64,000 nt of DNA from NCBI RefSeq assembly GCF_001280255.1, contig NZ_LHCI01000106.1:1403766-1467765 (forward strand), written 5' to 3'. Made by a program: the position numbers and the translations under genes. The stretch is from Thermus aquaticus (lineage in GTDB: Bacteria; Deinococcota; Deinococci; Deinococcales; Thermaceae). The notes below the pieces were generated by a model, which was not told where the DNA came from, ran no database searches, and was given only the letters and a program-made list of their open reading frames with translations. Shown piece after piece: positions 1 through 64,000 of this stretch (positions are counted from its first letter, which is position 1; every line of letters starts with the position of its first letter).

Positions 1-1
1 C

Positions 2-142
2 CTCTTGGGGCTTGCGGCTTTGGGCCTCCTCTGGCTTCTTTTCGCCTTGGGCCTGATCTACGCCTCGGCCTACCTGGCCTGGAGGCGGCTTTCCTGGAGG
101 CTCTTTGGCCGCAGATGGCGCCGCCTTCCCCCGCCCCGCTAG
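2..142 (+). CDS. C-terminal end of a membrane protein (5' cut by window edge)
   Basis: Only the last 46 codons are visible, ending at the TAG at 140-142. The first ~22 residues are almost entirely hydrophobic (a Leu/Ala/Gly/Trp/Phe helix ending in IYASAYLAW), followed by an Arg-rich, Pro-rich tail (RRLSWRLFGRRWRRLPPPR). This is the signature of a final transmembrane helix with a positively charged cytoplasmic tail. The protein family cannot be told from this fragment. It is co-directional with rpmE. Confidence 0.6.
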   Translation, partial: LLGLAALGLLWLLFALGLIYASAYLAWRRLSWRLFGRRWRRLPPPR

Positions 143-190
143 GGGCCCTTGCGCCAAAGGGGCTTCCCCGGTAGACTAAAAGGCGGTTTT

Positions 191-210
191 CGCACGGCCA
201 AGACCGTGCG
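191..210 (+). promoter_or_regulatory. Hairpin in the rpmE leader
   Basis: CGCACGG (191-197) and CCGTGCG (204-210) form a perfect 7-bp inverted repeat with a 6-nt loop. Its 3' arm runs directly into the rpmE Shine-Dalgarno GGAGGAGG (from 211). There is no T-run, so it is not an intrinsic terminator. Its position suits control of L31 translation or mRNA stability; that role is inferred. Confidence 0.45.
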
Positions 211-223
211 GGAGGAGGCGAAC

Positions 224-439
224 GTGAAAGAAGGCATTCACCCCAAACTGGTCCCCGCCCGCATCATCTGCGGTTGCGGCAACGTCATCCACACCTACTC
301 CACCAAGCCCGAGATCCACGTGGAGGTCTGCAGCAAGTGCCACCCCTTCTACACGGGGCAGCAGCGTTTCGTGGACACCGAGGGCCGGGTGGAGCGCTTC
401 CAGCGGCGCTACGGGGACGCCTACCGCAAGGGGCGGTAA
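224..439 (+). CDS. rpmE: 50S ribosomal protein L31
   Basis: Ribosomal protein L31 of the large subunit, 71 residues, beginning [20 protein letters not shown]. The start is GTG at 224, eight bases after a GGAGGAGG ribosome site; an in-frame upstream ATG at 149 would add residues foreign to L31. The zinc-type cysteine pattern CGCGN (near residue 17) and CSKCH (near residue 37) supplies three or four Cys ligands, so this is the Zn-binding (C+) form of L31 rather than the zinc-free paralogue. A G/C hairpin terminator follows, so it is probably transcribed separately from tdk. Confidence 0.95.
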
Positions 440-455
440 GGAGGCCCTTGGGGGC

Positions 456-480
456 GGGGGGCTTGGCGCCCCCCGGTTTC
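456..480 (+). terminator. Intrinsic terminator after rpmE
   Basis: GGGGGGC (456-462) pairs with GCCCCCC (468-474) across a 5-nt loop and is followed by GG and a pyrimidine-rich TTTCCTTAT. A -35-like TTGGCG (463-468) for tdk lies inside the hairpin. Confidence 0.55.
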
Positions 481-490
481 CTTATAGAAT
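463..490 (+). promoter_or_regulatory. Candidate tdk promoter
   Basis: TTGGCG at 463-468, a 16-bp spacer and TAGAAT at 485-490 give a sigma-A-type promoter about 20 bp before the tdk start. A Shine-Dalgarno GGAGG follows at 499-503, so tdk has a short leader. Confidence 0.5.
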
Positions 491-509
491 CCCCCTCTGG
501 AGGACGCCT

Positions 510-1088
510 ATGCCCCCCGTTATGCACCGCCAGGGTTGGATTGAGGTGATCGCCGGGCCCATGTTTTCCGGGAAGAGCGAGGAGCTGATCCGCCGGGTCA
601 GGCGGGCCCTCATTGCCCGGCAGAGCGTTCTGGTCTTCAAGCCCAGGCTGGACAACCGTTACCACGAAAGCCACGTGGTGAGCCACGACGGCAAGCAGGT
701 GGCCGCCATTCCCGTGGAGAGCGCCGCCGAGATGGAGGCCCACCTGGACCCCCTGCCCCAGGTGGTGGCCGTGGACGAGGTCCAGTTCCTGGACCGGGGC
801 CTCCTCCCCCTGGTGGAGCGGCTTGCGGCCCAGGGGGTGCGGGTCATCTTGGCGGGGCTGGACCTGGACTTCCGGGGGGAGCCCTTTGGCCTCATGCCGG
901 AGCTTCTGGCCCGGGCGGAGTTCGTGGAGAAGCTTTCCGCCATCTGCCCGAGGTGCGGGGCCCCAGCCACCCGCACCCAGCGCCTGGTGAACGGCAAGCC
1001 CGCCCGCTATAGCGACCCCGTCATCCTGGTGGGGGCCGAGGAGCACTACGAGCCCAGGTGCCGGGCCTGCCACGAGGTCTGGCCTTAG
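510..1088 (+). CDS. tdk: Thymidine kinase
   Basis: Phosphorylates thymidine to dTMP in the salvage pathway (type II cytosolic kinase). 192 residues, normal for the family. The P-loop [10 protein letters not shown] is near residue 17; [10 protein letters not shown] near residue 90 is the Walker-B-like segment; the C-terminal lid and zinc site are seen as CPRCG (~150) and CRAC (~186). The ATG at 510 follows a GGAGGACG ribosome site; a second in-frame ATG (MHRQGW) is four codons in. The stop overlaps that of the convergent hsp20 gene by 4 bp. Confidence 0.95.
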
Positions 1089-1486
1089 AGGGGAAGGGCG
1101 CCTCCTCGTTTCTTCCTGAAGCGGACCTCGAGGACCCCCTGGCGCAGCGTGGCCTGGGCCGTGCCCTCCTCAATGGGTCCCGGGAGGTCCAGGGTGCGGC
1201 GGAAGGTGCCCATGGGCCGTTCTTCCAGGAGGTAGGTGCCGGGCAGGGGGTGGCGCACCCCGGCCAGGGTGACGCGGCTTCCCTCCTCCAAAAGCTCCAG
1301 GTCCTCGGGGCGCACCCCGGGCAGGTCCACGAGAAGGACGTAGTGCTCCGCTTCTTCCAGGAGGTCTACCCTGGGCGCCCAGGCGGCGGGCTCCTCCCCC
1401 GTGAGCTGGTAGGCCAGCTCGGCGATGCGCTCCTGTAGCTCCTTCAGCTTTCTCAGGGTCTCCAGGCGGTCCAGAGGCTCCAGCAT
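1085..1486 (-). CDS. Small heat-shock protein (Hsp20 / alpha-crystallin family)
   Basis: ATP-independent holdase chaperone, 133 residues. After a Leu/Glu-rich helical N-terminus ([20 protein letters not shown]) comes an alpha-crystallin domain: [28 protein letters not shown] near residues 40-65, and the hallmark A-x-L-x-x-G-V-L as [12 protein letters not shown] near the end. The tail ends in ALPL, resembling the I-x-I anchor used for oligomer assembly. The ATG at 1486 lies 6 nt after a TATGCT -10 box, which implies a leaderless mRNA; no heat-shock operator is obvious. The start is only 18 bp from that of the divergent miaA. Confidence 0.88.
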
Positions 1487-1491
1487 GCCTT

Positions 1492-1498
1492 TAGCATA
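1492..1498. promoter_or_regulatory. Shared bidirectional -10 element, hsp20 / miaA
   Basis: On the minus strand TATGCT (1498 to 1493) sits exactly six nucleotides before the hsp20 ATG. On the plus strand TAGCAT (1492-1497) occupies the same bases and lies seven nucleotides before the miaA GTG. With only 18 bp between the two start codons, both promoters must use this element or lie inside the opposite coding region. Confidence 0.5.
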
Positions 1499-1504
1499 AG
1501 GGAT

Positions 1505-2413
1505 GTGGAGGCCATACCCGTCCTGGCCGGGCCCACGGGGAGCGGCAAGACCGCCCTCGCCCTTCGCTTGGGCCAGGAGCTTCCCCTGGAGGTCATCTCC
1601 GCCGACGCCACCATGGTCTACCGGGGCCTGGACATCGGCACCGACAAGCCCACCCAGGAGGAGCGGGCCCTGGTTCCCCACCACCTGGTGGACGTCCTGG
1701 ACCCCAGCGAGGCCATGAGCGTGGCCCGCTTCCTGGAGATGGCCGAGGGGGCCATCGCCCACGTCCTGGCCAGGGGAAGGGTGCCCCTGGTGGTGGGGGG
1801 GACGGGGTACTACATCCGCGCCCTTTCCGAGGGGATCCACGACCTGCCGCCCCCCGACGAGGCCCTGCAGGCCGCCCTCTGGGAGGAGCTTTCACAAAGG
1901 GGCTTTGAGGCCCTCCTGGAGGAGCTGGCCCAGGCCAGCCCGGAGGATGCCAGCCGGGTGGGGAAAAACCCCAGGCGGCTTGTCCGGGCCCTCGAGGTCC
2001 TCCGCCGCACCGGCCTTCCTCCGGCCCAGCACAAAAGAAGGCCCCCCCGCTTCCGCTACAAAAAGCTGGTCCTCTGGCCGGAACGGGCCTGGCTTTTCCC
2101 CAGGCTGGAGGAGCGGGCCAGGCGGCAGTTCGCCCGGGGCCTGGTGGAGGAGGTGCGGGGGCTCCTTGCGCGCTACCCCAGGATGCCCACGGCCCTCCAG
2201 GCCATCGGCTACAAGGAGGTGGTGGGCTACCTGAAGGGGGAGTACGGCCTGGAGGAGGCCTTGAGGCGGGACATCCAGGCGGTCAAGGCCTACGCCAAGA
2301 GGCAGTACACCTGGTTCCGCCACGAGCCCAAGGACGTGACCTACCTGCCCCGGGGCGGGGAAGAGGCCTTTTTAGGCTTTCGGGACTGGCTTCGCCTCCA
2401 CTTCCGGCTATAG
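1505..2413 (+). CDS. miaA: tRNA dimethylallyltransferase
   Basis: Transfers a dimethylallyl group to N6 of adenosine 37 in tRNAs reading UNN codons. 302 residues. The P-loop [13 protein letters not shown] is at residues 7-19, the catalytic-Asp region [20 protein letters not shown] near 31-50, [10 protein letters not shown] near 99 is the family signature, and [11 protein letters not shown] near 237 is the conserved C-terminal motif. The GTG start is chosen because the overlapping ATG at 1503 is in another frame. gatA follows eight bases after the stop, but with its own -10 box. Confidence 0.95.
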
Positions 2414-2414
2414 T
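2409..2414 (+). promoter_or_regulatory. Leaderless -10 box of gatA
   Basis: TATAGT overlaps the miaA TAG stop and ends six nucleotides before the gatA ATG (2421). There is no Shine-Dalgarno sequence in the short gap, so gatA can be expressed independently of miaA as a leaderless message. Confidence 0.5.
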
Positions 2415-2420
2415 GGGGGC

Positions 2421-3836
2421 ATGCTGGCCCACGAGATCCGCGCCCAGGTGGCCCGGGGGGAGCTTAGTCCCCTGGAGGTGGCCGAGGCCTACCTCAGGCG
2501 GGTTCGCGAGCTGGACCCAGGGCTAAAGGCCTTCCTCACCCTGAACGAGCGCCTTCTGGAAGAAGCCAGGAGGGTGGAAAGGGACCTGCCCCTTGCGGGC
2601 CTACTTGTGGCGGTCAAGGATAACATCGCCACCAAGGGCCTGCGCACCACGGCGGGAAGCCGCCTCCTGGAGAATTTCGTTCCCCCCTACGACGCCACGG
2701 CCGTGGCCCGGCTCAAGGCCCAAGGTGCCCTCGTCCTGGGCAAGACCAACCTGGACGAGTTCGGCATGGGCTCCAGTACCGAGCACTCCGCCTTCTTCCC
2801 CAGCAAAAACCCCTTTGATCCCTCCCGGGTGCCCGGGGGGAGCAGCGGGGGAAGCGCGGCGGCGGTGGCCGCCGACCTGGCCCCCCTGGCCCTGGGGTCG
2901 GACACCGGGGGGAGCGTGCGCCAGCCCGCGAGCTTTTGCGGCGTCTATGGCCTCAAGCCCACCTACGGGCGGGTGAGCCGCTTTGGCCTCGTGGCCTACG
3001 CTTCCAGCCTGGAAGGGATCGGCCCCATGGCCCGATCGGTGAGGGACCTGGCCCTCCTCATGGACGCCATGGCGGGCCTGGACCCCATGGACGCCACCAG
3101 CCTGGACCTTTCCCCAAGGTTCCAGGAGGCCTTAGAGGAGCCCCTTCCTCCCTTGCGCCTCGGCGTGGTGCGGGAGGGGCTTTTCGGCAACAGCCCCGGG
3201 GTGGAGCGGGCCCTGGAGGAGGCCCTTGGGGTCTTCCAGGGGCTTGGCCTCAGGGTGAAGGAGGTGTCCTGGCCCTCTTTGCCCCTGGCCCTGGCCGCCT
3301 ACTACATCCTGGCCCCGGCGGAGGCTAGCTCCAACTTGGCCCGCTACGACGGGACCCTCTTTGGGACTAGGGCGGAGGGGGAGGAGGTGTGGCAGGTGGT
3401 GGAGGCCACCCGGGCCCGGTTTGGCCTCGAGGTCAAGCGCCGGGTTCTGGTGGGCACCTTCGTCCTCTCCAGCGGCTACTACGAGGCCTACTACGGCCGA
3501 GCCCAGGCCTTCCGCGCCCGCCTCAAGGCCGAGGCCAGGGCCCTCTTCCAGGAGGTGGACCTCCTGCTCCTTCCCACCACCCCCCACCCCGCCTTCCCCC
3601 TGGGGGGCCGGCCGGACCCCCTGGCCATGTACCGGGAGGACCTTTACACCGTGGGGGCCAACCTGACGGGCCTCCCCGCCCTCTCCCTCCCCGCCGGGTT
3701 TGAAGGGCACCTGCCCGTGGGCCTCCAGCTCCTGGCGCCCTGGGGGAAGGACGAGCTCCTCCTGAGGGCGGCTTTGGCCCACGAGGAGGCCACCGCCCGG
3801 GCCTTCCTCAAGACGCCTTTGGGGGAAGCCCTGTGA
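2421..3836 (+). CDS. gatA: Glutamyl-tRNA(Gln)/aspartyl-tRNA(Asn) amidotransferase subunit A
   Basis: Glutaminase subunit of GatCAB, which converts Glu-tRNA(Gln) or Asp-tRNA(Asn) to the amidated form. 471 residues, normal for GatA. The amidase-signature triad is visible: Lys in VAVKDNI (~66), the cis-Ser in [11 protein letters not shown] (~140) and the nucleophile Ser in [12 protein letters not shown] (~165). The central [26 protein letters not shown] block is typical GatA and argues against a generic amidase. gatB and gatC are not in the window. It is followed by the exonuclease gene with a 1-nt TGATG overlap. Confidence 0.92.
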
Positions 3837-4579
3837 TGGACCCCGCCTTTCGCTACCGCATGGCCACCCGCATGGCCCGCCGTCTCCGGGCCGAGGGGAG
3901 GCCTCTACCCCTTCCCGCCCTGGGCGAGGCCCTGGGCCTGAGGGGCCCCGTGGCCCCGGTGGTGGCCCCCCTCCTGGACGGCCGCTTCATCAGGGAGGAG
4001 GAGGTGGGGCTTTGGGAGTGGCGCTACCCCTTTCCCCACCCCGAGGAGGCGGTGGTGGTCCTGGACCTGGAGACCACGGGCCTGGCCCCCGGCCTCAACG
4101 AGATCATTGAGGTGGCCCTGGTGCGCCTGGAGGGGGCAAGAAGGGTGGCCTTCCAGAGCCTGGCCCGGCCACGCCGCCCCCCAAGCCCCTTCATCCAGCG
4201 CCTCACCGGCATCACCTTGGAGGAGCTGGAGAAGGCCCCACCCCTGGAGGAGGTCCTCTTCCGGGCCTACCCTCTCCTCGAGGGGGCCACTTTGGTGATC
4301 CAGAACGCTTCCTTTGACCTGGGGTTTCTGCGCCCCGCTCTGGGGGAGCTGGGCCTGGAGCTAGAAAACCCCGTGGTGGACTCCATCCGTCTCAGCAAAA
4401 GGGCCATGCGGGGCCTCAGGCGCTACGGCCTGGACGCCCTTTCCGAGGTCCTGGAGCTTGCGCCCAGGGCGGAGCACCGGGCCCTTTTGGACGTGGAGAG
4501 GACCCTGGCCGTGGTCTACGAGGTGTACTATATGCTCACTTCAGGGAGCCCCCGCCCCCTGGTGGACTTGGGGAGGTGA
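3836..4579 (+). CDS. DEDDh 3'-5' exonuclease (DnaQ-like)
   Basis: Exonuclease of the DnaQ / Pol III epsilon superfamily. The three Exo motifs are intact: VVLDLETTGLAPG near residue 76 (Exo I, D and E), QNASFDLGFL near 160 (Exo II), and EHRALLDVERT near 216 (Exo III, H and D), so it should be active on DNA or RNA 3' ends. The first ~60 residues (RMARRLRAEGRPLPLPALGEAL) look like a small winged-helix module ahead of the nuclease. The ATG at 3836 overlaps the gatA TGA; an in-frame GTG precedes it by one codon. The start is translationally coupled to gatA. Its substrate is not evident: it could be a proofreading, repair or RNA-trimming enzyme. Confidence 0.85.
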   Translation: MDPAFRYRMATRMARRLRAEGRPLPLPALGEALGLRGPVAPVVAPLLDGRFIREEEVGLWEWRYPFPHPEEAVVVLDLETTGLAPGLNEIIEVALVRLEGARRVAFQSLARPRRPPSPFIQRLTGITLEELEKAPPLEEVLFRAYPLLEGATLVIQNASFDLGFLRPALGELGLELENPVVDSIRLSKRAMRGLRRYGLDALSEVLELAPRAEHRALLDVERTLAVVYEVYYMLTSGSPRPLVDLGR

Positions 4580-4580
4580 T

Positions 4581-5639
4581 ATGACCGCGCGCTATGTCCT
4601 GACCAGCACCTGTATCCACACGGGCACCATGGCCCTCACCGCCTCCTTGCGCCAGCGCCTTCTCGGGAAGGAGCGCGTCCTCTTTGTGGACGAGGACGGG
4701 GAGGTCTACGAAGGGGAGGTGGACTGGAAGGCGGGCGTGGTGCGGGGCCTGGCCCCCTACTACGCCAAGCGGCGCCTGGCCGCCAACGAGGCCATCCTCC
4801 TCCACTTCCGGGGGGAGGAGATTGAGCTCAAGGCCCTGCCCAGGGCCTCCCTCCGCGCCCCCCAGCCGGAAAAGCCCCAGGAGAAGCCCAAGGAGGAGGT
4901 TAGGGGGCCCGAGAAAAAGCGGGTGCGGGTCACCCCGTACCCCAAGGAGGTGCTCTTCCCCCACGAGCCCAAGGCCCTGGAACCCCCTGGGGCCACCGAG
5001 GACCTGGGGCGGCTGGGCTTCTTCCTGGAGGGAGGCCCCCCTTGGGTTTACAAGGCCCCGCTGGGGCGGAGGCAGGTGGTCCTGGCCCTTTTGCGCCTGG
5101 GGGAGGGGGAGGCCGCCCTCCTCAGGCCCTACCAGAAAGAGGGGGCCTACGCCGCCTTCCTGGCCCCGGAATCCGAGAAGGGGGCCGTGCCCCATGGGGT
5201 GGGCTACCTTTCCCCCGAGGCCCTAAGCCGCCTGGTCCGCCTCAAGGCCCGCTTCCCCATCACCCCTCTGGACCTCGAGGACCTCCTTAAAGGAGGGCGG
5301 GTGGACCTGGAGGCGGTGGAGGCCCTGGAGGATCGGCTGGTGGCGGAGCTTTCCGAAAGGGGGGCCTTCGCCGTCTTTTTATTGCTCCTTTCCAAGAGGC
5401 GGCTTGGCGAGGTGCTTCTCCTTTCCGACCTGGAGGCCGAGGCCCTCGAGGAGGGCCTGGTGCCCGAGGTGGTGCGCCAGGGGGTGGAGCTCCTCTCTAA
5501 GCCCCCCTTCCTCGTCCTCAAGCGCCTGGCCCCGGGGGAGTTCCTCCTCCGGCAGGAGGTGGAGGAAGCCCTGAGCGACCTCCAGGCCTTCGCCGAGGGC
5601 CTGAAGGCCAGGCTCAGCCGCGTCCGTGGGAGCGCTTGA
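4581..5639 (+). CDS. Conserved-looking protein of unknown function
   Basis: 352 residues, not recognised. The ATG at 4581 follows a good GGGAGGTG ribosome site one base after the exonuclease stop, so the two are probably co-expressed. Three parts can be seen: a beta-rich N-terminal module of ~85 residues (FVDEDGEVYEGEVDW, HFRGEEIELKAL); a charged, Pro/Lys/Glu-rich linker (PEKPQEKPKEEVRGPEKK); and a C-terminal helical domain of ~200 residues dominated by Leu/Glu/Arg. There is no signal peptide or membrane segment, and no catalytic motif is recognisable. Coupling to a nuclease suggests a nucleic-acid-related job, which is only a guess. The 3' end overlaps csaB by 26 bp. Confidence 0.75.
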   Translation: MTARYVLTSTCIHTGTMALTASLRQRLLGKERVLFVDEDGEVYEGEVDWKAGVVRGLAPYYAKRRLAANEAILLHFRGEEIELKALPRASLRAPQPEKPQEKPKEEVRGPEKKRVRVTPYPKEVLFPHEPKALEPPGATEDLGRLGFFLEGGPPWVYKAPLGRRQVVLALLRLGEGEAALLRPYQKEGAYAAFLAPESEKGAVPHGVGYLSPEALSRLVRLKARFPITPLDLEDLLKGGRVDLEAVEALEDRLVAELSERGAFAVFLLLLSKRRLGEVLLLSDLEAEALEEGLVPEVVRQGVELLSKPPFLVLKRLAPGEFLLRQEVEEALSDLQAFAEGLKARLSRVRGSA

Positions 5640-6606
5640 CGGGGGAGGCTTCGCCCAGGGCCAGGTCAAAGCTCCGCTTGGCCCGCTCCTTGAGGGCGGC
5701 CACCTTTTCCCAGTCGGGGTAGCGGCCGTAGACCGCTGCCTTGGAGAGCTGGATGGGGTCGCCGGGAAGCTCCTGGTAGAAGGCGCCGGTCTCCTTGGCG
5801 AAGGCGGCCACCTTGGGGTCGTAGGAGAGGGCGGCGAAGGGGGTACCGGCGGCCGCCGCCAGGATCAGGCCGTGAAGCCGCATGGAGATCACGTACCCCG
5901 CCTGGGCCGCCAGGTAGAGGACCCGCCTGGGGTCGGCGGTCTTCTCCACCTGGTGGTGGGGGAGGTCGGGGAGGATCTCCTCGTCGTAGCCGGGCTGAAG
6001 CAGGAGGACGAGGACCCTCTTGCCGTCGTGAAAGAGGCGGTTGGCGGTGACGTAGAGGGTGCGCACCGCTTCCTTGCCCACTCCGGCCCGGGGGATGACC
6101 AGGACCAGGTCTTCCTCCCGCTTTACCGGGGGCGGGGTGAGGAGGAGGGCGGGGTCGGCCCCCAGCTCGGCGGGGATGCCGAGCCTCTTGGCGTACTCCA
6201 AGGAGTCCTGGTCCCGGAGGATCACGGGAACCCCTCTAAGGGCCCTTTGGACCTGCCGTTCCCCCCAGGGGGAAAGGGGCCCCAGGGACTGGTTGAAGAC
6301 CATGACCCGCTTGCGGAAAAGGCGGGCCAGCCGGAGCACGGAGAGGTAGTAAAGAAGGCTCAGGGGGCTGGTGGCGTCCTGCAAAAGCCCCCCGCCCCCT
6401 AAAAGCCAGAGGTCGGCCTGCAGGAGGGCCAGGGGGTTCAGGCGGTGGGCGGCCCGGATGCCGTGCTCTTCCCGGGTGCGCCTGGGGTCGCCCGAGAGGG
6501 CCAGGACCTGGTGGCCCCGGGCCTTGAGCTCCCGGGCGATGGCCTCGAGGATGGCCTCGTCCCCGGCGTTTTTAAACCCGTAATACCCCGCTACCCCGAC
6601 CACCAT
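5614..6606 (-). CDS. csaB: Polysaccharide pyruvyl transferase CsaB
   Basis: Adds pyruvate ketals to a secondary cell-wall polysaccharide, the modification that lets SLH-domain S-layer proteins bind the Thermus envelope. 330 residues. The N-terminus MVVGVAGYYGFKNAGDEAIL is the nucleotide-sugar-transferase-like G-x-x-N-x-GDEA motif of the family; LWLLGGGGLLQD near residue 75 and the C-terminal SMRLHGLILAAAAGTPF block are also diagnostic. The ATG at 6606 is preceded by an in-frame Glu-Ala-Lys-Gly inside the upstream gene, so the two genes overlap by 16 bp. The partner is the DUF5693 membrane protein. Confidence 0.9.
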   Translation of the reverse strand: MVVGVAGYYGFKNAGDEAILEAIARELKARGHQVLALSGDPRRTREEHGIRAAHRLNPLALLQADLWLLGGGGLLQDATSPLSLLYYLSVLRLARLFRKRVMVFNQSLGPLSPWGERQVQRALRGVPVILRDQDSLEYAKRLGIPAELGADPALLLTPPPVKREEDLVLVIPRAGVGKEAVRTLYVTANRLFHDGKRVLVLLLQPGYDEEILPDLPHHQVEKTADPRRVLYLAAQAGYVISMRLHGLILAAAAGTPFAALSYDPKVAAFAKETGAFYQELPGDPIQLSKAAVYGRYPDWEKVAALKERAKRSFDLALGEASPVKRSHGRG

Positions 6607-8291
6607 GCCCTTAGCCTCCTTACCAGGATAACCCCACCCCCGCCTATGAGGAGGCCCAAGAGGGCCCCGTTCAAGACCCGGAAGAAGGAGATGGGAAGGG
6701 GGGTGTGGAAGTGGCTGAAGGTGTTGAGGATGGAGGCCACGCCGATGGCGGCCAGGAAGAGGAGGCCGTTTTGCACCCAGCGGGGCCAGGGAAGGAGGAG
6801 GGCGATGGGGAAAAGGGCGTGGCCGAAGACCTCCTTGAAGCGGGGGCGGACCATGAGGTCCTGGAGGAGGCTTCTCAGCTTCAGCTCGGCCTCGAGGACC
6901 AGGGGGGCGTCGTTCCCCCGCCTTAGGAGGGCGAGGGCCAAGAGGAAGAGGGCCAGGAGGGCCAAGGCCACCTCCCCCAGGCGCAGGGGGTGCTGAAAGA
7001 GACGGGTGAGGGTTTCCCGGTAGTTCCGGTCCAGGAAGCTGTAGGCCACGAGGAGGGGCGGGACCAGGAGGGTGAGGGAGACCCCCTTGAAGGGGGTGAG
7101 CCCCAGCACCGCCTCCCTGGTGGAGCCCAGGGCGGAGAGGAAGACGGCCCCCGCAAGGGCGTAGCCCAGGGCCCGGAGCCACATCCTCAGGCCCTCCCGT
7201 GGGCCCAGGAAGCCCAGTACCGGAAAGACCAGGGCGGCGAGAAGGGCGCCCGCCTGGCTCCCCGCATAGCCCAGGGCGAAGAGGAGGAGGAGAAAGGCCA
7301 CGGCGGGTCCGTACAGGGAAAGCCCCTGGGCCAGGAGGCCGAGGCCCGCCAGAACCCCGAGCCAGGCGGCGTGCCTCAAGGGGCTTGGGGCAAGGTCCCT
7401 GGGCTTGGGAGCCCCCGTGGGGATGCCGCTTGCGCTCAGGCCCTCCTGGATCCGCCGGAGCATCCGGGCGGTGTCCTCGGGGTAGGGGTAGGGCCTCAGG
7501 TAGAGGAGCTGGTGGCCCCGCTCCCTGGCCGCCAGGACGTACTTGTCAGCGGCCTCCTCGGGCTTTAGCGTGAGCTGCCATTCGTAGCGGAGGCTGAAGA
7601 GGCGAAGCACCCCCTTTTCCCGGAAGGCCTGGAGGCCGGGCTGGGGCGTGCCCTCAATGAGGGCCACGGGCACCTGGACCAGGGCCTGGGCCTCCTCCAG
7701 CCGGTAGGGGTAGCCCAGGGCCTCGAGGCCGGCGAAGACCACCGCGTTCGCCTCCTTGGGCACCAGGGGAAGCCCGGGGTCCAGCCGGCGCAGGCGCTGG
7801 TTGATGGGCCGCACCACCACGTAGTACCCGGCCTCCTTGGCCTGCCGAACCTCCTCCAGGGGGTAGAAGGCGGGAAAGGCGCTCACGTCCACGGGGAAGC
7901 CCAGCCAGGCCCCCAGGCGCTCCGTGGGCAGCTCGTAGGCCCGCTCCAGGAGGGAAAGGAGCCAATCCTCCCCCTTCAGGTAGTACCAGCCGGGCCTGGC
8001 GGGAAGCCCCGCCTCCTGAAGCTCCCGCCCCTGGCGAAGGAGGAGGACCCCACCCGCCACCCAGTCCTTGACGAACCGCTCGGGGAAGGCGACCCCGTTC
8101 ACCCCCAGGGCCCGGTAGGCGGCGAGGACCTCGAGGAGGCCCTTCCCCTGGGCCTTCGCCTCCTCCCGCAGGGCTTCGGCGTCCACCACCAGGGCCACGG
8201 GGCCGGGACGCTCCGCCCGGAGCCTGGGGGAAAGGGCGAGGAGGGAGGGGAGGAGGGAGAGAAGGATCAGGAGGTTGAGCCAGCGGTTCAT
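6591..8291 (-). CDS. DUF5693-type multispanning membrane protein
   Basis: 566 residues. A signal-anchor segment (MNRWLNLLILLSLLPSLLAL) leads into a ~290-residue outer domain that looks like an alpha/beta barrel (repeated beta strands such as GPVALVVDAEAL, YYVVVRPINQRL, GHQLLYLRPYP), then six to eight transmembrane helices from ~residue 305 to the end, closing with FFRVLNGALLGLLIGGGGVIL. Genes of this type sit next to csaB in Firmicutes and Thermus as far as I recall. The 16-bp overlap with csaB here supports a shared role in secondary-cell-wall polymer assembly or pyruvylation. Its ATG overlaps the stop of the udk remnant (ATGA). Confidence 0.8.
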   Translation of the reverse strand: MNRWLNLLILLSLLPSLLALSPRLRAERPGPVALVVDAEALREEAKAQGKGLLEVLAAYRALGVNGVAFPERFVKDWVAGGVLLLRQGRELQEAGLPARPGWYYLKGEDWLLSLLERAYELPTERLGAWLGFPVDVSAFPAFYPLEEVRQAKEAGYYVVVRPINQRLRRLDPGLPLVPKEANAVVFAGLEALGYPYRLEEAQALVQVPVALIEGTPQPGLQAFREKGVLRLFSLRYEWQLTLKPEEAADKYVLAARERGHQLLYLRPYPYPEDTARMLRRIQEGLSASGIPTGAPKPRDLAPSPLRHAAWLGVLAGLGLLAQGLSLYGPAVAFLLLLFALGYAGSQAGALLAALVFPVLGFLGPREGLRMWLRALGYALAGAVFLSALGSTREAVLGLTPFKGVSLTLLVPPLLVAYSFLDRNYRETLTRLFQHPLRLGEVALALLALFLLALALLRRGNDAPLVLEAELKLRSLLQDLMVRPRFKEVFGHALFPIALLLPWPRWVQNGLLFLAAIGVASILNTFSHFHTPLPISFFRVLNGALLGLLIGGGGVILVRRLRAWWSG

Positions 8292-8386
8292 GCGGCCTCC
8301 GTCCGGACCAGGTGGGCCAGGGCCTGGGCCAGGGTGGGCTTGCCGCTGGCGCTCCCGCCGGCGATGCCTATAGCGAAGGGCTTCAC
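8288..8386 (-). pseudogene. Truncated uridine kinase remnant
   Basis: A short reading frame, GTG at 8386 to TGA at 8288, reads MKPFAIGIAGGSASGKPTLA and continues QALAHLVRTEAA before stopping. This is the N-terminal P-loop of uridine kinase (usual form IGIAGG[ST]ASGKTTLA), with Thr changed to Pro inside the Walker A motif and everything downstream of about residue 32 missing. A ribosome site GGAGGGG lies eight bases upstream. It is either a dead fragment kept because its ATGA stop-start couples translation of the DUF5693 gene, or simply a recent deletion scar. Confidence 0.65.
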
Positions 8387-8403
8387 CCCGCTCACCCCTC
8401 CAT

Positions 8404-8433
8404 GATAAAGGGCGGGGGAACCTCCCCCGTCCC
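8404..8433 (-). terminator. Terminator-like hairpin after the ABC ATPase gene
   Basis: GGGCGGGGG (8410-8418) can pair with CCCCCGTCCC (8424-8433) with one internal bulge. Read on the minus strand the stem is followed by TTTATC. It separates the ABC ATPase gene from the udk remnant downstream. Confidence 0.45.
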
Positions 8434-8440
8434 AGGGCCC

Positions 8441-9571
8441 TTAGCGGGCCACGGCCGCCCGCTCCTGGGAGTGGCCGATGGTGAGGTCGGTCTCGGGGTC
8501 AAAGGCGTGGAGGCGGCCCGTGTCGGCGAGGAGCTCCACCTGGGTTCCGGGCCGCACGGGGGCGTGGCCGTCCACCTTGGCCACCAGCACCGTGCCGTCC
8601 ACGCTCACGTGGAGCTCGGTCTCCGCCCCCAGAGGCTCCACCACCTCCACCTCGCCCCGGATCACGTTCTCCTCTTCGGGGATCACGGTGTAGCCCTTGA
8701 GGCCCAGGTGCTCGGGGCGGATGCCCAGCCACACCTCCTTGCCGGCGTAGGGCCTCACCGAGCCCGCCAGGACGGGGTTGGCCCGGAGGCGGAAGCCGGG
8801 GGCGGTCAGGTACACCTTCTCCCCCTGGACCTCCACCCGGGCCCGGATGAAGTTCATGGAGGGGCTCCCGATGAACCCCGCCACGAAGCGGTTAGCGGGG
8901 AAGTCGTAGAGGTTTAGGGGGGTGTCCACCTGCTGGATCTCCCCGTCCTTCATGACCACGATGCGGTGGCCCAGGGTCATGGCCTCCACCTGGTCGTGGG
9001 TCACGTAGATGGTGGTGACCCCAAGCCGCCTTTGGAGCTTGGCGATCTCGGCCCGCATCTCCACCCGGAGCTTGGCGTCCAGGTTGGAGAGGGGCTCGTC
9101 CATGAGGAAGACCTTGGGCTCCCGCACGATGGCCCTTCCCATGGCCACCCGCTGGCGCTGGCCGCCGGAGAGCTCCCGGGGCTTGCGGTGGAGGAGGTGC
9201 TCAATCTTCAGGATGCGGGCGGCCTCCTTCACCCTCCGGTCAATCTCGTCCTTGGGGTAGCGCCGGAGCCGGAGCCCGAAGGCCATGTTCTCGTAGACGT
9301 TCATGTGGGGGTAAAGGGCGTAGTTCTGGAAGACCATGGCGATGTCCCGGTCCTTGGGGGGAACGTCGTTCACCAGGCGCTCGCCAATGTAGATCTTGCC
9401 CTCGGAGATCTCCTCCAGCCCAGCGATCATGCGCAAGGTGGTGGTCTTCCCGCAACCACTAGGCCCCACGAAGACCACGAACTCCCCGTCCTCCGTCTCC
9501 AGGTTGAAGTCCTTGACCGCCACCACCTTGCCGAAGCGCTTCCACACGTGTTCCAGCCTTACCTTGGCCAT
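8441..9571 (-). CDS. ABC transporter ATP-binding protein, MalK/UgpC/MsmK type
   Basis: Nucleotide-binding subunit that powers carbohydrate importers. 376 residues. Walker A GPSGCGKTTTLRMIAG (~36), Q-loop FQNYALYPHM (~80), signature LSGGQRQRVAMGRA (~133), Walker B VFLMDEPLSNLDAK (~155), H-loop VTHDQVEAM (~190), then a C-terminal OB-fold/regulatory region (LGIRPEHL near 275) as in MalK and UgpC. No permease or binding-protein gene is adjacent, so this is probably a shared ATPase serving several sugar transporters encoded elsewhere, as MsmX/MsiK-type proteins do. The ATG at 9571 has a strong AGGAGG ribosome site. Confidence 0.9.
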   Translation of the reverse strand: MAKVRLEHVWKRFGKVVAVKDFNLETEDGEFVVFVGPSGCGKTTTLRMIAGLEEISEGKIYIGERLVNDVPPKDRDIAMVFQNYALYPHMNVYENMAFGLRLRRYPKDEIDRRVKEAARILKIEHLLHRKPRELSGGQRQRVAMGRAIVREPKVFLMDEPLSNLDAKLRVEMRAEIAKLQRRLGVTTIYVTHDQVEAMTLGHRIVVMKDGEIQQVDTPLNLYDFPANRFVAGFIGSPSMNFIRARVEVQGEKVYLTAPGFRLRANPVLAGSVRPYAGKEVWLGIRPEHLGLKGYTVIPEEENVIRGEVEVVEPLGAETELHVSVDGTVLVAKVDGHAPVRPGTQVELLADTGRLHAFDPETDLTIGHSQERAAVAR

Positions 9572-9721
9572 CCTTGACCTCCTGACCCCGCGCTTTGAGC
9601 CCGGCCGGCCCATCGGGGGTGCGGGCGCATTTTACCGCAGGGCAGGCCTTCACGGGTTTTCCACAGGCACCCTGTAGTCTGGGAGTGCCCAGAAAGGGCG
9701 TGGATTGAAGGAGGTGACGCT
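9572..9721. promoter_or_regulatory. Divergent promoter region, ABC ATPase / mscL
   Basis: 150 bp without a gene. On the minus strand TAAAAT (9634 to 9629) is the best -10 box for the ABC ATPase, leaving a leader of about 50 nt with AGGAGG. On the plus strand TAGTCT (9675-9680) is the candidate mscL -10, with a GCCC/GGGC mini-hairpin and then AAGGAGGTGA before the mscL ATG. The -35 boxes are weak. Confidence 0.4.
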
Positions 9722-10096
9722 ATGCTCAAAGGGTTTAGGGACTTCATCATGCGGGGCAACGTGGTGGACCTGGCGGTGGCGGTCATCATCGGCGGGGCCT
9801 TCGGGCAGGTGGTCAACTCCCTGGTTTCCGACGTGCTCATGCCCCTCATCGGCGCCCTGGGCGGCGCGCCGGACTTCTCCGCCATCAAGCTCGGGCCCAT
9901 CGCCCTGGGCAAGTTCATCAACGCCCTCGCCAACTTCCTGGTCGTGGCCGCCGCCATCTACTTCCTCGTGGTGATGCCCATGAACGAGCTGGCCAAGCGA
10001 CGGAAGAAGGAGGAGGCCCCGGCGGCTCCCCCCGAGCCCCCCGAGGAGGTCAAGCTCCTTCGGGAGATTCTGGAGGAACTCCGGAAGAGGGCCTGA
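9722..10096 (+). CDS. mscL: Large-conductance mechanosensitive channel
   Basis: Homopentameric inner-membrane safety valve that opens on hypo-osmotic shock. 124 residues. The amphipathic N-terminus MLKGFRDFIMRGNVVDLAVAVIIGGAFG is the MscL signature and pore helix; the second membrane helix is FINALANFLVVAAAIYFLVV (~62-82); then the Arg/Lys/Glu-rich cytoplasmic bundle with a PPEPPEE linker. A near-perfect Shine-Dalgarno AAGGAGGTGA lies 4 bases before the ATG. The 3' end overlaps the convergent membrane-protein gene by 47 bp. Confidence 0.95.
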   Translation: MLKGFRDFIMRGNVVDLAVAVIIGGAFGQVVNSLVSDVLMPLIGALGGAPDFSAIKLGPIALGKFINALANFLVVAAAIYFLVVMPMNELAKRRKKEEAPAAPPEPPEEVKLLREILEELRKRA

Positions 10097-10910
10097 GGCG
10101 GTTCCAGAAGAAGAGCGCCAGGAACCCCAGACCCAGCTCGGGTCTGGGGTCAAGCGTCACCGAGAGGGCGAAGGCGTGAAAGAGGGGGGCCTCGAGGGCC
10201 CTCAAGGGCGCCGTGGGGAAAAGGTCCTTCAGGGCCTTTCCCTGGCGCAAGGCGAGGAGAAGGAGGTAGGGGAGGTAGGGCCAAGGGCCCGTGGGGAGGC
10301 CCAGGGCGGAAAGGCCCAAGGCCCCCAGGGCCAAAGCCCGCGCCGGGGGAAGGGGGTCGGGGTCCAAAGACCTCAGCCCCTCCCACATGGGGACCTCCTC
10401 CCCGGGCCAGGGGGCCCTCATGAGGAGGAGCCTTTTCCCCTCGTGGCCGCCCAGGTAGACCCTAGGCCTGGGGGCCACCCCGAGGGGAAGGAGGTGGGCG
10501 GGGTCCTCCTTTAGGGCCTGGAAGAGCACGGGGTCCAGGGGAAGGCCGTCCACCAGGAACCAGGTGTGGGGCCTGCCCGAGAGGAGGAAGCCCAGGGCCC
10601 TTTCCACCCGGTGCCCCCGGTGGGCCAGGATGCCGGGCCAGGCCTCGGGGGGCTCCCTTAGGAGGGCCTCCCGCCAGGGGGGGTCGTGGGCCAGGGGCTC
10701 GGGCCTCAGGCTGAAGCGGACCTCCAGGACCTCCCCCTCTTCCAGGGCAAAGCGGGCCAGGGCGTTGCCGGAGGCCTCGTAGACCTCGAGGGGCCTTTTG
10801 GAAAGGGCCAGGTCCCAGACCCTCTGGCCGGGCAGGTCGGCCGGGAGGGGGAGGAGGTGCTCCCCGGCCTTTAGGGCGCGGAAGCGGAGGGCGAGGCGCA
10901 CGGAAAACAC
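10050..10910 (-). CDS. Putative membrane protein of unknown function
   Basis: 286 residues, not recognised. The first ~190 residues are a soluble, beta-rich region with recurring Leu-Pro and Arg pairs (VWDLALSKRPLEVYEASGNA, EEGEVLEVRFSLRPEPLAHD); from ~195 hydrophobic stretches follow (ALALGALGLSALGL, YLPYLLLLAL, LGLGFLALFFW). The GTG at 10910 has no ribosome site, and another in-frame GTG at 10901 is equally possible. It overlaps mscL by 47 bp at the 3' end, long for this window, so the true stop context deserves a check. It is divergent from the class V aminotransferase with 14 bp between starts. Confidence 0.6.
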   Translation of the reverse strand: MFSVRLALRFRALKAGEHLLPLPADLPGQRVWDLALSKRPLEVYEASGNALARFALEEGEVLEVRFSLRPEPLAHDPPWREALLREPPEAWPGILAHRGHRVERALGFLLSGRPHTWFLVDGLPLDPVLFQALKEDPAHLLPLGVAPRPRVYLGGHEGKRLLLMRAPWPGEEVPMWEGLRSLDPDPLPPARALALGALGLSALGLPTGPWPYLPYLLLLALRQGKALKDLFPTAPLRALEAPLFHAFALSVTLDPRPELGLGFLALFFWNRLRPSSGVPPESPEGA

Positions 10911-10912
10911 GA

Positions 10913-10918
10913 TACACT
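10913..10918 (+). promoter_or_regulatory. Leaderless -10 box of the class V aminotransferase
   Basis: TACACT ends six nucleotides before the ATG at 10925; there is no ribosome site. Confidence 0.5.
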
Positions 10919-10924
10919 TTTCCC

Positions 10925-11983
10925 ATGGACTGGCTCCTCACCCCAGGCCCGGTGCGGCTTCACCCCAAGGCCCTGGAGGCCCTCGCCCGGCCCCAGCTCC
11001 ACCACCGCACCGAGCCCGCCCGGGCCCTCTTCCTCCGGGCGCGCACCCTCCTCAAGGAGGCCTTCGGCACCCAAGGGGAGGTCCTGATCCTGACAGGAAG
11101 CGGCACCTTGGCCATGGAGGCCCTGGTCAAGAACCTCTTCGCCCCCGGGGATAGGGTCTTGGTGCCCGTTTACGGCAAGTTCTCCGAGCGCTTTTACGAG
11201 ATCGCCCTGGAGGCGGGGCTTGACGTCCACCGCCTGGACTTCCCCTACGGCCGGGTGCCGGGGCCCGAGGACGTGGCGCGAAAAGGGTACCGCGGCCTCC
11301 TCCTCGTCCACTCGGAGACCTCCACCGGGGCCCTCGCCGACCTTCCCGCCCTGGCCCGGGCCTTCAAGGCGGAAAACCCCGAGGGCCTGGTGGGGGCGGA
11401 CATGGTGACGAGCCTCCTCCTCAAGGAGGTGGCCCTCGAGGCCTTCGGGGTGGACGCCGCCGCCTCCGGAAGCCAGAAGGGCCTCATGTGCCCGCCCGGC
11501 CTCGGCTTCGTGGCCCTCGCCCCTAGGGCCCTGGCCGCCCTCCGCCCCCGGGGCTACTACCTGGACCTCTCCCGGGAGCTTAGGGCCCAGCGGGAAGGGG
11601 AGAGCGCCTGGACCCCGGCCATCAACCTGGTGGGGGCGGTGGCGGCGGTCTTGGAGGAGGTCCTGCCGCGCCTAGAGGCCCACCTGGAGCTCAAGGCCTG
11701 GCAGAACGAGCTCCTTTACGGGGTGGGGGAGGCTTTGGGCTTGCGGCCGGTTCCGGAGGTGCGAAGCCCCGCCGTGGCCGCCTTTTACCTGCCCGAGGGC
11801 GTGGCCTACGGGGCGGTGAAGGAGGCCTTTGCCAGGAGGAAAGCGGTCATCGCCGGGGGGCAGGGGCCCCTGAAGGGCAGGATCTTCCGCCTCTCCCTCA
11901 TGGGCCACTACGACCGCTACGAGGCCTTGGGGGTGGCGGCCCTCTTCCGGGAGGCCTTTAGCGATATTCTTCCAGCTTCTTGA
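10925..11983 (+). CDS. Class V aminotransferase (alanine/serine-glyoxylate type)
   Basis: PLP-dependent enzyme of the alanine-glyoxylate / serine-pyruvate aminotransferase group. 352 residues. LLTPGPVRLHPKALEAL at the N-terminus is diagnostic, TGSGTLAMEALV (~58) binds the PLP phosphate, VHSETSTGAL (~129) is the substrate loop, GADMVTSLL supplies the PLP-pairing Asp, and the Schiff-base Lys is in SGSQKGLMCPPGLGF (~185). The family also includes aspartate aminotransferases and small-molecule hydrogenase-associated enzymes, so the amino donor is uncertain. It overlaps the convergent UPF0340 gene by 26 bp. Confidence 0.85.
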   Translation: MDWLLTPGPVRLHPKALEALARPQLHHRTEPARALFLRARTLLKEAFGTQGEVLILTGSGTLAMEALVKNLFAPGDRVLVPVYGKFSERFYEIALEAGLDVHRLDFPYGRVPGPEDVARKGYRGLLLVHSETSTGALADLPALARAFKAENPEGLVGADMVTSLLLKEVALEAFGVDAAASGSQKGLMCPPGLGFVALAPRALAALRPRGYYLDLSRELRAQREGESAWTPAINLVGAVAAVLEEVLPRLEAHLELKAWQNELLYGVGEALGLRPVPEVRSPAVAAFYLPEGVAYGAVKEAFARRKAVIAGGQGPLKGRIFRLSLMGHYDRYEALGVAALFREAFSDILPAS

Positions 11984-12536
11984 GCATCTCCTCCCGGGTG
12001 TAGACCGCCCGGGCCCCGCCCACCAGCCTGGGCCTGGTCTTGGCGGCGAGGAGGACCGCTTCGCCCAGCTTCCGCGTGGAAAGCCTGAGGGGCACGGCCA
12101 CCGGGCGCAGGTGCATCCCGATCAAGACCCCGCCGATGTCCATTCCCCCGTGGGCCTGGGCCTTCAGGGACTCCACCATGACCGGGTCCCGGAAGCGGAG
12201 GAAGGCGGCGGTGGCCAAGGCCCCGCCCGCCTTGGGGTGGGGGAAGACGGTGACCTCCTCGAGGCCGTAGGCCCTCAGGGCCTCCCGCTCCACCACCAGG
12301 GCCCGGTTCAGGTGCTCGCACCCCTGGACGGCCACGAAGACCCCCCGCGCCATAAGCGGGGGAAGAAGGCCCTCCAGGATGGCCTCGGCGGCCTCCAGGC
12401 TGGGCCTCGTCCCCACCTTCGCCCCCAGGACCTCGCTGGTGGAGCCCCCCAGGACGAAGAGGCTCCCTTCGGGCATGGGGAAAAGCTCCAGGAACTCCTC
12501 TATGGCCTTCCTGGCCTGCTGCCGTAACCCTTCCAT
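11958..12536 (-). CDS. UPF0340 family protein (YwlG-like, TIGR01440)
   Basis: 192 residues, a conserved bacterial family without a proven function. Recognisable blocks: VLGGSTSEVLGAKVGTRPS near residue 28, FVAVQGCEHLNRALVVERE near 66 with a conserved Cys-Glu-His, and AQAHGGMDIGGVLIGMHLRPVAVPLRLS near 126. The GST-SEV-x-G and HGGMDIG segments look like a nucleotide or thiamine-like ligand pocket; that is a guess. It is the last gene of the carB-led run, 9 bp after ubiA. Confidence 0.85.
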   Translation of the reverse strand: MEGLRQQARKAIEEFLELFPMPEGSLFVLGGSTSEVLGAKVGTRPSLEAAEAILEGLLPPLMARGVFVAVQGCEHLNRALVVEREALRAYGLEEVTVFPHPKAGGALATAAFLRFRDPVMVESLKAQAHGGMDIGGVLIGMHLRPVAVPLRLSTRKLGEAVLLAAKTRPRLVGGARAVYTREEMLKKLEEYR

Positions 12537-12545
12537 GCCCCGAGC

Positions 12546-13400
12546 CTACATCCAAAAGGCCAGGTCTAAGAGGATGGAGAGAAACATCCCCAGGCTCACG
12601 CCCACGTTGGCCTGAAAGAAGGCCCGGTCCACCTGGGAGAGGTCCTCGGGGGAGACCAGGCGGTGCTCGTAGAGGAGGAGGCCCCCTACCAGGATTAGGC
12701 CCAGGAAGTAGAAGGGGCCGGCCCCGTAGCTCACCCCCGCCAGGAGGAAGGCGAGCCAGGCCAGGGCGTGGCTTACGCGGGCGATCCCGAGAGCCAGGGG
12801 GATGCCGAAGCGGGCGGGGATGCTCTTCACCCCGTGGGCCCGGTCAAAGGCGTAGTCCTGGGTGGCGTAGAGGATGTCAAACCCGGCGATCCACAAGGCC
12901 ACCCCCGCCCAGAGCCAGTAGGCGGTGGGGGCGAAGCTCCCGGTGACGGCGATCCACCCGCCCGCCGCCGCCGCCCCGATGGTGAGGCCCAGAACGTAGT
13001 GGCACAGCCAGGTGAAGCGCTTGGTGTAGCTGTAAACGGTGAGGAAGAAGACGGCCACCGGCAGAAGCCTGGCCGTGAGGGGGTTCAGGGAGAGGCCGGC
13101 GTAGACCAAGAGGGCCAGGCCCAAAAGGGCCAGGAAGAGGGTCTCCCAGGGCTTGACCAGGCCCCGGGGCAGGTGGCGGTCCTTGGTCCTGGGGTTCAGG
13201 GCGTCTATGGGCCAGTCTATGAGGCGGTTTAGGGCCATGGCCATGGTCCTGGCCCCCACCATGGCCAGGGTCACCAGGAAAAAGGTGCGCCACCCCGGCC
13301 ACCCTCCCGCCGCCAGGAGCATCCCCCCGTAGGCGAAGGGGAGGGCGAAGAGGGTGTGCTCAAAGCGGATGAGCTCCAGGTAAAGCTTGAGGCGGCTCAC
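12546..13400 (-). CDS. UbiA-family prenyltransferase, probably menaquinone (MqnP-like)
   Basis: Integral-membrane aromatic prenyltransferase, 284 residues, about eight helices. The two Asp-rich Mg-diphosphate motifs are [20 protein letters not shown] (~56-75) and [19 protein letters not shown] (~171-190). The NPRT-K-DR-x-LPRG form after the first motif is the one I associate with the menaquinone prenyltransferase of the futalosine pathway that Thermus uses, rather than with 4-hydroxybenzoate prenylation, since Thermus makes menaquinone. Starts with GTG or ATG at 13400 inside the panD stop (4-bp overlap). Confidence 0.8.
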
Positions 13401-13759
13401 CCTCGGCGCACCTCGAGGATCCGGTTTCTCTCGTCCACTAGGACCACGGTGGGCTTCAGGCTCCTGGCCTCCTCTTCCTCAAAGACCCCGTAGGCCACCA
13501 GGATGACCAGGTCCCCCGGGCGCACCAGGTGGGCGGCGGCCCCGTTGATCTTGATCTCCCCCGAGCCCCGTTCCCCGGGCAGGGCGTAGGTGGTGAGCCG
13601 GGCCCCGTTGGTGATGTCGTAGATGTCCACCTGCTCGTAGGGGAGGATCCCGGCGGCCTCCAGAAGCTCCTGGTCCACGGTTACCGAGCCCACGTAGTGG
13701 AGGTCGGCCTCGGTCACCCTGGCCCGGTGGATCTTGGCGTGGAACATCACGCGCCTCAC
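13397..13759 (-). CDS. panD: Aspartate 1-decarboxylase
   Basis: Pyruvoyl enzyme that makes beta-alanine for pantothenate/CoA. 120 residues. Self-processing occurs at the Gly-Ser of HYVGSVTVD (Ser ~25), giving the pyruvoyl group; [32 protein letters not shown] is the typical core with Lys/Arg substrate ligands. The start is GTG at 13759 by comparison with the family N-terminus ([13 protein letters not shown]); the ATG at 13747 would remove conserved residues. 11 bp separate it from rqcH upstream. Other pan genes are not in the window. Confidence 0.95.
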
Positions 13760-13770
13760 GAAAGGCGAGT

Positions 13771-15321
13771 TTACTCCTCCCCTTCCGCCTTGGGAAGCGT
13801 GCCCTCCACGAAGAGGGTCTTGGCCCCGGTGTAGAGGACCTGGCCCGGCGCCGCCTTCCTGGGCCGCCAGACGTGCTTCTTCCTGGTGTAGTCCACGGGC
13901 ACCTGGGCCTCCCCCCGGGCCTTGGAGTGGTAGGCGGCCAGCCTGGCGGCGAAGAGGAGGTCCTCCAGGGGCGGGTTCTTGCCTTCGGCCTTCAGGATCA
14001 CGTGGCTTCCCGGCACCCCCTGGGCGTGGAACCAGAGGTCCTCCGAGTGGGCCAGGCGGGTGAGGAGGTCGTTTTCCTTGGCGTTCCTTCCCACCAGGAC
14101 GGAAAAGCCCGAAGGGGAGGTGTAGCGGAGGCCAAGCCGGGCCTCCCTTTCCTTCTTGGGCCTTCTGGTGAGGGCGAGGAGCTCCTCCAGATCGGCCTCC
14201 TTCAGGCGTTCCTCTTCCTTTTCCAGGGCCGCTATTTTGGCCTCGGTTTTGGGGATCAGCTCCAGGGCCCTTTCCGAAAGCTCTTCCAGGCGCCGGGCCC
14301 GTTCGTAGAGCTTCTTGGCGTTCTCCTGGGGGCTTAGGGCGGGGTCCAGGGGGATTTCCATGGGCTTGCCGTCAAACCCCGTAAGGCGCACCCTTTCCGC
14401 TCCCTTGGGCACCTCCTTGAGGCGGGCGAGGAGGAGGTCGGCCATGGCCCGAAGCCTTCCTGCTTCCTCCAGGCGCTCCAGGGCCTTATGGTAGTCGGAA
14501 AGCCTGGCGAGAAGCGTCCGCTTCTCCCGCTCCAGGGCCTCGAGGAGGGGCCTCCTCAGGGCCTCCTTCTCCTCCTCGGCCCACCTTTTCCTCAGCTCCT
14601 CGGAAAGGGCGGTGCGCAAAGAGGGGTCTTCCACCAGGCTCTTCAGGGCCCCGTAGACCCGCTTTAAGCCCTCCTCGTCCAGCGGGGTTTCCGGCGTGAG
14701 GCCCGCCCGGCGGGCCAGCTCCCGCATGAGCTCCAGGCCCACCCCGTCCACCAGGCGGACGATCTCCTTGAGGGGCTTACCCAGGAGGGGGCGGAGGTCC
14801 TCCTCCTTTAGGGTTCTCGGGTCCAGCTTCTCGTAGGGGGGCGGGGGGGTGTAGGGGAGGCCCGGGCGGAGCTCCCGGTAGCGGTTCACCTCCTTGGTGA
14901 TGACCCGGTCCACCCCCAATATGGTCCCCGCCTCGTCCAGGAGGAGGAGGTTGGCGTTCCTGCCGGTGGCCTCCAGGACCAGGACCGAAGGGGGGGTGTC
15001 CACGAAGCCCTTTTCCCCGGCGAAGCGGAAGAAGACCACCCGGTCCAGCTTGAGCTGGCGGGCCTCCACCAAAGGCCCCTTGACCCGGGCGGAGAGCTGG
15101 CGTTGGAAGGGGGTCTTGGGCTCACCCAAAAGGGTCGCTTCCTCCAGGACCAGGCTGGGGGAGGGGGGGCGGTAGTGGAGGACCAGGTTGAAGATCCGCC
15201 CCGACCGCCCCTTGAGGAGGATGGCCGCCGTGCCCTCGTCGGGGAAGGCCAGGCCCAGGTTCGGGGCGGGGAGCTCCTTCTCTAGCTCCCGCAGGACGGC
15301 GTGGATCAGGAGACCTTCCAT
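13771..15321 (-). CDS. rqcH: RqcH / NFACT-family ribosome quality-control protein (FbpA-like)
   Basis: Bacterial NEMF/Rqc2 homologue that binds stalled 50S-peptidyl-tRNA complexes and directs alanine tailing. 516 residues: NFACT-N domain ([10 protein letters not shown] to ~210) with the conserved Asp-Arg pair in LDRVVFFRF (~92) needed for tRNA recruitment in B. subtilis RqcH; helix-hairpin-helix ([12 protein letters not shown]); a long antiparallel coiled coil (~270-400); and the NFACT-R domain ([40 protein letters not shown]) near 420-470. The ATG at 15321 overlaps trmI by 16 bp. smpB is also in this window, so both ribosome-rescue routes are present. Confidence 0.9.
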
Positions 15322-16079
15322 TTTCTGAAGGCCACCAGAAAGGCCGTGTGGGCCACCTGGTGGAAGCGGGGATGGGCCACGGGCAGGCGCACCTCCCACT
15401 CCCGCCAGCCCACCTCCATGACCCTATGGAGGGCCAGGGGCAGGCCCTCGGCCTTGGCGATGAGCTCCAGGGCCTGGGTGATGTTGGGCAGGTAGGCCAC
15501 CAGGAAGCGGTCGGGCTTCAGGGCCTCCGCCGCCACCCCTAGGACGGCCCAGGGCTCCATCAGGTCCAGGGCTACGCCGTCGTAGGCCTCCTTCTCCAGG
15601 CTGGCCTCCTCTAGGCTCCCTTCGTGGAAGCGGATGTTGTCCGCCTGCCAGAAGGCCCGCACGTTCTCCACCGCCTGCTTCAGGTGGTGGGGGCGCTTCT
15701 CGTAGGTGTCCACGAGCCCACTAGGCCCCACGGCCCGGGCCAGGAAGAGGGTGAGCCCCCCGGACCCCGTCCCCGCCTCCAGGACCCGCATGCCCGGGGC
15801 CAGGTCCAGAAGGGTCAGGATGGCGCTGGCGTCCTTGGGGTAGGTGGGGGTGGCGCTCCTTTTCATGTGGAGGACGTACTCCTCCAGGGTGGGCCGGTGG
15901 ACGGAGAGGGGCTCCCCCAGGTGGGTCTGCACCCGCCCCCCGGGGCCGGCCTCGAGGATGGCCTCGTGGGGCACCGTCCCCCGGTGGTGGTGAAAGACCC
16001 CACCGGGCCTGAGGCGCACCAGGAAGGCGCGCCCCTTTTGGTCTTTGAGGAGAACGAGCCCGCCTTCCACCCCGCCCAC
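15306..16079 (-). CDS. trmI: tRNA (adenine-58-N1)-methyltransferase TrmI
   Basis: Makes m1A58 in the T-loop, which is a heat-stability modification in Thermus tRNA. ~257 residues. The N-terminal beta module GRAFLVRLRPGGVFHHHRGTVPHEAIL is characteristic of bacterial/archaeal TrmI; HRPTLEEYVLHMKRSATPTYPKD (~75-95) precedes the SAM motif VLEAGTGSGGLTLFLARAVG (~107); ALDLMEPW (~180) is motif IV. The start could be GTG at 16079 (two bases after the dsbA stop) or GTG at 16070; the latter gives 254 residues, the former 257, and both fit the known ~255. Confidence 0.93.
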   Translation of the reverse strand: MGGVEGGLVLLKDQKGRAFLVRLRPGGVFHHHRGTVPHEAILEAGPGGRVQTHLGEPLSVHRPTLEEYVLHMKRSATPTYPKDASAILTLLDLAPGMRVLEAGTGSGGLTLFLARAVGPSGLVDTYEKRPHHLKQAVENVRAFWQADNIRFHEGSLEEASLEKEAYDGVALDLMEPWAVLGVAAEALKPDRFLVAYLPNITQALELIAKAEGLPLALHRVMEVGWREWEVRLPVAHPRFHQVAHTAFLVAFRKWKVS

Positions 16080-16080
16080 T

Positions 16081-16938
16081 TTAGCGGGCGAGCTCCAGGT
16101 AGTCCAGAACCTGGGCCAGGTCAAAGGGGTTGGGCACCTTGTAGGGCCCGGCGAAGACCGTGGGGGTTCCCCTAAGGCCCAGGCGCAGGGCCAAAGCCCG
16201 CTCCTCTTCCACCCGCTTCCGCACCTCCGGGCTTTGCAGGCAGCGGGCAAAGGCCTCCTGGTCCAGGCCCAGGGCCCGGGCCAGGCCCAGGTAGTCCCCG
16301 AGCCTGCCCGCCATGAGGAGGTCGTGGTAGGGCCAGAAGGCCCCCTGCTCCTGGGCGCACTCGCTGGCGTGGGCGGCGGGGAGGGCCTCGGGGTGGATCT
16401 CGGTGAGGGGGAAGTGGCGGTAGCTTAAGCGGAGCTCCCCCTCCTGGGCCCTGGCCTTTAGGGCGGGCAGGACCTCCCGGGCCAGGCGCTGGCAGTAGGG
16501 GCACTGGAAGTCGGAGAAGACCCGGAGAAAAGGCCCCTTCTGCCCAAGGACCAGGCGGTCTTGGCCGAAGGCGCTCTCGGGGACGCTTCTCGGGAGGAGG
16601 CGGGCCTGGAATGGGCTTGGGTAGAGCTCCAGGAGGAAGTCCTCGCCCAGGTTCAGGGTGAGGCGCCTGCCCTTCAGGGCCTCCTTGTTCTTGGCGTACC
16701 AGTCCAAGAAGGCCTGGCCGAAGGGCATCCCTGTGCCCTTTTCCAGGAAGCGGGCCAGGAAGGAGGCGTTCTCGGGCCCCCGGTAGGTGGCCGAGAGGAG
16801 GCGGCCCCCTTTGGCCTCCACCTCCACCTTGGCCCCCGGGGGAAGGGGCCCCAGGGCCTTCTGGAGGGCCTCCACCGGGCGGCCGATCTGGGCCAGGGCC
16901 AGGCCCAGGAGGAGGGCGAGGGGGAAAAGCCGCCTCAT
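16081..16938 (-). CDS. DsbA-like thioredoxin-fold protein, exported
   Basis: Predicted periplasmic thiol oxidoreductase, 285 residues. A signal peptide [17 protein letters not shown] leads a ~120-residue N-terminal region of unknown role (IGRPVEALQKALGPLPPGAKVEVEAKGG), then a DsbA/DSBA-oxidoreductase domain with FSDFQCPYCQRLAREVLP (~140-157, CxxC active site) and the cis-Pro loop LGLRGTPTVFAG (~257). The CPYC pair and inserted helical region (HASECAQEQGAFWPYHDLLM) match DsbA-type oxidants. ATG at 16938 overlaps the receptor gene by 4 bp. Confidence 0.85.
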   Translation of the reverse strand: MRRLFPLALLLGLALAQIGRPVEALQKALGPLPPGAKVEVEAKGGRLLSATYRGPENASFLARFLEKGTGMPFGQAFLDWYAKNKEALKGRRLTLNLGEDFLLELYPSPFQARLLPRSVPESAFGQDRLVLGQKGPFLRVFSDFQCPYCQRLAREVLPALKARAQEGELRLSYRHFPLTEIHPEALPAAHASECAQEQGAFWPYHDLLMAGRLGDYLGLARALGLDQEAFARCLQSPEVRKRVEEERALALRLGLRGTPTVFAGPYKVPNPFDLAQVLDYLELAR

Positions 16939-17260
16939 ACCCGGAAGAAGGCCTCCACCGGCAGGACGAAGACCACGGCCCCCCCCACCTGGACCTCCAC
17001 CGGCTGGGCCAGAAAGGGGTCGGGGGCCTCGGAGAGGGGGAGGCCCCGGGTGACCAGGCGGGTGCGGGTGCGGCACTTCTCCCGGATGAGCTCCAGGGCC
17101 TCCTCCACCCGGTCGTCCTCGAGGCCGATGAGGAGCGTGGTGTTCCCCTCCCTGAGGAAGCCCCCGGTGGAGGCCAGCTTGGTGGACTGGAGCCCCCGCT
17201 CCAAGAGGGCCTTGGTGAGCCCGGGGGCGTCCGTGTCCTGGACGATGGCCACGATGAGCT

Positions 17261-17264
<4 letters not shown>
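16935..17264 (-). CDS. Cyclic-di-AMP receptor, PII-like (DarA/PstA/CdaR family)
   Basis: 109 residues, same length as Bacillus DarA. Core motifs: [22 protein letters not shown] at the N-terminus, then [21 protein letters not shown] (~31-51), the loop that contacts c-di-AMP in the trimer interface of known family members, and [13 protein letters not shown] near the C-terminus. The Thr/Gly/Phe/Arg positions of [11 protein letters not shown] are intact, so ligand binding is likely. No diadenylate cyclase is in the window. Coupled by ATGA to carB upstream and to the DsbA-like gene downstream. Confidence 0.85.
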
Positions 17265-20353
<3,089 letters not shown>

Positions 20354-20475
20354 CGCGTACCCGGGGGACAAGCTTAGCACAGAGGGCTTCCGGGGCCAAG
20401 GGGGTTTGGCAAAGGTATGCGCCTTGTCCCGGAAAGATGCGCATAAAGTTGCGAACGCGCAGGGGAGGGGTTCGG

Positions 20476-20481
20476 TATACT
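20476..20481 (+). promoter_or_regulatory. Leaderless -10 box of the rhodanese gene
   Basis: TATACT ends six nucleotides before the ATG at 20488. A TTGCGA lies upstream at 20449-20454, but 21 bp away, longer than a usual spacer. Confidence 0.55.
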
Positions 20482-20487
20482 GACCCC

Positions 20488-20772
20488 ATGCGCAAGGTGC
20501 GCCCCGAGGAGCTCCCCGCCCTTCTGGAGGCCGGGGTCAAGGTGGTGGACGTACGCCCCCCAGAGAAGCGGGAGACCCCTTTGCCCTTTCCCGCCGAGTG
20601 GGTACCCCTGGAGAAGATCCAAAAGGGAGAGCACGGCCTGCCCAAGGTCCCCCTCCTCCTCGTCTGCGAGAGGGGGCTTTTGAGCCAGGTGGCCGCCCTT
20701 TACCTGGAGGCGGAAGGGTACGAGGCCATGAGCCTGGAGGGCGGCCTCAAGGCCTTGACGGAGGGGAGATAG
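20488..20772 (+). CDS. Rhodanese-like domain protein
   Basis: Single-domain sulfurtransferase fold, 94 residues: [13 protein letters not shown] (~19), then the active-site loop [35 protein letters not shown] (~58-90) with the catalytic Cys in CERGLLS. The loop is six residues long, as in sulfurtransferases (seven in Cdc25-like phosphatases). ATG 20488 is preferred over the in-frame start at 20437 because the -10 box lies between them. Physiological sulfur donor or acceptor unknown. Confidence 0.85.
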
Positions 20773-20799
20773 CCCCTTAGAATGGCGGATGCTGAGCGT

Positions 20800-20877
20800 G
20801 GTGAGCGTAGCTCAGCTGGTTAGAGCACCGGACTGTGGATCCGGGGGTCGTGGGTTCAAGTCCCATCGCTCACCCCA
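20800..20877 (+). tRNA. tRNA-His (GTG)
   Basis: Acceptor stem GTGAGCG/CGCTCAC, D-arm GCTC...GAGC, anticodon loop CTGTGGA with anticodon GTG, T-arm GTGGG-TTCAAGT-CCCAT, and an encoded CCA at 20875-20877. The extra G at 20800 (G-1) opposite C at 20874 is the hallmark of tRNA-His. A TAGAAT -10 box lies at 20778-20783, and the gene is followed by a hairpin terminator. Confidence 0.97.
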
Positions 20878-20883
20878 ATCCCG

Positions 20884-20907
20884 CCACCCCGAAAGGGGTG
20901 GTATTTT
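20884..20907 (+). terminator. Intrinsic terminator after tRNA-His
   Basis: CCACCCC (20884-20890), GAAA loop, GGGGTGG (20895-20901), then TATTTT. The stable tetraloop and T-run make it convincing. A second inverted repeat, GGAGGGC/GCCCTCC (20911-20927), directly precedes tRNA-Leu. Confidence 0.75.
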
Positions 20908-20929
20908 AGAGGAGGGCCTCGCCCTCCTT

Positions 20930-21014
20930 GCGAGGATGGCGGAACCGGTAGACGCGCCGGACTTAGGATCCGGTGGGGCAACCCGTGCGGGTTCAAGTCC
21001 CGCTCCTCGCACCA
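20930..21014 (+). tRNA. tRNA-Leu (TAG)
   Basis: Class II tRNA of 85 nt: acceptor stem GCGAGGA/TCCTCGC, anticodon loop CTTAGGA (anticodon TAG, reads CUN), a short variable stem GGGGCAACCC, T-arm GCGGG-TTCAAGT-CCCGC, discriminator A and encoded CCA at 21012-21014. It lies 33 bp before trigger factor with no terminator in between, so tig may be read through from the tRNA promoter. Confidence 0.96.
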
Positions 21015-21047
21015 AAAGGGCGGGGCCCTGTTCTTGCGAGGTGAGGC

Positions 21048-22259
21048 GTGGCGGAGATCCTGGAGCGTTCCAGCTATCTGGTGAAGGTCCGGGTTGAGGT
21101 CCCGGCGGAAAAGGTGGAGGCCAGCTATCAGGCCATGCTGAAGGACCTGGCCAAAAGGGTCAGGATCCCGGGCTTCCGCCCCGGCAAGGCCCCCCTCAAG
21201 GTGGTGGAGGCCCGGCTTGGGCGGGAGGAGCTTCTTAAGGACCTCAAGGAGCGCCTGGTGGAGGAGACCTACCCCGAGGCCGTCCGGGAGCTGGGCCTTT
21301 TGCCCGTGGCCGCCCGGGTGGTGGAGGAGGAGCTTAAGGAAGGGGAGGGCTTCCGCTACGTGGCCGAGGTGGAGAACTACCCCGAGGTGAGGCTTCCAGA
21401 CTGGCGGAGCTTCTCCTTGGAGGTGTCTCCCCCTGAGGTCACGGAGGAGATGGTGGACAAGGCCCTGGAGGAGCTCCGGCACCGCTACGCCGAGCTTGTC
21501 CCCGTGGACCGGGAGGCCAGGGAAGGGGACCACGTTTTCGTCCGCACCGAGGAGGGGGTGGAGTTCCCCATTGACCTCTCCAAGGCCCTGCCCCACGTGC
21601 GGGAGGCCCTTTTGGGCAAGAGGGCGGGGGAGGTGGTCATGGTCCCCGTCCTGAACAAAGAAGGCGAGAAGGTGCGGGAGGCGCGCACCGAGATCCTGGA
21701 GGTCAAGACCCTGGAGCTTCCCGAGCTGGACGAGGAGTTCGCCAAGACCCTCGAGGCCGAGAGCCTGGAAGACCTGAGGACCAAGGTGCGCCAACGCCTC
21801 GAGGCCCAGGCCCAAAGGGCCTACCAGGAGGCCCGGGAGCGGGCCTTCTTGGAGAAGCTGGCGGAGGGGCTGGAGGCCGAGATCCCCCCCTCCATGGTGG
21901 AGGCCGAGGAGCGCCACCTCCTGGAGCATTTGGCGGAGGACCTCTACCGGCAGGGCGTGACCCTGGAGGCCTACCTGAAGGCCCTGGAGGAGAAGGGGGA
22001 GCTTCCCAAGTTCAAGGAGGAGCTCCGCCAGGAGGCCCTGAAGCGGGTCAGGCGCTCCCTGGCCAAGGAGAAGCTGGCCGAGGAGCTGAAGCCCGAGGTC
22101 ACCGAGGAGGAGTGGCAGGCCTACCTGCAGGCGGTGGCCCGCTCCTACGGCATGAGCCTGGCCGAGCTCAAGCGGGAGTTCGGCGAGCGGGGCCTCGCCC
22201 GCCTGCGGGCGGCCTACGTCCAGGACAAGGCCCTTCGCCAGGCCCTGGCCCAGATCTGA
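21048..22259 (+). CDS. tig: Trigger factor
   Basis: Ribosome-bound chaperone and peptidyl-prolyl isomerase. 403 residues, somewhat shorter than the E. coli protein (432). The ribosome-docking signature is present as RIPGFRPGKAPLKVVEARLG (~39-58, G-F-R-x-G-K); the PPIase domain spans ~140-225 (GDHVFVRTEEGVEFPIDLS, a divergent FKBP fold); the C-terminal helical arms follow to the end. The start is GTG at 21048 after GAGGTGAGG. The gene leads a tig-clpP-clpX protein-quality cluster. The TGA stop forms the first three bases of a hairpin repeat. Confidence 0.95.
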   Translation: MAEILERSSYLVKVRVEVPAEKVEASYQAMLKDLAKRVRIPGFRPGKAPLKVVEARLGREELLKDLKERLVEETYPEAVRELGLLPVAARVVEEELKEGEGFRYVAEVENYPEVRLPDWRSFSLEVSPPEVTEEMVDKALEELRHRYAELVPVDREAREGDHVFVRTEEGVEFPIDLSKALPHVREALLGKRAGEVVMVPVLNKEGEKVREARTEILEVKTLELPELDEEFAKTLEAESLEDLRTKVRQRLEAQAQRAYQEARERAFLEKLAEGLEAEIPPSMVEAEERHLLEHLAEDLYRQGVTLEAYLKALEEKGELPKFKEELRQEALKRVRRSLAKEKLAEELKPEVTEEEWQAYLQAVARSYGMSLAELKREFGERGLARLRAAYVQDKALRQALAQI

Positions 22260-22353
22260 TGCCACCCCATGCTGGCCCAAGCCAGCATGGGGGCCCCGGC
22301 AAAGGGTTCCTGGGGAAGTTACCAGGCATGGTGGGCCGAAGGAAACAAGGGTA
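22257..22353 (+). repeat. Intergenic hairpin repeat, beta family, copy A
   Basis: 97-bp element beginning at the tig TGA. A 12-bp stem CCCCATGCTGGC/GCCAGCATGGGG with a 4-nt CCAA loop is followed by GGGGGCCCC and a tail GGGAAGTTACCAGGCATGG ... GGGCCGAAGGAAA. The same elements in the same order occur at 29381-29464 on the other strand, with an 11-bp deletion there. No open reading frame or transposase is associated. Confidence 0.8.
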
Positions 22354-22367
22354 TGGTTCCATTGGTG

Positions 22368-22405
22368 GCCCAGGGGGGGTTTCCCCCTGGGCTTGCCGCT
22401 ACAAT
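22368..22405 (+). promoter_or_regulatory. tig terminator-like hairpin overlapping the clpP promoter
   Basis: GCCCAGGGGG (22368-22377) and CCCCCTGGGC (22383-22392) form a perfect 10-bp stem. The clpP -10 box TACAAT is at 22400-22405, so the -35 region falls inside the stem. An AGGA ribosome site precedes the clpP ATG. Confidence 0.55.
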
Positions 22406-22415
22406 AGGAAGCGGT

Positions 22416-23000
22416 ATGGTGATCCCGTACGTCATTGAGCAGACCGCCCGCGGGGAGCGGGTCTACGACATCTACTCCCGCCTCCTCAAAGACCGCATCA
22501 TCTTCCTGGGCACCCCCATAGACGCTCAGGTGGCCAACACCATCGTGGCCCAGCTCCTCTTCCTAGACGCCCAGAACCCCAACCAGGAGATCCGCCTCTA
22601 CATCAACTCCCCCGGCGGGGAGGTGGACGCCGGCCTGGCCATCTACGACACCATGCAGTTTGTCCGGGCCCCTGTTTCCACCATCGTCATCGGCATGGCG
22701 GCCAGCATGGCGGCGGTGATCCTGGCGGCGGGGGAGAAGGGGCGCCGCTATGCCCTGCCCCACTCCAAGGTCATGATCCACCAGCCCTGGGGCGGGGCCA
22801 GGGGCACGGCCAGCGACATCGCCATCCAGGCCCAGGAGATCCTCAAGGCCAAGAAGCTTTTGAACGAGATCCTGGCCAAGCACACGGGCCAGCCGCTGGA
22901 GAAGGTGGAGCGGGACACGGACCGCGACTACTACCTCTCGGCCCAGGAGGCCCTGGAGTACGGCCTCATTGACCAGGTGGTGACCCGTGAAGAAGCCTAG
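22416..23000 (+). CDS. clpP: ATP-dependent Clp protease proteolytic subunit
   Basis: Serine peptidase that forms the barrel of ClpXP/ClpAP. 194 residues. Catalytic Ser in [14 protein letters not shown] (~97), His in [11 protein letters not shown] (~122), Asp in [19 protein letters not shown] (~171); the IGF/hydrophobic-pocket N-terminal half [26 protein letters not shown] is typical. ATG 22416 gives [10 protein letters not shown], the usual Thermus N-terminus; an in-frame start at 22269 lies within the repeat and is rejected. Overlaps clpX by 14 bp. Confidence 0.96.
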
Positions 23001-24177
23001 GCCTTTCTGCAGCTTCTGCGGCCTCCGCCCTCCGGAGACGGGTCGGCTCCTGGAAAGCCCCATTGACGAGGTCTACATCTGCGAGGACTGCGTGGAAAGG
23101 GCCCAGGAGATCCTCCGCCAGGGGGAGAGGCCCAAAGGCCCCACGCGCCTGCCCAAGCCCCAGGAGATCAAGGCCCACCTGGACGGGTACGTGGTGGGGC
23201 AGGAGGCGGCCAAGCGGGCCCTTTCGGTGGCCGTCTACAACCACTACAAGCGCCTCCTCCACCCCGAGGCGGAGATCGGCAAGTCCAACATCCTCCTCAT
23301 CGGCCCCACGGGCACCGGCAAGACCCTTCTCGCCGAGACCCTGGCCCGCTTCCTGGAGGTCCCCTTCGCCATCGCCGACGCCACCACCCTCACCGAGGCG
23401 GGGTACGTGGGGGAGGACGTGGAGAACGTGATCCTGCGCCTTTTGCAGAACGCCGACTTTGACGTGGCCCGGGCGGAGATGGGCATCGTCTACATTGACG
23501 AGATTGACAAGATCGCCCGCAAGTCGGAAAACCCCTCCCTCACCAGGGACGTCTCCGGCGAGGGCGTCCAGCAGGCCCTCCTCAAGATCATTGAGGGCAC
23601 CATCGCCAACGTCCCCCCCCAGGGGGGCAGGAAGCACCCCCACCAGGAGTTCATCCCCGTCAACACCAAGAACATCCTCTTCATCCTGGGCGGGGCCTTT
23701 GAGGGGCTGGAGAACATCGTCAAGGCCCGCACCGAGCGCACCACCATCGGCTTCACCCGCCCTAGGGCCAAGGAGGAGCCCATGGAGGTCATCCCCGAGG
23801 ACCTGGTGAAGTTCGGCCTCATCCCCGAGTTCGTGGGCCGGGCCCCCTTGATCGTCCAGCTCCACCCCTTAGGCGAGGAGGACCTGGTGCGCATCCTCAC
23901 CGAGCCCAAAAACGCCCTGGTCAAGCAGTATCAGGCGCTTCTGCGCATGGAGGGGATTGAGCTCCGCTTCACCCAGGCCGCCCTCCGGGAGATCGCCAGG
24001 CGGGCCCTCAAGCGGGGCACGGGGGCTCGCGGCCTTAGGGCCATCCTGGAGAAGACCATGGTGGACCTGATGTTTGAGGCCCCGGGAAGCGGGGTGCGGG
24101 AGATCGTCATAGACCTTCCCCACCTGGACCAGCCCCTGAAGGCCCTCGAAGAGGCCAAGCTGAGACAAGCCTCCTAA
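22987..24177 (+). CDS. clpX: Clp protease ATP-binding subunit ClpX
   Basis: AAA+ unfoldase partner of ClpP. 396 residues. The zinc-binding domain CSFCG...CEDC is at ~8-36; Walker [18 protein letters not shown] (~103), Walker [12 protein letters not shown] (~167), the pore loop GYVGEDVE (~140), and sensor-2 [12 protein letters not shown] (~340). The GTG start at 22987 lies within clpP, so translation is coupled. The TAA stop is the first three bases of the hairpin repeat that follows. Confidence 0.96.
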
Positions 24178-24259
24178 GTACCCCACCGCGGCCTTCGCCG
24201 CGGTGGGGGCCCCAGAAAAGCCCTTACCCCATGTTGCGAAACCAAAGCGCGGGCACTTA
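24175..24259 (+). repeat. Intergenic hairpin repeat, alpha family, copy R1
   Basis: 85-bp element filling exactly the space between two convergent genes: its first TAA is the clpX stop and its last TTA is the reverse complement of the pncB TAA stop. It starts TAAGTACCC and ends GGGCACTTA, a near-perfect terminal inverted repeat. The core is CCCCACCGCGGC-CTTC-GCCGCGGTGGGG (12-bp stem) followed by GGGGGCCCC, then a tail with ATGTTGCGAAACCAAAG that is shared with the copy at 46332-46440. Confidence 0.82.
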
Positions 24260-25780
24260 GCGATCCAGCTTCCTCACCAGCTCCTCCTTGAGGGCGAAGA
24301 GCCTCTCCGTGAGGGAGACGTGGTAGATGTGGGGGTTCACCAGGCGGCGCACCCCGGGGTCCAGCCGGGCCACGTCCCGGTCCCGTCGGGCCCTCAGTTC
24401 GTTTATGGAGAGGGGCGGGAAGAGGCGCTTGCCCCCTCGGAAGGCCTCCACCAGAAGGGGCTCGAGGGTGAAGGCCCCGGGGCTCAGGACCCGCCTCTTG
24501 GTGGGGTCCGTGGGGTGGCGCAGGGTGAGGGGCCTGTCCTCCCGCACCTCCTCCTCGGCCAGGGCCAGGAGGTCGGCGGTGGCCAGGCCCCTTTCGTCGT
24601 AGACCCGGTAGACCCGCTTGTGGCCGGGGTTCAGGATCTTTTCCAGGGAGTCTGAGATCTTGATGGCGGGGGCCCAGGCGCCGTTTTCCCTTATGGCCAC
24701 CAGCTTGTAGACCCCTCCCAGGGCGGGGTAGCCCCAGGAGACCACCATCCGGGTGCCCACCCCAAAGACCAGGCGCTTCAGGAGGGCCTCCGGCTCCACC
24801 CCGTAGCGGGGGGCCTCCTCCAGGATCTGGCTCTTGATCTGCCAGATCACGAGCTCGTCCAGGTCTCCCGAGAGGACGATCAGGGCCTCGGGGAAGCCTG
24901 CTTTGTCCATTTCCCGGGCCACCTGGATGGCCAGGTAGGCCAGGTCGCCCGAGTCTATCCTGACCCCCACGGGCCGGTGGCCCTTTTTGCGCAAGGCCTC
25001 AAAGACCTTGATGGCGTGGGGCAGGCCCGAGTGCAGGGTGTCCACGGTGTCCAGAAGAAGGATGGTGTCATCGGGGAAGACCTCGGCGAAGGCCTGAAAG
25101 GCCTCCTCCTCCGAGTGGCCCAGGGCCAAAAAGGCCTGGACCAGGCTGTGGGCGTGGGTGCCGGAGGAGGGGAGGCCCAGGAGGTGGGAGAGGGAGACGG
25201 CGCTGGAGCGGTCGGCCCCGCCGATCAGGCTTGCCCGGGTGGCGCTCTCCCCCCCCTTGCCGGGGGCCCGCCGCAGGCCGAACTCCAGCACCACCGCCTC
25301 TCCGGCCGCCTCCCGCACCCGGCTGGCCTTGGTGGCGACCAGGGTCTCGTAGTTGATGCGGTTGAGGAGGGCGGTCTCCAGAAGCTGGGCCTGGAGGAGG
25401 GGCCCCTCCACGCTGATGAGGGGGACCTGGGGGTGGGCCACCCGGCCCTCGAGGTGGGCCCTCACGGTCAGGCCGGAAAACCCCCCCATCGCCTTTAGGT
25501 AGGCCAGGTAGTCCTCGGAAAAAAGGGGCCTGCCCGAACGGCTTTTGAGGGCCCGGAGGGCATTGAGCTCCGCCTCGCCAAACCGGGCCTCCTCCATCCA
25601 GGAAAGGAGGGGGTCCAGCCCGGCGAAGACCGTGTAGCCCGCCTGGTGGGCCCCGTAGTCGGGGTTTCTTCGGTAGAAGGCCTCAAAGAGGGCTTCGCGC
25701 TCGTGGAGGCCCATCCGGAAGTAGACCTGGCCCATGGTGAGTTGGTAGAGGTCGGTGTAGAGGATGCCGAAGGGGTCCAT
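24257..25780 (-). CDS. pncB: Nicotinate phosphoribosyltransferase
   Basis: Converts nicotinate and PRPP to nicotinate mononucleotide in NAD salvage. 507 residues, the longer bacterial form. [15 protein letters not shown] at the N-terminus is diagnostic; the phosphorylated-His loop is [16 protein letters not shown] (~205); [11 protein letters not shown] (~270) and [11 protein letters not shown] (~340) line the PRPP site. ATG 25780 lies six nucleotides after a TATGCT -10 box, so the mRNA is predicted leaderless. Divergent from metH with 42 bp between starts. Confidence 0.93.
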
Positions 25781-25786
25781 GGGGGT

Positions 25787-25814
25787 AGCATAGCCCCTCT
25801 TTTCCGGCTACACT
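25787..25814. promoter_or_regulatory. Divergent promoters, pncB / metH
   Basis: Minus strand: TATGCT (25792 to 25787) ends six nucleotides before the pncB ATG. Plus strand: TACACT (25809-25814) ends eight nucleotides before the metH ATG. No ribosome site and no room for a cobalamin or SAM riboswitch exists in the 42-bp gap. Confidence 0.5.
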
Positions 25815-25822
25815 AGCGGGAT

Positions 25823-28800
25823 ATGGTGGAGGTCCACACCTGCAGTCCCGGCTGCCGCCACCACCTGGGTGGGGCGGGCTGGGGCGAGGCCCCCCTGGTG
25901 CGCCTGGGCTACAACAAGGAGGCCCGGGCCCGCAAGTTCCCCTACCTGAAGGCCCTTCTGGAAAGGCCGGTCATCTTTGACGGGGCCATGGGGACCGAGC
26001 TTCAGAAGCGGGACCTGACCCCGGAGGACTACGGGGGGGAGGCCTACTACGGCTGCCCCGAGGTCCTGAACGCCACCCGGCCCGAGGTCATCCGGGAGAT
26101 CCACCTGGCCTACCTGGAGGCGGGGGCCGAGGTGGTAGAGACCAACACCTTCGGGGCGCTCCGCCATGTTTTGGCCGAGTACGGGCTGGGCCATAGGGCC
26201 GAGGAGCTCGCCTACCTGGGGGCCAGGCTCGCCAAGGAGGCCGCCGAGCCCTACGGGGCCTTCGTGGCCGGGGCCTTGGGGCCGGGGACCAAGCTCATCT
26301 CCCTGGGTCAGATCACCTGGGACGAGCTTTTTGCGGCCTACAAGGAGGCGGTGCGGGGGCTCCTTAGGGGCGGGGTGGACCTGGTCCTTCTGGAGACCGC
26401 CCAGGACATCCTCCAGGTGCGGTGCGCCGTCTTGGCCGCCCGGGAGGCCATGGCCGAGGTGGGGCGGGAGGTGCCCCTCCAGGTCCAGGTGACCATTGAG
26501 GCCACGGGCACCATGCTGGTGGGCACCGACGAGCAGGCGGCCCTGGCGGCCCTGGAGAGCCTACCCATAGACGTGGTGGGGATGAACTGCGCCACGGGCC
26601 CCGACCTCATGGACAACAAGATCCGCTACTTCGCCAAGAACAGCACCCGCTTCGTCTCCTGCCTTCCCAACGCCGGCCTGCCCCGCAACGAGGGGGGGAA
26701 GGTGGTCTACGACCTCACCCCCGAGGAGCTGGCCAGGTGGCACCGCAAGTTCGTGGCCGAGTACGGGGTGAACGCCGTGGGGGGGTGTTGCGGCACGGGG
26801 CCGGAGCACATCCGGCGCGTGGCCGAGGCGGTGCGGGGGCTTCCCGCCCCAGGGCGCCCCAAGGCCTTTCCCCCGCAGGTGGCCTCCTTGTACCTGGCGG
26901 TGTCCCTCAAGCAGGAGGCCAGCGTCTTCCTGGTGGGGGAGAGGCTGAACGCCACGGGGAGCAAGCGCTTCCGGGAGATGCTCTTTGGGAGGGACCTCGA
27001 GGGCATCCTGGCCCTGGCCCGGGAGCAGGTGGAGGAGGGGGCCCACGCCCTGGACCTCAGCGTGGCCTGGACGGGGCGGGACGAGCTAGAGGACCTCCAG
27101 TGGCTTCTTCCCCATCTGGCCACGGCGGTCACCGTGCCCTTCATGGTGGACTCCACCAGCCCAGAGGCCATGGAGCTGGCCCTGAAGCACCTGCCGGGCC
27201 GGGTTCTCCTCAACTCCGTGAACCTGGAGGACGGCCTGGAGAAGTTTGACCGCGTGGCCTCCCTGGCCAAGGCCCACGGGGCGGCCCTGGTGGCCCTCAC
27301 CATTGACGAGAAGGGCATGGCCAAGACCAGGGCGGAGAAGGTCCGGGTGGCTCTCAGGATGTACGAGCGCCTGACGGAGCACCACGGCTTTCGCCCCGAG
27401 GACCTCCTTTTGGACCTCCTCACCTTCCCCATTACCCAGGGGGACGAGGAAAGCCGCCCCCTGGCCCGGGAGACCCTCCTGGCCATGGAGGAGCTTAAGG
27501 AGAGGCTTCCCGGGGTGGGGTTCATCCTGGGGATTTCCAACGTCTCCTTTGGCCTCAAGCCCAGGGCCAGGCGGGTGCTGAACTCGGTTTTTCTGGACGA
27601 GGCCAGGAAGCGGGGCCTCACCGCCGCCATTGTGGATGCCGGCAAGATCCTGCCCATAGCCCAGATCCCCGAGGAGGCCTACGCCTTGGCCCTGGACCTC
27701 ATCCACGACCGGCGGCGGGAGGGCTATGACCCCCTCTTCGCCTTCATGGCCTACTTTGAGGCCCACCGGGAGGACGTGGGCGCCAAGGAGGATGCCTTTT
27801 CCGCCTTGCCCCTTTTGGAGAGGCTAAAGCGGCGCGTGGTGGAGGGGCGGAAGGGGGGCCTCGAGGCCGATCTGGAAGAGGCCCTCAAGGCCGGGCACAG
27901 GCCCCTGGACCTCATCAACGGCCCCCTCCTCGAGGGGATGAAGGAGGTGGGGGAGCTCTTCGGAGCGGGAAAGATGCAGCTTCCCTTCGTCCTCCAAGCG
28001 GCTGAGGTCATGAAGCGGGCGGTGGCCTTCCTGGAGCCCCACATGGAGAAGCGGGGAGAGGGCAAGGGCAAGATGGTCCTGGCCACGGTGAAGGGGGACG
28101 TGCACGACATCGGCAAGAACCTGGTGGACATCATCCTGACCAACAACGGCTACCAGGTGATCAACCTGGGCATCAAGGTGCCCATTGAGGAGATGCTGAA
28201 GGCGGTGGAGGAGCACAGGCCCCACGCTCTGGGCATGTCGGGCCTCCTGGTCAAGAGCACCGTGGTCATGAAGGAGAACCTGGAGTACATGGCGGAAAGG
28301 GGCTACACTCTCCCCGTCATCCTGGGTGGGGCGGCCCTCACCCGCGCCTACGTGGAGGAGCTGAAGGCCATCTACCCCAACGTCTACTACGCCGAGGACG
28401 CCTTTGAAGGCCTGAGGCTCATGGAGGAGCTCACCGGCCACGCTCCCCCTGAGCTCACCTGGCGGGAGGTCAAGGGGCGGGAGGCTCCCCTCCCCCGGGT
28501 GGAGGTGAAGGCCAAGCCCGTGGGCGAGCCCGCCTTCATCCCCCGCCCGCCCTTTTTCGGGGTGCGGAAGGAGGAGGGGTTGGACCTCTACACCATCGCC
28601 CACTACGTCAACAAGCTGGCCCTTTACCGGGGCCAGTGGGGCTACAGCCGAAAGGGGCTTTCCCGGGAGGCCTGGCAGGCCCTGGTGGAAAGGGAGGCGG
28701 AGCCCGTATTCCGGAGGCTCCTCAAGGAGGCTAGGGAAGAGGGGTGGCTTAGGCCCAGGGTCCTCTACGGCTTCTTCCCCGCGGCCCGGGAAGGGGAGGA

Positions 28801-29380
28801 GCTTTTGGTGTTCAACCCAGAGACGGGGGAGGTTCTGGAGCGCTTCCCCTTTCCCCGGCAGAAGGGCGGGGGGCTGTCCCTGGTGGACTACTTCCGCCCC
28901 CGCTTTGCCCCGCCTTTGGGGGACGAGGCGGCCTGGATGCCCGAGGCCGCCTTCCAGGCGGGGGCCCGGGACGTTCTGGGGGTGCAGCTCGTCACCATGG
29001 GGGAGGAGCCTTCCCTCAAGGCCAAGGCCCTTTTTGAAAGCGGGGCCTACCAGGACTACCTCTTCGTCCACGGCTTCAGCGTGGAGATGACCGAGGCCCT
29101 GGCGGAGTACTGGCACAAGAGGATGCGGCAGATGTGGGGCATCGCGGGGAAGGACGCCACCGATGTCCGCAAGCTCTTCCAGCAGGGCTACCAGGGGGCC
29201 CGTTACTCCTTCGGCTACCCCGCCTGCCCAGACCTTTCCGACCAGGCCAAGCTGGACCGCCTCATGGGCTTTTCCCAGATCGGGGTGGGGCTGACGGAGA
29301 GCTACCAGCTCGTCCCCGAGCACAGCACCAGCGCCCTGGTGGTCCACCACCCCGAGGCCCGCTACTTCAGCGTGGACTGA
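25823..29380 (+). CDS. metH: Cobalamin-dependent methionine synthase
   Basis: Methylates homocysteine using methyltetrahydrofolate and B12. 1185 residues with all modules: homocysteine domain (IFDGAMGTELQ ~52; Zn ligands in MNCATGP ~253 and GGCCGTGPEH ~323), folate domain (FLVGERLNATGSKRF ~372), cobalamin domain (GDVHDIGKN ~758 with the B12-ligand His, SGLLVKSTVVM, GGAALTRAY), and the SAM reactivation domain to the C-terminus. The first ~45 residues are an extra Cys/His-rich leader (HTCSPGCRHHLGG) not found in E. coli MetH. Downstream lies hairpin repeat B. Confidence 0.95.
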   Translation: MVEVHTCSPGCRHHLGGAGWGEAPLVRLGYNKEARARKFPYLKALLERPVIFDGAMGTELQKRDLTPEDYGGEAYYGCPEVLNATRPEVIREIHLAYLEAGAEVVETNTFGALRHVLAEYGLGHRAEELAYLGARLAKEAAEPYGAFVAGALGPGTKLISLGQITWDELFAAYKEAVRGLLRGGVDLVLLETAQDILQVRCAVLAAREAMAEVGREVPLQVQVTIEATGTMLVGTDEQAALAALESLPIDVVGMNCATGPDLMDNKIRYFAKNSTRFVSCLPNAGLPRNEGGKVVYDLTPEELARWHRKFVAEYGVNAVGGCCGTGPEHIRRVAEAVRGLPAPGRPKAFPPQVASLYLAVSLKQEASVFLVGERLNATGSKRFREMLFGRDLEGILALAREQVEEGAHALDLSVAWTGRDELEDLQWLLPHLATAVTVPFMVDSTSPEAMELALKHLPGRVLLNSVNLEDGLEKFDRVASLAKAHGAALVALTIDEKGMAKTRAEKVRVALRMYERLTEHHGFRPEDLLLDLLTFPITQGDEESRPLARETLLAMEELKERLPGVGFILGISNVSFGLKPRARRVLNSVFLDEARKRGLTAAIVDAGKILPIAQIPEEAYALALDLIHDRRREGYDPLFAFMAYFEAHREDVGAKEDAFSALPLLERLKRRVVEGRKGGLEADLEEALKAGHRPLDLINGPLLEGMKEVGELFGAGKMQLPFVLQAAEVMKRAVAFLEPHMEKRGEGKGKMVLATVKGDVHDIGKNLVDIILTNNGYQVINLGIKVPIEEMLKAVEEHRPHALGMSGLLVKSTVVMKENLEYMAERGYTLPVILGGAALTRAYVEELKAIYPNVYYAEDAFEGLRLMEELTGHAPPELTWREVKGREAPLPRVEVKAKPVGEPAFIPRPPFFGVRKEEGLDLYTIAHYVNKLALYRGQWGYSRKGLSREAWQALVEREAEPVFRRLLKEAREEGWLRPRVLYGFFPAAREGEELLVFNPETGEVLERFPFPRQKGGGLSLVDYFRPRFAPPLGDEAAWMPEAAFQAGARDVLGVQLVTMGEEPSLKAKALFESGAYQDYLFVHGFSVEMTEALAEYWHKRMRQMWGIAGKDATDVRKLFQQGYQGARYSFGYPACPDLSDQAKLDRLMGFSQIGVGLTESYQLVPEHSTSALVVHHPEARYFSVD

Positions 29381-29464
29381 CCCTTTTCCTTCGGCCCACT
29401 ATGCCCGGTAACTTCCCCTTGCCGGGGCCCCCATGCTGGCGCAAGCCAGCAGGGGGTGGCATTA
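29381..29464 (-). repeat. Intergenic hairpin repeat, beta family, copy B
   Basis: Inverted relative to copy A at 22257. It fills the space between the metH TGA (29378-29380) and the stop of the convergent Uma2 gene, whose TAA is its first three bases on the minus strand. Stem CCCCCTGCTGGC/GCCAGCATGGGG, then GGGGGCCCC, then GGGAAGTTACCGGGCATAG and GGGCCGAAGGAAA. About 80% of positions match copy A outside one 11-bp gap (counted by eye). Confidence 0.8.
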
Positions 29465-29983
29465 GGCCCACCAGGCGACGGGGCGGGTGGGGAAGGCCCT
29501 GGGGGCCACGGCCTCCCCCTTGGGGTGGCGCTCCATGGCGTAGTGGGGGAAGGCGTAGACCTCGAGGACCTCCTCCAGCAGGTTCACCAGCCAGACCTCG
29601 GGGATGCCCGCCTTCTGGTAGAGGGGAAGCTTCAGGGCGCGGTCCTGGACCAGGGTGGTGTCCGCGATCTCCACCAAAAGGAGAACGTCTTCGGGGCCAG
29701 GGTCCCGCTCCCGGTAGGCCTCCAGGGGAGGGCGGAGAAGGGCCAGGTCCGGGATGGGCTCCGAGTCGGCGGAAAGGGCCAAGGGGCACTGGACCATGAC
29801 CACGGCCTCCTCGCCGAAGGCTTCCTGAAAGACCCTGTCCAGGTGCATCACGTAGAGCCGGTGCTTTTTCCCCATGGGCGACACGGCGTACACCTCCCCC
29901 TCGAGGAGCTCCACCCGTTCGGGGAGGGCCCCCGCCTCGTAGGCCTTGTGGTAGGCCTCCACCGTGAAGCGGTGCTTGACCAT
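29462..29983 (-). CDS. Uma2 / DUF820 family putative endonuclease
   Basis: 173 residues of the PD-(D/E)xK superfamily, abundant in cyanobacteria and Thermus, function unproven. Core: VELLEGEVYAVSPMGKKHRLYVMHL (~24-48), PIPDLALLRP (~77, Asp), VLLLVEIADTTLVQDRALKLPLY (~98-120, Glu and Lys), AGIPEVWLVNLLEEVLEVYAFP (~124-145). Catalytic residues appear intact. It shares a palindromic -10 element with pabBA. Many relatives lie near mobile DNA, but nothing mobile is visible here. Confidence 0.85.
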   Translation of the reverse strand: MVKHRFTVEAYHKAYEAGALPERVELLEGEVYAVSPMGKKHRLYVMHLDRVFQEAFGEEAVVMVQCPLALSADSEPIPDLALLRPPLEAYRERDPGPEDVLLLVEIADTTLVQDRALKLPLYQKAGIPEVWLVNLLEEVLEVYAFPHYAMERHPKGEAVAPRAFPTRPVAWWA

Positions 29984-29990
29984 CTCCCCT

Positions 29991-30000
29991 GAGTATACTC
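29991..30000. promoter_or_regulatory. Palindromic bidirectional -10 element, Uma2 gene / pabBA
   Basis: GAGTATACTC is a perfect 10-bp palindrome containing TATACT on both strands. On the plus strand TATACT (29994-29999) ends six nucleotides before the pabBA GTG; on the minus strand it ends eight before the Uma2 ATG. Confidence 0.55.
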
Positions 30001-30005
30001 TGGCC

Positions 30006-31856
30006 GTGCTGGGCCTCTTTCAGGCCGCGAGGGCCCTGGGCCTCCGCCCGGCCCTCCTGGAGTCCTTGGGGCCAAAGACCCCCTTTTCCCGGCTCTCCCT
30101 CCTGGGGCTAAAGCCCCGGCACCGCCTCGAGGTCCTGGAAGGGCGGCTCTACCTGGACGGGCGGAGGGTGGGGGAGGCTTTGGACCTCTTCCCCTACCTG
30201 GAAAGGGGCCTAGGACGGGGCTTCTTCCCCGCCTGGATGGGCTTTTTCGCCTACGAGTTCGCCCGCCACCTGGGGCTTCCCACCCACCCGCCCGTGCCCG
30301 GCCTTCCCGAGGCCGCCTTCTTCTACTACCCCGAGGGCTTAGCCTTCCTGGAGGGGCGGCTTGTGGAAAGGCCCGCCCTCCCCATCCGGCCTTCCCCCTA
30401 CCTCCCCCCGCCCTTGCCGCCCCTTCGCCTCCATAGCGACTACCCCAAAGCCCGCTTCCTGGAGGGGGTGAGGGAGGTCCAGGAGCGGATCCGGGCCGGG
30501 GTGGTCTACCAGGTAAACCTCTCCCACCGCTTCCGGGCCCAGGGCGCTCTGGACCCCCTGGCCCTTTACGCCCGCCTCCGGGTCCAAAACCCCTCCCCCT
30601 TCATGGGGCTTCTGGAGGGGGAAGGCTGGGCGGTGGTCTCGGGGAGCCCGGAGCGGCTTTTCCAGAAGGTGGGGGCCAGGGTCTTGACCCGGCCCATCGC
30701 CGGGACCAGGCCCCGGGGGCGGGAGGAGGCCGAGGACCTCCGCCTGGAGGAGGAGCTCCTCTCTTCCCCCAAGGAGCGGGCCGAGCACGCCATGCTGGTG
30801 GACCTCCTCCGCAACGACCTGGCCAAGGTGGCCCTGCCGGGCACGGTGCGGGTAAGGGAGCTTTTCACCGTGGAGCGCTACGCCCACGTCATGCACTTGG
30901 TCTCCGAGGTGGAGGGGTACACCCGGGCCTCGTTGGGGGAGGTCTTCGCCGCCCTCTTCCCCGGGGGGACCATCACCGGAGCCCCCAAGGGGACGGTCAT
31001 GGAGGCCATCCGGGACCTGGAGCCCGTGCCCCGAGGGGCCTACACCGGGAGCCTGGGGTACGTCTCGGGGAGGGGGGCGGACTTCAACATCCTCATCCGC
31101 TCCATGTATCAGGTGAAGGAGACCCTTTACTTCTCCGCCGGGGCCGGGGTGGTCATCGCCTCTGACCCCGATAAGGAGTACGAGGAGACCCTCCACAAAG
31201 CCGAGGGGCTCCTGAGGGCCCTCACGGGGGGCAGGCCGGGAAGCCCCCTGGCCCCGCCCAAGCCCACCGCCAGGTGGGCTCCCCCGCCCCCTCCCCGCCG
31301 CCTCGAGGCCCGGGTCCTCTTCCTGGAAAACCGGGACTCCTTCAGCCACAACCTGGTGGACTACCTGCGGGCCCTGGGGGCGGAGGTGGAGGTGGTGGAC
31401 CAGGAGGAGGCCCCCAGGTTTTCCGGCTTCACCCACCTCCTGGTGGGCCCGGGGCCCAAGGACCCCTATAGGGCGGGAAGGGTCCTGGAGTGGACCAAGA
31501 GGGCCTTGGAGGAGGGCGTTCCCTTCCTGGGGGTCTGCCTGGGCCACCAGGCCCTGGGGGTGGCCCTGGGGGCGGAGCTTTACCGGGAGGCCCCGGTCCA
31601 CGGGGAGGCCCACCCCATCCACCACGCGGGGGAGGCCCTCTTCCGGGGCCTTCCCAACCCCCTGCCCTTCGCCCGCTACCACTCCCTGGCCTTAAGGCGC
31701 CTGCCCCCCGCCCTCCGCCTCCTGGCCTGGACGGAGGACGGGGTGCCCATGGCCATCTGGGACGGTAAGGTGGCCTTTGGGGTCCAGTTCCACCCGGAAA
31801 GCATCCTCTCCCCCTGGGGCATGGAGCTACTCGCCCGCTTTTTGGAGGTGGGATGA
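30006..31856 (+). CDS. Fused aminodeoxychorismate synthase PabB-PabA (or anthranilate synthase-type)
   Basis: Chorismate amination enzyme with both subunits in one 616-residue chain. The PabB/TrpE part (1-~420) has IRAGVVYQVNLSHRF, VSGSPERLF, RPIAGTRPRG, the metal site ERAEHAMLVDLLRNDL and GGTITGAPK. The glutamine amidotransferase part (~440-616) has the Cys in GVCLGHQALG (~511) and the His-Glu pair in FHPES (~597). The motif is PIAGT, the form in anthranilate synthases and one PabB subgroup; E. coli PabB has PIKGT. pabC overlaps by 4 bp, which favours p-aminobenzoate synthesis. GTG 30006 is chosen from the leaderless -10 box. Confidence 0.82.
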   Translation: MLGLFQAARALGLRPALLESLGPKTPFSRLSLLGLKPRHRLEVLEGRLYLDGRRVGEALDLFPYLERGLGRGFFPAWMGFFAYEFARHLGLPTHPPVPGLPEAAFFYYPEGLAFLEGRLVERPALPIRPSPYLPPPLPPLRLHSDYPKARFLEGVREVQERIRAGVVYQVNLSHRFRAQGALDPLALYARLRVQNPSPFMGLLEGEGWAVVSGSPERLFQKVGARVLTRPIAGTRPRGREEAEDLRLEEELLSSPKERAEHAMLVDLLRNDLAKVALPGTVRVRELFTVERYAHVMHLVSEVEGYTRASLGEVFAALFPGGTITGAPKGTVMEAIRDLEPVPRGAYTGSLGYVSGRGADFNILIRSMYQVKETLYFSAGAGVVIASDPDKEYEETLHKAEGLLRALTGGRPGSPLAPPKPTARWAPPPPPRRLEARVLFLENRDSFSHNLVDYLRALGAEVEVVDQEEAPRFSGFTHLLVGPGPKDPYRAGRVLEWTKRALEEGVPFLGVCLGHQALGVALGAELYREAPVHGEAHPIHHAGEALFRGLPNPLPFARYHSLALRRLPPALRLLAWTEDGVPMAIWDGKVAFGVQFHPESILSPWGMELLARFLEVG

Positions 31857-32599
31857 AGCGGGTGCTCCTTTCGGGCAAGCCCTTCGCCGAGCCCCTTCCC
31901 GAGGGCTTTCTTTACCACGGGTATAGCGTCTTCACCACCTTGAGGGCCGAGGGGGGAAGGCCCCTCTGGCTACCGGACCACCTGGCCCGCCTCCGCCGCC
32001 ACGCCGAGGCCTTGGGCCTTAGCTACCCCGGGGACGAGGCCTTTTTGCAGGACCTGAAGGTCCTCCTCGCCGCCTTTCCCCAGGCCCCCTGCCTCCGCCT
32101 TCGCCTCACCGTGGGGGAGGGGGTGTGGCTCTCCGAGGCCAGGCCCTACGCCCCCCCGCCCCGGGCCCTCTACCGGGAGGGGGTGCGGGTCCACCTGACC
32201 CCCTACCGGGTCCACCCGGACCTCTTCCCCTACAAGACGGGCAACTACCTGCCCTACCGCCTGGCCCTGGAGGAGGCCAAAAGGCAAGGTGCCTTTGAGG
32301 GCCTCCTCCTGAACGAGAAGGGGCACGTGGTGGACGGGAGCCGCACCAGCCCCTTGCTCTTTCGGAAGGGCACCCTCTACCTCCTGGAGGGGGGCCTCGA
32401 GGGCCTCACCCGGGAGAAGGTGGCCGAGGCGGCCCGGGAGCTTGGGCTAAAGGTGGAGCGGGCCCATTTGCGCCCGGAGGAGCTGGAGGGCGCCCTTCTC
32501 CTTGCCGGAAGCGGCGTGGGCCTTTTGCCCGTGGGCAGGCCGCCGGAGGCCCTCTTTCCCCTCATAGAGCGCTTCCTCCCCGCTTGCTATACTGAATAG
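31853..32599 (+). CDS. pabC: Aminodeoxychorismate lyase (class IV PLP enzyme)
   Basis: Releases pyruvate from aminodeoxychorismate to give p-aminobenzoate for folate. 248 residues. Class IV fold: GYSVFTTLRAEGGRPLWLPDHLARL near the N-terminus, the PLP Lys in DLFPYKTGNYLPYRLA (~125), and EGLLLNEKGHVVDGSRTSPL (~147). The family also holds branched-chain and D-amino-acid aminotransferases; linkage to the PabBA fusion decides the call. Starts ATGA within the upstream stop. The greA promoter lies in its last codons. Confidence 0.85.
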   Translation: MKRVLLSGKPFAEPLPEGFLYHGYSVFTTLRAEGGRPLWLPDHLARLRRHAEALGLSYPGDEAFLQDLKVLLAAFPQAPCLRLRLTVGEGVWLSEARPYAPPPRALYREGVRVHLTPYRVHPDLFPYKTGNYLPYRLALEEAKRQGAFEGLLLNEKGHVVDGSRTSPLLFRKGTLYLLEGGLEGLTREKVAEAARELGLKVERAHLRPEELEGALLLAGSGVGLLPVGRPPEALFPLIERFLPACYTE

Positions 32600-32641
32600 C
32601 GGTACCGCCAGCCCGAAGGCTTTGGGCTGGTAGCCCTTTTT
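32588..32641 (+). promoter_or_regulatory. greA promoter followed at once by a terminator-like hairpin
   Basis: TATACT (32588-32593) is a -10 box inside the last pabC codons. Starting ~32600, the transcript would run into CCAGCCC (32608-32614) pairing with GGGCTGG (32624-32630), followed by TAGCCCTTTTT ending at 32641. This is a small attenuator-like or terminator unit just before the greA ribosome site (GGGAGGA). It may also terminate pabC transcription. Confidence 0.55.
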
Positions 32642-32655
32642 GCACGGGAGGACGC

Positions 32656-33126
32656 ATGAAGAAGCCCGTCTACCTCACCCCAGAAGGCTTTCGCCGCCTT
32701 CAGGAGGAGCTGAACCACCTGAAGACCACCAAAAGGCAGGAGATCTCCGCCGACTTTGAGCAGGCCCTGGAGGAGGGGGACCTGCGGGAAAACGCCGGCT
32801 ACGACGAGGCCAGGCGGGCCATGTGGCAGAACGAGGCCCGCATCGCCCAGCTGGAAGACCTCCTGGCCCGGGCCGTGGTCGTGGAGGGGAACGGCTCCTA
32901 CGACCAGGTGGCCCTGGGATGTCAGGTGGAGCTGGAGACGGAAAGCGGGGAGAGGCTTTCCCTGGCCATCGTGGGGAGCCACGAGGCCGACATCTTCAGC
33001 GGAAAGATCTCCGACGAGTCCCCCTTGGGCCAGGCCCTTTTGGGCAAGAAGGTGGGGGACGTGGTGGAGATCCGGGGCAAGAAGGGGGCCCAGGTCTACA
33101 CCATCCTGGAGATCAAACCCCTATAG
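32656..33126 (+). CDS. greA: Transcription elongation factor GreA
   Basis: Rescues backtracked RNA polymerase by stimulating transcript cleavage. 156 residues: N-terminal coiled coil (~1-75) whose tip EEGDLRENAGYDEAR carries the acidic Asp/Glu pair that reaches the polymerase active site, and a C-terminal FKBP-like domain (ISDESPLGQALLGKKVGDVVEI). The GD-L-x-ENA-x-Y tip identifies it as GreA and not the inhibitory Thermus paralogue Gfh1, whose tip is DDYDD-like. Overlaps recO by 14 bp. Confidence 0.93.
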   Translation: MKKPVYLTPEGFRRLQEELNHLKTTKRQEISADFEQALEEGDLRENAGYDEARRAMWQNEARIAQLEDLLARAVVVEGNGSYDQVALGCQVELETESGERLSLAIVGSHEADIFSGKISDESPLGQALLGKKVGDVVEIRGKKGAQVYTILEIKPL

Positions 33127-33778
33127 CCTCCGCCGAGCGCAAGGGCCCCAGGCTCTCCTCGGCGTGGGCCTTGAGGGCCAGGAAGAGGCGGTCTAGGGGG
33201 GCCTCCTCTAGGTAGGGGAGGGCCTCCCCGCCGAGGAGGTGGAGGACGGCCCTCAGGGCCTCCACCCCTTTTTCCCCCAGGTAGACCCCTTCCCCCCCCA
33301 GCCTGCCGCCCTTGAGGTGGAGGCCTGGCCCCAGGAGGTTAGGGGAAAGCCCCCCGGCCTTCAGCACCCGCCAGCCCGCCCAGACCAGGGGGAGGAGAGG
33401 GTTGGGGTGTTTGGCGAGGCCCCGGAGGCCGGAGACGAAGACGGGGTAGATCCTGGGAGCGGCCTCGGGGGAGGCCAGGCGGTAGGCCAGCTCGGCCAGA
33501 AAGGAGGCGAGGAGGAAGCGCCTGGGCTCCTCTAGGCCGTGGAGCCTGCCTATGAGTTTCGCCTGGGTCAGGGTGGGAAGGCCCTCCTCCTTGGCGTAAA
33601 GCTGGAAGCGCACGTGGTGGAAAAGGGAAAGCCTTCCCGTGCGCCCCGTGGGCCTCTGGCCTTTGCGGGCCACCGCCTCGAGGCTCCCCTTGGGCGTGAG
33701 GAAGCGCACCAGAAGATCCCCCTGCGCCAGGGGCTTCCTGCCCACCACGATGCCCTCCTCGAGGCGGTACCGCTCCAT
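33113..33778 (-). CDS. recO: DNA repair protein RecO
   Basis: RecFOR mediator that loads RecA on SSB-coated DNA. 221 residues. N-terminal OB fold: MERYRLEEGIVVGRKPLAQGDLLVRFLTPKGSLEAVARKGQR; helical C-terminal domain with FLLASFLAELAYRLASPEAAP. No cysteines at all, so it lacks the four-Cys zinc site of Deinococcus RecO-type proteins. ATG 33778 lies seven nucleotides after TACACT on the minus strand, and no ribosome site is seen. Confidence 0.9.
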   Translation of the reverse strand: MERYRLEEGIVVGRKPLAQGDLLVRFLTPKGSLEAVARKGQRPTGRTGRLSLFHHVRFQLYAKEEGLPTLTQAKLIGRLHGLEEPRRFLLASFLAELAYRLASPEAAPRIYPVFVSGLRGLAKHPNPLLPLVWAGWRVLKAGGLSPNLLGPGLHLKGGRLGGEGVYLGEKGVEALRAVLHLLGGEALPYLEEAPLDRLFLALKAHAEESLGPLRSAEAIGV

Positions 33779-33785
33779 CTTTTTC

Positions 33786-33795
33786 AGTGTATGCT
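33786..33795. promoter_or_regulatory. Overlapping -10 boxes, recO / small membrane protein
   Basis: AGTGTATGCT carries TATGCT on the plus strand (33790-33795; six nucleotides before ATG 33802) and TACACT on the minus strand (33791 to 33786; seven before the recO ATG). The two boxes share their first two base pairs. Confidence 0.55.
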
Positions 33796-33801
33796 GGAGG
33801 C

Positions 33802-34041
33802 ATGGAAAGGACCCTGCGCGACATCCTGGAGTGGGTGGTTTTGGGCCTCTTGGTGGTGGTGGGGGTGCTCCTCGCCCTCTGGGTGGGGGGCTGGGTCTTC
33901 ACCTTCCTGGGCAAGGTCCTCCTAGCCCTCTCCGGGCTCATCTGGACCCTTCTCACCTACGCCATTCCCGTCCTCATCGTGGCCGCCATCGGCTACGGGG
34001 TGGTTTACTTCTTGCAGAAGCGCTCCTCCAGCGCCTCCTAG
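33802..34041 (+). CDS. Small two-helix membrane protein, unknown
   Basis: 79 residues: MERTLRDILEWVVLGLLVVVGVLLALWVGGWVFTFLGKVLLALSGL and a second hydrophobic helix IWTLLTYAIPVLIVAAIGYGVVYFL, ending KRSSSAS. No family recognised. ATG 33802 is preferred because it sits at the leaderless distance from TATGCT; the GGAGG at 33796 is too close to serve as a ribosome site for it. Followed by a strong hairpin. Confidence 0.65.
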   Translation: MERTLRDILEWVVLGLLVVVGVLLALWVGGWVFTFLGKVLLALSGLIWTLLTYAIPVLIVAAIGYGVVYFLQKRSSSAS

Positions 34042-34073
34042 GCCTTTTCAGGGCAACGCCTTGAGAAGCTTCC

Positions 34074-34105
34074 GGGGAGCGGGCCTCCGCTCCCCGCTTT
34101 CCCTT
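34074..34105 (+). terminator. Terminator-like hairpin after the small membrane protein
   Basis: GGGGAGCGG and CCGCTCCCC form a 9-bp stem with a GCCT loop, followed by GCTTTCCCTT. A second perfect 10-bp hairpin, CCCTTCCGCC (34155-34164) / GGCGGAAGGG (34171-34180), followed by CCTTTAC, lies 50 bp further on. Confidence 0.55.
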
Positions 34106-34536
34106 GGCCGGGAAAGCCCCGGGTCCACCTCCTGGGGTTGGCCCAAGGGCGTGCCCCTTCCGCCTCTGGCGGCGGAAGGGCCTTTACTACACTTGTCAGC
34201 AAAATTACGATGCAACTGGCTTTTCTTGCGCTTTGAAAATCAAAGCCCCCTTTCCAGGCCGCCTTTTGGCCCATATTTTGACCTGGCCCAACGTTGCGGT
34301 GTGTGCTATACTCCCCCTAACCCGGACCTCCGGGTGGGGACCTTGAAAGCCAGTTCTTCCCTTGGGGATGGGCAATATGCGTTTCCCCTTCTCATCGGCC
34401 CTCTCTCCTGCGTGTGTTCATCGGCATAAACCCCCGAAAACCCCCGTTATTCGCCCCATGCATATTCCAAGCTTCATCTTTCTCACAAACCTCCCTCTGA
34501 CAGTGCCGTCCAGAAGGGCATTCTTATAGGGGTAGA
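34106..34536 (+). promoter_or_regulatory. CRISPR leader region
   Basis: About 430 bp without a gene, clearly less GC-rich than the rest of the window, ending at the first repeat. Contents: the hairpin at 34155-34180; a 10-bp inverted repeat AACTGGCTTT (34214-34223) / AAAGCCAGTT (34346-34355); a palindrome CTTTGAAAATCAAAG near 34231; TATACT at 34307-34312; and TATAGG at 34525-34530 just before repeat 1, a plausible crRNA -10. It is identified as the leader because the opposite end of the array carries the degenerate repeat. Confidence 0.65.
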
Positions 34537-35173
34537 GTTGCAAACCACGTAGCCCCGTAAGGGGATTGCGACGCCGCACCCGCAAAAGGGGTCCAGGACC
34601 ACGTCCCCGGGGGTTGCAAACCACGTAGCCCCGTAAGGGGATTGCGACACCTGTTCTTCAAGTTTGGCCACCCGCTTTTTGAGCGGTTGCAAACCACGTA
34701 GCCCCGTAAGGGGATTGCGACCTTCGCTTATGGCATCCCACACCCACGAGGGAGGCACTAGTTGCAAACCACGTAGCCCCGTAAGGGGATTGCGACCACC
34801 CCTCGCCATCCTCGCCCATGTAAAGCTCTACCTTCGTTGCAAACCACGTAGCCCCGTAAGGGGATTGCGACCCGCTAGGCCACGCCTTGAGGGTAGCGAC
34901 CACCTTGCGAGTTGCAAACCACGTAGCCCCGTAAGGGGATTGCGACCACTGGCCGTTTTCAATCCGACCAGTGTACACTACAGGTTCTGTTGCAAACCAC
35001 CTAGCCCCGTAAGGGGATTGCGACCAGGGTGTAGGTAAACTTGCCCACGCGCGCGGTGTAGGTTGCAAACCACCTAGCCCCGTAAGGGGATTGCGACAAC
35101 CGGCGGGTAGCCTCCTCCAGGGCCATGAGGACCACCTGTTGCAAACCACTTAGCCCCGGAAGGGGATTGCGGC
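34537..35173 (+). CRISPR. CRISPR array: nine 36-bp repeats, eight spacers
   Basis: Repeats start at 34537, 34613, 34686, 34761, 34836, 34911, 34989, 35062 and 35138. The unit opens GTTGCAAACCACGTAG, contains the CCCC-GTAA-GGGG hairpin and ends ATTGCGAC, the 8-nt tag I associate with Thermus type III crRNAs. Repeats 1-6 are identical; 7 and 8 carry ACCTAG for ACGTAG; 9 is degenerate (ACTTAG, CGGAA, GCGGC), marking the distal end, so transcription is left to right. Spacers are 40, 37, 39, 39, 39, 42, 37 and 40 bp. No cas gene is in the window. Spacer 1 read on the minus strand gives GDVVLDPFCGCG, a DNA-methyltransferase motif. Confidence 0.98.
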
Positions 35174-35233
35174 ACCACCATGGCGCTACTGGAGCACCCC
35201 CGGGGTCCTGCCAGGGGTTTTTCCTTGTCGCCC

Positions 35234-35239
35234 TATAAT
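35234..35239 (+). promoter_or_regulatory. Leaderless -10 box of ymdB
   Basis: A consensus TATAAT ending six nucleotides before the ATG at 35246, 60 bp beyond the last CRISPR repeat. Confidence 0.6.
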
Positions 35240-35245
35240 GCCCCT

Positions 35246-36001
35246 ATGCGCCTTCTTTTCATCGGCGACGTGATGGCGGAGCCCGGCCTCAGGGCCGTGA
35301 GCCTGCACCTGCCGGACATCCGCGACCGCTACGACCTGGTCATCGCCAACGGGGAGAACGCCGCCAAAGGTAAGGGCCTGGACAAGAGGAGCTACCGCCT
35401 CCTGCGGGAGGCGGGGGTGGACCTCATCTCCCTGGGCAACCACGCCTGGGACCACAAGGAGGTCTACGAGCTTTTGGAAAAAGAGCCCGTGGTGCGGGCC
35501 CTCAACTACCCCCCGGGGACGCCGGGGAAGGGCTTTTGGCGCCTCGAGACCGGCGAGAGCCTCCTCTTCGTCCAGGTGATGGGCCGCATCTTCATGGACC
35601 CCCTGGACGACCCCTTCCGGGCCCTGGACGCCCTTCTGGAAAGGGAGAAGGCGGACTACGTGCTGGTGGAGGTCCACGCCGAGGCCACCAGCGAGAAGAT
35701 GGCCCTGGCCCACTACCTGGACGGGCGGGTCAGCGCTGTCCTCGGCACCCACACCCACGTGCCCACCCTGGACGCCACCCGCCTGCCCAAAGGGACCCTC
35801 TACCAGACCGACGTGGGCATGACGGGCACCTACCAGTCCATCATCGGGGGGGAGATAGAGACCTTCCTGGCCCGCTTCCTGACGGGCCGCCCCCAGCCCT
35901 TCCGCGCCGCAGAGGGGAAGGCTCGCCTCCACGCCACCGAGCTGGTCTTGGAAGGGGGGAGGCCCATTTCCATCAGCCCCTACGTGTGGGAAGAGCCATG
36001 A
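35246..36001 (+). CDS. ymdB: YmdB-family metallophosphoesterase (TIGR00282)
   Basis: Calcineurin-like di-metal phosphodiesterase; the B. subtilis member hydrolyses 2',3'-cyclic nucleotides. 251 residues. Metal ligands are visible in [11 protein letters not shown] (~8), [16 protein letters not shown] (~32-47), SLGNHAWD (~65), [15 protein letters not shown] (~149) and [12 protein letters not shown] (~173). The start MRLLFIGD is fixed by the -10 box; an in-frame ATG at 35180 would place it in the CRISPR trailer. Coupled by ATGA to ppc. Confidence 0.9.
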
Positions 36002-38571
36002 CGGAGCCCTTTGAGCTTTTGAAGGCGGAGGTGGACCTCCTGGGCCGGCTCCTGGGGGAGGCCATCCGGAGGGTTTCCGGGGAGAGGTTTTTCGCCCTGG
36101 TGGAGGAGGTGCGCCTCCTGGCCAAGGCCAGGCGGCAGGGGGACGAGGGGGCGGGGGAGGCGCTTTTGAAGCGGGTGGGGACCCTCTCCACGGAGGAGGC
36201 CGAGGCCCTGGTGCGGGCCTTCACCCACTACTTCCACCTGGTGAACCTGGCGGAGGAGCGCCACCGGGTGCGGGTGAACCGGGTGCGGGCCCAGGCGGAG
36301 ACCCCCGAGAACCCCAGGCCCGAGGGCTTTTTGGCCCTGGCCCAGGCCCTGAAGGCCCGGGGGCTTTCCCTGGAGGAAGCCGAGGCCCACCTGAACCGGC
36401 TGGAGCTCCTCCTCACCTTCACCGCCCACCCCACGGAGACCCGCCGCCGCACCCTGCGCCACCACCTGGAGGCCTTACAGGGGGAGCTGGAGGAGGGGGA
36501 CAGGACCCGGCTCGAGGCCCGGGTGGCCCTCCTCTACGCCACCGAGGAGGTGCGCAAGGCCAGGCCCAGCGTGGAGGACGAGATCAAGGGGGGGCTTTAC
36601 TACCTGCCCACCACCCTCTGGCGGGCCATCCCCAAGGTGGTGGAGGGGCTGGAGACCGCCTTGGAGCGGGTCTACGGCAAGAGGCCCCGCCTCAAAAGCC
36701 CTGTCCGCTTCCGAAGCTGGATCGGCGGGGACCGGGATGGGAACCCCTTCGTGACCCCCGAGGTCACCCGTTTCGCCGCCCGCTACGCCCGCGAGGTGGC
36801 CAAGGAAAAGGTTCTGGAGGAGCTGGGAGCCTTGGTGCGGGACCTCTCCCTTTCCGAGGCCAAGGTGCCCGTGCCCCGGGAGGTGCGGGCGGGGGGCGAG
36901 GGGGTGGAGCGGTTCCCCGGAGAGCCCTACCGCCGCTTCTTCGCGCAAATCTACCGGAAGGTTTCCCAGGACGAGGCCACCACCGAGGAGCTCCTTTCCG
37001 CCCTGAAGGTGGCGGAAGGGGGGCTTAGGGCCGTGGGGCTTGAGGAGGTGGGGAGGAGCTTTTTGCGCCCCCTCGAGGCCCGCTTGAGCGCCTTCGGCCT
37101 GGAGCTCGCCCCCCTGGACCTTCGGGAGGAGTCGGGGAAGCTCCTCCTGGCCGCCGCCGAGCTCCTTCGCCTGGGCGGGGTCCACCCAGACTTCCTAAGC
37201 CTTTCCCCCGAGGCCCAGGAGGCCCTCCTCACCGAGGAGCTGAAGACGGCGAGGCCCCTCCTCCCCGTGGGGGAGGAGCCCCAGGAGGAGGCCCTGAGGG
37301 TGGCCCTGGGGGCCCTACGGGCCTGGCGGGACAAGGGGGCCCACGTGGTCTCCATGACCCACCACCCCGCCGACCTCCTCAGCGTCTTCCTCCTGGCCCG
37401 GGAGGTGGGGCTCTACCGCCCGGGTAAGCCCCTCCCCTTTGACGTGGTCCCCCTCTTTGAGACCCTGGAGGACCTCAGGCGGGCCCCCTTGGTCCTCCGC
37501 CGCCTCTTGGAGAACCCCGTCTTCCTGGCCCACGCCCGGGGCCGGGGCGGGGTGGAGGTCATGATCGGCTACTCCGACTCCAACAAGGACGCCGGCTTCC
37601 TCATGGCCAACCTGGCCCTCTACGAGGCCCAGGAGGCCTTAAGCCAGGTGGGGGAGGAGCGGAGGCTTCCCGTTCACTTCTTCCACGGCCGGGGCACCTC
37701 CACCGCCCGGGGGGGCGGCCCGGCGGGCCGGGCCATCGCCAGCCTCCCCCCAAGGAGCGTGGGCCGCCGCCTCCGCCTCACGGAGCAGGGGGAGGCCCTG
37801 GCGGACCGCTACAGCCACCCCGATCTGGCCGTGCGCCACCTGGAGCAGCTCCTCTTCCACTTCGCCCAGGCCGCCTTGGGGGACGGGGTGGAGCCTAAGC
37901 CCCACTGGCGGGAGGCTCTCTCTTGGGCGGGGGGGAGGAGCATGGCCCACTACCGGGCCCTCCTGGCGGAAGAGGGCTTTTTCCCTTTCTTTGAGGCCCT
38001 CACCCCTATCCGGGAGATCGGGGAGCTCCCCATCGCCAGCCGCCCCGTCTACCGCCACGGCCGGGTCAGGGACATCGGGGACCTCCGGGCCATCCCCTGG
38101 GTCATGGCCTGGACCCAGGTGCGCCTTCTTCTGCCGGGCTGGTACGGCCTCTCCGTCCTGGAAGAGCTTCCTTTGGAGCTTCTAAGGGAGATGTACCGGG
38201 AATGGCCCTTCTTCGCCACCACCCTGGAGAGCGCCGCCATGGCCCTGGCCAAGGCCGACCTGGGGGTAGCCCGGCTCTATTTGCGCCTGGTGCCCGAGGC
38301 CCTCCACCCCCTCTTTCACCGGATCGCCGAGGAGTACCTCCGCACCCAGGCCCTCCTGGAGGCCATCTTCCAGGCCCCTCTCCTCCACAACCAAAGGACC
38401 TTGGAGCGCCAGATCGCCCTCAGAAACCCCTACGTGGACCCCATCAACATCGTCCAGGTGGAGCTCCTAAGGCGCTACCGCGCCCCCGGGGGGCGGGAGG
38501 ACGAGGCCTTGAGGAAGGCCCTGCTCCTCTCCATCCTGGGGGTGGCGGCGGGCCTCAGGAACGCAGGGTAA
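35998..38571 (+). CDS. ppc: Phosphoenolpyruvate carboxylase
   Basis: Fixes bicarbonate on PEP to give oxaloacetate. 857 residues. Catalytic His in [15 protein letters not shown] (~137); [17 protein letters not shown] (~237); [17 protein letters not shown] (~520); the mobile loop [19 protein letters not shown] (~560), where the usual GRGG is GRGT. The chain ends in RNAG instead of the nearly universal RNTG. Both deviations lie in functionally important segments and would be worth checking against other Thermus enzymes. Start ATG overlaps the ymdB TGA. Confidence 0.95.
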
Positions 38572-38572
38572 G

Positions 38573-39121
38573 ATGGGGTCCATGGAGCTTTTGGGCCACC
38601 ACCAGGACCAGCGGGTGGGGGTGTTCGTGGACACCCAGAACCTCTACCACTCCGCCCGGGACTACTACGAGCGGAACGTCAACTTTGAAAGCCTCCTCCG
38701 CTTCGCCGTGGGGGGAAGGCGCCTGGTCCGGGCCACGGCCTACGTGGTGGAGAAGGAGGGGGACACCTCGGCCTGGCCCTTCATCTACAAGCTTTCCACC
38801 ATCGGCTACCGGGTGCGGCGCATGTACCTGACGGTGAAGGAGACCGGGGAGGGCGGAAGGCCCATCTACGAGGGCAACTGGGACATGGGCATCGCCGCCG
38901 ACATGGTGCGCCTCATGCCCTACCTGGACGTGGTGGTCCTGGGGAGTGGGGACGGGGACTTTGTGGAGATCCTCGAGGTCCTCATGGAAAGGGGCATCCG
39001 GGTGGAGGTCATCGCCTTCCGGGAGACCACGGCTCAGAGGCTTATAGACGCCGTGGACCGCTTCGTCCACCTCCCCGAGATCCCCAACCCCTTCATGGAG
39101 CCCAAAAACCCCGAGCGCTAG
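38573..39121 (+). CDS. NYN-domain protein (LabA/DUF88, PIN-like putative RNase)
   Basis: 182 residues. The NYN acidic set is present: GVFVDTQNLYHSARDYY (~15), ADMVRLMPYLDVVVLGSGDGDFVEILEVLMERGIRVEVIAF (~110-150), where D-T-x-N, D and GSGDGDF make the PIN-like metal site. Start ATG 38573 or ATG 38582 (MELLGHH); a TAAGAT overlapping the ppc stop is seven nucleotides before the latter. Lies between ppc and queA in one co-directional run; role probably RNA turnover or maturation. Confidence 0.85.
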   Translation: MGSMELLGHHQDQRVGVFVDTQNLYHSARDYYERNVNFESLLRFAVGGRRLVRATAYVVEKEGDTSAWPFIYKLSTIGYRVRRMYLTVKETGEGGRPIYEGNWDMGIAADMVRLMPYLDVVVLGSGDGDFVEILEVLMERGIRVEVIAFRETTAQRLIDAVDRFVHLPEIPNPFMEPKNPER

Positions 39122-39124
39122 GCT

Positions 39125-40162
39125 ATGGCAGGACTGGAAGCTTACGATTACCACCTTCCTCCCGAGCTCATCGCCCAGGAAGGGGTGGAGCCCCGCGACC
39201 TGGCCCGGATGATGGTGGTCTACCGGGAAGGCCCCTTCCGGGTGGCGCACCGGCGGGTGCGGGACCTGCCGGAGTTCCTGCGCCCAGGGGACCTCCTGGT
39301 CTTCAACGAGAGCAAGGTGATCCCGGCCCGCCTCCTGGCCAGGAAGCCCACGGGGGGCAGGGTGGAGGTCCTTCTGGTGCGGGAAAGGGCCCCGGGCCTA
39401 TGGGAGGCCCTCCTGGGCCCCGCCAGGAGGGCCCCGGTGGGGACGGAGCTTTCCTTCCTCTCCCCCAGGGATTGGCGCCCGGTCCCGGGCCTGAAGGCGG
39501 AGGTGGTGGGGGTGGAGGCGGACGGGGTGCGCCTCCTCCAGATCCAGGGGGACCTCTTGGCCCACCTGGAGGAGGTGGGGGAGGTCCCCCTTCCCCCCTA
39601 CATCAAGGCCCAGATTCCCCTGGAGCGCTACCAGACCGTCTACGCCAAGCGCCCGGGCTCCGTGGCCGCCCCCACGGCGGGCCTCCACTTCACCCCGGAG
39701 CTTCTGGAAAGACTTCGGGAGATGGGGGTGGAGCTCCACTTCCTGACCCTCCACGTGGGGCCCGGCACCTTCCGGCCGGTGAAGGGGGATCCGGAGAAGC
39801 ACGCCATGCACCCCGAGCCCTACGAGATCCCCGAGGCCGCCGCCCTTGCGGTGAACCGGGCCAAGGCCGAGGGGAGGCGGGTCATCGCCGTGGGCACCAC
39901 GGTGGTGCGGGCCCTGGAGAGCGCCTACCGGGAAGGGAAGGGGGTGGCGGCGGGGGCGGGGGAGACCCGGCTCTTCATCCGCCCCCCCTACGCCTTCAAG
40001 GTCATAGACGGCCTCTTCACCAACTTCCACCTGCCCAGGTCCACCCTCCTCATGCTGGTGGCGGCCTTTTTGGGCTACGAGCGCACCATGGAGGCCTACC
40101 GTCTGGCCGTGGAAGAGGGCTACCGCTTTTATTCCCTGGGCGACGCCATGCTGATCCTCTGA
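39125..40162 (+). CDS. queA: S-adenosylmethionine:tRNA ribosyltransferase-isomerase
   Basis: Adds the cyclopentenediol moiety to preQ1-tRNA in queuosine synthesis. 345 residues. Signatures: YDYHLPPELIAQEGVEPRDLARMMVV at the N-terminus, LVFNESKVIPARL (~60), GSVAAPTAGLHFT (~180), VGPGTFRPVKGD (~213), GLFTNFHLPRSTLLMLVAAFLG (~295). No tgt or preQ1 gene in the window. Three bases after the NYN gene; overlaps the convergent pyrophosphatase-like gene by 34 bp. Confidence 0.95.
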   Translation: MAGLEAYDYHLPPELIAQEGVEPRDLARMMVVYREGPFRVAHRRVRDLPEFLRPGDLLVFNESKVIPARLLARKPTGGRVEVLLVRERAPGLWEALLGPARRAPVGTELSFLSPRDWRPVPGLKAEVVGVEADGVRLLQIQGDLLAHLEEVGEVPLPPYIKAQIPLERYQTVYAKRPGSVAAPTAGLHFTPELLERLREMGVELHFLTLHVGPGTFRPVKGDPEKHAMHPEPYEIPEAAALAVNRAKAEGRRVIAVGTTVVRALESAYREGKGVAAGAGETRLFIRPPYAFKVIDGLFTNFHLPRSTLLMLVAAFLGYERTMEAYRLAVEEGYRFYSLGDAMLIL

Positions 40163-40524
40163 AGGAAGTCCAAGGCGGCCTCCTTGGGAAGGAGGGTGGG
40201 CCGCCTTTCCGGAGCGAACCAGGCGAGGAGGGGGGCCACGTCCTCATCCGGGGCGGAATCTTGGGGGGCCAGGAGGACCTTGTGGTCGCCGTCCTCGAGG
40301 TGAAGCAGGCCCACCACCTCGCCCTCCGCCTCGCCCAGGGGGTGGGGAGGTCCCAGGAGCGCGGCGTCCACCTCCTCCCCGTCGGCAGGGTTCAGGAGGC
40401 CCGGGATGAGGCCGTAGTTGACCGGGGCGGGCCGGTCCTCGCCCACCGGGACGAGCCTTCCCTCCTTCCAGGCGTGCCGGAGGGGGCTTCCCTTGGTCCA
40501 CTCCACGATCATCCGGAGGCGCAT
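40129..40524 (-). CDS. Inorganic pyrophosphatase-like protein, short and divergent
   Basis: 131 residues resembling the core of family I soluble pyrophosphatase: RPAPVNYGLIPGLLNPADGEEVDAALL aligns with the canonical P-x-NYG-x-(I/L)-x-x-T ... DGDPVDVLV, and EVVGLLHLEDGDHKVLLAP with V-x-GVLKM-D-x-x-x-D-x-K-L-(V/I)-AVP. Deviations: DGDPVD is DGEEVD (central Asp to Glu), and the N-terminal Lys/Glu substrate residues (K-Y-E in E. coli) look replaced (PLRHAW). Total length is ~45 residues short. It starts two bases after the mgtE stop, so it is co-translated with a Mg channel. Confidence 0.7.
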   Translation of the reverse strand: MRLRMIVEWTKGSPLRHAWKEGRLVPVGEDRPAPVNYGLIPGLLNPADGEEVDAALLGPPHPLGEAEGEVVGLLHLEDGDHKVLLAPQDSAPDEDVAPLLAWFAPERRPTLLPKEAALDFLQRISMASPRE

Positions 40525-40526
40525 GG

Positions 40527-41873
40527 CTAAATGCCCAGGATCAGCCGGGCCACGCTCAGGTAGATGAGGAGGCCGATCACGTCGGAGAGGGTGGCGATAA
40601 GGGGGTTGGAGACCAGGGCCGGGTCCACGCCGAGCCGCCTTAGGACCATGGGGAGCGTGGAGCCCACCAGGTTGGCGAAGAGGACCAGGAGGAAAAGGGA
40701 CAGGCCCACCACGGGGATGAGGGGGCCATAGCCGTCCAGCCCCACCTTGATGAGGAGGACAGAGGCCAGGGTGAGGCCTAAAAGGCTTCCCACCACCGTT
40801 TCCTTGAATAGGACCCGCCGCCAGTCCCTGAGGTCCAGGTCCCGGGTGGCCAGGGCCCGGATGATGAGGGTGGCCGACTGGTTGCCCGTGTTCCCCCCGG
40901 TGCCTATGAGGACGGGCACGTAAAAGGCCAGGGCGGTGACGGCCTCCAGGACGCTTTCAAAGCCCTGCAGGATGGAGCTGGTCACCATCCCGGTCAGGAT
41001 CAGGATGATGAGCCAGCGCACCCGGGCCAGCCAGAGCTGGAGCGGCGAGGCCTGGCTGTAGACCAGGTCGGGCACGTCCACGGCGGCCAGCTTGTGGATG
41101 TCCTCGGTGGCCTCCTCCTCCAGCACGTCCAGGACGTCGTCCACGGTGACGATGCCCACGAGGTGCCCCTCCTCGTCCACCACCGGCAGCACGGTGAAGT
41201 CGTAGTCGGCCATGAGGCGGGCCACCTCCTCCTGGTCGGTGTCGGTGCGGACGTAGACCACCTTGGGGTTCATGATCTCGGCCACCTTGGTCCTGGGGTC
41301 GGCCACGATCAGGTCCCTCAGGGAAAGCACGCCCATGAGCCGGCCCTCCTCGTCCACCACGTAGAGGTAGTAGATGGTCTCGGCGTCGGGGGCGGCCCGG
41401 CGCAGGAAGCGGAGGACGTCCTCCACAGCCATGGAGGCCCGCACGGCCACGTACTCCGGAGTCATGAGGCCGCCGGCCTCGTCCTCCTCGTACTGGGTGA
41501 GCTCCTCCACCTCGGCCCGGGTTTCGGGGTCCAGGGCCTCCTTGAGCTTCCTGGCCAGGGCAGGGTCCTCCTCCTCCACCGCCTGAAGGGCATCGGCCAG
41601 GTCGTCCAGGGAGAGCTCCTCTAAAAGCTCCTGGACCCGCCAAGGGGGGAGGGTCTTCAGGTACTCGGCCTGGTCCTCGGGGGGGAGGTTGGAGAAGACC
41701 TCGGCCGCCCTCTCCTTGGGGAGGAGGGTGAGGAGGACGTAGCGGTGCTCCCCGTTGAGGTCATCCCAGATGAGGAGGAGGTCCTGGGGATGGGCCTCCT
41801 CCAGAAGCCGCTTCAGGCTGAGGGTGTCGCCCTCTTCCAGGGCCTTCAGGATGGGGGAAAGAATCTTTTCCAT
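40527..41873 (-). CDS. mgtE: Magnesium transporter MgtE
   Basis: Mg2+ channel, 448 residues, the same architecture as the crystallised Thermus protein: N-terminal superhelical domain (~1-130), two CBS domains (MTPEYVAVRASMAVEDVLRFLR ~137 and MNPKVVYVRTDTDQEEVARLMADYDFTVLPVVD ~200) that gate by Mg2+ binding, a plug helix, and five transmembrane helices from ~280 with the pore-region PVLIGTGGNTGNQSATLIIRAL. Its leader contains a bistable hairpin system. Confidence 0.96.
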   Translation of the reverse strand: MEKILSPILKALEEGDTLSLKRLLEEAHPQDLLLIWDDLNGEHRYVLLTLLPKERAAEVFSNLPPEDQAEYLKTLPPWRVQELLEELSLDDLADALQAVEEEDPALARKLKEALDPETRAEVEELTQYEEDEAGGLMTPEYVAVRASMAVEDVLRFLRRAAPDAETIYYLYVVDEEGRLMGVLSLRDLIVADPRTKVAEIMNPKVVYVRTDTDQEEVARLMADYDFTVLPVVDEEGHLVGIVTVDDVLDVLEEEATEDIHKLAAVDVPDLVYSQASPLQLWLARVRWLIILILTGMVTSSILQGFESVLEAVTALAFYVPVLIGTGGNTGNQSATLIIRALATRDLDLRDWRRVLFKETVVGSLLGLTLASVLLIKVGLDGYGPLIPVVGLSLFLLVLFANLVGSTLPMVLRRLGVDPALVSNPLIATLSDVIGLLIYLSVARLILGI

Positions 41874-41989
41874 GGGCGGCCTCCTTTCTCGCCGAAGGCC
41901 GCCCGGAGGCGGCCTTCAGGGCCTGGGACTCGAGGGCAGAGCCTCGCGCATACCTCTTCTAAGCTAAGGGCAGGGCCTTTTCCCGTCAA
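41874..41989 (-). promoter_or_regulatory. mgtE promoter and bistable 5' leader (candidate RNA switch)
   Basis: Promoter on the minus strand: TTGACG (41989-41984), 17-bp spacer, TAGCTT (41966-41961), predicting an ~80-nt leader. Near its 3' end GAAGGCCGCC and GGCGGCCTTC form a perfect 10-bp hairpin (41917-41894, TCCG loop). The second arm extended, GGGCGGCCT (41904-41896), is also perfectly complementary to AGGCCGCCC (41882-41874), which overlaps the Shine-Dalgarno AAAGGAGG (41887-41880) and abuts the ATG. One fold exposes, the other hides, the ribosome site. I do not see the M-box magnesium riboswitch consensus. Confidence 0.6.
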
Positions 41990-42022
41990 CCCGGCCCGCT
42001 AGAAATGTGCGAAAAATTGAGG

Positions 42023-42052
42023 TTGACACGCTCAAGGGGGGTGCCCTATCCT
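42023..42052 (+). promoter_or_regulatory. ffh promoter
   Basis: TTGACA (42023-42028), an 18-bp spacer and TATCCT (42047-42052): the best sigma-A match in the window. It gives a leader of about 23 nt with GGAGGGG before the ffh ATG. Confidence 0.8.
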
Positions 42053-42081
42053 GAAGCCCGGCCCTTGGGGCCAGGAGGGGC

Positions 42082-43374
42082 ATGTTCCAACAGCTTTCGG
42101 CGCGACTGCAAGAGGCCATCGGCCGCCTTAGGGGGCGGGGCCGGATCACCGAGGAGGACCTGAAGGCCACCCTCAGGGAGATCCGCCGGGCCCTCATGGA
42201 CGCCGATGTCAACCTGGAGGTGGCCCGGGACTTCGTGGAGCGGGTGCGGGAGGAGGCCTTGGGGAAGCAGGTCCTGGAGAGCCTCACCCCCGCCGAGGTG
42301 ATCCTGGCCACCGTCTACGAGGCCCTCAAGGAGGCCCTGGGGGGCGAGGCCAGGCTCCCTGTCCTCAAGGACAGGAACCTCTGGTTCCTGGTGGGCCTCC
42401 AGGGCTCCGGCAAGACCACCACCGCCGCCAAGCTGGCCCTCTACTACAAGGGCAAGGGGAGGAGGCCCCTCTTGGTGGCCGCCGACACCCAGAGGCCCGC
42501 CGCCAGGGAGCAACTAAGGCTTCTGGGCGAGAAGGTGGGCGTGCCCGTGCTGGAGGTGATGGACGGGGAGTCCCCTGAGTCCATCCGCCGCCGGGTGGAG
42601 GAGAAGGCCCGCCTCGAGGCCCGGGACCTGATCCTGGTGGACACCGCCGGCCGCCTGCAGATTGACGAGCCCCTCATGGGGGAGCTGGCCCGCCTCAAGG
42701 AGGTCCTTGGCCCGGACGAGGTTCTCCTGGTCCTGGACGCCATGACCGGGCAGGAAGCCCTTTCCGTGGCCAGGGCCTTTGACGAGAAGGTGGGGGTCAC
42801 GGGCCTCGTCCTCACCAAGCTGGACGGGGATGCCCGGGGCGGGGCGGCCCTTTCCGCCCGCCACGTGACGGGCAAGCCCATCTACTTCGCCGGGGTTTCC
42901 GAGAAGCCGGAGGGCCTGGAGCCCTTCTACCCCGAGCGCCTGGCGGGCCGCATCCTGGGCATGGGGGACGTGGCCAGCCTGGCGGAGAAGGTGCGGGCGG
43001 CGGGGCTGGAGGCGGAGGCGCCCAAGTCCGCCAAGGAGCTTTCCCTGGAGGACTTCCTCAAGCAGATGCAGAACCTCAAGCGCCTGGGCCCCTTCTCCGA
43101 GATCCTGGGCCTCCTGCCCGGGGTTCCCCAGGGGCTTAAGGTGGACGAGAAGGCCATAAAGCGCCTGGAGGCCATCGTCCTCTCCATGACCCCCGAGGAG
43201 CGCAAAGACCCCCGCATCCTAAACGGTTCCCGGCGCAAGCGCATCGCCAAGGGAAGCGGGACCTCGGTCCAGGAGGTCAACCGCTTCATCAAGGCATTTG
43301 AGGAGATGAAGGCCCTAATGAAGTCCCTGGAGAAGAAGAAGGGCCGGGGACTCATGGGAATGTTCAGGAGGTAA
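42082..43374 (+). CDS. ffh: Signal recognition particle GTPase Ffh
   Basis: Targets membrane proteins co-translationally. 430 residues: N domain (1-~90), G domain with [15 protein letters not shown] (G1 ~105), [20 protein letters not shown] (G3 ~187), [10 protein letters not shown] (G4 ~245), and a Met-rich M domain ([49 protein letters not shown]) that binds 4.5S RNA. First gene of ffh-rpsP-khpA-rimM-trmD-rplS. rpsP follows after 7 bp. Confidence 0.97.
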
Positions 43375-43381
43375 AGGAAAA

Positions 43382-43645
43382 ATGGTCAAGATCAGGCTTT
43401 CTCGGTTCGGCTCCAAGCACAACCCCCACTACCGCATCGTGGTCACCGATGTCCGCAGGAAGCGGGACGGCGCCTACATTGAGAAGATCGGCTACTACGA
43501 CCCCAGGAAGACCACCCCGGACTGGCTCAAGGTGGACGTGGAGCGGGCCCGGTACTGGCTTTCCGTGGGGGCACAGCCCACGGACACCGCCCGGAGGCTC
43601 CTCCGCCAGGCGGGGGTCTTCCGGCAGGAGACCCAGGGGGCCTAA
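43382..43645 (+). CDS. rpsP: 30S ribosomal protein S16
   Basis: 87 residues: [21 protein letters not shown], then [42 protein letters not shown], the complete S16 core. The ribosome site is inside the end of ffh (AGGAGGTAAAGG). A strong terminator-like hairpin lies immediately after the stop. Confidence 0.97.
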
Positions 43646-43658
43646 AGGAGCGCCCCCC

Positions 43659-43690
43659 GCGCCCGGGGCATCCCCGGGCGCTTTTCCTTT
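43659..43690 (+). terminator. Intrinsic terminator between rpsP and khpA
   Basis: GCGCCCGGGG (43659-43668), loop CAT, CCCCGGGCGC (43672-43681), then TTTTCCTTT. It sits in the middle of an otherwise tight gene series and ends four bases before the khpA ATG, so the downstream genes must depend on read-through or on a promoter not seen here. Confidence 0.8.
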
Positions 43691-43693
43691 ACC

Positions 43694-43921
43694 ATGAAAG
43701 CTATGAAGGACCTGGTGGAGTATTTGGCCAAGAGCGTGGTGGACCGCCCAGAGGCGGTCCGGGTCCAGGAAAGGCGTGGGCGGGAAGGGCCCGTTTACCT
43801 GGTGGAGGTGGCCCCCGAGGACAAGGGGCGCCTCATCGGCAAGGGGGGGCGGGTCATTGAGTCCATCCGCACCCTGGTGCGGGCCTACGCCAAGCGCAAG
43901 GTGGGCGTGGAGGTGCGGTGA
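43694..43921 (+). CDS. khpA: KH-domain RNA-binding protein KhpA (YlqC)
   Basis: 75 residues, a single KH domain: MKDLVEYLAKSVVDRPEAVRVQE, then EVAPEDKGRLIGKGGRVIESIRTLVRAYAKRK with the RNA-binding GKGG loop (~51). In other bacteria it pairs with KhpB and acts as an RNA chaperone; the rpsP-khpA-rimM order is widely conserved. Start could be ATG 43694 or ATG 43703; neither has a ribosome site, since the preceding bases are the terminator T-tract. Confidence 0.9.
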   Translation: MKAMKDLVEYLAKSVVDRPEAVRVQERRGREGPVYLVEVAPEDKGRLIGKGGRVIESIRTLVRAYAKRKVGVEVR

Positions 43922-44415
43922 TGGCGGGGCGTCTGGTGGAGATCGGCCGTTTCGGCGCCCCCTACGCCCTGGCGGGCGGGCTGAAGTTCCGGGGGGAGCC
44001 GGTGGTGGCCCATCTAACGCGCATCTACGTGGAGGGGCACGGCTGGCGGGCGGTGGAGGACCTCTACCAGGTGGGGGAGGAGCTGGTGGTGCACCTAGCC
44101 GGGGTCTCCACCCGGGAGCTGGCGGAGGCCTTGGTGGGCCTTCGCGTCTACGCCGAGGTGGCCGACCTCCCTCCCCTCGAGGAGGGCCAGTACTACTACT
44201 TCGCCCTCATCGGCCTTCCCGTCTACGTGGAGGGGCAGAAGGTGGGGGAGGTGGCCGACATCCTGGACGCCGGGGCCCAGGACGTGCTAGTGATCCGGGG
44301 GGTGGGGGAGAGGCTCAGGGACCGGGCCGAGCGCCTGGTGCCCCTCCAGGCCCCTTACGTGCGGGTGGAGGCGGAGGGCATCCACGTGGAGCCCATCCCC
44401 GGCCTCTTTGACTGA
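43921..44415 (+). CDS. rimM: Ribosome maturation factor RimM
   Basis: Assists 30S head assembly with S19. 164 residues: N-terminal RimM domain (LVEIGRFGAPYALAGGLKFRG, ~3-23) and C-terminal PRC barrel (YYYFALIGLPVYVEGQKVGEVADILDAGAQDVLVIRG, ~94-130). The usual G-x-x-G-I-x-G-x-v motif is changed to APYALAGGLKF. ATG overlaps the khpA stop as TGATG. Confidence 0.93.
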   Translation: MAGRLVEIGRFGAPYALAGGLKFRGEPVVAHLTRIYVEGHGWRAVEDLYQVGEELVVHLAGVSTRELAEALVGLRVYAEVADLPPLEEGQYYYFALIGLPVYVEGQKVGEVADILDAGAQDVLVIRGVGERLRDRAERLVPLQAPYVRVEAEGIHVEPIPGLFD

Positions 44416-45135
44416 ATGCGCTACACCTTCATCACCCTCTTTCCCCAGCTGATCCGTCCCTGGCTGGAGGAGTCCTTGATCGCCAAGGCCTTGCAGCGGG
44501 GGCTTCTTTCGGCGGAGGTGGTGGACCTCCGGGCCTTCGGCCTGGGGCGGCACCGCAGCGTGGACGACACCCCCTATGGGGGCGGGGCGGGGATGGTGAT
44601 TCGGGCCGACGTGGCGGTGGCGGCCATAGAGTCGGCCCTGCCGGCCGACGAGGTCATCCTCCTCTCCCCGGCGGGCAGGCCCTTTACCCAGGAGGTGGCC
44701 GAGGAGCTTTCCCGGAAGGAGCACCTGGTCCTCCTCTGTGGGCGGTACGAGGGGTTTGACGCCCGGGTGGAGGCCTTTGTGACCAGGAGCCTCTCCATCG
44801 GGGACTACGTGCTCATGGGGGGGGAGGTGGCGGCCTTGGCGGTCCTCGAGGCCACGGCCCGCCTGGTGCCCGGGGTGATCGGGGACCCCATGAGCCACCG
44901 GGAGGACTCCTTCGTGCGGGGCCTTCTGGACTACCCCCACTACACCAGGCCCCCGGAGTTCCGGGGCCTAAAGGTGCCGGAGGTGCTCCTTTCGGGAGAC
45001 CACGAGGCCGTGGCCCGCTTCCGCCGCAAGGAGGCGTTAAAGCGCACCTTGGAGCTAAGGCCCGAGCTCCTCTTGCGGGCCAGGATCGGGGCCCTGGAGG
45101 CCGGGTGGCTTGCGGAGATGGACCGGGAAGGGTAA
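44416..45135 (+). CDS. trmD: tRNA (guanine-37-N1)-methyltransferase TrmD
   Basis: Makes m1G37, preventing +1 frameshifting. 239 residues: [38 protein letters not shown] (~55), the SPOUT knot [15 protein letters not shown] (~111) and [20 protein letters not shown] (~131), and [25 protein letters not shown] (~175). The ATG directly follows the rimM stop. Confidence 0.97.
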
Positions 45136-45155
45136 ACTTAGGTCTGTTTGCCCAC

Positions 45156-45171
45156 GAACCCCTAAGGGTTC
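45156..45171 (+). promoter_or_regulatory. Inverted repeat in the rplS leader
   Basis: GAACCC-CTAA-GGGTTC, a perfect 6-bp stem with a 4-nt loop between trmD and rplS, followed by a GGGAGG ribosome site. No T-run. Possibly an RNA processing or L19 control element; inferred. Confidence 0.35.
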
Positions 45172-45192
45172 CTCTGGGATGGGAGGCATAGG

Positions 45193-45645
45193 ATGAACCG
45201 AGGAGCGCTTCTGAAGGTGGTGGAGTCCCGCTACGCCCGCACGGACCTGCCCGAGTTCCGGCCGGGCGACACGGTGCGGGTGGCCTACCGGGTGAAGGAA
45301 GGGGGCCGCACCCGCATCCAGAACTTTGAGGGCATCGTCATCAAGATCAAGCGCAACGGCTACAACTCCAGCTTCACCGTGCGCAAGGTGAGCTACGGGG
45401 TGGGGGTGGAGCGCATCTTCCCCTTCAACTCCCCCCTCATTGAGAAGGTGGAGATCGTGCAGCGGGGTCGCGCCCGCCGGGCCAAGCTCTACTTCATCCG
45501 CGAGCTTTCCGAGCGGGAGATCCGCCGCAAGCTCCGGGCCGACCGCAAGCGGATCGGCCAGGACCAGGAGCGGGCCAAGGCGGCCCAGGCCGCCCAGGTG
45601 GCCCAGGAGGCCCCTTCCGAGGCCTCGGGAGAGGGCCAGGCCTAA
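45193..45645 (+). CDS. rplS: 50S ribosomal protein L19
   Basis: 150 residues: the L19 core [63 protein letters not shown], plus a Thermus-type C-terminal extension (~35 residues, Arg/Lys then Ala/Gln-rich, [23 protein letters not shown]). The stop TAA begins hairpin repeat R2. Confidence 0.96.
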
Positions 45646-45710
45646 GCACCCCACCGCGGCTTTCGCCGCGGTGGGGGCCCCTCAGGGGGGCGGGGTTGCC
45701 GCCCTCTTTA
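45643..45710 (+). repeat. Intergenic hairpin repeat, alpha family, copy R2 (short form)
   Basis: 68 bp, again exactly between convergent stop codons: TAA of rplS at its left end and TTA, the reversed stop of the response regulator, at its right end. Begins TAAGCACCCC, stem CCCCACCGCGGC-TTTC-GCCGCGGTGGGG, then GGGGGCCCC. The tail is shorter and different from that of R1 and R3. Confidence 0.8.
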
Positions 45711-46286
45711 TTGCAGGAAGCCCAGGCTTCTCGCCTTCTCCAGGGCCTCTACCCGGTTACGGGCCTCCAGCTTGGCGTAGAGGTTTTCCAGGTGGTCCTT
45801 GACCGTGTCGGGGGAGAGGCCCAGGGCCTTGGCCATCTCCTTGACGGAAAGCCCCTGGGCCAAAAGCGCAAGCACCTCCTCTTCCCTGGGGGTGAGGCTC
45901 GGCAGGTCGGGGGGCGTGAGGCGCTCCTCCCCCTGCATGACCCTTAGAAGCCGCCGCTTCAGCTCCGGGGCGGAAAGCTCCTTGGAGAAGTAGGCGTCCG
46001 CCCCCGCTAAAGCCGCCTCCTTCAGGAGGGCTGGCTCCTGGTAGGTGGTGAGGAAGGCGATGAGGCCCCGGTAGCCCCTTTCCCGGAGCTTCCTGGCGCA
46101 GGTGAGGCCGTCCATGCCCGGCATGCGCAAATCCAGCAAGACGGCGTCCGGCTTCAGGGCCAGGGCCTTATCCAGGGCCTCCTGGCCGTTTTCCGCCTCG
46201 GCCACCACCGCGAGGCCCTGGGCCTCGAGGCCCGCCTTCAGCCCCAGGCGGAAGAGGGGGTGGTCGTCGGCGATGAGGACCCGCAT
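45708..46286 (-). CDS. NarL/FixJ-family response regulator
   Basis: 192 residues: receiver domain [20 protein letters not shown] with phospho-Asp in [13 protein letters not shown] (~52), Thr in IAFLTTY and Lys in FSKEL; LuxR-type helix-turn-helix [44 protein letters not shown] (~130-172). No sensor kinase is adjacent, so its partner is unknown. Regulon not inferable here. Confidence 0.92.
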
Positions 46287-46331
46287 CTCCTCTTAGCCTA
46301 GCCTTAGGCGGTGAAAGACCCGCAAAAGGGC

Positions 46332-46440
46332 TAAGTACCCCACCGCGGCTTTCGTTTCGCCGCGGTGGGGGCCCCAAAAAATCCCTTCCACAGCCCCAAC
46401 TTGGGCACCCCATGTTGCGAAACCAAAGTGCGGGCGCTTA
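46332..46440 (+). repeat. Intergenic hairpin repeat, alpha family, copy R3 (long form)
   Basis: 109 bp between the starts of the divergent response regulator and sdaA genes. Begins TAAGTACCC and ends GGGCGCTTA (terminal inverted repeat). Stem CCCCACCGCGGC..GCCGCGGTGGGG with a longer loop (TTTCGTTTC), then GGGGGCCCC and the tail ATGTTGCGAAACCAAAG shared with R1. The tail supplies the sdaA promoter. Confidence 0.82.
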
Positions 46441-46444
46441 TGCT
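46415..46444 (+). promoter_or_regulatory. sdaA promoter formed by repeat R3
   Basis: TTGCGA (46415-46420), an 18-bp spacer, TATGCT (46439-46444), then six nucleotides to the ATG. The -35 and most of the spacer are repeat sequence; the -10 straddles the repeat's right end. Confidence 0.55.
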
Positions 46445-46450
46445 AAAGCC

Positions 46451-47311
46451 ATGCCCTTAACCTTGAACGCTTTGGCGGAGCTTTCCGGTCTGGCCTCGGA
46501 GCACGTCTTGCGGGAGGAGGAAGAGGAGACGGGCCTCTCCCGCGAGGTCATCCTTAGCAAGATGCGGGAGCGCTTGGCCGTCATGCGGGATTCCATCCAG
46601 AGAGGCCTGGCCTCCGACGCGCCCAGTGTGGCGGGGATGGTGGGCAAGAACGCCAAGACCCTGTGGGAGGCCCCGGATCCCCTGCGGGACCCCCTCCTCA
46701 AGCGGGTTCAGGCCTATGCCATGGCCGTCAACGAGGAGAACGCCCGCATGGGTCGCATCGTGGCTGCGCCCACGGCGGGGAGCGCCGGCACCCTCCCCGG
46801 GGCCCTTTTGGGGGTGGCGGACCATCTTGCCATCCCCGAGGAGCGCCTGCTCATGCCCATGGTCCTGGCGGCGGGCGTGGCCAAGATGATCAACCGGGTC
46901 ATCCACATCGCCGGGGCCAGTGGAGGGTGCCAGGCGGAGATCGGTTCCAGCGCCGCCATGGCCGCTGCCGCCGTGACCGAGCTCCTGGGGGGAAGCCCCG
47001 AGGCCTCGGCCCACGCCGCCGCTTTGGCCCTGCAGAACACCCTGGGCCTGGTCTGCGACCCCGTGGGGGGGTTTGTGGAGGTGCCCTGCGTCATGCGCAA
47101 CGGCTTCTACGCCGTCCACGCCGTGAGCGCCGCCTCCATGGCCCTGGCGGGGATCAGGAGCGTCATCCCCCCGGACGAGGTGGTCCTGGCCATGGCTCGC
47201 GTGGGCCGCCTCCTCCCCCTAGAGCTTAGGGAGACGGGCCTCGGCGGCCTGGCCGAAACCCCCACGGGGCGAAGGCTGGCGGAAGAGGCCCTGAAGCCCA
47301 AAGGCCCCTAG
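46451..47311 (+). CDS. sdaAA: L-serine dehydratase, iron-sulfur type, alpha subunit
   Basis: Deaminates serine to pyruvate. 286 residues. Three Cys for a [4Fe-4S] cluster are seen in [20 protein letters not shown] (~160), [23 protein letters not shown] (~200-220); [21 protein letters not shown] (~97) is the family hallmark. The beta-subunit gene is not adjacent. ATG 46451 from the leaderless -10 box; an in-frame start at 46412 would lie in the repeat. Overlaps the sulfurtransferase by 4 bp. Confidence 0.9.
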
Positions 47312-48168
47312 CCTTCCTCCCCCTTGGCGATGGGCACCCCCACCAGGTTTCCCCACTCCGTCCAGGAGCCGTCGTAGTTCTTCACGCGGGGGTAGCCCAG
47401 GAGGTACTTGAGGACGAACCAGGAGTGGCTGGAGCGCTCGGCGATGCGGCAGTAGACCACGATGTCCTTGTCCGGGGTCACGCCCAGGGGCTCGTAGAGG
47501 GCCTTGAGCTCCTCGGCGCTTTTGAAGGTGCCGTCCGGGTTCACCGCCTTGGCCCAGGGGATGTTCCTGGCCCCGGGGATGTGGCCGGCGCGGAGCGCCC
47601 CCTCCTGGGGGTAGTTGGGCATGTGGGTGAGCTCCCCACGGTACTCCTCGGGGCTCCGCACGTCCACCAGGGCCCCCTTGCCCTCCTTGACCTTGAGGAT
47701 GTGCTTGAGGACCTCGTCCCGGTAGGCGCGGATGGACTCGTCCCGGTAGGGAACCTGGTAGCGGCCCGGGGGGTAGGCGGGGACCTCGGTGGTGAGGGGC
47801 CGCCCCTCCTCCAGCCACTTCTGCCTTCCCCCGTTCATGAGGCGCACGTCGGCGTGGCCGTTGTACTTGAAGAACCAGAAGGCGTAGGCCGCCCACCAGT
47901 TGTTCTTGTCGCCGTAGAGGACCACGGTGGTGTCGTTGGAGATGCCGAGCCGTTCCATTAAGCGGGCGAACCCCTCCTCGTCAATGAAGTCCCGCACCAC
48001 CGGGTCCCAGAAGTCCCGCTGCCAGTCAATCTTCTGGGCCCCGGGGATGTGGCCGGTGTCGTAGAGGAGGATGTCCTCGTCCACCTCCAGGATGCGGAGC
48101 GAAGGGTCCTCGAGGTGCTCTTCTACCCAGGCCGTGCTCACCAGAACTTCCGGATGGGCGTATCCCAT
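47308..48168 (-). CDS. Thiosulfate sulfurtransferase, two-domain rhodanese
   Basis: 286 residues. The N-terminal non-catalytic domain ([42 protein letters not shown]) and C-terminal catalytic domain ending in [40 protein letters not shown], Cys ~239. The CRI-x-ERSSH loop is the mycobacterial CysA2 / actinobacterial type. ATG 48168 has GGAGGTGG; TATAGT (48193-48188) is the -10 box. Confidence 0.9.
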
Positions 48169-48337
48169 AGGGCCACCTCCAGCCCCCACTATACCCCTGA
48201 GTGTGTGGGAAATAAGGAGGAGGGTCACATTGGCCAGACTTGACCGGTATGTAGCCTTTGGGGGTCAGGGAGAAGGAGGCGGCCTTGGGAGCGTTCGCCT
48301 TCAAACCCCTCTCCGCTCTGCGCGTTGGCCCAGGTCC
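48169..48337. promoter_or_regulatory. Intergenic region between sulfurtransferase and Mn riboswitch
   Basis: Contains the sulfurtransferase promoter (minus-strand TATAGT at 48193-48188, leader with GGAGGTGG). The remaining ~140 bp has no convincing gene; it holds a TTGACC (48239-48244) without a matched -10, and otherwise nothing I can interpret. Confidence 0.4.
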
Positions 48338-48506
48338 TTGTGGAGGAAGGGGGTTTTTGGTATAAAGGCCTCTGGGGAGTAGCCGCCCCCAAAGGGGGCC
48401 AGCCGGTCGTCAGTACGGGACTTCCCCGGCCGGCTGGGGCGCCAAAAGGCGCATGGCGAGACCACCTGAACGGGTGGCCTCGGGTTTTTGCTACTCCTCA
48501 AGGAGG
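48338..48506 (+). promoter_or_regulatory. yybP-ykoY manganese riboswitch with intrinsic terminator
   Basis: Promoter TTGTGG (48338-48343), 17 bp, TATAAA (48361-48366). The aptamer (~48370-48466) has the diagnostic GGGGAGTAGC (48374-48383), CGGTCGTCAGTACGG (48403-48417) and GGCGAGACC (48455-48463) blocks. The 3' block GCGAGACCACC is also the 5' arm of a terminator with GGTGGCCTCG (48473-48482) and TTTTT (48485-48489), so ligand binding should prevent termination (ON switch). GCTACTCC (48490-48497), beyond the terminator, is complementary to GGAGTAGC of the aptamer. The ribosome site AGGAGG is at 48501-48506. Confidence 0.85.
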
Positions 48507-48511
48507 GAACC

Positions 48512-49195
48512 ATGGACGTGACCTTTCTGCTGATGATCGCCGTCTTTGTGGCTAGCCTCTTCATCCAGTGGGGGCTTCAGGCCACCTTCGCCCGCTTTAG
48601 CCGCGTGGCCAACAGCCGGGGCCTCACGGGGGCCGAAGTCGCCCGGGCCATCCTGGACGCCCACGGGCTCACCCACGTGCGGGTGGAGCCCGTGCCCGGG
48701 GTCCTTACCGACCACTACGACCCCCAGGCCAAGGCCGTGCGTCTTTCCGAGCCCAACTACGCCTCTCCCAGCCTGGCGGCTCTGGCCGTGGCCGCCCACG
48801 AGGTGGGGCACGCCGTTCAGGACGCCCAGGGCTACGCCTGGCTTCGGGTCAGGGCCAACCTCTGGCCCGTGGCCAGCATTGGGAGTAACTGGGGGCCTAT
48901 CCTGGTCCTCGTGGGTCTGGGCCTTGGGGCTTTGGGCCTGGCCAAGCTGGGCCTCTATTTGTACCTGGCGGTGGCCTTCTTCCAGCTCGTCACCCTGCCC
49001 GTGGAGTTTGACGCCTCCAGGAGGGCCATGGAGTTCCTGCGGCGCATGGGCTTCCTCACGAGCCGGGAGGTGGGCCCCGCCCGCCAGGTCCTTACCTGGG
49101 CAGCCCTCACCTACGTGGCGGCCCTAGCTAGCTCCTTGGCCACCATCCTCTACTACGCCAGCCTCCTGGGCCTCTTTGGCCGGCGGGAGGAGTAG
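48512..49195 (+). CDS. YugP-type membrane zinc metallopeptidase (Zn_peptidase_2)
   Basis: 227 residues, family of unproven physiological role. N-terminal membrane helix MDVTFLLMIAVFVASLFIQW; YDPQAKAVRLSEPNY; the metal site ALAVAAHEVGHAVQDAQGYAWL (~97, HEVGH); then helices IGSNWGPILVLVGLGLGALGLAKLGLYLYLAVAF and ALTYVAALASSLATILYYASLLGLF, with LPVEFDASRRAMEFL providing a third metal-ligand candidate. Directly downstream of a Mn riboswitch, so it is probably made when Mn2+ is high. In-frame start at 48488 rejected: it lies before the ribosome site. Confidence 0.88.
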   Translation: MDVTFLLMIAVFVASLFIQWGLQATFARFSRVANSRGLTGAEVARAILDAHGLTHVRVEPVPGVLTDHYDPQAKAVRLSEPNYASPSLAALAVAAHEVGHAVQDAQGYAWLRVRANLWPVASIGSNWGPILVLVGLGLGALGLAKLGLYLYLAVAFFQLVTLPVEFDASRRAMEFLRRMGFLTSREVGPARQVLTWAALTYVAALASSLATILYYASLLGLFGRREE

Positions 49196-49447
49196 AGGCC
49201 CCTCCTCCTTTGCCCCAACTGCGGGGCGGGCATGCGGGAGGTGGAGCGCCGGGGGGTGGTCCTGGATGTCTGCCCCCAGTGCGGCGGGGTCTGGCTGGAC
49301 AAAGGGGAGTTGGAAAAGCTCCTGAGCCAGGCCCGGGAGGTGGAGCGCCATTACGAGGAGGAGCGGGAGGCCTACCACCGCAAGGAGGGGAAGCCCTACA
49401 AGAAAAAGAAGGGCTTCATGGACCTCTTTGACCAGGCCCTAAAGTGA
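49196..49447 (+). CDS. TFIIB-type zinc-ribbon protein, no standard start codon for the full domain
   Basis: Zinc ribbon LLLCPNCGAGM-REVERRGVVLDVCPQCGGVWLDKGELEKLL followed by a Lys/Glu-rich helix (YEEEREAYHRKEGKPYKKKKGF), ~80 residues. The first CPNC lies before the first ATG (49232). Reading upstream in frame gives AGG CCC CTC CTC CTT TGC from the yugP TAG (49193-49195), with no ATG, GTG or TTG. A ribosome site GGGAGG at 49184-49189 is well placed for translation from the AGG at 49196. Either this AGG was an ATG, a non-canonical start is used, or the TAG is read through. Coordinates give the whole domain. Confidence 0.6.
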   Translation, partial: RPLLLCPNCGAGMREVERRGVVLDVCPQCGGVWLDKGELEKLLSQAREVERHYEEEREAYHRKEGKPYKKKKGFMDLFDQALK

Positions 49448-49576
49448 AACCGCCCCTAGGAAGACCCTGGGGGCAGTCCTTTTGCCTCTACTCCGCTTCT
49501 TGAGGCGCAGGTACCAGCGGCGGTACTCGGTGTACTGGTCCTTCTTGGCTTCGTCTTCCTTGAAGAGCGGTTCGCG
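49439..49576 (-). other. In-frame coding-like extension after the mazG stop
   Basis: Directly after the mazG TAA the same frame stays open for 45 codons: REPLFKEDEAKKDQYTEYRR, then WYLRLKKRSRGKRTAPRVF and a few more to TAG at 49439. The composition of the first ~30 residues (Lys/Glu/Tyr, amphipathic) looks like real protein, but there is no start codon. Possible remnant of a small gene whose start is lost, or an ancestral C-terminal tail. Confidence 0.35.
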
Positions 49577-49903
49577 TTAGCGGTTGTCGCCGGAGCCGGA
49601 GATGACCCCCCGCTCCAGGCGGGAGCGGAGTTTCCTCAGGTTGGCCTCGGCTACGGCCTCGAGGCTCACCCCCAGGTCCGTGGCCACCTGGGCCACGTAC
49701 CAGAGCACGTCCCCGAGCTCCGCCAGAAGGGCCTCCCGGGTTTCCTCGGTGAGCTCGCCTTCCTGGTCCCTCAGGACCTTCTTGACCTTGTTGGCCAGCT
49801 CCCCCGCCTCCCCCACCAGGCCCAGGGTGGGGTAGAGGAGGCGGTAGGCCTCAGGGTAGCGGGCGGTCTTGGCGGCCTCCTTCTGGTAGGTTTCAAGCGT
49901 CAT
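49577..49903 (-). CDS. MazG-like nucleotide pyrophosphohydrolase
   Basis: 108 residues, all-alpha NTP pyrophosphatase: LLYPTLGLVGEAGELANKVKKVLRD (~22-46) and LLAELGDVLWYVAQVATDLG (~59-78) hold the E-x-x-E ... E-x-x-D metal site. Ends GVISGSGDNR, the typical end of this family. Probably cleans non-canonical or excess NTPs. Overlaps smc by 11 bp; last confident gene of the bioY-led run. Confidence 0.88.
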   Translation of the reverse strand: MTLETYQKEAAKTARYPEAYRLLYPTLGLVGEAGELANKVKKVLRDQEGELTEETREALLAELGDVLWYVAQVATDLGVSLEAVAEANLRKLRSRLERGVISGSGDNR

Positions 49904-52900
49904 CCAGCACCTCCTTGCGGATGCTGTACACCCGGCTCACCCCGCCCTCCGCCGTGACCCCGTAGAGGGCGTGGCAGGCCTCCATGGTGCGCTTCTGGTG
50001 GGTCACCAGGAGGAACTGCCGGCCGCTATTCAGGAAGCGGGCGAAGCGGAGGAGGTTGGCCTCGTCCAAAGCGGCGTCTACCTCGTCCAAAACGGCCAGG
50101 GGCAGTCCTCCCTGGAGCTCCCCCAGGGCGAAGAGGAAGGCCAAAGCCCCCAGGGTCTTCTCCCCCAAGGAGAGGAGCCTCAGGTCCTGGGTGCGCTTGC
50201 CCTTGGGCACCAAGAGGAGGCGGAGGCCCCCGCTTTCCCGCCTGGCCTCGGCCCGGGCCCCGAGGAGGAGCAGGGCGTGGTTCCGGAAGGCCTCCTGGAA
50301 GCGGGCGAAGGCCTCTTGGAGCCTCTTCCCGTACTCCCCTTCCACGGCCTTGAGCTCGGCCTCGAGGCGGAAGAGGGCCAAGGTGGCCTCGTCCACCTCC
50401 TTCTCCTTGGCCTCCAGGAGGGGCGTAAGCTCCGTAAGTTCCCTCTCCGCTAGGGCGTTGACCGGGCCTAGGGCCTCCCTCTCCTTTTCCACCTGGGCCA
50501 ACCGGGCCTGGAGGGCCCGGGGGGTGCCGGGGTGGCGCTCGCCGGGGGGAAGGGCGGAAAGCTCCCGGGAAAGCTCCTCCAGAAGGGCCTCCCTTCGGGC
50601 CAGGGTGAGCCCGGCCATCTCCCTTTCGGCCAAAAGGGCGTTCCAGCGGGCCAGGGCCTTTTCCAGGGCCTCCTCTTTCCCCGCCCGCTCTCGCTTCAGG
50701 GCCTCCAGGCGGGCGGTGAGGGCCCGGGCCTCCTCCTCCAGGGGGGCGAAGGCCTTGAGGCGGGCCTCCAGCTGGGCTAACCTCGCCCTAAGCCTTATCG
50801 CCTCCTCCTGGGCCTCCTCCCAGGCGGCGAGGGCCTTTTTCAGGACCTGCCAGCGCTCCCACGCTTCCGCCTGGGCCAGGGCCTCTTCCAGGGCCGCCTT
50901 CTCCGCCTCGAGGGCCTTCAGGGGGGCCTCGTCCCAGGTGGCCTTGGGGGGCTCGGGGGGCTCAGGGGGGCTTGGCGGGGGGGCGCTGAGCCGGGCCTTC
51001 AGGGAGGAAACCTGGGCCTTCAGCTCGGCCAGGGCCTCCTCGGTGGGCAGGTCCTTTAAGGCCTCCTGGAGGGCCTTCTTTGCCTCCTCCAGCCTTCTTC
51101 TTTCCTCTTCCGCCTCCTTAAGCCGGCGGCGGAGGAGGAGGCTTTCCCCCTGCCGTCCCCTTCCCCCGGTGAGGGCCCCGGAGCGCTCCAGGACCTCCCC
51201 TTCCAGGGTCACCAGGCGCTCCCGGCCCCCGCCCTTGCGGTAGGCAAGGGCGGCCTCCAGGTCCTGAAAGACCAGAGTATCGGCGAAGAGGGTGAGGAGG
51301 ATGGCCTCCTCGGGAAGGCCTTCGGGCTGGAGCCGGGCGAGCCGGTAGGCGGGACCGAGGAGGCCTTGGGCCGGCCTGGGGGAGGGCCTGGGCGGGGGGG
51401 TGAGGAGGGTCAGGGGCAGAAAGGTGGCCCGTCCCCCCTCCCGCTTCAGCCGGGCAATGGCCCCTTTGGCGGCCTCCTCGTCCTGGGCCAGCACCCAGCC
51501 CAGCCTGGGGCCCAGGGCCACCTCCAAAGCCCCCTCCAGCCCGGGCTCAGGCCGGATGAGGTCGGCCACCACGCCCAGGATGCCGGGGAGGCCCCGCACC
51601 TTCCTGGGGCCTTCCTGCAAATCCGCTCCCGAGGCCACCAGGCTTCTGAGGCGCTCCTCTTCCCGGCGGAGGGCCAAAAGCTGGGCCTCCACCTCCCGGA
51701 GGCGGGCCCCACGCTCCCGCCTTTGCCTTACCCCGGCCTCGAGGGGAAGAAGGGCCTCCTCCTTGGCCTGGAGCTCCGCCTCCAGCCTGGCCCTTTCCGA
51801 AAGGGCCCTTTGGTAGGCGGAAAGCCTCTCCTGGTAGCGGGCCAAGGCCACCTCGTAGCGGCGCCAGGCCTCCTCCAGGTGGCGCTTTTCCTGGAGGAGC
51901 TGGGCCTCCTTGGCCTTCAGGGCCTTGAGGCGCCGAAGGGCCTCCTCTTTGGGCAGGGCCGGGGCGGGGGGCGGGGGCCCGGGGTTCTCCGGCCTGGGCC
52001 GCTCCAGGGCCTTGAGGACCCGGGTGAGCTCCCGCGCCTCCCCTTCCAGGGCCTCCTTCTCCTTGAGGGAAAGAAGGGCTTCCTGAAGCCTCGCCCTCAA
52101 GGCTTCCACCTCCTCGGCCAGGGCCTTCCTCTCCCTGTCCAAGGCCTCCCGCCGGGAGAGGAGTTCGGCCTCCTCCTCCTTGAGGGCGAGAAGCCGGGCC
52201 CTTAAGGCCTCCACCTCCCCTTCCGCTTCCTCCTTGCGGGCCAGAAGGAGGCTTCGCTTGAGGGCCAGGGCCAAAGCGGCAAGCTCCCGGGCCCTCTTCG
52301 CCCTCTCGGCCTCCTTCCCCAGGGCCTCCGCCCGGGCCTTCAGCTCGGCAAGCTCCTTCTCCCTGGCCTCCAGGAGCTCTAGGGCCTCCTTGAGCTTTAT
52401 CTCCGTGGCCCGGGCCGCCTCGGCCACCGGCTTGAGGCCCGCCGCCTCCTCCAGGTGGGAGAGAAGGACCTCCTCCGGGGCCTCCAGAAGGGCCCCCACC
52501 TCCCCCTGGCCCACGATGGCGTACCCGCCCCGGCCAAGCCCCGTGCCCGAGAGGTGGAGGGCCAGGGCCTTGAGGCTCATCGGGCGGCCGTTGACCCGGA
52601 AGAGGCTCCTTTCTCCCTCTATGCGCCTTTCCACCAGGAGGCGCTCCCGGCCCCGGGAAAGCTCCAGCCGCACCTCGGCGAAGCCCGCCGGGGGCTTGCC
52701 TTCCCCGCCCTGGAAGAGGAAGGCCTTGAGCTCCTGACCCCTAAGCTCCTGGGCCCGGGCCCCGGTGACGAAGCGGATGGCCTCCACCAGGTTGCTCTTG
52801 CCGGAGCCGTTGGGGCCGATGATGCCGGTGATGGGGTCGGGGAAGTCCAGGACCGTCCGTTCAGCGAAGGACTTGAACCCCTGAAGGGTGAGCCGGTCAA

Positions 52901-52916
52901 TGCGCCAGGTGTTCAT
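49893..52916 (-). CDS. smc: Chromosome segregation ATPase SMC
   Basis: Condensin subunit. 1007 residues, shorter than the usual ~1180. N-terminal head with GIIGPNGSGKSNLVEAIRFVTG (Walker A ~33); coiled coil 1; hinge near 430-560 (GLPGILGVVADLIRPEPGLEGALEVALG); coiled coil 2; C-terminal head with the signature LLSLGEKTLGALAFLFAL (~905) and Walker B LAVLDEVDAALDEAN (~930). The C-motif serine of LSGGE is LSLGE here. scpA and scpB are not in the window. ATG overlaps the GerMN gene by 4 bp. Confidence 0.95.
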   Translation of the reverse strand: MNTWRIDRLTLQGFKSFAERTVLDFPDPITGIIGPNGSGKSNLVEAIRFVTGARAQELRGQELKAFLFQGGEGKPPAGFAEVRLELSRGRERLLVERRIEGERSLFRVNGRPMSLKALALHLSGTGLGRGGYAIVGQGEVGALLEAPEEVLLSHLEEAAGLKPVAEAARATEIKLKEALELLEAREKELAELKARAEALGKEAERAKRARELAALALALKRSLLLARKEEAEGEVEALRARLLALKEEEAELLSRREALDRERKALAEEVEALRARLQEALLSLKEKEALEGEARELTRVLKALERPRPENPGPPPPAPALPKEEALRRLKALKAKEAQLLQEKRHLEEAWRRYEVALARYQERLSAYQRALSERARLEAELQAKEEALLPLEAGVRQRRERGARLREVEAQLLALRREEERLRSLVASGADLQEGPRKVRGLPGILGVVADLIRPEPGLEGALEVALGPRLGWVLAQDEEAAKGAIARLKREGGRATFLPLTLLTPPPRPSPRPAQGLLGPAYRLARLQPEGLPEEAILLTLFADTLVFQDLEAALAYRKGGGRERLVTLEGEVLERSGALTGGRGRQGESLLLRRRLKEAEEERRRLEEAKKALQEALKDLPTEEALAELKAQVSSLKARLSAPPPSPPEPPEPPKATWDEAPLKALEAEKAALEEALAQAEAWERWQVLKKALAAWEEAQEEAIRLRARLAQLEARLKAFAPLEEEARALTARLEALKRERAGKEEALEKALARWNALLAEREMAGLTLARREALLEELSRELSALPPGERHPGTPRALQARLAQVEKEREALGPVNALAERELTELTPLLEAKEKEVDEATLALFRLEAELKAVEGEYGKRLQEAFARFQEAFRNHALLLLGARAEARRESGGLRLLLVPKGKRTQDLRLLSLGEKTLGALAFLFALGELQGGLPLAVLDEVDAALDEANLLRFARFLNSGRQFLLVTHQKRTMEACHALYGVTAEGGVSRVYSIRKEVLDDA

Positions 52917-53407
52917 GGCAGGCGGATGGGCTTGCTGAGGTCCAGGTGGGCCAGGCCAGCGCTGGGCCGCCCCTCCACCAGGAAGCGGACCTCCTCGGCC
53001 TGGGGGAAGGTGGAGAGGAGGGTGTAGGCCAGGCTGTAGAGGCGGAAGGCCTCGAGGGTGGCGTCAAGCCCCAGGGCGAAGTTCTGGGGCAGGTCCACCC
53101 AAAGCCTTTTCCCCTGGAAGAAGAGGGCCTTGGGCCTGGGGGCAGAGGCGGCCTCCGACCAGAGCTCCAGGGCCTTCCCCCCCGGGGTCTCCCCGGGGCC
53201 TAGCTCCAGGGTCCGGGTCTCCTTGAGGAAGCCCTCGGGCGGGTTGGGCCGCAGGAGGACCAGGACCAGGGTGTTTTGGGCCGCCTCCTCCGCCGGGATG
53301 GGGAGGGCGGCGGGGCCCATCCTTTCCTGGCCTTTCAGGTAGAAGGCCCCGCCCAGGAGGAAGACGATAAGCCCAAAGAGGTTCCATAACGTGAAGAGTC
53401 CCCTCAT
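52913..53407 (-). CDS. GerMN-domain envelope protein
   Basis: 164 residues: signal anchor LWNLFGLIVFLLGGAFYL, then a GerMN (sporulation/germination-type) fold: NTLVLVLLRPNPPEGFLKETRTLELG, GKALELWSEAA, FQGKRLWVDLPQNFALGLDATLEAFRLYSLAYTLLSTFPQAEEVRFLVEGRP. Outside spore formers such domains sit with cell-wall amidases, as here, so a role in peptidoglycan maintenance is likely. ATGA couplings on both sides. Confidence 0.82.
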   Translation of the reverse strand: MRGLFTLWNLFGLIVFLLGGAFYLKGQERMGPAALPIPAEEAAQNTLVLVLLRPNPPEGFLKETRTLELGPGETPGGKALELWSEAASAPRPKALFFQGKRLWVDLPQNFALGLDATLEAFRLYSLAYTLLSTFPQAEEVRFLVEGRPSAGLAHLDLSKPIRLP

Positions 53408-54552
53408 GGTCCCTCCAGATACGCCCGCACGCCGCGGGCTATGGCCTGGGCCAGGGCCTCTTTGGCCTCAGGGGTTTTCAGGCGCTCCACGCCCACCTCC
53501 AGGATGACCCCGGCCCCGGGGATGTCCAGAAGGGCGTAGGGGCCTTCTGCCTTGGCCACCACCAGGCCCAGGGACCCCAAGGCCTCCTCCAGGGCCTTGG
53601 CGAGGAGGCGGGGGTCTCCGGCGTAGGCCTTGAGGAGGCCGGCCCGCTCCTTGGTGACCGAGGCCAGGAGGGCCTCGGCGCTTTTGGCCAGGGGGGTTGT
53701 GCGCCCCTTGGGCAGGTAGAGGTTTAGGGCGCTTCCTTGGGTGAGGTGGAAGGAGATGAGGACCCCGGCTTCCCGGGCCTTCTCCAGGCGGGCCTCGAGG
53801 GGAAGGGTCTCGTCGCCGGTGCGGGTCAGGCGGCTTCCCGGAAGGCGTGCCGCCACCCTGCGGGCCAGGTCCAGGGCCAGGTCCTTCTCCTTGAGGTCCC
53901 CAAAGGTCATCCCCGGGTCCTGGCCGCCGTGCCCGGGGTCCAGGAGGACCAGGGGCCTGGGGCGGGGAAGGGGCCCCCACTCCAGGGCCACCCGGTTCCC
54001 GCCGGGGTAGTAGAGGCGGTCGGGCGGGGACTCTAGGGGCAGGAAGAGGCCCAGGGCCTCCTGCCGCAAGCCCTCGCCCTCCCCCTGGGCCAGGAGGAAG
54101 AGCACCCCCCCCTCCCGGACCACGGCGTTGACCTCCCGGGAAAAGCGGAGGAGGAGCCTTCCCTGGCCCCGCTCCACCCCCAGGAGCCTGGCCCAGGGGA
54201 GGCTCAGGAGGATGCCTTCCCGGGCCCGGTACTCGAGTCCCAGCGCCTCGGCCAGGGGACGGAGGGGCACATAGACCTTGTCCCCCTGCCGCCAGGCGGA
54301 AGGGCCTGTGGCGGCCCTGGCCTCCTCGGCCACCACGGGGAAGGCCTGCACCCGGCTCCCCAGGCCCAGGGCCACCTGGCCGCCCCCCTGCCAGAGGCTT
54401 AGCCCCAGGCCCTGGGCCACCAGGCGGGCCTCCCCGTAGGCCACCCCCCGCCCGCCGGGGTAGAGGGACTCCCCGGTGAGGGCCCCCACTTTGAGGGGCT
54501 TGGGGGCCTGGGCCAGGGCCAGACCCCAAAGGAAAAGGAGCCAAAGCCTCAT
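53404..54552 (-). CDS. N-acetylmuramoyl-L-alanine amidase (Amidase_3)
   Basis: Exported peptidoglycan hydrolase, 382 residues. Signal peptide MRLWLLFLWGLALAQA; N-terminal copper-amine-oxidase-N-like/AMIN region (KVYVPLRPLAEALGLEYRAREGILLSLPW); catalytic domain from ~195 with VLLDPGHGGQDPGM (Zn His), LKEKDLALDLARRVAARLPG (Glu), VLISFHLTQGSALNLYLP (second His, usually SIHxN/A) and GVILEVGVERLKTPEA (catalytic Glu). Drives daughter-cell separation or turnover. Overlaps smpB by 4 bp. Confidence 0.9.
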   Translation of the reverse strand: MRLWLLFLWGLALAQAPKPLKVGALTGESLYPGGRGVAYGEARLVAQGLGLSLWQGGGQVALGLGSRVQAFPVVAEEARAATGPSAWRQGDKVYVPLRPLAEALGLEYRAREGILLSLPWARLLGVERGQGRLLLRFSREVNAVVREGGVLFLLAQGEGEGLRQEALGLFLPLESPPDRLYYPGGNRVALEWGPLPRPRPLVLLDPGHGGQDPGMTFGDLKEKDLALDLARRVAARLPGSRLTRTGDETLPLEARLEKAREAGVLISFHLTQGSALNLYLPKGRTTPLAKSAEALLASVTKERAGLLKAYAGDPRLLAKALEEALGSLGLVVAKAEGPYALLDIPGAGVILEVGVERLKTPEAKEALAQAIARGVRAYLEGP

Positions 54553-54983
54553 AGCTCCTCCAAAGCCCGGCGCACGGCCTCTTTCTTGTCGTCCAGCTTT
54601 TTCTGGTAGGCCTTCTTGCCCCGGGCCAGGCCCAGGAGAACCTTGGCGTAGCCCCGCTCGTTGAAGTAGATCTTGAGGGGCACCAGGGTGAGCCCCTTCT
54701 GCTCCACCTTGCCCAGGAGGCGCCTGAGCTCGTGCTTGTGCAGGAGGAGCTTCCTGGGCCGCCTGGGGTCCACGTTCATGTAGGAGCCCTTCTCATAGGG
54801 TGCGATGTAGAGGTTTTCCAGATGGAGCTCGCCGTTCTGGAAGCGGGCGAAGCTCCCGGTGAAGTCCACCTTCCCCTCCCGGAGGGACTTGACCTCGGTG
54901 CCCTTGAGGGCGATCCCGGCCTCGTAGGTCTCCAGGATCTCGTAGTCGTGGCGGGCGCGACGGTTCTCCAGCGTGGGCCGCAC
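54549..54983 (-). CDS. smpB: SsrA-binding protein SmpB
   Basis: Partner of tmRNA in trans-translation. 144 residues: NRRARHDYEILETYEAGIALKGTEVKSLREGKVDFTGSFARFQNGELHLENLYIAPY, then the C-terminal tail RGKKAYQKKLDDKKEAVRRALEEL that inserts in the mRNA channel. ssrA itself is not in the window. Six bases after the nitrilase-like gene upstream. Confidence 0.97.
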   Translation of the reverse strand: MRPTLENRRARHDYEILETYEAGIALKGTEVKSLREGKVDFTGSFARFQNGELHLENLYIAPYEKGSYMNVDPRRPRKLLLHKHELRRLLGKVEQKGLTLVPLKIYFNERGYAKVLLGLARGKKAYQKKLDDKKEAVRRALEEL

Positions 54984-54988
54984 GGGGC

Positions 54989-55699
54989 CTATCTTACCCG
55001 ATAGGCCTCCTCCCGGCGGTGCCGCAGGATGGGGTACTTCTCCCGGTAGGCCTCGAGGAAGCCCCAGTCGGGCTCGGCCAGGAGGAGCCCTTCCTCCTCC
55101 CGCCTCCCCAGGACGCGTCCGTCGGGGGCGATGAAGAGGGTGGGGCTCCCCGTGTCCGCGCGGCTTGCCAGGAAGAGGTAGGCCTGGTTCTCCGCTGCCC
55201 GGGCCCGGGCCAGGATCTCAAGAAGCCCGGCGTAGGCCCCGGGCCAGGCGGCCCCCACCAGAAAGGCCTGGACCCCCTTCAGGGCGTAGGCCCGGAAGAG
55301 CTCGGGGAAGTCCAGGTCGTAGCAGAGGGCGAGGCCGAAGCTCCGGCCCCGCCAGGGGAAGGCCACGGGGCCCTTCCCGGGGAGGAGGCCCCGGTCGCCC
55401 TCTTCTCCTTGGGGCAGGTAGAGGTGGACCTTGTCGTAGACGGGGCCTTCGGGAAAAACCTGGAGACGGTTGCGAGAGCCCTCCCCCAGGTGGCCGGCCA
55501 CGAGGAGGATCCCGGTTTCCTGGGCAAGCGCCGAGAGGGCTTCCGGAAGGGGGGGCGAGGGCGCTTTCCCCAGGACCAGCTCGGGCAGGAGCAAAAGCCC
55601 CGCTCCCTCCTCCCGGGCGGCCCGGGCTAGGGGGCTTAGGGCCTTGAGGAGCAACTCTAGGCTTTCCCGCTTGCCCAGATGAGCGAGGGCGAGGCGCAT
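54989..55699 (-). CDS. Carbon-nitrogen hydrolase (nitrilase superfamily)
   Basis: 236 residues, with the Glu-Lys-Cys triad: GLLLLPELVLG (~39), VYDKVHLYLPQGEEGDRGLLPG (~90) and FGLALCYDLDFPELFRAYALKG (~125). N-terminal MRLALAHLG differs from the usual MRVALVQ. Substrate unknown: candidates are omega-amidase, deaminated glutathione or other amides. ATG overlaps the bioY TAA by one base. Confidence 0.85.
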   Translation of the reverse strand: MRLALAHLGKRESLELLLKALSPLARAAREEGAGLLLLPELVLGKAPSPPLPEALSALAQETGILLVAGHLGEGSRNRLQVFPEGPVYDKVHLYLPQGEEGDRGLLPGKGPVAFPWRGRSFGLALCYDLDFPELFRAYALKGVQAFLVGAAWPGAYAGLLEILARARAAENQAYLFLASRADTGSPTLFIAPDGRVLGRREEEGLLLAEPDWGFLEAYREKYPILRHRREEAYRVR

Positions 55700-56307
55700 T
55701 ACCTCCGGCCCAGGAGGCGCCAGGCGCTAGGGAGAAGAAGAGCCGCCAGGACCGCCTTCACCAGGTCCCCGGGGATGAAGGGGAAGAGGCCCATGGCGAG
55801 AAGCCCGGAAAGACCAAGGGCCTTCCCCGCCCCCATAAGCCAGGCCCAGAGCCAGGGCAGGCCCAGGAGGTAGATGAGGGCGTTCCCCAGGAGCATGGCG
55901 AGGAGGGTGCCCAGGAAGCTCCGGTCCAGGCCCAAGCGCTCCACTAGAAGCCCCACCAGGCCGGCGGCCAGGGGAAAGGCCAGGAGAAAGCCCCCCGTGG
56001 GCCCCAGGATCTTGGCCAGACCGCCCGTGCCTCCGGCGAAGACGGGAAGGCCCATGGCCCCCTCGAGGAGGTAGGCCAGGAGGGCCATGAAGCCAAGCCG
56101 GCTTCCCAGGGCGGCCCCCACCAGCAAAACCCCCAGGGTCTGCCCGGTGATGGGCACCGGGGTGAAGGGGAGGGGGATGGCCACCTGGGCCAGAAGGGCC
56201 ACAAAGAGGCTTCCCGCCAGGACGAGGCTCAGGTCGCGGCCCAAGGAGCGGGCGGGCCACAGGGTCTTGGCCAGGGGCAGGTAGGGCAGGGACTGGGTCT
56301 TTTTCAT
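55699..56307 (-). CDS. bioY: Biotin transporter substrate-binding component BioY
   Basis: S component of an ECF-type vitamin importer, 202 residues, six transmembrane helices. IPLPFTPVPITGQTLGVLLVGAALGSRLGFMALLAYLLEGAMGLPVFAGGTGGLAKILGPTGGFLLAF is the BioY core. Energising subunits (EcfA, EcfT) are not adjacent. ATG 56307 follows AAGGAGGAGG. Its promoter overlaps a BirA-type inverted repeat, so it should be biotin-repressed. Confidence 0.93.
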   Translation of the reverse strand: MKKTQSLPYLPLAKTLWPARSLGRDLSLVLAGSLFVALLAQVAIPLPFTPVPITGQTLGVLLVGAALGSRLGFMALLAYLLEGAMGLPVFAGGTGGLAKILGPTGGFLLAFPLAAGLVGLLVERLGLDRSFLGTLLAMLLGNALIYLLGLPWLWAWLMGAGKALGLSGLLAMGLFPFIPGDLVKAVLAALLLPSAWRLLGRR

Positions 56308-56336
56308 AGCCTCCTCCTTATGAACCCTGCCGGGTT

Positions 56337-56374
56337 CGTCAACCAAAATACCGGACCTGGGTTGACGGGGTCAA
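56337..56374 (-). promoter_or_regulatory. bioY promoter with BirA-type operator
   Basis: CGTCAACC (56337-56344) and GGTTGACG (56360-56367) form a perfect 8-bp inverted repeat with a 15-bp spacer, the architecture of biotin-repressor operators (half-sites ending AACC ... GGTT). On the minus strand the promoter is TTGACC (56374-56369), ~18 bp, TATTTT; the operator covers the spacer and the bases just past the -10. Confidence 0.7.
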
Positions 56375-57481
<1,107 letters not shown>

Positions 57482-58651
57482 ATGCGCACCCTGAAGGACC
57501 TGGACCCCAGGGGGAAGCGGGTCCTGGTGCGGGTGGATTACAACGTCCCCATCCAGGGCGGCGTGGTCCAGGATGAGACCCGGATCCTGGAAAGCCTTCC
57601 CACCCTGCGCCACCTCCTGGAGGGGGGGGCCTCTTTGGTCCTCCTCTCCCACCTGGGCCGCCCCAAGGGCCCCGACCCCAAGTACTCACTGACCCCCGTG
57701 GCCGAGGCCCTGGCCCGGCACATCCCCAAGGCGCGCTTCGTTCCCCATAGCCCGGGCTCCGACGAGGCCTTGGAGGCCGTGAAGGGCCTGGCCCCGGGCG
57801 AGGTGGCCCTTCTGGAAAACGTGCGCTTTGAGCCCGGGGAGGAGAAGAACGACCCGGAGCTCTCCCGCCGCTACGCCCAGCTGGGGGATGCCTTCGTGCT
57901 GGATGCCTTCGGGAGCGCCCACCGAGCCCACGCCAGCGTGGTGGGGGTGGCCAGGCTCCTCCCCGCCTACGCCGGCTTCCTCATGGAAAAGGAGGTGAAG
58001 GCCCTCTCCCGCCTTCTCCACGACCCGGAGAAGCCTTACGCCGTGGTCATCGGCGGGGCCAAGGTCTCCGACAAGATCGGGGTGCTGGAGAGCCTTCTGC
58101 CCAAGGTGGACCGCCTCCTCATCGGCGGGGCCATGGCCTTTACCTTCATCAAGGCCCTGGGGGGGGAGGTGGGTAAAAGCCTGGTGGAGGAGGACCGCCT
58201 GGACCTGGCCAGGGACCTCCTGGCCCGGGCCGAGGCCCTGGGGGTAAAGGTCTACCTGCCCGCCGACGTGGTGGCGGCGGAAAAGATAGAGCCCGGCGTG
58301 CCCACCCAGGTCTTCCCGGCCGACGCCATCCCCACGCCCTACATGGGCCTGGACATCGGGCCCAGGACCCGGGAGCTTTTCCGGGAGGCCTTGAGGGGCG
58401 TGCGCACCGCCTTCTGGAACGGGCCCATGGGGGTCTTTGAGGTGCCCCCCTTTGACGAGGGGACCCTGGCCGTGGGCCGGGCCCTGGCGGATCTGGAAGG
58501 GGCCTTCACCGTGGTGGGGGGCGGGGACTCGGTGGCGGCGGTGAACCGCCTGGGGCTGAAGGACCGCTTTGGCCACGTGTCCACCGGGGGCGGAGCCAGC
58601 CTGGAGTACCTGGAGAAGGGCACGCTTCCCGGGATTGAGGTCCTGGAATAG
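57482..58651 (+). CDS. pgk: Phosphoglycerate kinase
   Basis: 389 residues: [23 protein letters not shown], the 3-PGA-binding [11 protein letters not shown] (~59), [19 protein letters not shown] (~117), [18 protein letters not shown] (~195), [15 protein letters not shown] (~320) and the nucleotide loop [14 protein letters not shown]. Zero-length gap to gap suggests translational coupling. Followed by a terminator. Confidence 0.97.
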
Positions 58652-58665
58652 ACAAAGTTCCTCAG

Positions 58666-58700
58666 GCCCCCGCCTCTTTCTTGAGCGGGGGCTTTCCCTT
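58666..58700 (+). terminator. Terminator between pgk and tpiA
   Basis: GCCCCCGC (58666-58673) and GCGGGGGC (58685-58692), 11-nt loop, followed by TTTCCCTT. The tpiA -35 region coincides with the loop and right arm. Confidence 0.65.
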
Positions 58701-58706
58701 TATGAT
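58701..58706 (+). promoter_or_regulatory. Leaderless -10 box of tpiA
   Basis: TATGAT ends six nucleotides before the ATG at 58713, directly behind the pgk terminator. Confidence 0.55.
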
Positions 58707-58712
58707 GCCCCC

Positions 58713-59465
58713 ATGCGGCGTGTGCTAGTGGCAGGAAACTGGAAGATGCACAAGGTTCCCTCGGAGGCCCGGGTCTGGCTGGCGGAGCTAAAAAGGCTCC
58801 TTCCCCCCTTGGACTCGGAGGCGGCGGTCCTACCCGCCTTCCCCATGCTCCCGGTGGCCAAGGAGGTCCTCTCGGGCACGGGGGTCGCCTACGGGGCCCA
58901 GGACGTGTCCGCCCACCGGGAGGGGGCCTACACCGGGGAGGTGTCGGCCCGGATGCTCGCCGACCTGGGATGCCGCTACGCCATCGTGGGCCACTCGGAA
59001 AGAAGGCGCTACCACGGGGAAAGCGATGCGCTGGTGGCGGAGAAGGCCAAAAGGCTTCTGGAGGAGGGCATCACCCCCATCCTCTGCGTGGGGGAGCCTC
59101 TAGAAGTCCGGGAGAGGGGAGAGGCCGTACCCTACACCCTGGCCCAGCTTTTGGGGAGCCTTAAGGGCGTGGAGCCCGAAAGCCCCGATCGCCTGGTCAT
59201 CGCCTATGAGCCCGTCTGGGCCATCGGCACCGGGAAAAACGCCACCCCCGAGGACGCCGAGGCCATGCACCAGGCCATCCGCCAGGCCCTCGCCGAGCGC
59301 TACGGAGAGGCCTTCGCCAGCCGGGTGCGCGTCCTCTACGGGGGAAGCGTGAACCCCAAGAACTTCGCCGACCTCCTCTCCATGCCCAACGTGGACGGGG
59401 GGCTCGTGGGCGGGGCCAGCCTGGAGCTGGAAAGCTTCCTCGCCCTCCTTCGGATGGCGGGCTAA
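58713..59465 (+). CDS. tpiA: Triosephosphate isomerase
   Basis: 250 residues: [10 protein letters not shown] with catalytic Lys (~11), [13 protein letters not shown] with His (~93), [22 protein letters not shown] with Glu (~163) and loop 6, and [32 protein letters not shown] 58713 from the leaderless promoter; an in-frame start at 58569 lies in pgk. Confidence 0.97.
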
Positions 59466-59544
59466 GCGGCTACGGAGCGAGGCCAAGAAGCCTCGCCCAA
59501 GGGGACCTCTCCCCACGGGCATAAAGTTGCGCTACCCTATCCCC
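59466..59544 (+). promoter_or_regulatory. Intergenic region before the glutamine aminotransferase
   Basis: GCGAGGC (59477-59483) / GCCTCGC (59490-59496) is a terminator-like hairpin for tpiA without a clear T-run. TACCCT (59533-59538) ends six nucleotides before ATG 59545, a leaderless promoter. GCATAAAGTTGCG just upstream recurs before the rhodanese gene (20442-20454). Confidence 0.45.
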
Positions 59545-60663
59545 ATGCGCCTCCACCCCCGGACCCAGGCCGCCAAGGAGAGCATCTTTCCCAAGATGAG
59601 CGCCCTCGCCCAGCGCCTGGGCGCGGTGAACCTGGGCCAGGGCTTCCCCTCCACCCCCCCGCCTCCCTTCCTCCTGGAGGCGGTGCGCCGCGCCCTGGGC
59701 CGCTACGACCAGTACGCCCCTCCCGCCGGGCTTCCTGCTTTAAGGGAGGCCCTGGCGGAGGAGTTTGGCGTGGAGCCTGAGGCCGTGGTGGTCACCTCCG
59801 GGGCCACCGAGGCCCTTTACGTCCTCCTCCAGAGCTTGGTGGGGCCGGGGGAGGAGGTGGTGGTCCTGGAACCCTTCTTTGACGTCTACCTGCCGGACGC
59901 TTTCCTGGCCGGGGCCGAGGCCCGGCTGGTGCGGCTTCCCCTGGAGGAAGGGGGCTTCCGGCTGGACCTTGGGGCCTTGGAGAGGGCCATCGCCCCAAGG
60001 ACCCGCCTCCTCCTCCTGAACACGCCTATGAACCCCACGGGCCTCGTCTTCAAGGAAGCGGAGCTAAAGGCCATCGCCGAGCTTGCCAGGAGGCACGACC
60101 TCTTTCTGGTTTCCGACGAGGTCTACGACGAGCTCTACTACGGGGAGAGGCCCAGGCGCCTTAGGGAGTTCGCCCCGGAGCGCACCTTCACCGTGGGGAG
60201 CGCCGGGAAGCGCCTCGAGGCCACCGGCTACCGCGTGGGCTGGATCGTGGGGCCTAAGGCGTTCATGCCCACCATCGCCGGGATGCGCCAGTGGACCAGC
60301 TTTTCCGCCCCCTCCCCCCTCCAGGCCGGGGTGGCCGAGGCCCTGAGGGTGGCGAGGCGGGAAGGCTTTTACGAGGCCTTGAGGGAAAGCTACCGGAAAA
60401 GGCGGGACCTTCTCGCCGGGAGGCTTAGGGCCCTGGGGCTTCGGGTCTACATCCCTGAGGGCACCTACTTCCTCATGGCCGAGCTTCCGGGGTGGGACGC
60501 CTTTCGCCTGGTGGAAAGGGCCCGGGTGGCCCTGATCCCCGCCTCGGCCTTCTACTGGGAAGACCCCCCGGAGGGGCTTTTCCGCTTCGCCTTCTGCAAG
60601 AAGGAGGAGGAGCTTATGGTGGCCCTGGAGCGCCTGGCTCCTGTGGTAAACTCCCTGGCGTGA
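59545..60663 (+). CDS. Glutamine:phenylpyruvate-type aminotransferase (class I PLP)
   Basis: 372 residues, matching from memory the structurally characterised T. thermophilus glutamine aminotransferase (kynurenine aminotransferase group). MRLHPRTQAAKESIFPKMSALAQRLGAVNLGQGFPSTPPP; GATEALYVLLQSLV; NTPMNPTGLVFKEAEL; SDEVYDEL; Schiff-base Lys in TVGSAGKRLEATGYRVGW (~220). Would transaminate glutamine with aromatic or sulfur keto acids, e.g. in methionine salvage. GTGA overlap with pdhA. Confidence 0.9.
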   Translation: MRLHPRTQAAKESIFPKMSALAQRLGAVNLGQGFPSTPPPPFLLEAVRRALGRYDQYAPPAGLPALREALAEEFGVEPEAVVVTSGATEALYVLLQSLVGPGEEVVVLEPFFDVYLPDAFLAGAEARLVRLPLEEGGFRLDLGALERAIAPRTRLLLLNTPMNPTGLVFKEAELKAIAELARRHDLFLVSDEVYDELYYGERPRRLREFAPERTFTVGSAGKRLEATGYRVGWIVGPKAFMPTIAGMRQWTSFSAPSPLQAGVAEALRVARREGFYEALRESYRKRRDLLAGRLRALGLRVYIPEGTYFLMAELPGWDAFRLVERARVALIPASAFYWEDPPEGLFRFAFCKKEEELMVALERLAPVVNSLA

Positions 60664-61700
60664 AGCTAAAGCCTGTGGCCTACCTGGAAAAGGGCGAGTT
60701 CCCCCTGGAAGAGGGGGAGGCCCTGAGGCTCTACCGGGCCATGCGCCGGGCCCGGTTTTTTGACGAGAAGGCCGTCACCCTCCAGCGCCAGGGGCGGCTT
60801 GGGGTCTACCCCCCCTTTATGGGCCAGGAGGCGGCCCAGGTGGGGGTGGCCCTGGCCCTAGGGGAGGGGGACTGGGTGGTCCCCTCCTACCGGGAGAGCG
60901 CCATGCTCCTCGCCAGGGGCCTCCCCATCCACGTCCTCATCCTCTACTGGCGGGCCCACCCGGCGGGCTGGGGCTTTCCCGAGGGGGTGCGGGTGGTGAA
61001 CCCCTACATCCCCATCGCCACCCAGATTCCCCAGGCCGTGGGCCTGGCCCTGGCGGGCCGGTACCGGGGGGAGGACTGGGTGGTGGCCACCTCCATCGGG
61101 GACGGGGGCACCAGCGAGGGGGACTTTCACGAGGGCCTGAACTTCGCCGCCGTCTTCCAGGCCCCGGTGGTCTTCCTGGTGCAGAACAACGGCTACGCCA
61201 TCAGCGTTCCCCGCGCCAAGCAGATGCGGGTGGACTACATCGCCCGTAGGGCCGAGGGCTACGGCATGCCCGGGGTGGTGGTGGACGGGAACGATGCCTT
61301 TGCCGTCTACCTGGAGGCTAAGAAGGCGGTGGAAAGGGCGAGGCGGGGGGAAGGCCCTACCCTCCTCGAGGCCCTCACCTACCGCCTGGCCCCCCACACC
61401 ACCTCTGACGACCCCACCCGCTACCGCACCCGGGAGGAGGAGGAGGCCTGGCGGCGGAAGGACCCCATCCTGCGCCTTAGGAAGGCCCTGGAGGAAAGAG
61501 GCCTCTGGGACGAGGAGAGGGAAAGGGCTCTTCTGGAGGAGCTGGAGGAGGAGTTCGCCCGGGAGCTGGCCCTGGCCGACCAAGCCCCAGAGCCCAGGCC
61601 TGAGGAGATCGTGGAGCACGTCTACAAGGAGATGGGCCCCGACCAGAGGCGGGCTTATGAGGCCCTGCGGCGGGGCCTCCACGTGGAGGAGGCATGGTAG
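60660..61700 (+). CDS. pdhA: 2-oxo acid dehydrogenase E1 component, alpha subunit (pyruvate type)
   Basis: Thiamine-diphosphate-dependent decarboxylase, 346 residues. [41 protein letters not shown] motif [38 protein letters not shown] (GDG...NN, ~147-180); phosphorylation-loop-like [17 protein letters not shown]. The QGRLG[10 protein letters not shown] segment is closer to Gram-positive PDH E1-alpha than to branched-chain E1-alpha, but the two are hard to separate by eye. GTG start overlaps the upstream TGA. Confidence 0.85.
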
Positions 61701-62689
61701 CCGAGAAGACGCGCCTTCTCAACATGGTCCAGGCCATCAACGAGGCCCTGGACCTGGCCCTTTCCCGGGACGGGAGGGTCTTGGTCTTCGGGGAGGACGT
61801 GGGGCGGCTTGGGGGGGTCTTCCGGGTCACCGAGGGGCTTCAGGCCAAGCACGGGGAAAGCCGGGTCTTTGACACCCCTCTGGCGGAAAGCGGCATCCTA
61901 GGCATGGCCATCGGCCTGGCCATGGGGGGGATGCGCCCCGTGGCCGAGATCCAGTTCGCCGGCTTCCTCTACCCCGCCCTGGACCAGATCCTCTCCCACC
62001 TGGGGCGGTGGCGGCACCGCTCCCGGGGGCGGGTGGGCCTTCCCGTGGTGGTGCGGGCTCCCTACGGCGGGGGCGTCCACACCCCGGAACAGCACGCCGA
62101 CTCCCCGGAGGCCATCCTGGCCCACGCCCCGGGGGTCAAGGTGGTAATCCCCTCGAGCCCAGAAAGGGCCAAGGGCCTCCTCCTTTCGGCCATAGAGGAC
62201 GAGGACCCGGTCTTTTTCCTGGAGGCCATCAAGCTCTACCGGAGCGCCCGGGCCCCCGTCCCCGAGGGCTACTACACCCTGCCCCTGGGAAAGGCCCGGG
62301 TGGTGCGCCAGGGGAAGGCCGCCACCTTGATCGGCTACGGGGGGATGGTGGAGGTGATGCTGGAGGCGGCGGAGGTGGCGGCCCGGGAAGGGGTGGAGGT
62401 CATGGTGGTGGACCTGGAGACCCTGGTGCCCCTGGACGAGGACACCCTCCTGGAGGCGGTGCGGGAGACGGGCCGGGCGGTGGTGGTCTACGAGGCCATG
62501 CGCACCGGGGGCTTTGGGGCCGAGGTGGCCGCCCGCATCGCCGAAGGGGCCATAGACCACCTCGAGGCCCCGGTCCTCCGGGTGGCGGGGTACGACGCCC
62601 CCTACCCGCCCTTCAGCGCCATTGAGGACCTCTACCGCCCCAACGCCAGGAGGGTCCTGGCCGCCCTCAGGAAGGTGCTAACCTATTAG
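61694..62689 (+). CDS. pdhB: 2-oxo acid dehydrogenase E1 component, beta subunit
   Basis: 331 residues: [83 protein letters not shown] (TPP-contacting Glu, ~60); [24 protein letters not shown]; transketolase C domain [22 protein letters not shown]. Overlaps pdhA by 7 bp. E2 and E3 genes do not follow: hairpin repeat R4 and hemL come next. Confidence 0.88.
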
Positions 62690-62775
62690 GGCTTCTTCCG
62701 GGCCCCGCCAAAGGGCCGCCCGTCATTCCAAGCCTTTGGGGCCCCCGCCGTGGTAAAGCCACGGCGGGGCGCTTA
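62690..62775 (-). repeat. Intergenic hairpin repeat, alpha family, copy R4 (inverted, covarying stem)
   Basis: On the minus strand it begins TAAGCGCCCC, stem CCCCGCCGTGG...CCACGGCGGGG (62743-62753 with 62759-62769), then GGGGGCCCC and CAAAGG. Relative to R1-R3 both sides of two stem pairs have changed together (A-T to G-C and C-G to T-A). The left part has diverged and runs up to the pdhB TAG. The right end CTTA gives the first bases of the hemL -10 box. Confidence 0.75.
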
Positions 62776-62786
62776 GAGTGGAGGGC

Positions 62787-64000
62787 ATGGAGCGGCCCAT
62801 TTCTGAGGCGTACTTCCAGGAGGCAGGGAGGCACATCCCGGGCGGGGTGAGCAGCCCGGTCAGGGCCTTCAAGGCGGTGGGGGGGACTCCCCCTTACCTG
62901 GTGCGGGGCGAGGGGGCCTACGTCTGGGACGCGGACGGGAACCGCTACCTGGACTACGTCCTGAGCTGGGGGCCCCTCATCCTGGGCCACGCCCACCCCA
63001 AAGTCCTTTCCCGGGTGCGGGAGGTCATGGAGGGAGGGCTCACCTTCGGGGCGCCCCACCCCCTCGAGGTGGCCCTAGCCAAAAAGGTCAAGGCGGCCTA
63101 CCCGGGCGTGGAGCTGGTGCGCTTCGTGAGCTCGGGGACGGAGGCCACCATGAGCGCCCTGAGGCTCGCCCGGGGGTACACGGGCCGGGACCTGATCGTC
63201 AAGTTCCGGGGGAACTACCACGGCCACGCCGACGGCCTTCTGGTGGAGGCGGGAAGCGGGGCCCTCACCCTGGGGGTGCCCTCCTCGGCCGGGGTGCCCG
63301 AGGCCTACGCCCGGCTCACCCTGGTCCTGGAGTACAACGACGCCGAGGGGCTCAGGGAGGTCCTGAGGCGCCGGGGGGAGGAGATCGCCGCCATCATCTT
63401 TGAACCGGTGGTGGGGAACGCCGGGGTGCTGGTCCCCACCGAGGACTTCCTGAAGGCCCTCCACGAGGCCAGGGAGTTTGGCGTCCTCCTCATCGCCGAC
63501 GAGGTGATGACGGGCTTCCGCCTGGCCTTTGGCGGGGCCACGGAGCGTTTTGGCCTCAAGCCCGACCTCGTCACCCTGGGCAAGGTCCTGGGCGGGGGGC
63601 TTCCCGCCGCCGCCTACGGGGGGAGGCGGGAGGTCATGGAGCGGGTGGCCCCCCTTGGGCCCGTCTACCAGGCGGGGACCCTTTCTGGGAACCCGCTGGC
63701 CATGGCCTCGGGGTTGGCCACCTTGGAAATCCTGGAGGCGGACCCCGGCCTCTACGCCCACCTGGAGGCCGTGGGGGCCAGGCTGGAGGCGGGGCTTAGG
63801 GAGGTCTTGACCAGGAAGGGCGTGCCCCACACCATCAACCGGGTGGGGTCCATGCTGACCGTCTTCTTCACCGAAGGCCCCGTGCGCACCTTCGCCGAGG
63901 CCAGGCGCACCGATACCGAGCTCTTCAAGCGCTTCTTCCACGGCCTTCTTTCCCGGGGCGTGTACTGGCCGCCCTCCAACTTTGAGGCCGCCTTCCTCTC
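62787..64000 (+). CDS. hemL: Glutamate-1-semialdehyde 2,1-aminomutase (3' end beyond window)
   Basis: Forms 5-aminolevulinate for tetrapyrroles. 404 residues visible of ~430. MERPISEAYFQEAGRHIPGGVSSPVRAFKAVGGTPPYLVRG; SSGTEATMSALRLARGYTGRD (PLP phosphate); KFRGNYHGHADGLLV; IADEVMTGFRLAFGG; catalytic Lys in VTLGKVLGGGLPAAAYGG (~266); YQAGTLSGNPLAM. TAGAGT (62774-62779) is a possible -10; GGAGGG is very close to the ATG. Confidence 0.96.
   Translation, partial: MERPISEAYFQEAGRHIPGGVSSPVRAFKAVGGTPPYLVRGEGAYVWDADGNRYLDYVLSWGPLILGHAHPKVLSRVREVMEGGLTFGAPHPLEVALAKKVKAAYPGVELVRFVSSGTEATMSALRLARGYTGRDLIVKFRGNYHGHADGLLVEAGSGALTLGVPSSAGVPEAYARLTLVLEYNDAEGLREVLRRRGEEIAAIIFEPVVGNAGVLVPTEDFLKALHEAREFGVLLIADEVMTGFRLAFGGATERFGLKPDLVTLGKVLGGGLPAAAYGGRREVMERVAPLGPVYQAGTLSGNPLAMASGLATLEILEADPGLYAHLEAVGARLEAGLREVLTRKGVPHTINRVGSMLTVFFTEGPVRTFAEARRTDTELFKRFFHGLLSRGVYWPPSNFEAAFL

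Follow-up and report, generated by a model that had tools for sequence, protein, structure and literature searches.

In Thermus aquaticus, the leader of the magnesium channel gene mgtE is probably a translational attenuator of the leader-peptide type, in which a ribosome on a very short upstream ORF would control which of two mutually exclusive RNA folds forms at the mgtE ribosome site. The leader lies in a window of 64,000 nucleotides (the whole stretch of DNA that was analysed), on the minus strand, upstream of a 448-amino-acid mgtE ORF (40527–41873), with ffh running divergently on the plus strand. The mgtE start codon is ATG in the present genome and GTG in 24 of the 26 genomes that carry the element.

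Read on the minus strand, the 5' half of the leader runs TTGACG-17 nt-TAGCTT-9 nt-ATGCGCGAGGCTCTGCCCTCGAGTCCCAGGCCCTGA-AGGCCGCC, and the 3' half, after AGGCCGCC, runs TCCG-GGCGGCCTTC-GGCGAGAA-AGGAGGCCGCCC-ATG, the last triplet being the mgtE start. It opens with a predicted promoter consisting of a −35 box TTGACG (41984–41989; TTGAC[AG] in the 26 genomes) and a −10 box TAGCTT (41961–41966; TANNNT in 26/26 genomes and TAGGCT in most relatives), spaced by 17 nt in 24 of the 26 genomes and by 18 nt in the other two. This promoter is upstream of the first pairing arm, whereas a transcription start downstream of that arm would have spoken against the first-pass annotation. A leader ORF follows (41916–41951; ATG CGC GAG GCT CTG CCC TCG AGT CCC AGG CCC TGA, encoding MREALPSSPRP), whose ATG is 9 or 10 nt from the end of the −10 box in all 26 genomes. 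Since the usual −10 spacing places the RNA start just before this ATG, the mRNA should begin about 3 nt before it and thus be nearly leaderless, which is reported as a common way of expressing genes in Deinococcus-Thermus (PMC12340547).

The first-pass annotation had described three arms and two exclusive folds at the mgtE ribosome site, and the minus-strand sequence is as it described. Arm 2 (GGGCGGCCTTC, 41894–41904, reaching 41892 if paired with arm 1; 10-nt core GGCGGCCTTC at 41903–41894) pairs either with arm 1 (CTGAAGGCCGCC, 41908–41919; 10-nt core GAAGGCCGCC at 41917–41908) over 10–12 bp or with arm 3 (GGAGGCCGCCC, 41874–41884) over 11 bp, and the two alternatives exclude each other. 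Arm 1 includes the leader stop TGA (41918–41916), and arm 3 comprises the Shine-Dalgarno (SD) sequence GGAGG (41884–41880) and the spacer to the start codon. The pairing of arm 2 with arm 3 (2:3), thought earlier to cover part of the SD, holds the whole GGAGG core within its 11-bp helix of GGGCGGCCTTC with GGAGGCCGCCC, including one G.U pair, and abuts the mgtE start codon. Likewise, the hairpin of arms 1 and 2 (1:2), annotated as 10 bp, is present and in most species is 12 pairs long, with the U of the leader UGA among them. The two folds are nearly equal in energy, as had been stated, with −13.8 kcal/mol for 1:2 and −14.1 kcal/mol for 2:3 as isolated stems at 65°C in the present genome, and in most relatives 1:2 is better than 2:3 by about 1–3 kcal/mol. 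The predicted mean probability of 1:2 is 0.64, 0.68, and 0.71 at 37, 65, and 75°C, and, as a point against an attenuator, the folding model gives 2:3 as dominant in a few genomes even without a ribosome.

This layout is more than chance. When the 119-nt segment was shuffled 20,000 times with dinucleotides preserved, no shuffle reproduced a hairpin of at least 10 bp with a third arm at the 3' end (10/8 bp), and only one of 20,000 did so at a looser setting of 8/8 bp. At the looser setting, a search of both strands of the window found one further place (16986–17119), which is on the plus strand close to where a minus-strand gene starts and where the 3' arm of an 8-bp hairpin can also pair downstream. 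The overall folding energy of a 150-nt stretch is ordinary (z = −0.14); the evidence lies in the specific arrangement and its conservation. An intrinsic terminator was not found in the leader, either as a U-run or in a terminator scan.

Conservation of the element across Thermus supports functional selection well. Homologs of mgtE are present in all 50 family genomes searched, including 27/27 Thermus genomes, and the element accompanies the gene in 26 of these 27, among them Thermus scotoductus, T. parvatiensis, T. brockianus, T. igniterrae, and T. arciformis. Arm 3 (GGAGGCCGCC), whose lack of conservation would likewise have spoken against the first-pass annotation, is identical in 26/26 element-bearing genomes, and arm 2 (GGCGGCCTTC) in 25/26, the exception being a fragmentary, 65%-complete assembly; the hairpin loop (3–5 nt) and the spacer between arms 2 and 3 (7–9 nt) both drift. 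In the alignment, 99.6% of cells are paired between arms 1 and 2, where four of 12 pairs vary and a single one is changed on both sides (C-G to G-C in G018), and 99.6% are paired over the 11-bp helix of arms 2 and 3, where the outer pair occurs as A-U, G-U, or G-C and is unpaired in one of 23 distinct leaders. Covariation is weak, since the arms hardly vary, and the observed level is reached by 46/500 shuffles for 1:2 and 29/500 for 2:3. A strict DNA pattern matched 24 Thermus genomes, once each, with no match for a reversed control pattern, and as an exact pattern, which variants would escape, it had no match outside Thermus among 84,980 species genomes. In two genomes (G002 and G021) the upstream gene is a different one and the leader is still there; therefore, the leader belongs to mgtE rather than to the ffh promoter. 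A genome-wide repeated DNA motif was also considered and ruled out, as there is one arrangement per genome and the 13-mer TGCCCTCGAGTCC is almost restricted to mgtE leaders, with 0–2 further copies per genome.

The leader ORF is conserved as an ORF. Both its ATG and its TGA are retained in 26/26 element-bearing genomes, its length is 36, 39, or 42 nt only, and the two indel events found within it, +3 in G002/G021 and +6 in G003, are both in frame, unlike the distance from TGA to mgtE, which is 40, 41, 42, or 43 nt. These stop-to-start distances also rule out that the leader ORF is fused to mgtE by readthrough or frameshifting. In 23/23 distinct leaders the U of UGA is unchanged, even though in 14 of them it faces a G in the stem, with which C would pair better, and this fits selection for the stop codon. 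The peptides follow the pattern M-x(3,4)-L-P-S-S-x(3,5)-stop, from which G017 (SPSS) and G006 (LPPS) each depart once, and contain 1–4 prolines each.

Conservation is strongest in the codon block CCC TCG AGT (Pro-Ser-Ser; 41928–41936), in which CCC and AGT are kept in 26/26 genomes and TCG in 25/26. By comparison, in MgtE of the same genus a single codon is kept at 44 of 219 invariant residues (20%) and at none of 12 prolines; AGT makes up 1.8% of serine codons and is among the rarest codons of the window. From these codon counts, we read the invariance of CCC and AGT as probable selection on decoding speed. Pairwise differences in the leader ORF number 337, 409, and 318 at codon positions 1, 2, and 3; these counts show no third-position excess, which points to selection on the nucleotide sequence, with or without selection on the peptide, and the conserved block could act as a signal in RNA or DNA instead of as a run of codons.

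The position of the ribosome on this ORF is suited to setting the switch. A bacterial ribosome shields ~12 nt downstream of the codon that it is reading (PMC4833913), and arm 1 proper is the 8 nt directly 3' of UGA; therefore, a ribosome at the stop codon covers arm 1. When the footprint of such a ribosome is blocked in the folding model at 65°C, 1:2 is abolished and 2:3 becomes dominant, and the mean cost of opening the mgtE SD rises from 2.9 to 7.5 kcal/mol, with an increase in 26/26 leaders. In a position scan, a P site at least six codons before the stop leaves mainly 1:2, and one at most four codons before it gives 2:3. CCC, TCG, and AGT stand six, five, and four codons before the stop, that is, at the changeover of the folds, except in G003, where the +6 insertion moves them by two codons. 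Of the features expected of a leader-peptide attenuator, three are present here: a conserved short ORF with start and stop before the gene in 26 of 27 Thermus genomes, exclusive stems of which one hides the downstream SD, and, in silico by geometry and position scan, a ribosome on the ORF that overlaps the switching arm.

Building on this anatomy, conservation, and energetics, we infer the start of transcription, translation of the leader ORF, the ribosome pause, and the polarity of the switch as follows. Ribosomes would load without an SD on an mRNA beginning about 3 nt before the leader ATG. In the OFF state, the ribosome would reach UGA and linger there with its footprint over arm 1, and arm 2, once transcribed, would pair with arm 3 and close the mgtE ribosome site. 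In the ON state, the ribosome would be delayed or lost at or before the Leu-Pro codons that precede Ser-Ser, leaving arm 1 free to form the 1:2 hairpin, and the mgtE ribosome site would be open. By analogy with MgtL and MgtQ, the likely signal would be low Mg2+, which might slow or destabilize the ribosome at CCC and then at the rare AGT. If low Mg2+ holds the ribosome back, mgtE would be switched on, which is the sense expected of an uptake channel.

Several other explanations need to be weighed. The one that survives best, although we consider it improbable, is that the leader ORF merely feeds ribosomes to mgtE through termination and reinitiation, with the hairpins tuning efficiency and nothing being sensed. 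It is true that a short ORF lies near the gene, and boosting translation in this way has been suggested as a role of leader genes, with a distance peak that is also seen in Deinococcus-Thermus (PMC4833913). However, that peak is at 10–11 nt, well below the stop-to-start distance of 40–43 nt here, and reinitiation gives no reason for an invariant arm 3 or for the rare codons.

Slightly less probable still is a translational riboswitch, in which the leader would bind Mg2+ or another ligand directly and the ligand would select 1:2 or 2:3 with no need for the ORF to be translated. Two exclusive folds of almost the same energy where a metal channel gene has its SD, together with a conserved CCCTCGAGT stretch upstream of the arms, are what such a sensor might look like, and the first-pass annotation had suggested that the upstream ~50 nt are its ligand-responsive part. 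However, just ~40–45 nt lie 5' of arm 1, and these hold the conserved leader ORF instead. The only stem in this stretch, GCGAGG/CCTCG, was examined as a candidate aptamer and rejected, since it is not conserved (76% of cells paired, and 500/500 shuffles are as good). The M-box (ykoK) riboswitch is found in leaders of Mg2+ transporter genes, including mgtE in Bacillus, and unlike it the Thermus leader is a translational switch of ~80 nt built around an ORF, with no aptamer. As the first-pass annotation had remarked, the M-box is absent here: neither it nor another metal riboswitch was matched in Rfam (cmscan, gathering and E-value modes) in the window or the relatives, and no family lies above the gathering threshold at this leader. 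The riboswitch reading is thus not supported.

A DNA operator is very improbable. In that case the repeats AGGCCGCC/GGCGGCCT/AGGCCGCC would bind a repressor downstream of the promoter, for which the presence of one word as both inverted and direct repeats and the conservation at the nucleotide level could be cited, but operators seldom have words separated by such variable distances (a loop of 3–5 nt and a spacer of 7–9 nt), each genome has the arrangement once, and the flank base of arm 3 pairs with arm 2 in 22 of 23 distinct leaders. Finally, an RNA thermometer, suggested earlier and in keeping with structure over an SD in a thermophile, is not supported and is the least probable reading, because the two G+C-rich folds melt alongside each other, with predicted occupancies hardly changing from 37 to 75°C.

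Among known systems, the leader-peptide attenuator proposed for Thermus most resembles mgtQ, which precedes mgtB in Salmonella and for which control of the ribosome-binding site of a Mg2+ transporter gene by an upstream ORF and alternative stems is established (PMC8092293). In both cases, a very short ORF with alternative stems lies 5' of a Mg2+ transporter gene, and control is translational, with the ribosome-binding site of that gene being hidden. However, mgtQ is internal to an operon, carries an SD of its own, and depends on Asp2/Glu5 (PMC8092293), whereas in Thermus the ORF is nearly leaderless, is found at the 5' end, and is followed by an MgtE-family channel gene. Across the 26 Thermus leader peptides, the acidic residues on which MgtQ relies show no conservation, occurring in some genomes only. 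The leader is also analogous to mgtL (of mgtA) and corL (of corA) in enterics, in which a leader ORF with Pro codons is translated and the progress of the ribosome picks between exclusive folds; efficient translation of MgtL and CorL at high Mg2+ represses the transporter (PMC11552253). By contrast, the output of mgtL and corL is Rho-dependent transcription termination rather than direct sequestration of an SD, and no sequence similarity to the Thermus leader is apparent by eye.

As a sensor, m1G37-dependent Pro codons CC[C/U] together with the Mg2+-dependent enzyme TrmD have been proposed (PMC6335274). In the window, an ffh-rpsP-rimM-trmD cluster (42082–45135; gene identities assigned by eye from translations) lies divergently beside mgtE, so that mgtE has as a neighbor the gene for TrmD, the enzyme behind the m1G37 tRNA modification that has been suggested to gauge Mg2+ in the Salmonella mgtA leader; this may be a coincidence. 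A further candidate cis-regulatory RNA before mgtE, the mgtE motif, which includes the SD and is regarded as a riboswitch candidate, has been reported in Thioalkalivibrio only (PMC11109978). Our search of the literature found nothing on the Thermus mgtE leader or on control of T. thermophilus MgtE synthesis.

The only Thermus genome without the element, G016 (L002), encodes an MgtE that is 93% identical and adjoins that of the present genome in the MgtE tree (84/99 support). It retains the promoter, mgtE, and CCCTCGAGTCC, but ATT replaces ATG, there is no stop at the position of the leader stop and no hairpin, and GGAGGCCATCC replaces arm 3. That start, stop, hairpin, and arm 3 have all gone together fits their being one functional unit. 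G016 also offers a natural strain in which constitutive expression of mgtE could be tested.

In relatives of the Meiothermus type the mgtE leader is a different one, which occurs in 21 of 23 family members of other genera and in G039, of a neighboring family (leaders L055, L057, L060-L063, L065, L066, L068, L074-L084, and L086). It contains an SD-led upstream ORF (uORF), GTG GAA GAT CAC AGT TCT AGT CGA AGG..., encoding (M/V)EDHSSSRR... up to a stop, in which AGT serine codons recur. Within this uORF lies a hairpin with compensating variants (CGGTGTG/CACACCG, CGGTG/CGCCG, CGGTGTCT/AGATACCG, and CGGCGC/GCGCCG), and a 7–12-nt complement of the mgtE SD (GCTTCCTTC/GAAGGAGGC or TTTCTCCC/GGGGGAAA) could serve as an anti-SD; no Rfam match was found for this leader. 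It looks like an independent uORF attenuator of mgtE. In one of the 21, G032 (L056), the uORF frame is broken by a ~7-nt deletion while the hairpin and anti-SD are retained, a case that could tell apart what the peptide does and what the RNA does. Neither uORF leader is present in L058, L059, L064, L069-L073, L088, and L089 (genus g3 and several genera of the neighboring family), some of which have a short hairpin after the −10 box, such as GGCTTTCTCGAAGCC in L071. The fuller picture, in which codon-specific slowing at CCC-TCG-AGT senses Mg2+ in Thermus and sister genera use a second uORF attenuator, is one that we put forward tentatively and with some doubt.

MgtE of T. thermophilus is a main structural model of Mg2+ channels, and the mgtE leader in Thermus is probably a magnesium gauge based on translation and not on direct binding of the metal by RNA. 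If true, a leader-peptide switch would carry translation-based Mg2+ sensing to a distant phylum, and both leader types would lie outside the enterics, where leader-peptide control of Mg2+ transport is described. It would also provide a short, nearly leaderless, and genetically accessible system in which to address the disputed identity of the Mg2+ sensor, be it RNA, tRNA, or the ribosome.
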